Shown here: positions 1 through 31,004 of the stretch, in pieces
Position numbering within the stretch: the stretch's first letter is position 1
How the letters are laid out: each line of letters opens with the position of its first letter
IMG/VR virus record: IMGVR_UViG_3300042876_000613
Location: 1 to 31,004 of that record
Source of the DNA: a virus
Length of the DNA: 31,004 nt
Strand: one strand, 5' to 3'
Translations under genes and position numbers: made by a program
The notes under the pieces: generated by a model
Database searches by the model: none
The model's input: only the letters and a program-made list of their open reading frames with translations
What the model was told of the DNA's origin: nothing

Positions 1-2
1 CT

Positions 3-128
3 GATGTTGCCGCATTGAAGGTGGCAATAAGCCAGGATGTAGTGAACACTCGCATCAATCTGGAAAATGTGAATAAAAACTATCTGAGACTCAATGGTAG
101 ATTGGAACCTTGTGCGCACAAAAATTGA
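3..128 (+). CDS. 3' end of an upstream host gene (partial)
   Basis: An open frame runs from the window edge to a TGA at 126-128 and gives a 41-residue C-terminus beginning DVAALKVAISQDVVNTRINL. It overlaps the start of the next gene by about 35 bases, as is usual inside an operon. The fragment is too short to assign; an end resembling that of a glycosyltransferase is possible but not shown. It is treated as host DNA because it lies left of the inferred phage end. Confidence 0.35.
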   Translation, partial: DVAALKVAISQDVVNTRINLENVNKNYLRLNGRLEPCAHKN

Positions 129-255
129 TCTGAAATTCTGGCTTGGGATCGCTATCAGTCTGTTTTTTATGGTATTGCTGTTCAGGAAAATTGATTTTCG
201 ATTACTGGGCAATGCTTTTCGTTCAGCAGATTATCGCTTTATATTTCTGGCAGTC
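94..255 (+). pseudogene. flippase-like (UPF0104 / LPG synthase TM) membrane protein, 5' part, cut by the prophage
   Basis: The first ~54 residues look like the start of the lysylphosphatidylglycerol-synthase-TM/UPF0104 family: one hydrophobic segment (LGIAISLFFMVLLF), then the family-like FRKIDFRLLGNAFRSADY. Members of the family are normally ~300 residues with several membrane spans. Here the family-like sequence stops after FLAV and the frame runs on for only 24 unrelated residues to a stop at 325-327. I infer that the prophage inserted at about base 255/256. The rest of the gene should lie beyond the right end of the prophage. The family call is from pattern memory. Confidence 0.55.
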
Positions 256-419
256 TGTGAAGAGGTGATCGCTATGTCACCAATATCATTATGGACCGTC
301 TTGTGGAAGTGTGTGATATCTTGGTGAAAACTTGGTGAATGCTTATTCGTGTATTGGCGGGCGATTTGGAACCAGTTTGACGGAAATTTAAGTGATCGGC
401 GCGCGCTTTGGCACCTGTC
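256..419. repeat. prophage left terminus with direct repeats, candidate transposase-binding sites
   Basis: This 164-base non-coding stretch holds two kinds of direct repeat. GGCGGGCGATTTGGAACC (356-373) and GGCGCGCGCTTTGGCACC (398-415) match at 15 of 18 positions with starts 42 bases apart. CTTGGTGAA occurs at 320-328 and 331-339, with a weaker CTTGTGGAA at 300-308. Mu ends carry several transposase sites in the first ~180 bases, so these are candidates for that role. The 356/398 pair lies further in than Mu L1, so another function is possible. Confidence 0.45.
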
Positions 420-986
420 TTACAAACCACCAGCAGCTTGTTTTGCTGAAGACTGCTCAGCGGTCTGTTGAAACTTCTTCATTGCTTTAAACATCTTCTT
501 GGAGCCCACATAACCAGTTGCATAGTACTTAAATTCAGAAGAATTGAATCCAGTTGATATATCCAGTTGTTTATTAGACCACTCACTGTAAGTTGCACCT
601 TGAGAAGCATAAAGAAGGTTGGGCTTGTATGTTTTAGAAGGTTTACCAAACTTATTTTTAAATACCTCAGTAATGTATTTAGCGTAGTTGACGGTAGAAA
701 AGAAATAATCAGCCGTATCCTCTGGAGATTTTAAGTAATACCCGTAAAAGCTATCTTCATGGTCAAATAGAAGAGTTATTTGTGTGGCCATATCTCCAAG
801 CATATAAGGGTAAATCATAATGCAGTCATCGTCAGAATATGTGACTGTAATTTCATTGTTATCGGCTATCCGTTTATGAACCTCATCAAGAGAAGTCCCG
901 AAAGGAATGTTTAAGAATCCTGGTTTTTCAGCAAAAGCCAAAGCAGGCAACAGACAAAACAAGACGATCAATGCGACCTTTCTCAT
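420..986 (-). CDS. predicted secreted protein of unknown function
   Basis: The protein has 188 residues if translation starts at 986, where a GGGAGGG Shine-Dalgarno lies just upstream; an in-frame ATG at 1010 lacks this. It begins with a Sec signal peptide (MRKVALIVLFCLLPALAFA, cleavage after AFA). The mature part starts EKPGFLNIPFGTSLDEVHKR, a style common in periplasmic proteins with a FGTS...EV opening, and ends in a Gln/Ala/Ser-rich tail. I do not recognise a function. It lies between the phage terminus and the repressor, a place with no gene in Mu, and is AT-rich compared with the core phage genes, so it is probably cargo. Confidence 0.75.
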   Translation of the reverse strand: MRKVALIVLFCLLPALAFAEKPGFLNIPFGTSLDEVHKRIADNNEITVTYSDDDCIMIYPYMLGDMATQITLLFDHEDSFYGYYLKSPEDTADYFFSTVNYAKYITEVFKNKFGKPSKTYKPNLLYASQGATYSEWSNKQLDISTGFNSSEFKYYATGYVGSKKMFKAMKKFQQTAEQSSAKQAAGGL

Positions 987-1087
987 CACACCCTCCCTCT
1001 GAACAATCAATTAATAAACAAAATGTTGCCACCCCTGCGGATAGTTGGGGATAGCGGCATAATTACCCCACAGGAGGAATAGAAACA

Positions 1088-1501
1088 ATGCAGCAGAAGC
1101 ACACAATATTGGTCATAGACGATGATCGTGCCGAACTTGATATCATGACCAAAGTATTAGACTGCGCTGGCTACCACCCGCTTGTCGCAGAGGATGGCGA
1201 GACCGGTTTCCGGGCCGCAATATTCGGACGCCCGGACCTGATTTTGCTGGATATCACGATGCCAGGGCTTGACGGCTATGAAACATGCAAACTGTTCAAA
1301 GGGAACAAGCGCACTAAAGATATCCCAATATTTTTCAAGACCTGCAAAGGCGACGAAGAATCAATCGCAGCCGGATACGAAGTCAGAGCAGATTGCTTTA
1401 TCACCAAACCGTGCAACCATGTAAAGTTGCTTCGCCTGATTAAGTCCCGGTTGGCCTCAGATCGCTTGAATCTTTTGCAGACGCGTCTTCAATCTCTTTG
1501 A
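1088..1501 (+). CDS. stand-alone response-regulator receiver domain (CheY-like)
   Basis: The 137 residues form one receiver domain and little else. The acidic pocket is D11-D12-D13, the phospho-acceptor is D55 in LILLDITMPGLDGYE, the switch Thr is T85 and the conserved Lys is K107 in ITKPC. All residues needed for phosphorylation are present and there is no output domain, so it probably acts by protein contact. An AGGAGG lies about 10 bases before the ATG. Its 3' end overlaps the convergent repressor gene by 62 bases. A receiver gene is not part of the Mu core; its partner kinase is not in the window. Confidence 0.9.
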   Translation: MQQKHTILVIDDDRAELDIMTKVLDCAGYHPLVAEDGETGFRAAIFGRPDLILLDITMPGLDGYETCKLFKGNKRTKDIPIFFKTCKGDEESIAAGYEVRADCFITKPCNHVKLLRLIKSRLASDRLNLLQTRLQSL

Positions 1502-2156
1502 TTTGTGCAATTGTAGCCGCCCGAACTCTTGCTTTGCCTGCTGGTGACATATTTCTCAAGCGTTCAGCCTCTTCATCATAGACAGGCGCTGCCTGTTCGA
1601 CCTGGGCAGCGCTGACCTCCCTTTTATCTGCTATTTTATTCAGTTTGTTAGTAAGAACGGATACCATGCTATTGAATTTCTTTATTATTTCATCTGCCGG
1701 TGTTGATGGCCTGCCTATACATGTTTTATAAGTATTGATTACAGTTGAAGCGGTCTGTCTCCCCAGCATCTCTGCAACAAGATAATGCACCTCATCAACA
1801 TTACCCTCAGCATCAAGTGCATCAGGCATAGTCGTCAACTGCTGGTGTATCACCAGATCAATGATAATCTTCTCCAACAGCGCAAAGTCAAGCACAGGCC
1901 CTGATTCTACAGCAGGTTGCGCCGCCACCCCTTCCCCCCGTCTTATTTCCCCTTCACCACTAGCCAGCCACGCTAGGCTATAGCCGCTTACCTCGGCAAT
2001 CTTCTCCAGCGTATCCAGAGGCGGAAATGTGTCGCCTCGTAAATAACGACGAAAGGTGCCTTCAGATAATCCGCACTTTTCCGCAAACGAAGCATTTGAC
2101 GCACCCGCCATTGCCTCCTTCAAGCGATCTTTAAACTTGTCCGCTATCATCGTCAT
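1440..2156 (-). CDS. Mu-type phage repressor with N-terminal helix-turn-helix
   Basis: The 238-residue protein starts with an XRE-like helix-turn-helix: KCGLSEGTFRRYLRGDTFPP, then LDTLEKIAEVSGYSLAWLAS. This is the usual arrangement in Mu/D3112-type repressors and in Cro/CI-like regulators. The C-terminal two thirds is helical, with no LexA-type Ser/Lys peptidase dyad that I can see, so classical RecA-driven self-cleavage is not expected. It is transcribed leftward, away from Ner and the transposase, with a GGAGAGG ribosome site before the ATG at 2156. The CGGACAA sites just upstream are its likely operators. Its 3' end overlaps the receiver gene. Confidence 0.82.
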   Translation of the reverse strand: MTMIADKFKDRLKEAMAGASNASFAEKCGLSEGTFRRYLRGDTFPPLDTLEKIAEVSGYSLAWLASGEGEIRRGEGVAAQPAVESGPVLDFALLEKIIIDLVIHQQLTTMPDALDAEGNVDEVHYLVAEMLGRQTASTVINTYKTCIGRPSTPADEIIKKFNSMVSVLTNKLNKIADKREVSAAQVEQAAPVYDEEAERLRNMSPAGKARVRAATIAQIKEIEDASAKDSSDLRPTGT

Positions 2157-2167
2157 AACCGCACCTC

Positions 2168-2278
2168 TCCGGACAAATACTCACAACTTTTCCGGACAAT
2201 TGTCCGAAATCGCAACCCATTGATATATCGTATAATTTGTAATATCCTCGTCAAAACGACGCTTATTTTTTCGGACAA
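2168..2278. promoter_or_regulatory. operator region with CGGACAA sites for repressor and/or Ner
   Basis: The core CGGACAA occurs at 2170-2176 (within TCCGGACAA), at 2193-2199 and at 2272-2278, all in the same orientation. The middle copy is half of a perfect 14-base palindrome, CGGACAATTGTCCG (2193-2206). The sites lie between the divergent repressor and Ner genes and bracket the predicted promoters. This is the expected layout for a lysogeny switch. Which protein binds which site cannot be told from sequence. Confidence 0.65.
2227..2254 (-). promoter_or_regulatory. candidate leftward promoter for the repressor gene
   Basis: Read on the minus strand, TTGACG (2254-2249) is followed after 16 bases by TACGAT (2232-2227). 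The candidate lies ~70 bases before the repressor start. The palindromic operator at 2193-2206 falls just downstream of the -10, so binding there would block it. Match quality is moderate. Confidence 0.4.
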
Positions 2279-2291
2279 CGTATTTTTTTTA

Positions 2292-2320
2292 TTGACAGCG
2301 TAATAAATGACGAGTATTTC
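2292..2320 (+). promoter_or_regulatory. candidate early rightward promoter for ner and the transposition genes
   Basis: A perfect TTGACA (2292-2297) is followed after 17 bases by TATTTC (2315-2320). A CGGACAA site at 2272-2278 lies just upstream. Ner starts at 2393, leaving a leader of about 65 bases. The -35 is strong and the -10 weak. Confidence 0.5.
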
Positions 2321-2392
2321 TGTTGTCATGCTTTTGAAGTTCACTTCCAGAAACTTGACAGCAAAAATACAACCAAAAAAAGGAGCTCAAAA

Positions 2393-2620
2393 ATGGCCCG
2401 CCAAAAAGTGCCTACCGATCCTGCAGAACGTAAAGCGTGGATCAAATATCAATTAGAAATCAAGGGCAGTTCGTTTGCCGATCTAGCCCGAGAAACAGGC
2501 AATTCCCGTCAGACCGTAAGAAAGTCCCTCGACATCAAATATCCCAAGTGGGACCGGGCAATTGCTAAGAAAATCGGCATGACTCCCGCCGAAATCTGGC
2601 CGGAACGTTACGCTGCATAG
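2393..2620 (+). CDS. ner: Ner-like DNA-binding regulator
   Basis: The 75-residue protein matches the Ner/Nlp family in length and pattern: a helix-turn-helix (SFADLARETGNSRQTVRKSL) followed by AIAKKIGMTPAEIWPERY, the typical IWPxRY ending. In Mu, Ner represses both the repressor promoter and, later, the early promoter, and so favours lytic growth. It is the first gene rightward from the switch, with an AAAGGAG ribosome site, exactly as in Mu. Confidence 0.88.
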   Translation: MARQKVPTDPAERKAWIKYQLEIKGSSFADLARETGNSRQTVRKSLDIKYPKWDRAIAKKIGMTPAEIWPERYAA

Positions 2621-2669
2621 CTTATATCACAATTATGGTTCGATCATAGCGGGAAAATAGAGGGGCGTC

Positions 2670-3101
2670 ATGGCAAATCACAGCGGTTTAAAAGATACCA
2701 GTATATCAAAGCAACTGGCGCTGATTGATAGCGACCTGGAAGAAGGATCGTTCGATATTACCCTGGGGCTGAAACAATGCCTGTCGCGCGATTTGAAGGG
2801 CTTTGACCGCTGGATGGTCGCCGCTCAGATCAGCAGGGCCATGCTCAAAGAGATCAGCAAGGATACGTTGGACAAGCATATCGCCAGTGATCCGGCCTAT
2901 CAGCCCGGCCTGATTGAAACCGCCGTCATCTGCAAAATCACCGGCAGCCTGGCACCGTTCCGCTACGTATTGGAATATCTGGGTAGCGATGTGCTGAACC
3001 CTGAAGACCGTGATTTGATCGAGCTTGCCCGCCTCCAAGAGCAAGAGCGAATTATCAAAGCAAAAATGGACGCCATACGGGCGAAAAGGGGGCTGAAATG
3101 A
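2670..3101 (+). CDS. early phage protein, probable helical DNA-binding-like protein
   Basis: 143 residues, mostly helical. The stretch CLSRDLKGFDRWMVAAQISR followed by a ...LKEISKDTLDKHIAS... segment resembles a widespread class of small phage proteins with a degenerate helix-turn-helix that are found near CII-like or early regulatory genes. The C-terminus (EQERIIKAKMDAIRAKRGLK) is a basic helix. The gene lies in the early operon between ner and the transposase, and overlaps the next gene by ATGA. Function is not known; a regulatory role is a guess. Confidence 0.7.
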   Translation: MANHSGLKDTSISKQLALIDSDLEEGSFDITLGLKQCLSRDLKGFDRWMVAAQISRAMLKEISKDTLDKHIASDPAYQPGLIETAVICKITGSLAPFRYVLEYLGSDVLNPEDRDLIELARLQEQERIIKAKMDAIRAKRGLK

Positions 3102-3313
3102 GCACGATAGCGGAGTTACAAGACCAGAGCAACAAACTCGGAGGGGCGTTGAATAGCTTTTCAGAAATGCTGAAAGTCTGCGAACTGGCTGCCTCTGGAG
3201 ACAAAAAAAACGAGGTTGACATGTATACAGTTTTATCCGTGCTGAGAGATATGTTTTGCTCGGCTGAAACCAGCCATGATGAGCTTGATCGCCTCGTCCG
3301 GAGGCTGGCATGA
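3098..3313 (+). CDS. small early phage protein of unknown function
   Basis: 71 residues, acidic and helical, with no membrane segment or recognisable motif. It is joined to both neighbours by 4-base ATGA overlaps, which argues that it is a real, translationally coupled gene of the early operon. No function can be proposed. Confidence 0.6.
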   Translation: MSTIAELQDQSNKLGGALNSFSEMLKVCELAASGDKKNEVDMYTVLSVLRDMFCSAETSHDELDRLVRRLA

Positions 3314-3813
3314 ACGTTACAGCGCTCATTGAAACTTTCAGTAGCTCAGACTGTCAAGATAGTCGTAGGTGGGCCGCTGAAATGGCTAAGGCCAATAAAT
3401 ACCAAGTTGGCCAAACGAATGGCTTTGAATGGTACACAGGGCAACAGATAATCAATTTATTAAACACATCCCCCAAACTATTCAACGTCCCGTCCGGGAA
3501 CACCCTGGCTGTGTTTGGAGACGAACTATATCTCCATATTACACAAGCCAAAGACGGGGTCTTACTTGCTCGCTACGCCATTTACGACGCACAAGAGGAT
3601 GCTTTTGGCACTTGTCCCTACTCAATCGAAGGCAGCTTTAATAATACATTCACCCTCAATGGAGATGAAAAACTTACAAAAAAACAGGCAATGTCCGAAT
3701 TAGCAGAGTTGTTTAACTATACCGCTAACGCGCTGATACTTATAAATGCCGCACTTGATCTTGGTTTTATCAAATACAACGGCAATATTAGACATTTACT
3801 ACACAAGAGGTAG
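3310..3813 (+). CDS. early phage protein of unknown function
   Basis: 167 residues, soluble, without signal peptide or membrane span. The start overlaps the previous gene by ATGA, and the stop is 3 bases before the transposase ATG, so the genes are coupled. The middle (NTLAVFGDELYLHITQAKDG) looks beta-rich and the C-terminal third is helical. It is more AT-rich than the transposase and could have been acquired separately. I do not recognise a family. Confidence 0.65.
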   Translation: MNVTALIETFSSSDCQDSRRWAAEMAKANKYQVGQTNGFEWYTGQQIINLLNTSPKLFNVPSGNTLAVFGDELYLHITQAKDGVLLARYAIYDAQEDAFGTCPYSIEGSFNNTFTLNGDEKLTKKQAMSELAELFNYTANALILINAALDLGFIKYNGNIRHLLHKR

Positions 3814-3816
3814 TTC

Positions 3817-6036
3817 ATGGACAGCCACATCATCACCGAAAAACTGCTGGGACTGCCGGGGATACCGGTATCCAAAGCTGAAAAACTAGAAGACCAACTT
3901 CGCGATCTTCGCAGATTTTTACGCAATAAAGGGACGGCTTATATAACTCTTCCCGGCAAAGGTTCACCCAAAGCCTGGGAGGTTAAGAGCCTTCCCGCTG
4001 TAGCTCGCAAATATCTTGAGAATCAACACCTCGACGCCCAGGCCGCAAACCTACCAGCCGTGCGCGAAGCAGTATCAGTTCCGGCAGCAATTGAACCCGC
4101 GCCACTGCCCGCGCTTACCTCCTTGACCAAACACCAGGTTACCGTTATGGACGCCCGCATGTGGTTCATACGGCTGATAGAGAACCGGGCCAAAGGGCAG
4201 AGCATAAAGAAATGCCAGCACGACATAGCAGAGAGTGTAGCAGCCGGAAAACAGCCATATGCTCAGATGGCCGCTGCCGCCAACGACCGCCAGGGCCAAG
4301 AGCGCACGTTATCTTCACGCACACTCCTGCGCTGGTGGACGGACAGCGATTACGGCAAAAATCCTGCTGCACTGGCTCCTCTGGATGCCGATGCCAAACG
4401 CGTCAACCGCGATGCCCTGCTGGTCAATTTCTGCCGTGACCACAAACCGGGGATTGGTCTGCCAGCGCTGTCCGAGCTGCCTGTGTGGTTGCCCTACTTT
4501 CTGGATGCCTATCGCCGTCCCAGCAAGCCTTCGTTACGTGATGCCATAGACGCCATGGATCGGGAAATGCCACCGGGAATACCCATGCCAAGTTATGACC
4601 AGGTACGCAACCTGTCCAAGCGAATCCCCGAGGCATATCTGCAAAAAGGCCGCCTGACCGGAGCCGAATTAAAGGCCATTATGGGCTTTAATCGCCGTGA
4701 TTTCAGTATGGATGACCCGTTCACCGTCGGCCAGATCGACGGACACAGCTTCAAGGCATACGTGGCACACCCGACAACTGGCGCACACTTTCACCCCGAG
4801 GTGTGCGGCGTGATCTGCATGACCACAAAAGTCCTGGCCGGTTGGTCAATGGGAGTCGCTGAAAGTGCCAATACCGTTGCCGACGCCTACCGTCATGCCT
4901 GCACCGTCAACGAGCAGAAACCCTGGGGCGGAGTTTTTGCCATGATCGAGCCCGACCGTGGGCCAGGCAACATGGCCAAGGTCAACAGCGACGAACTGAC
5001 CGGACGCTTTGCCCGCATCGGCACCGAATTCTTACCTCCCGAAAGAGGAGGCAACCCCCAGGGACACGGTGGAGTAGAGCGCAGCAACCAATCTATCTGG
5101 ATTCGTGCAGCCAAACGGTTGGCAACCTATACCGGCAAGGACATGGACCGGGTCACCCGCAAACGGATTTATGTCCGGCTGGAGCGAGACCTGAAAAACG
5201 CCAAAAATGCCGACCTGCTGGGGATAGACGGCAAAACGTCCAAGCTGCTCTTGAGTTGGGATGAATTCATCGCCTTTCTGCATGAAGAGGCCATCAAATA
5301 CAACAACTCTCCTCATAGCGCCCTACCCAAGATTACCTGTCCGGCAACCGGTCGCCGCCGACATATGACACCATTCGAGTGTCTGGCCATGCACATGGCC
5401 AAAGGGTGGCAGCCAACTGTCATGGGAGAGGATCTGCTGGAATATGTGTTCATGCCGCATGTCAAAATTCACGTTATGCGAAATGAATTCACGCTGCTCG
5501 GCAACCGCTATCACAGCTATGAACTGCACCAGTGGCACGACCGCGACATGATCGCCGCTTATGACATTCACGATGCCAAACATGTGCATGTGCTGAATAT
5601 GGATGAACAGCTAATTACCATTGCCACCTGGAATGGCAACCGCATTGAAGGGCGTCCGGTATCACAAAAAGAGCAGGCCATCCAGAAACGCGCCGACGGA
5701 CAGATAAAATTGCATCAACGCTATATCGACCAGCGGCAGGCAGAAACCAGACAGGCCGTGGTCATAGAACACAGCCCCGAAGTCCTGGCCAAAGCCAAAC
5801 CGCTGGAAATAGTGCAGCAGCCCGAAAGCGCTCCACTTATTCGCCCGGTCTTCAGCATCCCTCCAACTCAGGGCGGCAAATATGAATACTGGTGTCAGAT
5901 CGATGCGCGGATCAGCGCGGGAGAGGAGGTAAATGCAGACGAAAAACGGTTTCACACAGGCTTCCAGAAAACCGCCGCCTGGGAGTCGGAGAGAATGTAT
6001 GACCAAAGCGCTGGAGCGCTTCAAGCGGCGTTGTAG
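3817..6036 (+). CDS. MuA-type DDE transposase
   Basis: 739 residues, against 663 for MuA. The order fits MuA: an N-terminal DNA-binding part, a helical end-binding region (~110-290), an RNase-H-like catalytic core, then a beta-barrel and C-terminal tail. The catalytic triad can be read as D308 (VGQIDGHSF), D380 (MIEPDRGPGN) and E421 (GHGGVERSNQSIW), spaced much as in MuA (D269, D336, E392). MuA pairs the phage ends and joins them to target DNA for integration and replication. The product should bind sites at the left terminus. It is followed by the MuB-like gene after a 95-base gap that contains a hairpin. Confidence 0.95.
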   Translation: MDSHIITEKLLGLPGIPVSKAEKLEDQLRDLRRFLRNKGTAYITLPGKGSPKAWEVKSLPAVARKYLENQHLDAQAANLPAVREAVSVPAAIEPAPLPALTSLTKHQVTVMDARMWFIRLIENRAKGQSIKKCQHDIAESVAAGKQPYAQMAAAANDRQGQERTLSSRTLLRWWTDSDYGKNPAALAPLDADAKRVNRDALLVNFCRDHKPGIGLPALSELPVWLPYFLDAYRRPSKPSLRDAIDAMDREMPPGIPMPSYDQVRNLSKRIPEAYLQKGRLTGAELKAIMGFNRRDFSMDDPFTVGQIDGHSFKAYVAHPTTGAHFHPEVCGVICMTTKVLAGWSMGVAESANTVADAYRHACTVNEQKPWGGVFAMIEPDRGPGNMAKVNSDELTGRFARIGTEFLPPERGGNPQGHGGVERSNQSIWIRAAKRLATYTGKDMDRVTRKRIYVRLERDLKNAKNADLLGIDGKTSKLLLSWDEFIAFLHEEAIKYNNSPHSALPKITCPATGRRRHMTPFECLAMHMAKGWQPTVMGEDLLEYVFMPHVKIHVMRNEFTLLGNRYHSYELHQWHDRDMIAAYDIHDAKHVHVLNMDEQLITIATWNGNRIEGRPVSQKEQAIQKRADGQIKLHQRYIDQRQAETRQAVVIEHSPEVLAKAKPLEIVQQPESAPLIRPVFSIPPTQGGKYEYWCQIDARISAGEEVNADEKRFHTGFQKTAAWESERMYDQSAGALQAAL

Positions 6037-6068
6037 CAATACCGAAAGCAGGAGCATTGAAAGCAAAA

Positions 6069-6096
6069 AGCCCCTCCGGTTGCCTCCGGAAGGGCT
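6069..6096 (-). terminator. GC-rich hairpin between A and B; looks like a leftward intrinsic terminator
   Basis: Arms AGCCCCTCCGG (6069-6079) and CCGGAAGGGCT (6086-6096) form an 11-base stem with one mismatch and a 6-base loop. On the minus strand the stem is followed by TTTTTGC, a classical terminator tail; on the plus strand no T-run follows. It lies 35 bases before the B start, so it may also affect the A/B ratio by mRNA structure. Confidence 0.5.
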
Positions 6097-6131
6097 GGGG
6101 CCTAAGCCCATAAATCAAAGAGGAGGAAATT

Positions 6132-6908
6132 ATGACACAACCGTATTTGTCTGTAAAGGACATCGAACCGCTCATCAACGTCAGGCTTCTAAACGCGGCT
6201 CTTTTGCGGACAAAAGAACGCCCCGGCCACCTGCCCGGCATAGTCGGCTGCTTCGGCCCCCCAGGCTGGGGCAAAACCTGCGCAGCCACCCTGATTGCCA
6301 ATACTCACGATTGCGCCCATGTCGAGCTGAAAAGCTACTGGAACCGCAAAACCTTTTTCGAGGCACTCTGCACAGAACTGGGTATCCAGCTCAAACGTGC
6401 CACCATCGGAGCCATGGGGCAGGCCATCAGTCAACACCTCGGGCGTACGCGCCAGCCGCTGATCATAGATGAAGTCGATATCGCCATCCAGAAAGGGTTT
6501 ATTGACGATATCCGCGCCATTTTCGAGGATTCCCGCACCGTGGTCATCATCATCGGCGAAGAGACCCTCCCCCAGGACCTGCTCAAATGGGAGCGTTTCC
6601 ACAGCCGTGTGCTGGAATGGGTGCCTGCAGAACCTCCCGCCCTGCCTGATACCGCCGCCCTGGTCAAGCGCTTTTGCCGTGATGGCATCACCCTGTCCGA
6701 GGATCTGATTCTGGAGCTGCATGCCAAATCAGGTCGAAGCGTCCGGCGCATCTGCGTCAACATCGAACGGGTGCAGGAATTTGCTCGTGAGAACGGCCTG
6801 GAAGTCGTTGACCTGAAGATTTGGAACGCCCAGACGGAAAAGAGCTTCTACACCGGCGACGTATCCCGCAACTCCTCAACGCCAAGACCTTCCAGGCCGA
6901 GGAGATAG
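6132..6908 (+). CDS. MuB-type AAA+ ATPase, transposition target-selection protein
   Basis: 258 residues, slightly shorter than MuB (312), and without an evident N-terminal helix-turn-helix of MuB length. Walker A is GPPGWGKT at residues 42-49; Walker B is PLIIDEVDIA with D113/E114. The lid region RSVRRICVNIERVQEFAREN fits AAA+ proteins of this family. MuB binds DNA in an ATP-dependent way, delivers target DNA to MuA and gives target immunity. A strong AGAGGAGG precedes the ATG, and it directly follows the transposase, as in Mu. Confidence 0.93.
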   Translation: MTQPYLSVKDIEPLINVRLLNAALLRTKERPGHLPGIVGCFGPPGWGKTCAATLIANTHDCAHVELKSYWNRKTFFEALCTELGIQLKRATIGAMGQAISQHLGRTRQPLIIDEVDIAIQKGFIDDIRAIFEDSRTVVIIIGEETLPQDLLKWERFHSRVLEWVPAEPPALPDTAALVKRFCRDGITLSEDLILELHAKSGRSVRRICVNIERVQEFARENGLEVVDLKIWNAQTEKSFYTGDVSRNSSTPRPSRPRR

Positions 6909-6911
6909 CCC

Positions 6912-7505
6912 ATGTCGCAGAAACCCGTAAATAAGCGCAGCCAACACAACACCCGTGAGGCTCTGTGGGCGGTCATGTTAAAGCTGAAGAGCTTCACCGC
7001 CGTCGAACTGGCCAAGCACAGCACCTACAAGACCAGCAGCATTCGCCCTTGGTTAAAGGGACTGACTGCTGCCGGGTACCTGACCTCGGCCACCGTAGAA
7101 TCGACCCCGTGCGTTACGTCAACTACGTATACCATTGATCCGGAAACCGCTCCTCAAGAGCCACCCAGGGTGCGCGAAGACGGCACCGTAGTCACCCAGG
7201 GCATGGGGCGGCACAACATGTGGCGTACGATGAAAATGCTGAAGGAATTCACCCTCAGCCAGCTGATAGCCTTTGCCACTACCGAAAAATGCACAATCGC
7301 TATCAGAGAAGCCGAGTACTACTGCGAATACCTCACCAAAGCCGGTTACATCGCCATTGTCGATGGCGTCTCACCGCCGACCTGGCGCTTCAACGCCGAT
7401 CGCTATACCGGACCCAAAGCACCCATGATTCAAAAAGTGCTCAACGTCTACGATCAGAACACCGGCAAGGTCGTGTGGCAGTCCGGGAAAGGCGGCACAC
7501 CATGA
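6912..7505 (+). CDS. early phage protein with two winged-helix-like domains
   Basis: 197 residues. Two similar halves can be seen: LWAVMLKLKSFTAVELAKHS leading to LKGLTAAGYL (about 18-60), and MWRTMKMLKEFTLSQLIAFA leading to CEYLTKAGYI (about 104-150). Each has the helix-turn-helix-plus-wing rhythm of a winged-helix domain, so the protein looks like an internal duplication. Similar proteins follow the B gene in D3112-like transposable phages. DNA binding is likely; the target is unknown. It starts 3 bases after the B stop and overlaps the next gene by ATGA. Confidence 0.75.
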   Translation: MSQKPVNKRSQHNTREALWAVMLKLKSFTAVELAKHSTYKTSSIRPWLKGLTAAGYLTSATVESTPCVTSTTYTIDPETAPQEPPRVREDGTVVTQGMGRHNMWRTMKMLKEFTLSQLIAFATTEKCTIAIREAEYYCEYLTKAGYIAIVDGVSPPTWRFNADRYTGPKAPMIQKVLNVYDQNTGKVVWQSGKGGTP

Positions 7506-7852
7506 GCCCGGTCTATACCTCGGAATACGTTCTGCCGATTCTGGAGCGGGCCATTGCCTCGCTCAACGACGAACGCGGCAACGGCGGCGCGGCAAAGGTT
7601 GCCGTTGAACTGAAAACCAGTGACAGCCTGATCAGCCAACTGCGCGCCGGCACATATCCAAAATCCAGTGCCCAAAAATGGTACCGGCTGATCGTCGAAA
7701 AATACGGCTCGGAAACCGTGCATTGTCCGGTGATCGGCGAATCTCTTTCCCTGGAACGCTGCAGCAGGGAGCGTGACCGTCCCTATTCAACCGCTAATCC
7801 AACCAGACGGGCATTCAGTCAGACATGTCCGGAATGTGAAAGGAGAAATTGA
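7502..7852 (+). CDS. early phage HTH-like protein with C-terminal cysteine motif
   Basis: 116 residues from the ATG at 7502, chosen because it overlaps the previous stop (ATGA). The frame is open further upstream, but the better start is here. Residues ~28-55 (GGAAKVAVELKTSDSLISQL) resemble an XRE-type helix-turn-helix. The C-terminal part has cysteines in CPVIGESLSLERC and CPECERRN, which could bind zinc. Probably a small regulator or nucleic-acid-binding protein of the early operon. Function not known. Confidence 0.72.
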   Translation: MSPVYTSEYVLPILERAIASLNDERGNGGAAKVAVELKTSDSLISQLRAGTYPKSSAQKWYRLIVEKYGSETVHCPVIGESLSLERCSRERDRPYSTANPTRRAFSQTCPECERRN

Positions 7853-7854
7853 AC

Positions 7855-7968
7855 ATGATTAAACGCATCTTTAAAGCTGTTTTCAACGCAGTTAAACGGA
7901 TCAAGGATGAACTTGCCTGGGCTCGCATTCGGGTCGATTTTCGCAACGGACGGGGGTATTCGCGATGA
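7855..7968 (+). CDS. 37-residue cationic amphipathic microprotein
   Basis: A short gene with its own AAAGGAG ribosome site 10 bases before the ATG, ending in an ATGA overlap with the next gene. The peptide begins MIKRIFKAVFNAVKRIKDEL; hydrophobic and basic residues alternate with helical period, giving a strongly amphipathic N-terminal helix, then a polar RVDFRNGRGYSR tail. Such helices often bind membranes or nucleic acid. The tight coupling on the downstream side is the main evidence that it is real. Confidence 0.55.
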   Translation: MIKRIFKAVFNAVKRIKDELAWARIRVDFRNGRGYSR

Positions 7969-8159
7969 ACAAATTACTGAACATCGTTCTGCTGGTGGTT
8001 CTTGTGCTGATGGGGGTTCAAGCTGTCTGTGCCATCAAATCCACCACAATTGTCAACGCCCGTAACCAAGCCGAGCTACGTTACTACGAGACGGCCACTC
8101 AAGAGGTTGAACAAAACATGCAGTACCGCAGTCAATTACAGCGCAGGTACATACCATGA
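7965..8159 (+). CDS. small single-span or exported early protein
   Basis: 64 residues with an N-terminal hydrophobic segment (LLNIVLLVVLVLMGVQAV, ~4-21) and a short polar, helical remainder rich in Glu, Gln and Tyr. It could be an inner-membrane protein with a periplasmic tail or have a cleaved signal (after VCA). Both ends overlap neighbours by ATGA. Small membrane proteins in early phage operons are often host-takeover or exclusion factors, but nothing here shows that. Confidence 0.65.
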   Translation: MNKLLNIVLLVVLVLMGVQAVCAIKSTTIVNARNQAELRYYETATQEVEQNMQYRSQLQRRYIP

Positions 8160-8365
8160 CCACACTCAACCCGATCGCACAGACCGCCATTGCCGCGCTG
8201 GATCGCGCCATGGGAGCCAACATGTTCGGCGAAATCCCTGGGCATGGTCCAGCCTGGGCATGTGAACGCTTTGGCGCATACGGCCATTTTTCAGCGGGCT
8301 GCATCAAGTGCACAAGCAGCTTCATAGATAAAAATAACGAACAAATCAAAGGAGCAATGAAATGA
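8156..8365 (+). CDS. small early phage protein of unknown function
   Basis: 69 residues, soluble, with three cysteines (C36 in PAWACERF, then CIKC) that might be a partial metal site. It overlaps both neighbours by ATGA, so it is translationally coupled. A GGAG 6-7 bases before the next ATG lies within its 3' end. No family recognised. Confidence 0.6.
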   Translation: MTTLNPIAQTAIAALDRAMGANMFGEIPGHGPAWACERFGAYGHFSAGCIKCTSSFIDKNNEQIKGAMK

Positions 8366-9198
8366 ATTTTTACAGCTACAGCTTTTACCACGGCATGCAG
8401 TATCACCCAACCGGGCCGGAGGCCAGAGCGACTGCCGATGAAGCAATGCGGATCATGTCCGCTGATACAACCCTGTACAGTGCCGCCGATTTGACGGGCA
8501 TCACCTGGGGCGAGGTCACCGAACGGGCCGCTTCGACAGGTGAAGTCGGTTATGTCCTTAAACGGCAGGATCTTCTCTCCTACATTGATGAACATCCCCA
8601 GGTGATCGACGGCAAGATGCATGACTGCCAGGGCAACCTGATTCTGCTCAAAAACATCCGTGAGACGGATCTGATGTATCACGAGCTGGTGTTGTTCGTC
8701 GCCGTGATCGCAATGGGCCTCAGCGGTAAAATGCAGCGTTTCAAGCGCCGTATCTTTGAAGACGTCACAGCAATGCTGGGCCTGCTATATGAAAAGTTTG
8801 AGGTCGAACGAGGCGGCAAGGAAGGCAACATGACGTTCTTTACCTTCGATCGTAAATTCAAGCTGGTGATAGCTATTCAGAAAGCGATCGGGTTCGGGCC
8901 GGAGCTCCAGGTTGCCAAGGCCAAAATAGACGCCGCACTGGTTGAAATGGACGCCGGTAACGATTCCGACATGAAGACCTTGGCGACAGCGGCATTCACC
9001 ATGGTGGACGGCAAATTGAATGTTGCCGCCGTTCTGCGGTTGCGGACATTGAACATCAAAAATGAGCAGTGGAGAGAGGCGATGCGCATCATTGATGCCG
9101 CCATCATCGTGCTCAGCAGTAAGAAACAGATCAGGCTGTATCGAAGCGACGAACAAGGCGAATACGCCGCCATCCCGCTCGATATCGCGGCGCTGTAA
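8362..9198 (+). CDS. DUF3164 family Mu-like phage protein
   Basis: 278 residues. The C-terminal two thirds match what I recall of DUF3164: DCQGNLILLKNIRETDLMYH, GGKEGNMTFFTFDRKFKLVI, LRLRTLNIKNEQWREAMRII, then a final segment ending IPLDIAAL. The N-terminal ~85 residues are extra. The family occurs in the early region of Mu-like and D3112-like phages, and its job is not established. It lies in the transposition-associated operon, between coupled small genes and the HU gene. Confidence 0.85.
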   Translation: MNFYSYSFYHGMQYHPTGPEARATADEAMRIMSADTTLYSAADLTGITWGEVTERAASTGEVGYVLKRQDLLSYIDEHPQVIDGKMHDCQGNLILLKNIRETDLMYHELVLFVAVIAMGLSGKMQRFKRRIFEDVTAMLGLLYEKFEVERGGKEGNMTFFTFDRKFKLVIAIQKAIGFGPELQVAKAKIDAALVEMDAGNDSDMKTLATAAFTMVDGKLNVAAVLRLRTLNIKNEQWREAMRIIDAAIIVLSSKKQIRLYRSDEQGEYAAIPLDIAAL

Positions 9199-9208
9199 GG
9201 GGGCAACA

Positions 9209-9406
9209 ATGCCGAATATAAGCGCCTTCATATCCACCAGTGTGGATGACTGCCGAATCAGCCTCACACATATCAAAGATATCCAGTTTTGCCGAGATCT
9301 CCTGAAGGAGTGTGAATTGGCAAAGGGCCAAAAGAGCCGCATAACTATTGTCAAGCGCCGTATCAGACAACTGGAGAAGTCCCCCGATTTTGTAGAAGCG
9401 AAATAA
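9209..9406 (+). CDS. small early phage protein of unknown function
   Basis: 65 residues from the ATG at 9209, which follows a GGGGGC ribosome site 11 bases after the DUF3164 stop; the frame is open upstream but overlaps the previous gene heavily. The C-terminal half (KGQKSRITIVKRRIRQLEKS) is a basic helix. No family recognised. Confidence 0.6.
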   Translation: MPNISAFISTSVDDCRISLTHIKDIQFCRDLLKECELAKGQKSRITIVKRRIRQLEKSPDFVEAK

Positions 9407-9453
9407 ATTAACAACCGGCCCAATGGCCGTAAATCAAGCAAGGAGGCAACACA

Positions 9454-9693
9454 ATGGCAAAAGTACTCAACGATGTAGCAGCAAAGGCAGGCGTCAAACC
9501 GGAAGTAGCTCGCAGCGTCCTGGACGCAATCAAGGATATCGTCAATACCGGTGAAAAGGTGCAGCTCCACAAGTTCGGTGCATTTGAACTCAGGAAAACA
9601 GCAGCGCGTAAGGGGATTAACCCGAAAACCAAGGAGCCGATCGACATTCCGGCAGGCACCAAGTTCAGCTTTAAAGCGTCAAAGAAGGGCTGA
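9454..9693 (+). CDS. HU/IHF-family DNA-bending protein
   Basis: 79 residues, against ~90 for HU. It has the family order: two N-terminal helices (LNDVAAKAGVKPEVARSVLD), the beta core VQLHKFGAFELRKTAARKG, the INPKTKEPIDIPAGTKFSFK arm region with the conserved Pro that intercalates into DNA, and a lysine-rich end. HU is a host cofactor for assembling the Mu transpososome, so a phage-encoded copy next to transposition genes could serve that role. It has its own AAGGAGG site and is followed by a long inverted repeat. Confidence 0.93.
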   Translation: MAKVLNDVAAKAGVKPEVARSVLDAIKDIVNTGEKVQLHKFGAFELRKTAARKGINPKTKEPIDIPAGTKFSFKASKKG

Positions 9694-9769
9694 TCGTTGA
9701 ACCGGGGCTTCGGCTCCGCTCAGCCACCGTAGGTTGAGCGGAGCCGAAACCTCCATTGAGCGATCATCG
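9692..9769. terminator. long inverted repeat after the HU gene, terminator or REP-like element
   Basis: A perfect 14-base stem (TTCGGCTCCGCTCA, 9709-9722, with 9735-9748) closes a 12-base loop. Flanking bases (GGGGC with CTCC, and GATCGTTGA with TTGAGCGATC) extend the pairing with mismatches, so the folded element covers nearly the whole gap between HU and the next gene. There is no T-run, so a Rho-independent terminator is not certain. The arm CTTCGGCTCCGCTCAG resembles the short element found at 12105 and 16833. Confidence 0.6.
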
Positions 9770-9780
9770 GGAGACTAACT

Positions 9781-9996
9781 ATGCAGATCACATGCGGCTG
9801 CGGCCATACCGACAAATTCGATGCATTTTGTCATACCACCCTCAGCGGCTGCTTGCCGCCCGGTCAGTTCCAATGCCCTGGGTGCGGGGACGCCTGGCAA
9901 AGAAAAGAATCGGAGTATCGCATCATCCGCGCCGGATCAGAGGCGATGATCATACCGGGCCGGGTCGATATCGTATCGATTGAGCGGCGTCTGTAG
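9781..9996 (+). CDS. small protein with a zinc-ribbon-like cysteine pattern
   Basis: 71 residues with CGCGH near the N-terminus and CPGCGDAW around residue 36, a spacing compatible with a single zinc ribbon. The rest is short beta-like sequence ending IIPGRVDIVSIERRL. It starts with ATG after a CGGGAG site just downstream of the hairpin. A frame at 9756-9983 overlaps it but lacks a plausible composition. Function unknown. Confidence 0.65.
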   Translation: MQITCGCGHTDKFDAFCHTTLSGCLPPGQFQCPGCGDAWQRKESEYRIIRAGSEAMIIPGRVDIVSIERRL

Positions 9997-10020
9997 TCAA
10001 AATCAGAGGAATTAAACCGC

Positions 10021-10302
10021 GTGCAAAACAAGACGAAAAAACAAAAAAAACAGACAAAACGCACGCAGTACATGTGCGCCAAAATGCTGCGCTGGATCCG
10101 TAAGGATATGAAATACGAGCCACGAGATATGTGTGATCAGTTCGAACTGCCGCGCCGGACCTATCAGGATTATGAAGCTGGCAAAAGGGGCATTCCGGCC
10201 AAACTGGCTTTGCTGATCCGTGAGCAGCACAAACACGATCGGGAATGGATAAACGGCATCGGTGACCGCGTCGACGCGGCTGAAAGAGGGAAAAAGGGAT
10301 GA
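10021..10302 (+). CDS. small basic XRE-like helix-turn-helix protein
   Basis: 93 residues from a GTG with AGAGGA upstream; an in-frame ATG at 10072 is the alternative start. The N-terminus is a lysine/glutamine stretch. Residues 36-65 (MCDQFELPRRTYQDYEAGKR then GIPAKLALLIREQ) read as the last four helices of a Cro/CI-type helix-turn-helix. Likely a small transcription factor. It overlaps the next gene by ATGA. Confidence 0.7.
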   Translation: MQNKTKKQKKQTKRTQYMCAKMLRWIRKDMKYEPRDMCDQFELPRRTYQDYEAGKRGIPAKLALLIREQHKHDREWINGIGDRVDAAERGKKG

Positions 10303-10688
10303 AAAGCGCTAAGACCAAATACTGCCGCACGTTCTTTATCGCCAACCGCTCAATCGCCAGCCAGCTGCCGATCGGTTTCCCGATCAACGATGTGTCATGG
10401 CATAAAATGACTGTTTCTTGCGGTATCTGCCACCAGGATCTGCCTGATCACCACACACGCGGCACGGTCACAAGCCTTATCCCCAGCGTCATCACCATCG
10501 AATCCGTGTCGCTCTGTAAAGATTGCCTCAGCCTGATCCATGGCATCTACCGGTTTCGCTCTGATGGCTCGGTGGAATACACCAACCAGGACGGGCAATG
10601 GGTCAGATCGCAAGGCCGCCGCGTTACCTGGTGGACGCGATTGGTAGATCGAGTAAAGCAGTTAAAACCACTGTGGGAGAACCTGTAA
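10299..10688 (+). CDS. phage protein with CxxC pairs, possible zinc-binding
   Basis: 129 residues. CGICHQDL (about residue 41) and CKDC (about 73) form two Cys pairs ~30 residues apart, as in a zinc finger of the treble-clef or ribbon type. The C-terminal third has GSVEYTNQDGQW and a Trp/Arg-rich basic end. Overlaps the previous gene (ATGA) and the next (TAATG). Unknown function; a nucleic-acid-binding role fits the cluster of small Cys/HTH genes around it. Confidence 0.65.
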   Translation: MKSAKTKYCRTFFIANRSIASQLPIGFPINDVSWHKMTVSCGICHQDLPDHHTRGTVTSLIPSVITIESVSLCKDCLSLIHGIYRFRSDGSVEYTNQDGQWVRSQGRRVTWWTRLVDRVKQLKPLWENL

Positions 10689-11647
10689 TGACAACATCAG
10701 CCGCCGAATGGCTCGCCCAAAACAGCATCGACTGCCAGCCACTGGGTGCGCGGATCAGCAAGGAACAATGCCAGGCCAATCAGGGGCACACCTACGCCTG
10801 CGAAAGCTGCCCGATCGGCGGTGCCAAATACGCCGGACCGGCAAAAGTGAAGCCAAGAACCACCGGGCGAAAACGTCAGGCATTGGCCGAGCCGGAAACA
10901 CAAATCAATGTGGAAACTACATTAAAACCTGTGTACCGGGCTCCAAAACCATTGCGGGCCACCGTAGCAGTAGTAGAACCGGCCAAACAGCCACAAAAGC
11001 CCGCTGAATCACTCCCTGTGGTACAGCCACTGCCACCGGTTGAACCGCAACAGTCACGCGGCACCAAACCTGTTAAATGGATCTTCACGCCTCAGATGGA
11101 TGCTCAGATTACCGAAACCTATCGTACCGCCACAGGTGACAACCAGGTCAACGAACTGGCCGAAAAGTTTAGATATCCCCGCTGGGCTGTCAGCCGCCGT
11201 GCCCGCGATATCGGTGCATACGAAATGCGGATCAAAGAGCCGAACTGGTCTGATGAAGAATTACGGGTGCTCAATAATAACGCCCACATGACTCCGGAAC
11301 GCATCCGGCTTGCACTCAAAATGGCCGGATTCAATCGCAGTACTACCGGAATACTCCTCAAACGAAAACGCCTCGGCATGTTGCAAAACCTGCCGGGTCA
11401 ATCGGCAACATCGCTGGCCAAATGTTTTGGCGCAGATGCCAAGATGATCACCGGCTGGATTGAGAACGGCTGGCTGAAAGCCGAAAAGCGCGGCACTCAC
11501 CGCACTGAAAAACAGGGCGGCGATATGTATTACATCCTGACCAGCGACGTCCGTGAATTCATCATCGACAACATCGGCGTTATTGATATCCGCAAAGTCG
11601 ACAAGTTCTGGTTTGTAGACATGCTGGCTCGCAAGGAGGCCGCTTGA
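10688..11647 (+). CDS. modular phage DNA-binding protein (Cys motif, Pro-rich linker, Myb/HTH-like C-terminus)
   Basis: 319 residues from the ATG at 10688, chosen over an upstream in-frame start because it overlaps the previous stop (TAATG). The N-terminus has Cys at IDCQPLG, KEQCQ and CESCPIG, which may bind metal. A Lys/Pro-rich linker (~55-130) follows. The C-terminal half contains WIFTPQMDAQITETYR and WSDEELRVLNNNAHMTPERI, two SANT/Myb- or GcrA-like three-helix units, then an MerR/excisionase-like segment (MITGWIENGWLKAEKRG). Probably a DNA-binding regulator. The family name is not known to me. Confidence 0.7.
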   Translation: MTTSAAEWLAQNSIDCQPLGARISKEQCQANQGHTYACESCPIGGAKYAGPAKVKPRTTGRKRQALAEPETQINVETTLKPVYRAPKPLRATVAVVEPAKQPQKPAESLPVVQPLPPVEPQQSRGTKPVKWIFTPQMDAQITETYRTATGDNQVNELAEKFRYPRWAVSRRARDIGAYEMRIKEPNWSDEELRVLNNNAHMTPERIRLALKMAGFNRSTTGILLKRKRLGMLQNLPGQSATSLAKCFGADAKMITGWIENGWLKAEKRGTHRTEKQGGDMYYILTSDVREFIIDNIGVIDIRKVDKFWFVDMLARKEAA

Positions 11648-11648
11648 C

Positions 11649-12134
11649 ATGGAATTAACCGTTCAAGGCTATCCCGTCCACCGGGGCGGCTATGTATCAA
11701 AGACCGTGCAGGCTCACGCGCACATGATCAAGTGGCAATCCGGCACTGAAAACGCTCCGGATCAATGGCTGCGCGCCCTGGTCGCCCGTTATCTCGAACT
11801 GTTCTATATCAAACGCCTGGAAGGCCACCCATCCGCCGAGGCATTGCCGATCGTGGCTGAGTCCTGGATTGAAGACGTCGGCTACAACCTGACTGAGGCC
11901 GATGCTGATCGCGTTACACGCGGCTTTATGCTGCTATCGCGCAGCATCCGGAAGTGGCCGCAACCGTGTGAATTGATCAAGTCAATGCCGGGGCGCGCTG
12001 TTTCCCCTGGGGCCACTTCGTCAAAGGCCGAGATAAACGAACCGGAAACTGATCACGCACTGGCCAGTGAATCACTGGACAACATACTGAACATGTTTAA
12101 CGACCCTTCGACTTCGCTCAGGACAGGAGTTTAA
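11649..12134 (+). CDS. phage protein of unknown function with a repeat-derived C-terminal tail
   Basis: 161 residues, soluble, helical, with the central segment LVARYLELFYIKRLEGHPSA. A helical phage protein of this sort is common before gemA in transposable phages, with no known function. AAGGAGG lies ~9 bases before the ATG. The last residues, DPSTSLRTGV, are encoded by a short dispersed element (12105-12124), so the original C-terminus has probably been replaced. Confidence 0.65.
   Translation: MELTVQGYPVHRGGYVSKTVQAHAHMIKWQSGTENAPDQWLRALVARYLELFYIKRLEGHPSAEALPIVAESWIEDVGYNLTEADADRVTRGFMLLSRSIRKWPQPCELIKSMPGRAVSPGATSSKAEINEPETDHALASESLDNILNMFNDPSTSLRTGV
12105..12124 (+). repeat. short dispersed element, copy inside a gene end
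   Basis: CCTTCGACTTCGCTCAGGAC. Almost the same sequence occurs at 16833-16852 (TCCTTCGGCTTCGCTCAGGA), and an inverted pair of a related arm occurs at 9708-9748. Here it supplies the last codons (STSLRTG) of the gene ending at 12134. Sequences of the type CTTCGACTTCGCTCAG are frequent REP-like repeats in many bacterial genomes. Confidence 0.6.
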
Positions 12135-12137
12135 ACC

Positions 12138-12836
12138 ATGGTTAAAACAACGACAAAACCTAAGAGAAAGCCCGCTCCGCGCGGTGCCGAAAAATACCGT
12201 GACGCCGAGATCAAGAAGATCCAGATCGCCAAGCGCTGGGCCGTGGATAACTGTGCTGGTTTCGATGACGATATGTATCGCGATCTGCTCCAGGAAGCTG
12301 GCGGTAAACGCAGCTGCACCGATCTCGACTGGCGTGGCCGCATGGCCGCATTGAAGCGTTTTGAAGAGTTGGGCTGGAAACCTTTACCTGCCAAGGGTGC
12401 CCGCCCTGCCGCTGATCGCCCCAGTCGCCGCCTTGCCGATGACGACAAGAGCAAAATGTGCCGTGGCCTCTGGATCGACCTGCACACCCTGGCTGCTGTC
12501 CGGAACAGCAGCGAAAAGGCCCTCAACTCATACGTGCTGCGCATGACCAAAGTGGCGGATCTCTCCTGGTGCAGCGACCAGCAGAAATACGTCGTCATCG
12601 AAGCGCTCAAGGACTGGCGGGCGCGGACGTCTCTGAAACTCATGAAGGAACGAAGCCTCAAAGACTTCCAGTTTGCCATTCCGGATGCGCTTTGCTCCGA
12701 GCTGCAGGTAGTGCTGCGGGCCTTAAGGCTCGGTGAGCAGCCCAAGGACTCCGCCGTTGACCGTCTGGGTGCTGCCGGATACCAGATGCTCTGTGAGTAC
12801 AAAAAATGGGAAGGTGAGGCCTACGCCAGGTTATGA
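12138..12836 (+). CDS. gemA: GemA-like regulatory protein (DUF1018)
   Basis: 232 residues. The first ~80 fit GemA/DUF1018: IKKIQIAKRWAVDN, a DDDMYRDLLQEAGGKRSCTD segment, then RMAALKRFEELGWKP. A second part (LADDDKSKMCRGLWIDLHTL, then STYVLRM-like and QKYVVIEALKDWR) matches the usual C-terminal region. In Mu, GemA (gp16) alters host gene expression and DNA supercoiling state. It sits right before the Mor-type gene, as in Mu, and overlaps it by ATGA. Confidence 0.88.
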   Translation: MVKTTTKPKRKPAPRGAEKYRDAEIKKIQIAKRWAVDNCAGFDDDMYRDLLQEAGGKRSCTDLDWRGRMAALKRFEELGWKPLPAKGARPAADRPSRRLADDDKSKMCRGLWIDLHTLAAVRNSSEKALNSYVLRMTKVADLSWCSDQQKYVVIEALKDWRARTSLKLMKERSLKDFQFAIPDALCSELQVVLRALRLGEQPKDSAVDRLGAAGYQMLCEYKKWEGEAYARL

Positions 12837-13528
12837 CACCTGCTCTCGACTGCATACGTGTCGAAGTGACGCGAGTACTGGAGGCCCGAGGCATCGCGCC
12901 CCGCCGGGCAACGCGCGCCGCCGTGCGGTTGGTACGCGGTCTGTCTCTGGCTGATCGCAAGGCCAGCGAACCATGCGAAACGCTCTACAATATGCGCGAT
13001 CGCATCGCCGAGCTGCTCCAGGATCACGGCATGGATGAAGCAATTTCCGAAGCGGTTGCCGGGCAAATTATCGACTGGCTGCGCAAAAGCTGGGGTGGCA
13101 GGTCTCTGACCCGGCAATGGTGGGGCTTTGTAACCGGCGGTCTGCAGGCCAGCAGTATCGAGGTGGATGGTGAACTATTTCCGATGTTTTCAGACCCGGT
13201 CAAGTCGAGGCGTGGGCGTGAGCTGCGGGCGGTGGTGTGGGCAACTCTGGTATTTTCCCGCTCGGCGGAGAGGGCTATCATCCCCCGGCCTTGCTACCTT
13301 GCTACCGAGATCGCCGCCCTGGTTGAACATGAGTGGGCCACGATCTACGTGCCAAAAGGAGAAGAGATCGACCGGCAGACACGAGACAGAGAGATATACA
13401 AAGCCTTTGACGGTCTGGGCAATATCGACAAGATGACCGCCCTGGGAGTCAGCCAGAGCACGGCGTATGAGGTTTACAAGCGGGTTGCCGCTGAGAAGGT
13501 AAAACGGGAACAGCCGGAGCTGTTTTGA
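12833..13528 (+). CDS. mor: Mor/C-type transcription activator, about twice the usual length
   Basis: 231 residues, against 129 for Mu Mor and 140 for C. The C-terminal ~65 residues are the clearest match: ATIYVPKGEEIDRQTRDREI followed by the helix-turn-helix KMTALGVSQSTAYEVYKRVA. A dimerisation-like segment with ISEAVAGQIIDWLRKSWGG lies near residues 63-86, but is separated from YVPKG by about 75 residues that include a Trp-rich stretch and ELRAVVWATLVFSRSAERAI. There is also an N-terminal extension. Mor activates middle transcription in Mu. Since no C gene is visible, this protein may act directly on the late modules at 16.9 and 25.0 kb. Confidence 0.8.
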   Translation: MTPALDCIRVEVTRVLEARGIAPRRATRAAVRLVRGLSLADRKASEPCETLYNMRDRIAELLQDHGMDEAISEAVAGQIIDWLRKSWGGRSLTRQWWGFVTGGLQASSIEVDGELFPMFSDPVKSRRGRELRAVVWATLVFSRSAERAIIPRPCYLATEIAALVEHEWATIYVPKGEEIDRQTRDREIYKAFDGLGNIDKMTALGVSQSTAYEVYKRVAAEKVKREQPELF

Positions 13529-13579
13529 TACTCTTGTGCTAAACATGAAAAAAACTGGGGCAGTGAAAAGGAGAAACAC

Positions 13580-14182
13580 ATGAAATATTTTATGAATGCA
13601 ATGATGTTGGTGTGCTGTATTTGTTGGTTGGCTGGATGCGCTGCATCCACTCCAAAATGCACCAATGTAGCACTATACGATTACGATAATGACGAATGGA
13701 TACAAGCAGTTCACTGGTTCCAGGCCGACTACTACGATCATCCGTTCATAGGATTTGATGGTCTGGCTGTGACCACAAAATATTTAGGTCAAGGGGCGCA
13801 AGCTCCGGCAGCGGGATGCAAAAACCCCGCTGAACTAAATGGTTGGTATTCTGTCAACATACCTATAGGCCAGGGAACATATGTGCTAGTTGGAAAAGGG
13901 TGGGGCAATTCTATTGATGTTACACCAAATTCTATCAGTCAAAAAAATATGAAACGTATAACAGAAAATTCACTGGATAATTTAGAAACCGTCAAATCGC
14001 TGGAATCAAATGATTGCCATACTATAGAAATATGCGGTCCGAGGCGGCCAATGAAGATGCGAGACCTCCAAGAATGGGTCAGCCAGTTCGACTCTGAAGA
14101 CAGCGTTGAAATTGAGGGCACAATAATCGGAGAATCTGGCGGAGCACATTATCTATTTACCAAAGAAGGTGATGCAACATAA
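13580..14182 (+). CDS. predicted outer-surface lipoprotein, cargo
   Basis: 200 residues with a lipoprotein signal: hydrophobic MMLVCCICW then lipobox LAGC with the acylated Cys at residue 20, and AASTP at +1 to +5, so no Asp retention signal at +2. The mature part is polar, with aromatic-rich FQADYYDHPFIGFDGL and several cysteines (AAGCKNP, NDCHTIEICG) that could form disulphides. AAAAGGAG precedes the ATG. It is AT-rich and is the first gene after Mor. Prophage lipoproteins often block superinfection, but that is only a possibility here. Confidence 0.75.
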   Translation: MKYFMNAMMLVCCICWLAGCAASTPKCTNVALYDYDNDEWIQAVHWFQADYYDHPFIGFDGLAVTTKYLGQGAQAPAAGCKNPAELNGWYSVNIPIGQGTYVLVGKGWGNSIDVTPNSISQKNMKRITENSLDNLETVKSLESNDCHTIEICGPRRPMKMRDLQEWVSQFDSEDSVEIEGTIIGESGGAHYLFTKEGDAT

Positions 14183-14241
14183 AGTTTTAGATCAGCGGAG
14201 GCGGTATCCGTGGTGTTTTGGTGTCATGAAAGGAAATGATA

Positions 14242-14613
14242 ATGAAAAACAAATTGCACATTTTGCAGCACTCACTTGGTCTGGATCAGTATGGAGAAGG
14301 TCTGCAGTATCGCAACCATTTCGCCACTGGTCCCGGAGGTCAGGATTTCGTGGATTGTGTCGCCCTAGCCGAAATGGGACTGATGGAGGATTGCGGCACT
14401 CGCTCATTCACTGGAAACATACACTGTTTTGTTGTAACGGCGGAAGGTATTGATTATGTGGCACAGAATAGTCCGAAACGTCCGCCTGCTCTGAAAATAT
14501 CCCGCAGCAAGCAGCGTTACCGTGACTATTTACGAGTTGCCGACTGTTTTGAGGATTTTTACCATTATCTGAAATGCAAAGAGGAAGAACGCCGATATGG
14601 TTTGTCGGCATAA
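14242..14613 (+). CDS. phage-associated hypothetical protein
   Basis: 123 residues from ATG 14242; this start is 8 bases from AAAGGA, whereas the ATG at 14236 is too close. The pattern HSLGLDQYGEGLQYRNHFAT, GLMED, then a FVVTAEGIDYVA segment and SRSKQRYRDYLRVAD matches a common small phage family that I know only as hypothetical (LGL...YRNHF...SQxRYRxYLR). No function known. Followed by an imperfect hairpin before the next gene. Confidence 0.75.
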   Translation: MKNKLHILQHSLGLDQYGEGLQYRNHFATGPGGQDFVDCVALAEMGLMEDCGTRSFTGNIHCFVVTAEGIDYVAQNSPKRPPALKISRSKQRYRDYLRVADCFEDFYHYLKCKEEERRYGLSA

Positions 14614-14621
14614 CGGCTTTG

Positions 14622-14659
14622 CCTTGTAGGGCGGAGCGTAGCGGAGATCCCAACCAAGG
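14622..14659. other. imperfect hairpin in an intergenic gap
   Basis: CCTTG (14622-14626) pairs with CAAGG (14655-14659), with an inner GGG/CCC pair, around a purine-rich loop GCGGAGCGTAGCGGAG. No T-run follows. The stem is weak, so any terminator role is doubtful. Confidence 0.25.
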
Positions 14660-14692
14660 GCGGGGTTAAATTTTGCAAAAGGACGAACGAAA

Positions 14693-15130
14693 ATGAATCT
14701 ACAAATCGTAAAGCAGGCCATGAAGGAAAACCAGCTCCGCTCCTCTCATGTTGACTGGCTGATTGAGCAGGTCGAACAGGCACAGGACATGGAGCGTAAC
14801 TACATACACCAGTTGGGAGAGATGGCGCGGCTCTCCGATGTGGTTTGTGGCGCGGTTCTGAGCTACAGCAACACTGATCTTTTCCCGGAAAATGAAACAG
14901 CCGCTGCGAACGAGATTATGCAGTACGTCGATGCCGTGCGGCCTGGAGAAGGCGAAAAGAAAGCGAAATGGTGTGTCCACATTATCGGCCCTGATGATAT
15001 TCACCCCTGCGTTGGCGAGTTCGACGCCCTGCGGAAGGCGAACCATCACAACGTCTCTTTTGCTAAACTCATGGCTGATGATCCCTCACCCAATGATCCG
15101 TACTGCGTTGCAGTTGCAGAGCAAATCTAA
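14693..15130 (+). CDS. phage-associated hypothetical protein
   Basis: 145 residues. The N-terminal half is helical with VDWLIEQVEQAQDMERNYIH, coiled-coil-like. The C-terminal half, WCVHIIGPDDIHPCVGEFDA followed by LRKANHHN and DDPSPNDPYCVAVA, matches a small domain common in phage and prophage proteins (VHxxGPDD...ALxxAN...PYxPxxxA). No function known. Its stop overlaps the next start (TAATG). Confidence 0.7.
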   Translation: MNLQIVKQAMKENQLRSSHVDWLIEQVEQAQDMERNYIHQLGEMARLSDVVCGAVLSYSNTDLFPENETAAANEIMQYVDAVRPGEGEKKAKWCVHIIGPDDIHPCVGEFDALRKANHHNVSFAKLMADDPSPNDPYCVAVAEQI

Positions 15131-15321
15131 TGAAAACATTACTTTCAAAAGAAATGCTCGATCGTTGTATTGCCTCTGAAGTTGAAATCAACGATGCAAT
15201 TGCTCATGGAAAGAAGATGCAGTTTAGTGATGTAAACGGAAAACTCACCGCTTACCTTTGGAATGGACAAACATACGTCACAGAGTTGGATATTATACCG
15301 GAAGCATTTGACGACGTGTAG
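15130..15321 (+). CDS. small phage protein of unknown function
   Basis: 63 residues, coupled to the previous gene through a TAATG overlap. The C-terminal half (GKLTAYLWNGQTYVTELDII) is beta-like. No membrane segment. The gene is followed at once by a pair of overlapping hairpins. No family recognised. Confidence 0.6.
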   Translation: MKTLLSKEMLDRCIASEVEINDAIAHGKKMQFSDVNGKLTAYLWNGQTYVTELDIIPEAFDDV

Positions 15322-15323
15322 AT

Positions 15324-15365
15324 AACCGGCCCCGGCCTTCACCTGCCGGTTTTCTAGGGCAGGTG
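15324..15365 (+). promoter_or_regulatory. two mutually exclusive hairpins, attenuator-like
   Basis: Hairpin 1: AACCGGC (15324-15330) with GCCGGTT (15345-15351), followed by TTTC, a weak intrinsic terminator. Hairpin 2: CACCTGCC (15340-15347) with GGCAGGTG (15358-15365). Both use bases 15345-15347, so only one can form at a time. The next gene starts at 15400 after a GGAGG site. The layout is that of a terminator/antiterminator switch, though it may be chance. Confidence 0.4.
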
Positions 15366-15399
15366 CAAGGACGTGGTTAAATGAGCGAAGGAGGTTATT

Positions 15400-15756
15400 T
15401 TGAACGCAGAAGCGCGGCAAATATTCAGAGAATCAGGACTGACCTACAACGACATGTTCGACAATCTAGCAATACTGGAGGCTGAAATCAGCCGTGAACT
15501 CGGGTTGCTGGCAGAGTCGGGCGGAATGGTGATGGGTTTGGCGGGAAAACGCGACCATCGTTTTGTCAAAGGGACTCGCAACATTGAGTGTTTTTTCCTC
15601 TTTGTGGCTGGCCCCTATTTCAAAAAGCGCGAGTGTATATCGTTCAATGCCGATGGGTTCATCGGTTTCGCTGGTTGGGCATCATCGGAAAATTCGGAGC
15701 CGATCATCAGAGGGTTCCTGGCTGCAATTGGCAAGATAAAGGCAGAGTCCATTTAA
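15400..15756 (+). CDS. phage or cargo protein of unknown function
   Basis: 118 residues from a TTG start, chosen for the GAAGGAGG site 7-8 bases upstream. No signal peptide or membrane span. The middle (NIECFFLFVAGPYFKKRECI) and SFNADGFIGFAGWASSEN look beta-rich. It lies between two hairpins in the AT-richer cargo block. I do not recognise it. Confidence 0.6.
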   Translation: MNAEARQIFRESGLTYNDMFDNLAILEAEISRELGLLAESGGMVMGLAGKRDHRFVKGTRNIECFFLFVAGPYFKKRECISFNADGFIGFAGWASSENSEPIIRGFLAAIGKIKAESI

Positions 15757-15757
15757 C

Positions 15758-15803
15758 GGCCATGCGCTTGACCTGCCGTGCGATTTCTGGCACGGTCATG
15801 GCC
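15758..15803. other. imperfect long hairpin upstream of the YopX gene
   Basis: The outer arms GGCCATG (15758-15764) and CATGGCC (15797-15803) and the inner arms CCGTGC (15776-15781) and GCACGG (15790-15795) enclose an 8-base loop, with bulges between them. It starts 1-2 bases after the previous stop. No T-run follows. It could be a terminator needing no U-tract, or an mRNA-stabilising structure. Confidence 0.45.
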
Positions 15804-15851
15804 TGAGCGCTGGTTGTGACAGCGAATACCCATTCACAAGGAGATAGCGAG

Positions 15852-16175
15852 ATGAAATCCATTAAATTTAGGGCGTGGGACAAACCAGGATTGTTTATGA
15901 CCGATCCGTTTTTTCTCGGTTCACTGAACGCAGGGGATGGGTTTGACTCGGATTGGGAGATAATGCTTTTTACTGGAGTGACAGATCAAACCGGGAAGGA
16001 AATTTTTGAAGGGGACATTATCCGCATTGAAAATCACATTTCACCGGTTTTTTTTGATCCTCATAGGGGGTGTTGGTCAGTTTTGAAAAACGATATGCAG
16101 TGCGCTTTGTACGTGCAGCTTCCGGCAGAAATAATCGGTAATATTTACGAAAACCCTGAATTGCTGACCAAGTAA
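15852..16175 (+). CDS. YopX-family phage protein
   Basis: 107 residues from ATG 15852, which has AAGGAGA 8 bases upstream; the frame is open further up but without a ribosome site. The family pattern is clear: IKFRAWDKPG at the start, IMLFTGVTDQTGKEIFEGDI in the middle, then a WSVL strand and EIIGNIYENPELL at the end. YopX proteins are common in phages and prophages; they form a beta-rich multimer, and their role is not known. Confidence 0.92.
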   Translation: MKSIKFRAWDKPGLFMTDPFFLGSLNAGDGFDSDWEIMLFTGVTDQTGKEIFEGDIIRIENHISPVFFDPHRGCWSVLKNDMQCALYVQLPAEIIGNIYENPELLTK

Positions 16176-16197
16176 CAGAGCGTCACAACCTTGAGCA

Positions 16198-16235
16198 CAG
16201 CGGCGGAACGAAGTGGAGTCCGCTGCTGCGTTTCG
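16198..16235 (+). terminator. candidate intrinsic terminator
   Basis: CAGCGGCGGA (16198-16207) pairs with TCCGCTGCTG (16219-16228), one wobble, 11-base loop, followed by CGTTTCGTT. The T-tract is short, so strength is uncertain. It separates YopX from the secreted protein. Confidence 0.5.
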
Positions 16236-16291
16236 TTATTGAATGACCACGGAAATCTGTTATAACGGTGGAAACGTTAAGGAGGTGGGGT

Positions 16292-16777
16292 ATGAAGCGG
16301 GTTTTGTTGGTTTTGTTGATGGTGATGGTGATAGGTAATGCGTGGGCACTCAATACAACTATTGCCCCTATTAAACAGAAAAACTTGCCGATTGAATATA
16401 TTGATTGCTCTGGGGGAACCCAGTCAATATCTCAGATGATACAATACAATATCAAATACCTTAGCACGGCTGAAGACCAGATTGAAGCGATAGAGTTTGG
16501 CTTTGTCAGTTATGGTGTATGGGGCGATTTGCTGGACTTTTCTTACGGCTTTGGAGGCGACTCGACTCGACCTGGTGAAAGAATGAAAAAAACGTGGAAT
16601 ATGCCGCGCGATAAAGGCTATGAGATCGCGTCCGGATATATATTTTTAAACAGAATCCACTATGAAAACGGAAAGACCTGGACAGCAGACAGAAACGAAA
16701 TACAAAGTGAATTAAGTAAAATCCGGCCTGGGTTTGATCTGAATAAACTGACTCCAAAATATGAAAACGCCAGGTAG
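16292..16777 (+). CDS. predicted secreted protein of unknown function, cargo
   Basis: 161 residues from ATG 16292, which follows a strong AAGGAGGTGGGG site; an earlier in-frame GTG has none. It begins with a Sec signal peptide (MKRVLLVLLMVMVIGNAWA, cleavage after AWA). The mature part is soluble, with aromatic and Gly-rich FGFVSYGVWGDLLDFSYGFG. No family recognised. It is the last gene before the first late-control module, AT-rich, and is typical of lysogenic-conversion cargo; function not shown. Confidence 0.7.
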   Translation: MKRVLLVLLMVMVIGNAWALNTTIAPIKQKNLPIEYIDCSGGTQSISQMIQYNIKYLSTAEDQIEAIEFGFVSYGVWGDLLDFSYGFGGDSTRPGERMKKTWNMPRDKGYEIASGYIFLNRIHYENGKTWTADRNEIQSELSKIRPGFDLNKLTPKYENAR

Positions 16778-16793
16778 GCAATAATCCTGCCGC

Positions 16794-16825
16794 TTGACAA
16801 TCTAACCCCATCACGATATAAGGCG
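16794..16825 (+). promoter_or_regulatory. TTGACA...ATAAGGCG block, first late-control module (promoter-like)
   Basis: TTGACA (16794-16799) is followed after 17 bases by TATAAG (16817-16822), extended to ATAAGGCG (16818-16825). The same block recurs at 24926-24958 with similar bases between. It looks like a sigma70-type promoter, but a terminator begins only 37 bases downstream, so it would make a ~75-base RNA unless the terminator is overridden. Confidence 0.5.
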
Positions 16826-16832
16826 CAAATCA

Positions 16833-16852
16833 TCCTTCGGCTTCGCTCAGGA
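16833..16852 (+). repeat. short dispersed element inserted in the first late-control module
   Basis: TCCTTCGGCTTCGCTCAGGA, nearly identical to 12105-12124. Aligning the two late modules, this piece is extra in the first: the flanks (CAAATCA before, ACCACCAC after) join up to match the AACAAACCACAACACC of the second module. Confidence 0.6.
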
Positions 16853-16861
16853 ACCACCACA

Positions 16862-16901
16862 AAGCCCCTCTCCACCACCCTGGAGCGGGGCTTTTCTTTT
16901 T
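16862..16901 (+). terminator. intrinsic terminator, first late-control module
   Basis: AAGCCCCTCTCCA (16862-16874) pairs with TGGAGCGGGGCTT (16881-16893) over 13 bases with one mismatch and a 6-base loop, followed by TTCTTTTTT-type sequence (16894-16901). It is a strong Rho-independent terminator and would stop transcription from the early/cargo region before the late genes. Confidence 0.85.
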
Positions 16902-16946
16902 ACGACGCCGTAAATGTCACCCTTCCCGTTTTCCCGTACTGTCCCC
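16899..16946 (+). promoter_or_regulatory. palindrome plus conserved box: candidate late promoter, lysis/packaging operon
   Basis: TTTACG-ACGC-CGTAAA (16899-16914) is a 16-base dyad that begins inside the terminator T-run. After 19 bases comes CCGTACTGTCCCC (16934-16946). The same dyad, spacing and box occur at 25021-25068. TACTGT could be a poor -10, and the dyad would then be centred near -43, the position described for Mor on the Mu middle promoter. I infer a Mor-type activator site; no -35 is seen. Confidence 0.65.
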
Positions 16947-16986
16947 ACCACTAGCAACACCAATCTTAGACCGGCAGCATCCCCAC

Positions 16987-17056
16987 CCCTCCCAAGTGGA
17001 GGGCGGCTGACCCCAGGCAGTTCAGGTGACCGGATGACGCCTGAACTGCCCCGGTC
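16987..17056. other. two hairpins in the endolysin leader
   Basis: CCCTCC (16987-16992) pairs with GGAGGG (16998-17003). Then GGCAGTTCAGG (17016-17026) pairs perfectly with CCTGAACTGCC (17040-17050), 13-base loop, with outer GACC/GGTC arms. The second ends a few bases before the GGAG (17063-17066) of the endolysin. Apart from these and the control module, the 16778-17073 gap holds nothing else that I can see. Confidence 0.5.
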
Positions 17057-17073
17057 CATTTCGGAGCCCCGCC

Positions 17074-17775
17074 ATGTCATCATTATTTCCCAAAATCCAC
17101 CCAGCCACCATGGGTAACGAAGGCGGTGCCAGCTTTAACCCTGCCGACCTCGGCAACGTCGTGGTCAATGGCATTGTCACCATCCCCACCTATAAAGGCA
17201 TCGCTCCCGTGTCGCATCCGCAGTGGCGCGGCTGGAAATACATTACCGGCTGCATCGGCCAGCTCAATAAAATGCCCGTCTACGGCACTGAAGCTCACCG
17301 CAACTGGGTTAAGCATCTGAATGGCCTCCTGGCCGACTTTGCCCCTCTCCAGGCCGCCGTGCTCGACTTTTACAAAGCCACGTTCTGGGATGCCAACCGT
17401 CTGGACGAAATTACCGCCGAAGTCGTTGTCGCCTGGATATACGACCACGTTGTCAACGCCGGTCAACGGGGCATCATGTGGGCGCAACTGGCTGCCAACG
17501 CTGATCCGGACGGCAAAATGGGGCCGGTCTCCATTGCCGCCATCAACGCCACCGATCCCGCCGTGCTCCTGGAGCGTATGGAGGATATCGCCGGGGCGTT
17601 CCGCCTCGACCGTGCCCATAACAAGCCGTCACAAATCCAGTTCCTCACATCCTGGCTGCGCCGAGATGGCCAGCCGGAGAGCATCATAGCCATGGTGCGT
17701 CAGGCGGCTGCTGATGGGACGTTGGATGATTCCGAAGTAGCAACACTCAAGGCCGCAATGGCCAAAATCGCATAA
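17074..17775 (+). CDS. endolysin, glycoside hydrolase family 108 type (N-acetylmuramidase)
   Basis: 233 residues. The likely catalytic Glu is E16 in TMGNEGGASF; the EGG motif near the N-terminus is typical of GH108 lysozymes. The central YDHVVNAGQRGIMWAQLAAN fits the family's VNxG...Q segment, and DGKMGPVSIAAINATDP matches the C-terminal peptidoglycan-binding domain (PG_binding_3). The usual DxGGxTNxGIT segment is altered (PADLGNVVVNGIV). It hydrolyses peptidoglycan at lysis. First gene after the late-control module and followed by the holin. Confidence 0.88.
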   Translation: MSSLFPKIHPATMGNEGGASFNPADLGNVVVNGIVTIPTYKGIAPVSHPQWRGWKYITGCIGQLNKMPVYGTEAHRNWVKHLNGLLADFAPLQAAVLDFYKATFWDANRLDEITAEVVVAWIYDHVVNAGQRGIMWAQLAANADPDGKMGPVSIAAINATDPAVLLERMEDIAGAFRLDRAHNKPSQIQFLTSWLRRDGQPESIIAMVRQAAADGTLDDSEVATLKAAMAKIA

Positions 17776-17787
17776 AGGAGATCCACC

Positions 17788-18330
17788 ATGAAAACCCGTA
17801 TCGCCTCGTTCGTTGTACTCATTGTTCTGGCTGCAATAGGCATTGCCTGTGCCGCTGAGGTTGCCGCAACCGTACCGGTCACAACCGCTGCCCCCGCCGC
17901 CCTGGCCACGTTTCTTAAGGATACCGTATTCCCGGTCATAGGCTCTCTGCTGATGGGATTCCTGGCGGTACTCATCAAAAAAATCGCCGATAAATTCCAT
18001 ATTGACGCCCTGGCACAAAAAGACAACTTCCTGACGCAGTTGGCATTTCAGGGCATCACCATGGCTGAAGAAAAGGCCGCGCAACTGGTCGGCTCCAGGG
18101 CCGCGCTGACCGGTAACGAAAAGATGGACGCTGCTATTGCCCACATCCTGAGTGTGATGCCGAAAATCTCTCCGGAACGCGCCAGAGTTGCCGTAGAAGC
18201 CACCCTGGCGCAGATCCCCGGAATTGGTGCAACCGGCGCTCAGTCATTCCAGCTGGGTTCGATTTTTACCGCTCTGGCCGCAACTCCGCAACAGGAGGCC
18301 CCGGCTCCCGCCCCACTCACGGCAGTATGA
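17788..18330 (+). CDS. LLH-type phage holin, probable
   Basis: 180 residues. An N-terminal hydrophobic/signal-like segment ends GIACAA, and a second membrane segment is FPVIGSLLMGFLAVLIKKIA (~50-69). After it comes a cytoplasmic-type helical domain with FQGITMAEEKAAQLVGSRAA and MDAAIAHILSVM, the layout of phage_holin_LLH proteins. Holins open the inner membrane and let endolysin out. Located directly after the endolysin, with an AAGGAG site; overlaps the next start by ATGA. Confidence 0.75.
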   Translation: MKTRIASFVVLIVLAAIGIACAAEVAATVPVTTAAPAALATFLKDTVFPVIGSLLMGFLAVLIKKIADKFHIDALAQKDNFLTQLAFQGITMAEEKAAQLVGSRAALTGNEKMDAAIAHILSVMPKISPERARVAVEATLAQIPGIGATGAQSFQLGSIFTALAATPQQEAPAPAPLTAV

Positions 18331-18548
18331 TCGAGTCGTTATTGCAAATCGTGGCATTCCTGCTCCCCCTGATAATCCAGGGGGTGCAGGCTGTCAGAGA
18401 AAACCAGTCAGGAGCCAATCATGCTGCCAACATTCAAAATTTCCGTAAAACTCTGGCCAAGGATAATCCTGTTGATCGTAGCGCTCTACTTGCTGATCAG
18501 CATGACCGGGTGCGCCTCGCGACTGGTGGTAGTGGACGGCGGGGATGA
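18327..18548 (+). CDS. small membrane protein, possible inner-membrane spanin or antiholin
   Basis: 73 residues with one N-terminal hydrophobic segment (LLQIVAFLLPLIIQGVQAV) and a polar remainder. Coupled to the holin by ATGA. The lipoprotein gene starting at 18421 lies inside its 3' half in another frame (128 bases shared). Rz/Rz1 spanin pairs have this nested layout, but the soluble part here is short for an i-spanin, so an antiholin is an alternative. Confidence 0.5.
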   Translation: MIESLLQIVAFLLPLIIQGVQAVRENQSGANHAANIQNFRKTLAKDNPVDRSALLADQHDRVRLATGGSGRRG

Positions 18549-18636
18549 AGTAAGCGTTAAGAAAGGTCAGCTCGACCAGTTGTATCAGGATAACGAGGCG
18601 TTGTTGAAGGCGTTGGAGGAATGCCGTGCCCGATGA
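18421..18636 (+). CDS. Rz1-like lipoprotein, possible outer-membrane spanin
   Basis: 71 residues with a long signal: basic KISVKLWPR, hydrophobic IILLIVALYLLISM, then a lipobox-like MTGC (Cys ~31) followed by ASRL. The mature part is ~40 residues with heptad-like GQLDQLYQDNEALLKALEEC. Small phage lipoproteins after holin/endolysin genes are usually o-spanins, which fuse the membranes at the last lysis step. It starts inside the preceding gene in a different frame. No proline-rich part as in lambda Rz1. Confidence 0.6.
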   Translation: MLPTFKISVKLWPRIILLIVALYLLISMTGCASRLVVVDGGDEVSVKKGQLDQLYQDNEALLKALEECRAR

Positions 18637-18850
18637 GGTTGATTTCGCCCAGGGCATTGCCGAACAACGCCGGGTTGATGCCCTGGCTGATCAGCAGCGC
18701 AACCGTGAGCCGGATGACAACGACACCGGGGAATGCAGCGACTGTTATAAGGAAATTCCGGAAGAACGGCAGCGGGCCAAGCCCGGTTGCCGCCGTTGCA
18801 TTACGTGCCAAGAAACCTATGAAATTCATTTGCATTGGAGGGCGTTTTGA
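18626..18850 (+). CDS. TraR/DksA-type C4 zinc-finger protein
   Basis: 74 residues from GTG 18626, with GGAGGA upstream. The C-terminal half is the DksA/TraR zinc finger: CSDCYKEIPEERQRAKPGCR then CITCQETYE, giving Cys pairs CxxC...CxxC. The N-terminal helix begins DEVDFAQGIAEQRRVDAL, as in TraR. TraR/DksA proteins bind in the RNA polymerase secondary channel and change promoter choice; phage copies at this place are regular in Mu-like genomes. Overlaps both neighbours. Confidence 0.88.
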   Translation: MPDEVDFAQGIAEQRRVDALADQQRNREPDDNDTGECSDCYKEIPEERQRAKPGCRRCITCQETYEIHLHWRAF

Positions 18851-19281
18851 ATATCGAGCTGTGGAAGTTTGTTTTTCAGATCATACAGGCCGTGGCTACT
18901 GCCGGAGTCGGAATTTATGTGTGGTGGAGTAATCGCGAGAAGGTCACTACAACCAAGTTTTCCGGCCATGACAAACGATTAACGGCGCTGGAAATGGCCC
19001 TCACCAAATTGGCCGAAGCCGACACCAAGGCATCCTCTGCTCTGGAATCGTTAATCGCACACAAAGAATCTGTAGCCAAGGATCTGGAAACCATGCGGCT
19101 TGAATTCAATCAGAAATCACTTTGCGCCAATCATCAGCGCATGGAGAGTAACGACGAAAAGCTGTTCGGCCGCCTGGATAATTTGCATGGCGATATTCGC
19201 GAGTTAAGTGGTGGTGTTAAAGGGCTGATCAAGTCTCTGGAAGTAGTCAATCAGCATCTGTTGTCGAATGGAGGCAAATGA
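18847..19281 (+). CDS. Mu gp25-like protein (DUF2730)
   Basis: 144 residues from TTG 18847 (GGAGGG 5-10 bases upstream; the stop of the previous gene overlaps as TTGA). One N-terminal membrane segment (FVFQIIQAVATAGVGIYVWW) is followed by a long coiled-coil-like part with EMALTKLAEADTKASSALES. This is the DUF2730 layout found before gp26 and gp27 in Mu. Function unknown. Confidence 0.8.
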   Translation: MNIELWKFVFQIIQAVATAGVGIYVWWSNREKVTTTKFSGHDKRLTALEMALTKLAEADTKASSALESLIAHKESVAKDLETMRLEFNQKSLCANHQRMESNDEKLFGRLDNLHGDIRELSGGVKGLIKSLEVVNQHLLSNGGK

Positions 19282-19592
19282 TGAGTGAAGCATTTAAAAA
19301 CCTGATGGCCGAACATCGCCGCTTGGCAATTTTGCGTGCCCTGGCCAGTCCCAAAAGCGGTGGTGAGAGTAATGACTCAATCCTGCAATCAATCGTTGTC
19401 GAGACAGGCATTGCCAGTTCCAGGGATCAGATCAAATCAGCAGTGACCTGGCTTGAAGAGCAAGACCTGGTCACTGTACGTACTCTGGACAGCGGCACCC
19501 TGGTAGCAGCCATCACTCAGCGCGGCATGGACGTGGCCAGCGGACTGTTAACCGTACCGGGCGTCCAGCGCCCGTCCCCTGGTTGCAGATAA
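19281..19592 (+). CDS. Mu gp26-like winged-helix protein
   Basis: 103 residues from ATG 19281, six bases after GGAGG; ATG 19278 is an alternative but very near the site. AEHRRLAILRALA opens the domain, and IKSAVTWLEEQDLVTVRTLD followed by AITQRGMDVASG matches the winged-helix gp26-like family (called VpaChn25_0724 in annotation). The place between gp25-like and gp27-like genes supports this. Function unknown. Overlaps the next gene as TAATG. Confidence 0.8.
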   Translation: MSEAFKNLMAEHRRLAILRALASPKSGGESNDSILQSIVVETGIASSRDQIKSAVTWLEEQDLVTVRTLDSGTLVAAITQRGMDVASGLLTVPGVQRPSPGCR

Positions 19593-20149
19593 TGGGCAAG
19601 CGTCAGGAGCTGGAACTTGAGGCGATCCGCCGCTATGCCGATGGCATGGAGATCCCGGCGATCTCCGAGGCACTCGGCGTAAGTGAAAACTCACTGCGTG
19701 ACTGGAAAAAACGCGCCGGTACCGAGTGGCAGGATGCCCGCACCTCCGCGCGGCAGAGCCAGCTGGTGAGCATGGAGGATGTCGGTTCCCGGCTGCGCCG
19801 CTCGCGAGAGATTGCCAGCCAGTTGATGGGCAGCAGCCGCGACCAGGGCGCGGTCGGTATGGTGCTCAACCAGACGCTCCAAACCATGCTGTACGACCTC
19901 ATGAACCAGATGGATACCGCTGCCATAGATCCGGACGAACTGGGGAAAGTGTCAAAGCTGCTCAACAACATATCCCTGGCCCTTGGCCGCACCGAACAGG
20001 CCGCCAGCATCAATACGAAACGCGAGCGGGAGATCCGGAAGGATGAGCGCGAGAAGGCGGCTGAAACCGCCACTGAGATTGCGCGCCAAGCCGGTGTTTC
20101 ACCGGACACCGTTGATAAGATCTGGAAAGAAGTCTTGAGGATGTCATGA
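19592..20149 (+). CDS. Mu gp27-like protein (DUF3486), probable small terminase subunit
   Basis: 185 residues from ATG 19592. The N-terminus has an HTH (ELEAIRRYADGMEIPAISEA, LGVSENSLRDWKKR) for DNA recognition, followed by a helical oligomerisation region and a charged C-terminus (RDERE-type run, then SPDTVDKIWKEVLRM). DUF3486 proteins precede the large terminase in Mu-like phages and are thought to be the small terminase. ATGA overlap with the large subunit. Confidence 0.85.
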   Translation: MGKRQELELEAIRRYADGMEIPAISEALGVSENSLRDWKKRAGTEWQDARTSARQSQLVSMEDVGSRLRRSREIASQLMGSSRDQGAVGMVLNQTLQTMLYDLMNQMDTAAIDPDELGKVSKLLNNISLALGRTEQAASINTKREREIRKDEREKAAETATEIARQAGVSPDTVDKIWKEVLRMS

Positions 20150-21552
20150 CCCATAAGGGCAACGCCAAAATACTGCCGCCCAATCCGGATGGTCTTTTTC
20201 TGCCATATCAAGAACGGTGGATCAAGGACAAGAGCCGTCTGAAGTTGATGGAAAAATCGCGCCAAATTGGTCTCTCCTGGTCAACCGCCTACCCATGTGT
20301 CGAACGATGCGCAACCCAGGGGGCCAGGCATGACCAATGGGTGTCAAGTCGTGATGAAATACAGGCGAAACTGTTTCTGCTCGACTGTAAAATGTGGGCC
20401 AAAATTTTCAGCATGGCCGCAGAAGACCTTGGCGAAGTGGTCATTGACCAGGATAAAAAGCTGACCGCCCAGGTGTTAAGTTTTGCCACTGGCAAGCGGA
20501 TCTACTCAATGAGCAGTAATCCTGACGCCCAGGCCGGTAAGCGCGGCGGGCGTGTCCTGGATGAATTTGCCCTGGGCAATGATCCACGCATGATGTGGTC
20601 AATCGCATACCCCGGCCTGACCTGGGGCGGCAGCATGGAAGTGGTATCAACACACCGTGGCTCTGAAAACTTTTTTAACCAGTTGATCCGGGAAATCCTG
20701 GAAAAGAAAAACCCGAAGCGGATCAGTCACCATAAAGTAACCCTTCAGAACGCCCTGGAGCAGGGCTTCCTCTTCAAACTTCAACAAGCACTCCCGGAAG
20801 ATGCCGAGCAGCAGGAAATGGATGAGGCCGAATATTTCGACTTTATCAAGAACGGCTGTGCCGACGAAGAATCATTTCTCCAGGAATACATGTGCGTTCC
20901 GGGTGATGACCAATCCGCCTTCCTGGAATATGACCTGATTGCCAAAAGCGAATACAAGGCAAGCGACCAGTGGGAGCTGGACTCACCCGAGGATTGCAAG
21001 GGAAAAATCCTTTTTGGCGGTATCGATATCGGACGGACAAAAGACCTGACCGTGCTGTGGATATTGGAGTTGCTCGGCGATGTTCTCTATACCCGCAAGG
21101 TGATCGAGCTGCGCAATATGAGTAAGCCGGACCAGGAAAAAGTTCTATGGCCATGGGTTAACTGGATGATGCGTACCTGCCAGGATTATAGCGGCCTGGG
21201 TATTGGCTGGGGTGACGATGCCCAATTACGTTACGGCCAGTACCGCTATGAGAACATCACCTTCAGCGCAAAAATAAAAGAATTTTTGGCCTACCCGGTG
21301 CGAGGAAAGATGGAAGATGGCAAATTGCGCATCCCATTTGCACCAGAGGTCCGCGCAGATCTGCGAGCAGTTACCAAAGAGGCCACGCCTACCGGAAACA
21401 TTCGTTTTACCGCTGAACGCTCTGAAAATGGCCATGCCGACCGCTTCTGGGCGCTGGCCCTGGCAATCCATGCCGCAGGCAATTTCTTCGACGACACCGC
21501 TATCCTCTCCGGATCTCCACGGGAGACTACTCACATGATGGAGAACTACTGA
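20146..21552 (+). CDS. large terminase subunit (Mu gp28-like)
   Basis: 468 residues. Walker A-type segment is KSRQIGLSWS (37-46), Walker B with catalytic Glu is RVLDEF (D139/E140), and the nuclease domain begins FGGIDIGRTKDLTVLW (D294). The end of the protein has AERSENGHADRFWALALAIH, the usual last acidic motif of terminase nucleases. It pumps DNA into the prohead and cuts it. In Mu-type phages, packaging starts at a site near the left end, so the terminus region should contain a pac site. Confidence 0.94.
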   Translation: MTHKGNAKILPPNPDGLFLPYQERWIKDKSRLKLMEKSRQIGLSWSTAYPCVERCATQGARHDQWVSSRDEIQAKLFLLDCKMWAKIFSMAAEDLGEVVIDQDKKLTAQVLSFATGKRIYSMSSNPDAQAGKRGGRVLDEFALGNDPRMMWSIAYPGLTWGGSMEVVSTHRGSENFFNQLIREILEKKNPKRISHHKVTLQNALEQGFLFKLQQALPEDAEQQEMDEAEYFDFIKNGCADEESFLQEYMCVPGDDQSAFLEYDLIAKSEYKASDQWELDSPEDCKGKILFGGIDIGRTKDLTVLWILELLGDVLYTRKVIELRNMSKPDQEKVLWPWVNWMMRTCQDYSGLGIGWGDDAQLRYGQYRYENITFSAKIKEFLAYPVRGKMEDGKLRIPFAPEVRADLRAVTKEATPTGNIRFTAERSENGHADRFWALALAIHAAGNFFDDTAILSGSPRETTHMMENY

Positions 21553-21553
21553 T

Positions 21554-23092
21554 ATGAGCAAAGGTATCTGGGTTAGCCCGACACAGTTCGCGGAATTTTC
21601 CGATTCCAACACCATCGACAAATCGGCTCTGACCGAAGAAATTGCTTCCCGCCAAGCTGCCTGGGACTGGACCGGTTTCATGGGACTGCTGCCCGATCCC
21701 GACCCGATTCTGCGCAAGCTGGGCAACGGTGCCGAGATCCTGGAGAGCCTGACCGCCGACGGCCATCTGTGCAGCGTCATTCAGTCCCGCAAACTTGGCA
21801 CCCTTAAAAAAGAGTTTAACTGGCAGCCGGGTACCATCACCGAAGAAAAGGCGAGCAGTCAGGCAAAGCGGCTCAGTGATCAGCTGACAGAAGACCTGGA
21901 ACGGGTCGATCTGTACAACCTGGTCTCGGGGATACTCGACGCACCTTATTACGGCATGGCCCCTATTGAGATCAAATGGCAGCCCGGCGATGGCCGCCTC
22001 CGCATCGTCGATCTGGAAGTCAAGCCCGCACGTTGGTTCGGCTTCAATGATAAAAACGAGCCCCGTTTCGTCAGTACGCAAAACATGTGGGATGGCCAGG
22101 AACTCCCTTTCGGCAAGTTCGTCATCGCCCGCCACTTTCCTACCTATGACAACCCCTATGGCCTGCGCTTGCTCTCCCGCTGCTTCTGGCCGGTGGCCTT
22201 CAAAAAAGGCGGCATTAAGTATTGGGTCACCTTGGCGGAAAAATACGGCATGCCGTTCCTGCTTGGTCAGTACCGCCCCGGAGCGCCCGCGACTGAACAA
22301 CAGGAAATGCTCTCCAAGCTGGTCGGTATGGTGCGCGATGCCTGCGCCGTCATTCCCCAGGGCGGTACTGTGCAAATTCTGGAGTCGGGCAAGGGCACCT
22401 CCACAGCCGAGATCCATTCCGGCCTCAAATCGGCAATGGATGCCGAGATGTCCAAGGTCATCATGGGGCAGACCCTGACCGCCGAGGTCAGCGACAAGGG
22501 TGGCAGCCGTGCCCAGGGACAGGTCCACGAGGATATCCTGGAAGACTTCCGCCAGGGAGACCAAACCCTGGTCAAAACCGTCATGGAAGAAATCGCCTGG
22601 CTCTATGGCCAGGTCAATGCTCCCGGTGTACCAACACCCAAGTTTACCTGGTTCGAAGAGGATAACCCCAATACCGAGACCGCCACCCGCGATAAAACTC
22701 TCAAAGAGACCGGGGTCAAGTTCCGCAAGAGCTACTACACGCGCACCTATCGCCTGCAGGAAGATGACTTCGACCTGGAGGGAGAGCCGCAGCCTCCTCC
22801 GGAAGACAAGACATCGAATGCCGAGTTTGCCGAAAAAACCGCGCCCGAATTCACCCCTGCCCAGCAGAGCATCGAAGGGCTGAAAAAAGCCGCTACTCAG
22901 GACTGGCAGCCGATGATGGACCCGCTGCTTAACCCGGTGCTCGACATCATTCACGGCTCCAACAGCTATGAGGAAGCGCTTGCGCGTCTGGCCGACGCCT
23001 ACGACAGCATGGATGAAACAGCCCTGGCCGAAGTACTGGCACAGGCATGTTTTGCCGCCCAGACGGTCGGTCGTATCGACAGCACACCGTGA
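21554..23092 (+). CDS. portal protein (Mu gp29-like, DUF935)
   Basis: 512 residues, the normal length. Family segments visible: WDWTGFMGLLPDPDPILRKL, SAQKRLSDQL-like linker, APYYGMAPIEIKWQPGDGRL, then GQTLTAEVSDKGGSRAQGQV and HEDILEDFRQGDQTLVKTVM, which correspond to the well-conserved GQTLT...GSxAxxxVHxxV region. The portal forms the dodecameric ring through which DNA passes. It begins 1 base after the terminase stop and overlaps the next gene by GTGA. Confidence 0.94.
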   Translation: MSKGIWVSPTQFAEFSDSNTIDKSALTEEIASRQAAWDWTGFMGLLPDPDPILRKLGNGAEILESLTADGHLCSVIQSRKLGTLKKEFNWQPGTITEEKASSQAKRLSDQLTEDLERVDLYNLVSGILDAPYYGMAPIEIKWQPGDGRLRIVDLEVKPARWFGFNDKNEPRFVSTQNMWDGQELPFGKFVIARHFPTYDNPYGLRLLSRCFWPVAFKKGGIKYWVTLAEKYGMPFLLGQYRPGAPATEQQEMLSKLVGMVRDACAVIPQGGTVQILESGKGTSTAEIHSGLKSAMDAEMSKVIMGQTLTAEVSDKGGSRAQGQVHEDILEDFRQGDQTLVKTVMEEIAWLYGQVNAPGVPTPKFTWFEEDNPNTETATRDKTLKETGVKFRKSYYTRTYRLQEDDFDLEGEPQPPPEDKTSNAEFAEKTAPEFTPAQQSIEGLKKAATQDWQPMMDPLLNPVLDIIHGSNSYEEALARLADAYDSMDETALAEVLAQACFAAQTVGRIDSTP

Positions 23093-23907
23093 TTGATCAC
23101 TCTCTCGACATAGTCTCTCTGCCTCCGGAGCAGGCCATTGCCTGGTTCAAAGCCAAGGGCTTTCAGTTCTCCTGGGACTGGCAGGATATGTGGCAGGAAG
23201 TGCATGTCAGTAAATTTACCGTGGCCAAGGTCACCAAGGCCGATATTCTCCAGGATATATTTGACGCCCTGAGCAAGGCACAGACCGAAGGCACAACCTT
23301 CGAACAGTTCAAGAAGGATCTGATACCACTGCTCCAGCAAAAGGGATGGTGGGGTAAGCAGGACGCCGTCAACGTCACTACCGGTGAAATTCGGGAAGGT
23401 GTTCAACTCGGTTCCCCGCGTCGCCTGCAAACCATCTTCAACGTCAACGTTCAGACCTCGCTCCAGGTCGGCCACTATCAGACCATGACTGATCCGGATG
23501 TACTGAAAGCCCGGCCATACTGGCGTTACTCTGCTGTGATGGATGGCAAAACGCGGCCCATGCACAAGGTGTGGCACAACATGCTACTCCCCGCCGACTC
23601 TATCTGGTGGGACACCCATTATCCGCCCAACGGCTGGAACTGCCGCTGCACGGTGGTATCGATGTCGATGCGCGAAATCACGCGGGACGGTCTACGCATA
23701 TCAGATATGCCAGCTACCAACCTGCGCCCCTGGACCAACCCGAAAACAGGCGTAATCCTGTACGTTCCCGAGGGGATCGATCCAGGATGGGCATACAACC
23801 CCGGTAAAGATCCTGTCGGCCATGCCCTGGCCGTAGCCAAGGACAGCGCCTCCGGAATGCACCCGCAGATTGCGTGGAAACTGATGAACGATCTGGGAGA
23901 AGCATAA
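23089..23907 (+). CDS. head morphogenesis / minor head protein (Mu gpF-like, SPP1 gp7 family)
   Basis: 272 residues from GTG 23089, which overlaps the portal stop; an ATG at 23047 would add 14 residues that look like portal shadow. The start LPPEQAIAWFKAKGFQFSWD is typical of gpF. The family motif is complete: YSAVMDGKTRPMHKVWHNML, then IWWDTHYPPNGWNCRCTVVS. The protein acts inside the early prohead, near the portal. Start choice is uncertain because neither start has a strong ribosome site. Confidence 0.92.
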   Translation: MIDHSLDIVSLPPEQAIAWFKAKGFQFSWDWQDMWQEVHVSKFTVAKVTKADILQDIFDALSKAQTEGTTFEQFKKDLIPLLQQKGWWGKQDAVNVTTGEIREGVQLGSPRRLQTIFNVNVQTSLQVGHYQTMTDPDVLKARPYWRYSAVMDGKTRPMHKVWHNMLLPADSIWWDTHYPPNGWNCRCTVVSMSMREITRDGLRISDMPATNLRPWTNPKTGVILYVPEGIDPGWAYNPGKDPVGHALAVAKDSASGMHPQIAWKLMNDLGEA

Positions 23908-23910
23908 ACC

Positions 23911-24480
23911 ATGTCAGGGTTTGCGATCAGGCTCGACATACAGGATGGCCAGGCAAAGGCGATTGTCGTTGACCTCCGGCAGCGGGGTGAAAATACCACC
24001 CCGGTCATGAAGATCATCGGCGAGATTGGCCGAACCTCGATTGTCAAAAACTTTGAATCAGAGGGGCGGCCTACTCCCTGGAAGAAGTCAAAGCGGGCGC
24101 TGAAGGATGGCGGCCTCACCCTCACCAAAAGCCGCCGCTTGGCAAAATCAATTGTATCGAAATCGAGCCGGGATAACGTCGATATCGGCACCAACGTGGT
24201 CTATGCCCGCATTCACAATCAGGGCGGCGACATCAAATCCCCGGCCCGCGAGCGGGCGCTACGCTTTGGTGGTATTCATCCGGCGAGGATGGGAGAGAAC
24301 AGTGTCGGGCCTGGGCGTCCGACAAGAAGTTTCGCCAGTAAAAGGAATGCACAATTCGGAATGCGCGTCCAAGGCAAGGCCTATATCATCCGCATGCCCA
24401 AACGTGAGTTCATGCTGCTGCAGCCGGAAGATTGGATCGAGATCCGCGACGCTTTGACGGAATACCTGGCAGGGAGGTAA
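23911..24480 (+). CDS. virion morphogenesis protein (Mu gpG-like)
   Basis: 189 residues. NFESEGRPTPWKKSKRALKD followed by a short TLTKSRRLAKSIV segment and VVYARIHNQGG is the conserved part of the phage virion morphogenesis family (gpG of Mu, related to P2 gpS tail completion). The C-terminal part is IRMPKREFMLLQPEDWIEIR. It probably acts in head-tail joining. Three bases after gpF, and followed by a hairpin. Confidence 0.9.
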   Translation: MSGFAIRLDIQDGQAKAIVVDLRQRGENTTPVMKIIGEIGRTSIVKNFESEGRPTPWKKSKRALKDGGLTLTKSRRLAKSIVSKSSRDNVDIGTNVVYARIHNQGGDIKSPARERALRFGGIHPARMGENSVGPGRPTRSFASKRNAQFGMRVQGKAYIIRMPKREFMLLQPEDWIEIRDALTEYLAGR

Positions 24481-24491
24481 CCCCTCCCCCG

Positions 24492-24512
24492 CCTCCCCTT
24501 AATCAGGGGAGG
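24492..24512 (+). terminator. hairpin after gpG, possible terminator
   Basis: CCTCCCCT (24492-24499) pairs with AGGGGAGG (24505-24512), 5-base loop, followed by AGCTTATTCTTTC, a weak T-rich stretch. Similar CCTCC/GGAGG hairpins lie at 27852 and 30399. Confidence 0.5.
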
Positions 24513-24623
24513 AGCTTATTCTTTCAAATTTGCCCTGTGAGCGCTGCAAGGTTCAAAACGGCACTGACCCTCGCGGGCAACTCCGTTCGCGGCACACGCG
24601 GAAAGTTAAAGACAGTTTTAAGA

Positions 24624-24643
24624 CGGTTGTGATTATACAACCG
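24624..24643. promoter_or_regulatory. inverted repeat upstream of the Acb2-like gene, possible operator
   Basis: CGGTTGT (24624-24630) and ACAACCG (24637-24643) flank GATTAT, giving a 20-base dyad whose centre carries a TTATAC that could be a -10. It lies 28 bases before the GTG start. The surrounding 24513-24671 region is otherwise without recognisable genes. Could equally be a short hairpin. Confidence 0.35.
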
Positions 24644-24671
24644 GCACTCAATATCTCGAAAGGAATCACCT

Positions 24672-24920
24672 GTGACAAAAGATACCATTGAAAACAACTT
24701 CCGCTATCACAAACCACAAGAAGGGCAGCCTGAAAAATATGAAGCAATTCGGGAAAAAGCCAAAGAGCTGGCATACCTGTTGGCTGATCTGTGTCCGGTC
24801 AGCCGTGAAAAGTCATTGGCCATAACCAACCTGGAACAATCTGTAATGTGGGCGAATGCTTCTATTGCACGTAATTACATGCCGAAGAGTAACAGTCCTG
24901 ATATCAATCCTGTTGAATAA
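24672..24920 (+). CDS. acb2: Acb2-like protein (Acb2/Tad1 hairpin domain), probable anti-CBASS
   Basis: 82 residues from a GTG start (GAAAGGAA upstream). The whole length fits the Acb2 hairpin domain as I remember it: NFRYHKP (9-15), a YEAIREKAKELAYLLADLCP helix (23-42), SREKSLAITNLE (44-55) and MWANASIARN (59-68). Acb2 proteins form hexamers that sequester cyclic di- and trinucleotides and so block CBASS immunity. Transposable Pseudomonas phages such as JBD67 carry acb2 within the structural genes, as here. Nucleotide-binding residues were not checked by alignment. Confidence 0.78.
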   Translation: MTKDTIENNFRYHKPQEGQPEKYEAIREKAKELAYLLADLCPVSREKSLAITNLEQSVMWANASIARNYMPKSNSPDINPVE

Positions 24921-24925
24921 CACGA

Positions 24926-24958
24926 TTGACATCTCCCCACTGATCATGACATAAGGCG
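24926..24958 (+). promoter_or_regulatory. TTGACA...ATAAGGCG block, second late-control module (promoter-like)
   Basis: TTGACA (24926-24931) and ATAAGGCG (24951-24958) repeat the block at 16794, with one extra base between them. The hexamer in -10 position is ACATAA or CATAAG, weaker than in the first copy. It starts five bases after the Acb2-like stop. Confidence 0.5.
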
Positions 24959-24986
24959 AAAACAAACCACAACACCTCCCCCACTG

Positions 24987-25023
24987 CGCCCTTCTCCTTT
25001 TTTGGAGAGGGGCGTTTCTTTTT
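24987..25023 (+). terminator. intrinsic terminator, second late-control module
   Basis: CGCCCTTCTCC (24987-24997) pairs with GGAGAGGGGCG (25004-25014), one wobble, 6-T loop, followed by TTTCTTTTT (25015-25023). It separates the lysis/packaging/Acb2 unit from the head genes. Confidence 0.85.
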
Positions 25024-25068
25024 ACGGCGTCGTAAATGCTACCCCCACTGTTTTACCGTACTGTCCCC
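25021..25068 (+). promoter_or_regulatory. palindrome plus conserved box: candidate late promoter, head operon
   Basis: TTTACG-GCGT-CGTAAA (25021-25036), again touching the terminator T-run, then 19 bases, then CCGTACTGTCCCC (25056-25068). The box is preceded by GTTTT in both copies. The protease gene starts at 25085. Probable activator site and -10 region as described for the copy at 16899. Confidence 0.65.
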
Positions 25069-25084
25069 CATCAAGGAGATGGCT

Positions 25085-25957
25085 ATGGATAACTGGATTG
25101 AGATTTTCAAGGCTGGCACGCACATCGACAGCAAAGGGCGAAAACGCACCTGGACTACGGATGATCTGGACAAGATGGTTGCCAAGTATAACCCGTCCGA
25201 CCATGAAGCTCCGGCGGTGATCGGCCATCCAAAAGACAATCACCCCGCCTACGGCTGGGCCTCTGAACTCAAGAGGGTGGGCGATAAGCTCATGGCAAAA
25301 TTCAAACAGGTAGTCCCCGAATTTTCCGCCATGGTGGAACAAGGAATGTTCAAAAAGCGCAGCATCCGGGTGCTTCCTGACGGTTCGCTCGGTCATGTTG
25401 GTTTCTTAGGCGCGGTCCCCCCGGCAATCAAGGGGTTGAAGGATATAGAGTTTGCCCAGGATGAAGAAAGTTTCGATTACGACTACAGCGAGGAGGAAGG
25501 ACAAATGGACGCAAGGGTAAAAGAGTTAGAGGATCAGCTGGTCGCTGAAAAGCAGAAGACGACCAAACTGGAAACGGAGCGCAACGATTTCAAGAGCAAG
25601 GCTGAAAAAACTGAGGCCGACTTTTCCGAGGCACAGAAAAAAGGCCGGCACAAGGAGATTGCCGATTTTGTTGAGGCCGGGATCAAGGCCGGCAAGATTC
25701 TCCCCTCATGGAAGAACCAGGGGATGGTCGATTTCATGACGGCGCTGGATGACCAGGGAGGCGAATACGAGTTTTCCGAGGGTAAGAAACAAAGTTCACT
25801 CGACTGGTTCAAGAACTTTATTTCCGACTTCAGCTCACATCCGTTGTTTAAGGAGATGGTCAAGCCGGAGAATGAGGGTGACCAGAAAAACGCCGATTTC
25901 GCCGCCGACGAGAAATTGGCAGAAGAGATGGTCTCATACGTGTCGCCGTCAAAGTAA
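25085..25957 (+). CDS. head maturation protease with C-terminal scaffold (Mu gpI-like)
   Basis: 290 residues from ATG 25085, six bases after AGGAG; the ATG at 25079 overlaps the ribosome site. The protease part (1-~125) has AGTHIDSKGRKRTWTTDDLD, HEAPAVIGHPKDNHPAYGWA, FKKRSIRVLPDG and GHVGFLGAVPPAIKGL, all hallmarks of the Mu I protease. Residues ~140-190 are a charged coiled coil (VKELEDQLVAEKQKTTKLET), the scaffold part. It guides prohead assembly and then cleaves head proteins. First gene after the second late module. Confidence 0.93.
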   Translation: MDNWIEIFKAGTHIDSKGRKRTWTTDDLDKMVAKYNPSDHEAPAVIGHPKDNHPAYGWASELKRVGDKLMAKFKQVVPEFSAMVEQGMFKKRSIRVLPDGSLGHVGFLGAVPPAIKGLKDIEFAQDEESFDYDYSEEEGQMDARVKELEDQLVAEKQKTTKLETERNDFKSKAEKTEADFSEAQKKGRHKEIADFVEAGIKAGKILPSWKNQGMVDFMTALDDQGGEYEFSEGKKQSSLDWFKNFISDFSSHPLFKEMVKPENEGDQKNADFAADEKLAEEMVSYVSPSK

Positions 25958-25988
25958 TTCATAATAAAAAATCAGGAGGTTTATCAAG

Positions 25989-26321
25989 ATGACAGAATAC
26001 GAACTGCTTCAAAAAGCCCTTATCGCCGCCGGAAACCCCGTCCGCAAAAAGGTAACAATCGCAGCCGGGACCGATCTCGTTGCCGGTACCATTGTCGGGC
26101 GCATTACTGCCGGGCGCAAGTTTAAACGGTCACTCATCGGCGATGCCGACGACGGTTCGCGTACTCCTGTCGCCGTGCTGCTCGAAGATGCTCCGGCTGC
26201 CTCGGCTGATGTCGAAGCGGTCATCGGCTTGGGAGGCGGAGCCTACGCCAGGGATAACATGACAGGGCTTACCGAAGCGGCTGAAGACACCCTGGAAGGT
26301 CGCGGCATCTATTTCATTTAA
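25989..26321 (+). CDS. head decoration protein (lambda gpD-like)
   Basis: 110 residues. Family pattern: VTIAAGTDLVAGTIVGRITA at the start, then DDGSRTPVAVLLEDAPAASA and a GGGAYARDNM strand. Decoration proteins form trimers on the capsid surface at three-fold axes and stabilise the expanded head. AGGAGG precedes the ATG; it lies between protease and capsid genes as in related phages. Confidence 0.88.
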   Translation: MTEYELLQKALIAAGNPVRKKVTIAAGTDLVAGTIVGRITAGRKFKRSLIGDADDGSRTPVAVLLEDAPAASADVEAVIGLGGGAYARDNMTGLTEAAEDTLEGRGIYFI

Positions 26322-26363
26322 CCGCAATTTAACTGAGTCAAATACATGAAGGAGGATTATTTT

Positions 26364-27485
26364 ATGAAGCGTTTTTCAACATTGTTCACCTGGCTGGGAC
26401 TGATTCTTCTGGCCGCAGTTTTCTCCCCACACGTCGCAATGGCCACAGCATTGGACACAGGTGCCGCCCCGGCGTTTCTTGTTGCCGGTATTGTCTCTCT
26501 CGACCAAATCTTTAAGGTCCGCGTCCTCACCATTGCCATTAACAAGATGCGCCCCTTTACCACCCGTGCTCTCGACCTGGTCTTTAGCCGTAAGAAAGGC
26601 CAGCTTTCCAGCCTGTTCGCCTGGGATATCAAATCGAGCAACGAGCGACTCCTGAAAAATATCCGCGTTTCCGACGCCGCCCAGGTTACCAACGGAGTCA
26701 AACGCAAAACCGTTACCTGTGAAGCACCAAGATTTGCCGAAAAACGCTTTATCGGTGCCGACAAGCTCGATGCCGCCCGCAAGGCCGGTGAGCAGGGTGT
26801 GGAACTGATGAAAGAGAAAATCGCCGATGAACAGTTCGATATGCGCGGCGACGTTGACCGCACCCGTGAATTCATGGCGGTCAAGTGTCTCTCCGGCCAG
26901 GTAGTCGATGAGAGCGGTGCCGTCATCGTCGATTACAATTTCCCTGCCGGGCAGAAACCGGTTCTTGCAGCAGGTTCTAAATGGTCTGAAGGTGGTACTG
27001 ACCCGCTTGTCAATCTGCGTGCCTGGAAAAAGTATATTGGTGCTCGCGTCGGCGTTGACAAATTTGTTGCCATCTGTGGTTCAGACGCCATGGACGCGCT
27101 GATCGGTAACGAGTCGGTTGGTGACAAGCTCAAGTATGCCGCCGGTAAACAGATTGCCGAAGAGGGGCGTATCGCGTTTCTGGCCGGTATCCAGATCGAC
27201 GAGTACTTCGGTACCTATAAGGATGCCAATGGCGTGCTCCAGGACATGGTGCCCGCCAATGCCTTCATTCTGATCGGTATCGGTCCTGACACGGCTGCCG
27301 AGCTGTATGCACCGGTTGTGGACCTGGACGATGAAGCTGGTGTCGGCTCGGGCAAAGATCCAAACATTTTCTTCTCTAAAGCCTGGGAAGAAAAAGATCC
27401 TTCCGGCAGGTGGGTCAAAGTTGAATCCCGTCCGCTGCCGGTTCTGTTCCAGCCCGAGTGCATCATCTACGCAACTGTCTGCTAA
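26364..27485 (+). CDS. major capsid protein (lambda gpE / Phage_cap_E type) with N-terminal signal-like sequence
   Basis: 373 residues from ATG 26364, the start with a GAAGGAGG site at the right distance (26346 overlaps it). From about residue 47 it follows the capsid E family: VSLDQIFKVRVLTIAINKMR, the ALDLVFSRKK loop, APRFAEKRFIGADKLDAARK, WKKYIGARVGVDKFVAICGS, and a late VESRPLPVLFQPECIIYATV. The first 27 residues read MKRFSTLFTWLGLILLAAVF and on to VAMA, a classical Sec signal peptide with cleavage site. That is not normal for a capsid protein. No start codon lies between residue 26 (Met of AMA) and the capsid domain. Confidence 0.92.
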   Translation: MKRFSTLFTWLGLILLAAVFSPHVAMATALDTGAAPAFLVAGIVSLDQIFKVRVLTIAINKMRPFTTRALDLVFSRKKGQLSSLFAWDIKSSNERLLKNIRVSDAAQVTNGVKRKTVTCEAPRFAEKRFIGADKLDAARKAGEQGVELMKEKIADEQFDMRGDVDRTREFMAVKCLSGQVVDESGAVIVDYNFPAGQKPVLAAGSKWSEGGTDPLVNLRAWKKYIGARVGVDKFVAICGSDAMDALIGNESVGDKLKYAAGKQIAEEGRIAFLAGIQIDEYFGTYKDANGVLQDMVPANAFILIGIGPDTAAELYAPVVDLDDEAGVGSGKDPNIFFSKAWEEKDPSGRWVKVESRPLPVLFQPECIIYATVC

Positions 27486-27499
27486 GAGAGGATTACACC

Positions 27500-27820
27500 A
27501 TGAAAGTCGAAGTCATGCCAGGGTATCACGTTGATACCAAACTGCGTAAAGAGCCGTTCTTCCCCGGAGAAAAATTTGATCTGGATGACAAGGAAGGCCG
27601 GAGGCTGTCAGATCTCGGAGTGGTCAAAGAGGTCAATGGAGGGAAAGAGGGCTCCGGTGACTCTACCGGTAATAGTCCGTTGAACGTGGCTAAAACGGTC
27701 GAACTGGTTGCCGCTGCCCAAACCATTGAAGAGTTGGATAAGCTGGCCGAGGGGGAAACCCGTAAAGGTGTCCTGACAGCCATCGAACTGCGTCGCAAGG
27801 ATTTGACTGCGACGGAATAA
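27500..27820 (+). CDS. small head or head-tail protein (Mu gp35 position)
   Basis: 106 residues from ATG 27500. The start (MKVEVMPGYHVDTKLRKEPF, FPGEKFDLDDKEGRRLSDLG) resembles short phage proteins with a small SH3-like fold that take an x(H)xG...pGexfdL...ArRL..G pattern. The rest is a Gly/Ser linker and a C-terminal helical hairpin with VELVAAAQTIEELDKLAEGE. By position it corresponds to Mu gp35. Exact role unknown. Confidence 0.72.
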   Translation: MKVEVMPGYHVDTKLRKEPFFPGEKFDLDDKEGRRLSDLGVVKEVNGGKEGSGDSTGNSPLNVAKTVELVAAAQTIEELDKLAEGETRKGVLTAIELRRKDLTATE

Positions 27821-27851
27821 CCAATATCACACCACCCCCGCCCTGTCGGGC

Positions 27852-27876
27852 TCCCCCTCCTGATCCAGGAGGGGGA
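27852..27876. other. perfect hairpin with CCTCC/GGAGG core
   Basis: TCCCCCTCCTG (27852-27862) pairs perfectly with CAGGAGGGGGA (27866-27876), 3-base loop. The right arm carries a Shine-Dalgarno-like AGGAGG that is hidden when folded. A short CCCG/CGGG hairpin precedes it (27837-27850). No T-run, so it is more a processing or stability element than a terminator. Confidence 0.5.
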
Positions 27877-27899
27877 AGAGAGGTAGAAAAGGAATACAC

Positions 27900-28307
27900 A
27901 TGAAAAAATCAATCTGTCTTTCGCTACTCACCCTCATCACCCTTGTCGGCATTGCCTGCGCCGCCGACAAGATGCTCTATGACAACAAGAGCAAGCCTGC
28001 CGTCCCGATTCAGAACTTGAAAGCCCTGGCTCCGGTCAAGGGTAAGTCCGGTTGTGTTACTCAGACCCTTACCAAGGGTACTTTTGGAACCTACACCAGC
28101 GTTGCCGGTTACGTTGGCTATAGTGCCGAGGTAGTCACGGCAGCCGGTGCCGCCGAACCGGTCAAATGGGAGTTGGATGGTGCCCAGGTGGCAACCGGGC
28201 CGTCGTTCGATTTCACCAACAGCCAGGGGAGCGCTTTCAGCCGAGCGGTGCAGCGGGTCTATTCCGCCTCTTCACGATCCCTGACCAGCTGCACCCGTAG
28301 GCAATAA
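27900..28307 (+). CDS. predicted exported protein among head genes, possibly frameshifted at its 3' end
   Basis: 135 residues. Starts with a signal peptide (CLSLLTLITLVGIACAA, cleavage after CAA) very like that of the holin-type protein at 17788. The middle, YSAEVVTAAGAAEPVKWELD then GAQVATGPSFDFTNSQG, looks like an Ig- or PKD-like beta sandwich. The last ~24 residues (from SAFSRAVQRVYSASSRSLTS) are Ser/Arg-rich and look out of frame. A -1 shift near the GGGG at 28226-28229 gives a more natural ending, GLFRLFTIPDQLHP, with a stop at 28298-28300. Function not known. Confidence 0.6.
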   Translation: MKKSICLSLLTLITLVGIACAADKMLYDNKSKPAVPIQNLKALAPVKGKSGCVTQTLTKGTFGTYTSVAGYVGYSAEVVTAAGAAEPVKWELDGAQVATGPSFDFTNSQGSAFSRAVQRVYSASSRSLTSCTRRQ

Positions 28308-28308
28308 C

Positions 28309-28818
28309 GTGGCCTACTGCATTGTCACAGACATAGATCTGACCATAAAGGAACTGATCCAGCTGGCTGATGACAATGTGCCCCTGGTTGTTACCGTGGC
28401 CGCATTGGACACCGCTATCGCCGGTGGTGTCATGACCGGCTTTTCCGCAGAAATACAGGCCGCGACAACAAAGGCCGTCGATAACATCGACAAGGCAATC
28501 AGCCATGCTACCACCGTAATCAACGCCTATATCGGCGAGCGCTACACATTGCCGTTTACCGCCGTACCGGAACTGATCAAAACAATTAGCGTGGATATCG
28601 CCACCTGGCGGCTGTATTTCCGCAAGAAGAAGGACAAACTTCCTGAGGCTATCCAGGCGGCCTATGACAACAGCATGAAGCTGCTGGCACAGATCCGCGA
28701 CGGCAAAATCAACATTGGCGTTACTCCTACCGGGTCAAAAGTCGAACCGGAAAGCGGCGGTATGCAGGTGACCGCAGCCAAGCCAATCTTCACCAGTGAT
28801 GTATTGGACCGCTACTGA
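28309..28818 (+). CDS. Mu gp36-like head-tail connector (DUF1320)
   Basis: 169 residues from GTG 28309; no strong ribosome site, so translation may be coupled to the previous gene. The core pattern is DUF1320: AISHATTVINAYIGERYTLP, then VPELIKTISVDIATWRLYFR and QAAYDNSMKLLAQIRDGKIN. Related proteins (gp6 of HK97 type) form a ring below the portal. The N-terminal ~45 residues are less conserved. Stop overlaps the next ATG. Confidence 0.88.
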   Translation: MAYCIVTDIDLTIKELIQLADDNVPLVVTVAALDTAIAGGVMTGFSAEIQAATTKAVDNIDKAISHATTVINAYIGERYTLPFTAVPELIKTISVDIATWRLYFRKKKDKLPEAIQAAYDNSMKLLAQIRDGKINIGVTPTGSKVEPESGGMQVTAAKPIFTSDVLDRY

Positions 28819-29240
28819 TGTCAACCGTCGCCACTATCGAGGATACCATCCTCCAGGCACTTACCAACCTCAACTGCTGGGCCATGATCCAGAGTGCGGG
28901 GCGTAAAACCCTTCCGGATTCGATCTACTATCCGGCCTGCTTTGCGATCTGGGATGGTGACGAAGATGCCGAAAGCGAACCCCGTCCGATTGATGCCGTC
29001 GATTTCAAGGTAATCATCCAGGTGCAAAACTTGGCCGGAGAGGATCAAGTGGCGACTGACATTTATGCGCTCAACGATCTGGTCAGGACTGCCATCCGGG
29101 GTAAAACGTTGGGGATCTCCGGCATAGAACCGTTCACCTGTAAATACCGCCGTTGCACTGATTACGATGATAGCGACGGCATGATTGAGTACACGCATCT
29201 CTACCGCACCCGGCAATATCAGCCAATAGTAACCGAATAG
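28818..29240 (+). CDS. Mu gp37-like tail terminator/completion protein
   Basis: 140 residues: an N-terminal helix (VATIEDTILQALTNLN), then alternating strands with PACFAIWDGDEDAESEPRPI and VDFKVIIQVQNLAGEDQVAT, a helix (IYALNDLVRTAIRGKTLG) and a last strand MIEYTHLYRTRQY. This is the alpha/beta layout of gp37/DUF1834 and other tail terminators, which cap the tail tube and join it to the head. Position after DUF1320 supports this. Confidence 0.75.
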   Translation: MSTVATIEDTILQALTNLNCWAMIQSAGRKTLPDSIYYPACFAIWDGDEDAESEPRPIDAVDFKVIIQVQNLAGEDQVATDIYALNDLVRTAIRGKTLGISGIEPFTCKYRRCTDYDDSDGMIEYTHLYRTRQYQPIVTE

Positions 29241-29249
29241 GAGGGCACC

Positions 29250-29435
29250 ATGCCTAAGACACCGCCCCACGGAATCCGCTGTTCCGTTAAGGACGCATCA
29301 CAAACAGTCATCATAAACAACGACCAGCCGGTCGATAACAGCGAACCGATTCAAACATCGGCAAGTCCGCTTGAATCAGTCACCACACAGCTCCAAACAG
29401 CCCCGGCGTCGTCATCTAAAAAAGGAGGTAAATAA
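29250..29435 (+). CDS. small Ser/Thr/Gln-rich protein before the tail tube gene
   Basis: 61 residues with low-complexity composition (NNDQPVDNSEPIQTSASPLE) and a Lys/Gly end. AGGAGGG stands 5 bases before the ATG, and its stop is 2 bases before the tail tube gene. It takes the place of Mu gp38 but shows no resemblance to DUF2635. Probably real because of spacing and ribosome site; function unknown. Confidence 0.6.
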   Translation: MPKTPPHGIRCSVKDASQTVIINNDQPVDNSEPIQTSASPLESVTTQLQTAPASSSKKGGK

Positions 29436-29437
29436 CT

Positions 29438-30388
29438 ATGTTGAGTAGACGTGCAGTAATAGCCGGAGCCATAGAAGCTGTTGAGGGCGTTGCCGAAGCC
29501 ATCACCGTTGCCGATGGTGGCGTCATGGCTATCAACGTAAAATGGGACCCGGACTTCGATATGGAAAAACGGGAAGATGTCATGAGCGAATCTCTCTCGC
29601 CGCTGCAGCCGCTTGTCGGTGCAAAAAAAGGGACTCTTACGTTCCAACTGGAACTCAAAGGCGCTGGTACTGCCTACGCCGCGCTGGTAAAACCCGCGTG
29701 CGGCAAATACCTGCGCGCCTGCGGTTTTGCTGAAACCATTGTCACCACCGCCGGGGTGGAAACGGCAACGTATGAACCGGCATCCACCGGAGTCCCCAGC
29801 ATAACCCTCTGGTTCTACCATGATGGTGTGGTGAAAAAGCTCTACGGCTGTCGCGGCAATGCAAAACTTTCCGCAAAGAAAGGCAAGCGTTTCCTGATTG
29901 ATTTCAGCTTCCAGGGTGTCTATGGAGGCATAGCGGATCTTGCGATCATCAGCCCAACCTATGAGCCGACCGCCCCGCCTCTTTTCCTGAACGCCTCTCT
30001 GACCATCGGTGCTTACGCCGCCGTGGTTGATTCCTTTGATGCCGACATGGGCAATACGCTGGAGGTGCTCGGGTCCGTCAACAATGTTACCGGGTATCGC
30101 GTCTGCAACATCACCAAACGTTATCCGGTCGGGAAACTTGATCCGGAGATGACCCTGAAGGCAACTCATGACTGGTATGGCCTGTGGGAAGCAGGTACTC
30201 CCGCCGCTCTCAATATTGGCCCTATTGTCGGTGAAGGTGATTACAACACCTTTGCCATCACCGCTCCGAAAATGGTCACCACCAAAATCGGCGAAGGGGA
30301 TCGCGGCGGCCAGCAGGTAGCCAACCACGATTACACCTTTGTTCGTGATACTGGCGACGATGAATTTGTTCTGACGTTTTCTAAGTAA
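29438..30388 (+). CDS. phage tail tube protein (long non-contractile tail)
   Basis: 316 residues, beta-rich. Segments match the tail tube family that I recall: MLSRRAVIAGAIEAVEGVAE at the start, GTLTFQLELKGAGT, YLRACGFAET, TLWFYHDGVVKKLYGCRGNA, FQGVYGGIADLAI and FDADMGNTLEVLGSVNNVTG, then ...MTLKATHDWYGLW. Such proteins form the tube of siphovirus tails. No sheath gene lies nearby, which separates this phage from Mu itself. AAAGGAGG precedes the start. Confidence 0.85.
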   Translation: MLSRRAVIAGAIEAVEGVAEAITVADGGVMAINVKWDPDFDMEKREDVMSESLSPLQPLVGAKKGTLTFQLELKGAGTAYAALVKPACGKYLRACGFAETIVTTAGVETATYEPASTGVPSITLWFYHDGVVKKLYGCRGNAKLSAKKGKRFLIDFSFQGVYGGIADLAIISPTYEPTAPPLFLNASLTIGAYAAVVDSFDADMGNTLEVLGSVNNVTGYRVCNITKRYPVGKLDPEMTLKATHDWYGLWEAGTPAALNIGPIVGEGDYNTFAITAPKMVTTKIGEGDRGGQQVANHDYTFVRDTGDDEFVLTFSK

Positions 30389-30398
30389 CCACCCCCAA

Positions 30399-30421
30399 CC
30401 CCCTCCTTATAAAGGAGGGGG
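30399..30421 (+). other. perfect hairpin with CCTCC/GGAGG core after the tail tube gene
   Basis: CCCCCTCCTT (30399-30408) pairs perfectly with AAGGAGGGGG (30412-30421), 3-base loop, followed by CTTAAATTC. Same core as the hairpins at 24492 and 27852. Could limit readthrough after the abundant tube protein; T-run is poor. Confidence 0.5.
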
Positions 30422-30453
30422 CTTAAATTCATATTAAAGAGGAGTTTAACCCC

Positions 30454-30867
30454 ATGTCTGAATTCAATATTAAAAATCTCGACACTGCCCCGCTTTCCGA
30501 TCAAGGCATCAAGCGCTTTCTCCGGCACCCTAAGACAAATGAGCAGCTGCCGCTGTTCGTAGTTATTAAAGGTGCTGACTCTGATGCATATCAGCGGGTA
30601 TCCGACGCGTCGCTTAACTCTGTATTTGACCAGATCGCTAAAACCGGCAAGGTACAACGCTCTGCCGTTGACGTTCGTGAAGAAAAAGTGAAATCCACCT
30701 GTGCCATGATAACCGAGTGGGGTGGCGGTTTTGAGGGTGAAGACATTACCGACCCGGCACAGTTTACCGCTGCCAAAGAGAAGTTTTTCGGCTGGCGCGG
30801 ATATGCCTGGGCGCTTGACCAGGTCAATTTCCTAATTCTGGATCGTACCAATTTTTTGCCCGAATAA
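30454..30867 (+). CDS. tail assembly chaperone (gpG-type, 0-frame product)
   Basis: 137 residues. The C-terminal region with WGGGFEGEDITDPAQFTAAK, then FGWRGYAWALDQVNFLILDR and TNFLPE, matches chaperones that coat the tape-measure protein during tail assembly. The gene lies right after the tail tube, the standard position. Near its end it carries a T TTT TTG slippery heptamer (30852-30858), so a fraction of ribosomes should make a longer GT-type product. Confidence 0.85.
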   Translation: MSEFNIKNLDTAPLSDQGIKRFLRHPKTNEQLPLFVVIKGADSDAYQRVSDASLNSVFDQIAKTGKVQRSAVDVREEKVKSTCAMITEWGGGFEGEDITDPAQFTAAKEKFFGWRGYAWALDQVNFLILDRTNFLPE

Positions 30868-30885
30868 CGCGCTCGCTTTGCGCGT
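30852..30885 (+). promoter_or_regulatory. programmed -1 ribosomal frameshift signal
   Basis: The heptamer T TTT TTG lies in the zero frame of the chaperone at 30852-30858, with the stop TAA at 30865-30867. An 8-base spacer follows, then a hairpin ACGCGC/GCGCGT (30867-30872 with 30880-30885, 7-base loop). The -1 frame after the slip is open to the window end. Slippery site, spacer, structure and open frame all fit. Confidence 0.75.
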
Positions 30886-31004
30886 GTGCTGAACGCCTTG
30901 CCCTGCACAGGGAAGATGCCGGTGGGGTGTTGTGTCACCCCGCCGGTTTGCATATCTGGCGGTGGTTTTTGGAAATCAGTCGCTCCAGGGGCAAGCACAC
31001 CATG
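30858..31004 (+). CDS. -1 frame extension of the tail assembly chaperone (GT-type, partial)
   Basis: Reading from 30858 in the -1 frame gives ARITRSLCACAERLALHRED and continues for 49 codons to the window edge without a stop. The frame has no start of its own near the slip. In lambda-type tails the G-GT fusion bridges the tail tube protein to the tape measure. The gene would continue beyond the window; the ATG at 31002-31004 is in this frame and could instead start a following gene. Confidence 0.6.
30919..30946. other. stable hairpin inside the frameshift extension
   Basis: CCGGTGGGGTG (30919-30929) pairs with CACCCCGCCGG (30936-30946), one wobble, 6-base loop, followed by TTTGC. It lies 61 bases downstream of the slip site, too far to be the main stimulator. 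It may be a weak terminator or a by-product of coding. Confidence 0.4.

Follow-up and report, generated by a model that had tools for sequence, protein, structure and literature searches.

What is the function of a non-coding block that a virus genome carries twice, some 8 kb apart, each time just ahead of a group of genes? The question is raised by a 31,004-base IMG/VR virus record, the whole of which was analysed here (hereafter the window). Its gene order is Mu-like: a repressor region, a transposase, gemA, a Mor-family gene and then a middle stretch mostly without recognised functions come first, and downstream follow an endolysin, the small and large terminase, a portal, a minor head protein, a tail completion protein and an Acb2-like gene, and after these a protease, a decoration protein and the major head protein. 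One block precedes the lysis/packaging operon, which begins with the endolysin (GH108 family; 17074-17775, forward strand; PF05838 5e-11, PHROG 315), and the other precedes the head maturation protease/scaffold, the equivalent of Mu gene I (25079-25957, forward strand; PHROG 976, 7e-71), whose start is likely the ATG at 25085, preceded by AAGGAG at 25073-25078. We refer to the two as the lysis and the protease module. In passing, the last gene of the lysis/packaging operon (24672-24920) encodes an 82-aa protein with an Acb2/Tad1 hairpin domain (PF24729, 5.5e-24), likely an anti-CBASS nucleotide sponge, and the middle region ahead of that operon holds a YopX-family phage protein (15816-16175; PF09643).

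The first-pass annotation had described the same ordered parts in both non-coding regions, and all of them are where it placed them, their order preserved in a pairwise alignment: TTGACA (16794-16799 and 24926-24931), ATAAGGCG (16818-16825 and 24951-24958), an intrinsic terminator, a dyad (16899-16914 and 25021-25036, forward strand) and a conserved box, CCGTACTGTCCCC (16934-16946 and 25056-25068, forward strand). Exactly 19 bases separate dyad and box in both copies, as had been claimed, and the separation given as 8.1 kb is 8,122 bp for dyad and box and 8,132 bp for TTGACA, the two values differing because the transcribed stretch is longer in the first copy. With up to two mismatches allowed, neither the dyad nor CCGTACTGTCCCC has a further match in the window, which holds this single pair of dyads. 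Compared with the upstream 16.6 kb, the second module gave a top ungapped self-match score of 44, against a maximum of 16 (mean 12.6, sd 1.2) for 60 dinucleotide shuffles of the same module; the twin match is far above chance. In nearly all relatives examined, nothing 8 kb upstream matches the region before the protease to a comparable degree without gaps, and the strength of the match in the window is therefore a real feature.

Is the likeness anything more than shared ancestry? A recent duplication, with the common parts inherited and without function, would account for the 66-bp ungapped match between the two window copies. Relatives bear directly on this point. A search with the protease gave about 60 related loci, to which pattern searches added L096, L097, L099, L101, L102, L103 and L129; the module is present in eight uncultivated relatives, and both positions are occupied in six records, the window included. 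The parts stand in the same order in L017, L096, L097, L099, L101 and L129, and the twins are spaced 11.8 kb apart in L096, 7.9 kb in L101 and 7.8 kb in L097, L103 and L129, the lysis modules of L097 and L103 being identical. L017, whose protease is 68% identical, has a full module before its lysis operon, with the dyad TTGAAGCGCTTCAA and TATTAT in place of TACTGT, and the same dyad is found again ahead of its protease. L102 is a more divergent member in which dyad and -10 are not confidently assignable. Other phages thus have the twin layout with a different dyad, conserved spacing and diverged linkers, and by these comparisons the duplication reading appears largely refuted; we consider it very improbable. 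The first-pass suggestion of searching for the dyad plus box proved unproductive in IMG/VR: the exact dyad-plus-TACTGT pattern returned 11 stretches, none showing the module, and we judged them to be chance matches in which the module is absent apart from its spelling. BLASTN of both modules against an annotated phage collection likewise gave no meaningful match.

What, then, are the dyad and the box? The Mor site in the Mu middle promoter Pm is 16 bp long, with two 5-bp inverted repeats around a G/C-rich hexanucleotide (PMC4390567); it is centred at -43.5, takes the place of the -35 element and is adjoined on its upstream side by a proximal UP subsite (PMC4390567, PMC4287176). Both window dyads, TTTAC-GACGCC-GTAAA in the lysis module and TTTAC-GGCGTC-GTAAA in the protease module, have this make-up (16 bp, 5-bp arms, a G/C-rich 6-nt centre, the place of the -35) and are predicted to be Mor-type activator sites; in relatives the dyad is mostly TTTGAA-N4-TTCAAA. 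The box, CCG-TACTGT-CCCC in both modules, is best read as a -10 element (TANNNT) whose CC(G) and C-rich flanks are conserved, because its distance from the dyad is constant, at 23 bp in 10 of 10 relatives' sites measured, the two sites of the window having 22 bp. Relatives show TATTAT, TAATAT, TAGTAT, TACTAT, TAATGT or TAGTGT at the same fixed distance. A GTAC core for the box was considered and then dropped, the TANNNT hexamer being preferred. The predicted -10 elements of the late promoter, P2, are thus TACTGT at 16937-16942 (Plys equivalent), with a start near 16949, and at 25059-25064 (PI equivalent), with a start near 25071. TACTGT begins 30.5 bp past the dyad centre, the corresponding figure being 31.5 in nine relatives' sites, i.e. 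the geometry is that of a Mor-dependent promoter. Two points count against a late promoter: the window gap is one base short of that in relatives, and the GC-rich flanks CCG and CCCC need more than a -10 to explain them.

The candidate activator is encoded at 12833-13528 (forward strand), directly after gemA (12138-12836), the families recorded for this entry being PF08765 (3.8e-16, above the cut-off) and PF06252. Its product scores 59.5 bits against PF08765, for which the cut-off is 24.9, and with its gemA neighbour it is assigned to the Mor family; it also matches the Mu Mor structure 1RR7 (phmmer 1.6e-5) and, weakly, Mu C. It is the only Mor-family gene in the window. The protein is 231 aa long and its profile match is split, profile positions 5-48 aligning to residues 49-92 and positions 31-107 to residues 156-231, a pattern that points to an inserted or partly repeated stretch. 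The activator is unusual in these respects, and one can be less sure of how it binds than in the case of Mu Mor. Searches with peptide patterns returned no relatives of this Mor-like protein. How might one connect protein and site? In phages with TTGAA..TTCAA dyads the recognition-helix region of the Mor-family protein reads TERQIY or SERQIY; in L015, with the dyad ATGAAACGTTTCAA, it reads TVRQAY; and in the window, with TTTAC..GTAAA, the recognition helix contains SQSTAY. This co-variation of helix and dyad is the best evidence at hand that the Mor-family protein reads the dyad, and it lends indirect support to a dependence of late transcription on the Mor/C-type protein.

Mu itself offers the closest comparison. 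In the Mu record AF083977 a terminator (10383-10406) followed by a late promoter (10403-10469) stands ahead of the endolysin, and a second terminator (17908-17953) followed by a late promoter (17977-18043) stands ahead of protease I, the two sites being 7,574 bp apart; Mu C activates Plys, PI, PP and Pmom (PMC4461284). The window modules occupy the same locations as Plys and PI, before the endolysin and protease I operons and about 8 kb apart, and share with them a terminator just upstream, a dyad replacing the -35 and, by prediction, host polymerase and a Mor/C-family activator. They differ from Plys and PI in the sequence of the dyad, in an extra sigma-70-type promoter before each terminator and in the regulators, since the window has one Mor gene, and no separate C gene or middle promoter of the kind that makes up the three-step Mu cascade (Mor, then C) was recognised in it. 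Mu Pm, for which the activator is Mor, resembles the modules in its dyad (16 bp, 5-bp arms, a G/C-rich hexanucleotide), in the distance of about 31 bp from dyad centre to -10, in a proximal UP subsite that adjoins the dyad on its upstream side, the place of which would here be taken by the T-run of the terminator, and in an activator gene that comes after gemA; unlike Pm, the window site would drive late operons, exists in two copies and is paired with an activator that has an inserted stretch.

By the features tested, the modules classify as predicted Mor/C-dependent promoters. The first-pass annotation had proposed that a Mor-type activator bound to the dyad starts the late operons, and at the sequence level this proposal stands: a Mor gene follows gemA, the dyad has the layout of a Mor site, the -10 lies at Mor geometry, the modules sit where Plys and PI do, and dyad and recognition helix vary together in relatives. 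We put at roughly 0.88 the probability that both modules are Plys- and PI-equivalent late promoters driven by the 12833-13528 product. A dimer of this protein would bind the 16-bp dyad, standing in for a -35 element, and host sigma-70 RNA polymerase would initiate at TACTGT, transcribing the lysis/packaging operon from about 16949 and the head operon from about 25071; the terminator ahead of P2 would stop transcription arriving from the operon before it, and its T-run might in addition be used by the alpha C-terminal domain of the polymerase. Mu already provides this architecture, terminators included; what appears new is the promoter-terminator tandem, of which we found no description in the open-access literature.

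That additional layer begins with the TTGACA block, which the first-pass annotation called promoter-like and which is indeed a conserved sigma-70-type promoter feature kept across relatives. In the lysis module the promoter, P1 (16794-16822, forward strand), is TTGACA-N17-TATAAG followed by a GGCG discriminator, at the lysis position of seven phages; in the protease module (24926-24955, forward strand) it is TTGACA-N18-CATAAG with an extended -10, TGA, at 24947-24949, as in protease-type modules. Against the sigma-70 hexamers and a spacing of 17 +/- 1, the lysis P1 agrees at 11 of 12 positions with N17, and the protease P1 at 10 of 12 with N18 and a TGn. Across the phages, lysis modules have TTGACA-N17-TATAAG without TG (N18 in L129), and protease modules have TTGACA-N17/18-CATAAG, every one of them with TGn directly ahead of the hexamer, i.e. 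the extended -10 accompanies the hexamers that have lost their first T. On these grounds we read the TTGACA/ATAAGGCG block as a predicted, conserved sigma-70-type promoter. Hexamers and a discriminator of P1 type also precede tRNA-Glu genes in 5 of 395 Desulfobacterota genomes (L104-L108); these promoters resemble P1 in reading TTGACA-N17-TATAAGGCG, and differ from it in having another spacer sequence and neither terminator nor activator site.

P1 is followed by the intrinsic terminator identified by folding (16861-16898 in the lysis module, 24986-25020 in the protease module, forward strand), and a hairpin is predicted in 13 of 13 modules folded. The first-pass annotation held that the stems differ while their position is kept; the position is indeed kept, and the stems turn out to be homologous rather than unrelated, with an inner CTCC..GGAG retained and compensatory changes in the outer pairs. 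Transcription from P1 would yield an RNA of about 45-70 nt that stops at the terminator, the predicted length being about 72 nt for the lysis module, 46-50 nt in 10 of the 13 modules and 57-72 nt in the other three. The dyad starts in, or right at, the T-run in most modules, and the predicted stopping point thereby overlaps the activator site. Is P1 needed? P1 and terminator stand only ahead of the lysis operon in L017, and L015, L016 and L075 have no P1 and terminator ahead of the protease; P1 is therefore dispensable for this type of promoter.

Why keep a promoter that transcribes only into a terminator beside an activator site? We tentatively favour gating, without considering it likely: a terminating polymerase would briefly cover the activator site and hold P2 off until the activator is abundant. 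Gating would give a Mu-like group with a two-promoter late switch, an equally tentative idea, in which a constitutive, tRNA-like promoter firing into a terminator sets the threshold for late expression, and in which activator and site change together between phages and the frame is kept.

The anatomy also recalls the lambdoid PR'-tR' unit (Q) and the Pseudomonas PalpB-tB unit (AlpA), in which a promoter likewise runs into a close intrinsic terminator before lysis or late genes. Could P1 and terminator be an antitermination switch of this type, a second late route besides P2, with a phage factor that binds between the -35 and -10 of P1, loads onto polymerase and crosses the terminator? The arrangement matches phage 21 PR'-tR' and PalpB-tB, and conservation, as mean pairwise identity, is higher in the spacer of lysis-type P1 (0.73) than in the gap from dyad to -10 (0.50). 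The lysis and protease P1 spacers are unlike each other, with an identity of 0.41 and no shared binding element, and it is therefore not obvious that one factor reads both. The window has, unlike the Q and AlpA units, an activator-dependent promoter past the terminator, which antitermination would leave redundant; no relative of Q or AlpA was recognised, and the phyletic profile of gene families common to P1 phages and absent from P1-less ones returned lysis-cassette genes only; and the first transcribed bases have no clear -10-like pause site. Antitermination, weakened by the unlike spacers and the want of a candidate gene, seems to us improbable.

A functional small RNA is, in our judgement, about as doubtful. 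Promoter, terminator and a near-constant length are conserved, and the initial bases AAAT-ACC recur across lysis modules; against this, the body of the RNA is mostly terminator hairpin and variable in sequence, the lysis and protease types have different 5' ends, and the module RNA has no Rfam match. P1 and terminator might instead be an empty moron, a promoter and terminator once inserted as a cassette and now a neutral remnant that travels with the lysis cassette, since morons are genes flanked by a promoter and a terminator (PMC4378225) and the occurrence of the unit follows the lysis genes. The two positions are nevertheless kept in six records in which the sequence between the elements has diverged, every protease module makes up for its weaker -10 with a TGn, and stem changes are compensatory; we regard a neutral remnant, too, as unlikely. 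Polymerase recycling or effects on DNA merit similarly little credence, as does some other role.

These comparisons extend late control of the Mu type to uncultivated phages associated with Desulfobacterota, and they supply a natural series of paired changes in activator helix and operator. Additionally, they expose a conserved extra promoter-terminator layer that was matched to no described phage in the searches made.

Two further sequence elements deserve mention. The first, TTTAAAC-N3-GTTTAAAC-N2-GGTT, recurs in about 17 related loci directly upstream of the protease or the preceding gene (for example, L030:3860, L073:1946 and L021:12818). We considered TTTAAAC-N3-GTTTAAAC as the relatives' activator site before the protease and rejected it, as its distance to the start codon is often too short and the true dyad is a different element. 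In Mu, TTTTTAAACCGGTATTTAACGGT, near 17912 of the record, lies about 33 bp from the cut of the strong gyrase site, and the element might mark gyrase sites in these phages. The second is a strong leader hairpin at 17016-17050 (GGCAGTTCAGG / CCTGAACTGCC), in the stretch that separates the predicted late start from the first gene; hairpins of different sequence recur in L096, L097, L129, L015, L016, L075 and the Mu PI leader.

Follow-up and report, generated by a model that had tools for sequence, protein, structure and literature searches.

The 82-codon open reading frame that lies between the gpG-like gene and the head maturation protease gene of a Mu-like phage is, judged from its profile matches, a true representative of the established Acb2 family, and its product is very probably an Acb2-type cyclic-nucleotide sponge. 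Membership of this family is not in itself new, and the significance of the gene (acb2 hereafter) lies mainly in the recurrent slot that it occupies among the head genes.

The window, that is, the whole stretch of DNA analysed, is the IMG/VR virus record IMGVR_UViG_3300042876_000613 (31,004 bases). Its gene order is that of a Mu-like phage, with a Mu-type transposase and a MuB-like ATPase, a late activator (phrog_532) and a terminase, followed by Portal_Mu, Phage_Mu_F, gpG (PF05069), the acb2 reading frame, the protease, the decoration protein, capsid protein E and gp36. The reading frame was found exactly where the first-pass annotation had placed it, with the PF05069 and phrog_976 genes on either side (Table 1), and carries an AAAGGA motif directly 5' of its GTG start codon. 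At the left end of the window, positions 94-327 and 1088-1501 resemble host DNA by eye (a membrane protein fragment and a response regulator) and lie outside the phage repressor; this host-like end suggests a prophage whose left end is near 1.4-1.5 kb. A YopX-family protein (15816-16175; PF09643, 6.4e-17) is encoded in the accessory stretch that separates the late activator from the lysis genes.

Table 1. Features in and around the gpG-protease slot of the window
Feature	Positions	Strand	Evidence
gpG-like virion morphogenesis / neck protein	23911..24480	+	PF05069, phrog_26
Weak hairpin after gpG, poor T tract	24492..24512	+	z -2.0
Conserved element rTTTAAA-n4/5-GTTTTAA-n3-GGTT, at the place of the Mu late promoter P_I	24602..24630	+	matrix score
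Dyad CGGTTGT-GATTAT-ACAACCG	24624..24643	+	z -3.3
acb2 homolog, 82 aa, GTG start	24672..24920	+	PF24729, PHROG_1454, AF2 model, Y12
Terminator-like hairpin with T-rich tail, between acb2 and protease	24986..25015	+	-24.5 kcal/mol, z -4.7
Mu I-like head maturation protease	25079..25957	+	phrog_976
Decoration protein and major capsid protein E, same head operon	25989..27485	+	PF02924, PF03864

Family assignment and predicted fold

The first-pass annotation had recognized an Acb2 pattern in the product and proposed a search with the Acb2/Tad1 hairpin profile, which bore it out: the match to Pfam PF24729 reached 84.6 bits against a cut-off of 27 (E 5.5e-24) and covered profile positions 2-58 of 58, and PHROG_1454 was matched with an E-value of 9.4e-30. 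The positive controls T4 Vs.4 (71.4 bits), PaP2 gp26 (66.1 bits) and the JBD67 protein encoded at 22985-23311 (59.6 bits) scored in the same range, and the Acb2 proteins of T4, PaP2 and JBD67 or their close kin have been studied experimentally (PMC12657218, PMC10419184, PMC11722364, PMC13083879). No usable match for the product was obtained in NCBIfam or PADLOC, the phmmer match against the PDB was too weak on its own, and in the A1-A3 profile comparison the aligned part comprised the 27 C-terminal columns only.

The AlphaFold2 single-chain prediction, run with 51 relatives, gave three helices (residues 3-10, 19-40 and 45-67) and no strands, with a mean pLDDT of 85 that rises to 97-98 in the hairpin. 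This is the topology of the published Acb2 protomer, which is built from one short and two long antiparallel helices, Tad1 having in addition an N-terminal beta sheet (PMC12043709), so the predicted fold too came out as the first reading of the sequence had anticipated. The best Foldseek match of the model was T4 Vs.4 with cGAMP (7uq2; probability 0.96, E-value 0.43). In the structure comparison with VIA-align, helical hairpins matched many unrelated folds at similar Z. As such hairpins are common and the significance is low, the matches of both programs are taken as support only.

Residues were mapped from HMM alignments because MAFFT had misaligned the JBD67 Acb2. Arg27, nearly invariant in the 51 relatives, aligns gap-free with T4 Lys23 and provides a basic residue at the T4 Lys23/PaP2 Lys26 place; PaP2 Lys26 is a ligand contact. 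Tyr12 aligns gap-free with T4 Tyr8 and is invariant across the 51 relatives. In T4 the Y8A substitution disrupts cyclic-dinucleotide binding, and the F82C variant fails to activate Panoptes (PMC12657218). The place of T4 Phe82, which stacks on the ligand, is taken by an alanine in the acb2 product, as it is in PaP2 and JBD67. It is on the PF24729 match, the AlphaFold2 layout and the invariant tyrosine that the assignment as a putative Acb2-type sponge is based.

Relatives, host and presumed target

By tblastn, relatives of the product were found in 328 phage records, for the most part from phages of Mycobacterium, Paenibacillus and Gordonia, at 98 places in IMG/VR and at 26 places in bacterial genomes, nearly all of them Bacillota; members of the phrog_1454 branch are up to 86% identical over 63 aa. 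The median dN/dS over 161 pairs of relatives was about 0.10, a value that places this branch under purifying selection and that, together with the 328 phage records and the PF24729 and PHROG_1454 matches (E-values above), marks the reading frame as other than a chance one. Acb2 homologs had already been annotated in Microbacterium phages (PMC13348362) and cluster E mycobacteriophages (PMC11953737). The step outside Pseudomonas, presented as a novelty in the first-pass annotation, was therefore already known, T4 Vs.4 and the 328 records being further instances. In the Paenibacillus phage records KT361654.1 and NC_055029.1 members of the branch go under the name phosphomannomutase, which is apparently an error. 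A homolog about 70% identical was seen in a Geobacteraceae MAG (L103, ~9980-10207), flanked by a nitrate-reductase-like/cytochrome gene pair on one side and by purine-biosynthesis genes on the other, with no evident prophage around it. The tree of the 64-column protein, in which the window did not group with the Geobacteraceae copy, lacked the resolution needed to identify a donor.

The contexts of these relatives bear on the possibility that the product serves the head operon as a small structural or assembly factor and has only the hairpin fold in common with Acb2. The location of the gene inside that operon and the commonness of helical hairpins would agree with such a role, which is nevertheless highly improbable: the sequence-family match is strong and goes beyond fold alone, the gene is missing from relatives of the phage whose head genes are intact, and its own relatives occur in unrelated surroundings, for instance with a sigma factor and HicAB as neighbours in Paenibacillus phage Bob, or after the portal gene of Gordonia phage Gray.

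The major capsid protein of the window is 85% identical to one in genome G010, which belongs to the same order as a Geobacteraceae MAG and also contains a head module syntenic with that of the window; from both, the host of the phage is probably a member of the Geobacterales. Matches to SMODS CD-NTases were found in 12 of 141 Geobacterales genomes (11 over the cut-off) and a PF24729 protein in three of the 141. One of the CD-NTases adjoins a SLATT_4 2TM effector, forming a minimal CBASS operon. Therefore the presumed target exists in the presumed host order, at the level of the order. The search for SAVED in four genomes gave no match, nor did it in the controls. In the Geobacterales genome G055 (L152, 4119-7126) a CD-NTase gene lies directly beside a BrxL gene.

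A chief target other than CBASS, either the gcADPR signal of Thoeris in the manner of Tad1 or the cA3 of type III CRISPR systems, is improbable. The Pfam model does span both families, the SRExxxAxTxxExxxMWxN part of the product can be aligned with chains of Tad1, and, in Acb2 and Tad1 alike, cyclic trinucleotides are bound (PMC12043709). However, the product consists of the hairpin and a short N-terminal helix only, with neither the N-terminal beta domain nor the loops of Tad1, and CBASS cyclases occur in the host order.

The gpG-protease slot and expression of acb2

No PF24729 match was seen in eight relatives of the phage, some of which are fragments, and GC3 of acb2 is 0.43 vs 0.61-0.67 in the gpG, protease and capsid genes. 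Thus acb2 is an accessory gene and probably a recent horizontal acquisition. In the Pseudomonas phage JBD30 the same gpG/neck-protease slot is occupied by acrF1 and a winged helix-turn-helix gene (aca1), and the acr genes of D3112-like phages are located in an accessory region of low GC content (PMC4378225). An acr-aca locus was considered for the window, where slot and accessory status fit, but no aca-like gene was found in its gpG-protease slot, and the likeness was classed as one of slot only. A divergent acb2, 34-36% identical, occupies the same slot in a Mu-like prophage of a different lineage in another Geobacterales genome (G057), where its end overlaps the start of the protease gene. 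On the viral contig L023 (3674-3943) an acb2 with a C-terminal extension is separated by only a few bases from the Mu-like I protease gene that follows it.

In a survey of more than 40 gpG-protease pairs the slot was mostly empty and sometimes held other reading frames; acb2 is therefore not its typical cargo, and the slot is better described as a variable site than as a dedicated acb2 site. A 72-aa reading frame in the slot of L111 appeared Acb2-like by eye and was rejected, as it lacks a Pfam match and extends across the conserved promoter element described below. Related helix-turn-helix-like reading frames of about 107 aa, with no Pfam match, fill the slot in L199 (343-666) and L202 (2463-2789); these are possible regulators or counter-defence genes. 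The wider reading, that Mu-like phages of distant bacterial groups generally use the slot behind the P_I-like promoter as an anti-defence site, with the sponge heading the capsid operon, is put forward tentatively, from the acr genes in Pseudomonas and the at least two occurrences of acb2 in Geobacterales. If it is true, the antidote would be made together with the likely trigger of CBASS, and the unknown reading frames in the slot would become candidate counter-defence genes.

Upstream of the protease gene, at least 12 relatives keep a conserved element of 27-29 bases (about AAATTTAAAGAnTGTTTTAAnnCGGTT), at the place where, in Mu, gene I is preceded by a C-dependent late promoter (PMC4461284). 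Relatives with the element between gpG and protease include L109, L110, L111, L113, L126, L207, L215, L230, L201 and L226. A matrix built from four relatives, with the window copy left out, gave 31 bits for the element in the window (next best match, 12 bits); outside the matrix, L207, L215, L230 and L201 scored 42.5, 33.7, 30.6 and 30.1 bits, respectively, the best score in 30 shuffles of each being at most 10 bits, and L226 was also positive. The element is probably a late promoter of its own sequence class. As acb2 stands between it and the head protease, with its start codon about 42 nt downstream, transcription most likely takes place late, with acb2 leading the head and major-capsid operon; late expression with the head proteins is thus regarded as moderately probable, and on the simplest view acb2 came to lie there by insertion between the promoter and the protease gene. 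The hairpin downstream of acb2, a convincing intrinsic-terminator candidate, may partly uncouple acb2 from the protease and attenuate this arrangement.

The first-pass annotation had suggested that acb2 may be expressed apart from the structural genes, naming an upstream dyad and one terminator-like hairpin on each side. All three exist, the downstream hairpin being strong and the one after gpG weak. Early expression from a promoter of its own, with the dyad as operator in the manner of acr-aca loci, is rather unlikely; it concerns expression only, and it would account for the dyad, for the flanking hairpins and for the acr genes that share the slot with a helix-turn-helix gene in JBD30. However, no sigma-70-like match was found upstream of acb2 on the + strand, the gene lies directly behind the element kept at the P_I position of the head operon, and no aca gene is present. 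The dyad, whose left arm overlaps the end of the conserved element, was not found in the relatives, and the overlap with the protease gene in the second prophage also speaks against separate expression.

Built on the family, the predicted fold, the conserved binding tyrosine, the purifying selection, the accessory status and the position of the gene, an explanation that we hold to be highly probable is an Acb2-type sponge encoded in an accessory cassette between the P_I-like element and the head protease. The small helical-hairpin protein would assemble, presumably into a homo-hexamer, and bind, without degrading them, cyclic di- and/or trinucleotides from host CD-NTases, so that CBASS effectors would be kept off during lytic growth. 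The cassette, probably acquired horizontally, follows the P_I-like late promoter element and would be transcribed late, ahead of the other genes of the operon. What speaks against simple co-transcription with the head genes is the terminator-like hairpin that follows acb2. Mutations in capsid genes help acb2-deleted phage to escape CBASS, according to a review (PMC10419184); making the sponge just before the capsid would therefore be sensible, an idea of timing in which the sponge comes first and the capsid next.

Comparison with known systems

With the putative sponge described here, Mu-like phages of Geobacterales would join the carriers of nucleotide sponges. The Acb2 proteins of T4 (Vs.4), PaP2, PaMx33 and JBD67 agree with the acb2 product in Pfam family and size class as well as in predicted fold and the binding tyrosine, and acb2 of JBD67 is likewise found among head genes, where it closely follows that of the major head protein and is not in the gpG-protease slot. 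Identity to these proteins is low, however (about 20%), and the product carries the signature SREKSLAxTNLExxVMWANxSIAR, which is that of the Bacillota/actinobacterial branch; its two helices are joined by a short loop instead of the long insert, and it differs from T4 in having alanine at the Phe82 position. It is thus far from the biochemically studied Acb2s and near a large Bacillota-phage branch that is recorded as hypothetical protein or misnamed phosphomannomutase. Members of the phrog_1454 branch from Paenibacillus, Halolactibacillus, Gordonia and Mycobacterium phages are similar in length and show the high identity given above, whereas the window gene belongs to a Mu-like phage of a different bacterial phylum and its product is extended at the C terminus by about 14 residues. 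The C-terminal hairpin of PF24729 is common to Tad1 and the acb2 product, and the N-terminal antiparallel beta-sheet domain of Tad1 is missing from the 82-residue, all-helical model. The acrF1-aca1 locus of the D3112-like phage JBD30 agrees in slot and in low GC (PMC4378225) and differs in its cargo and in the aca regulator, which is absent from the window; this locus and the second, independent acb2 in the slot together offer a positional rule for finding counter-defence genes of Mu-like phages.
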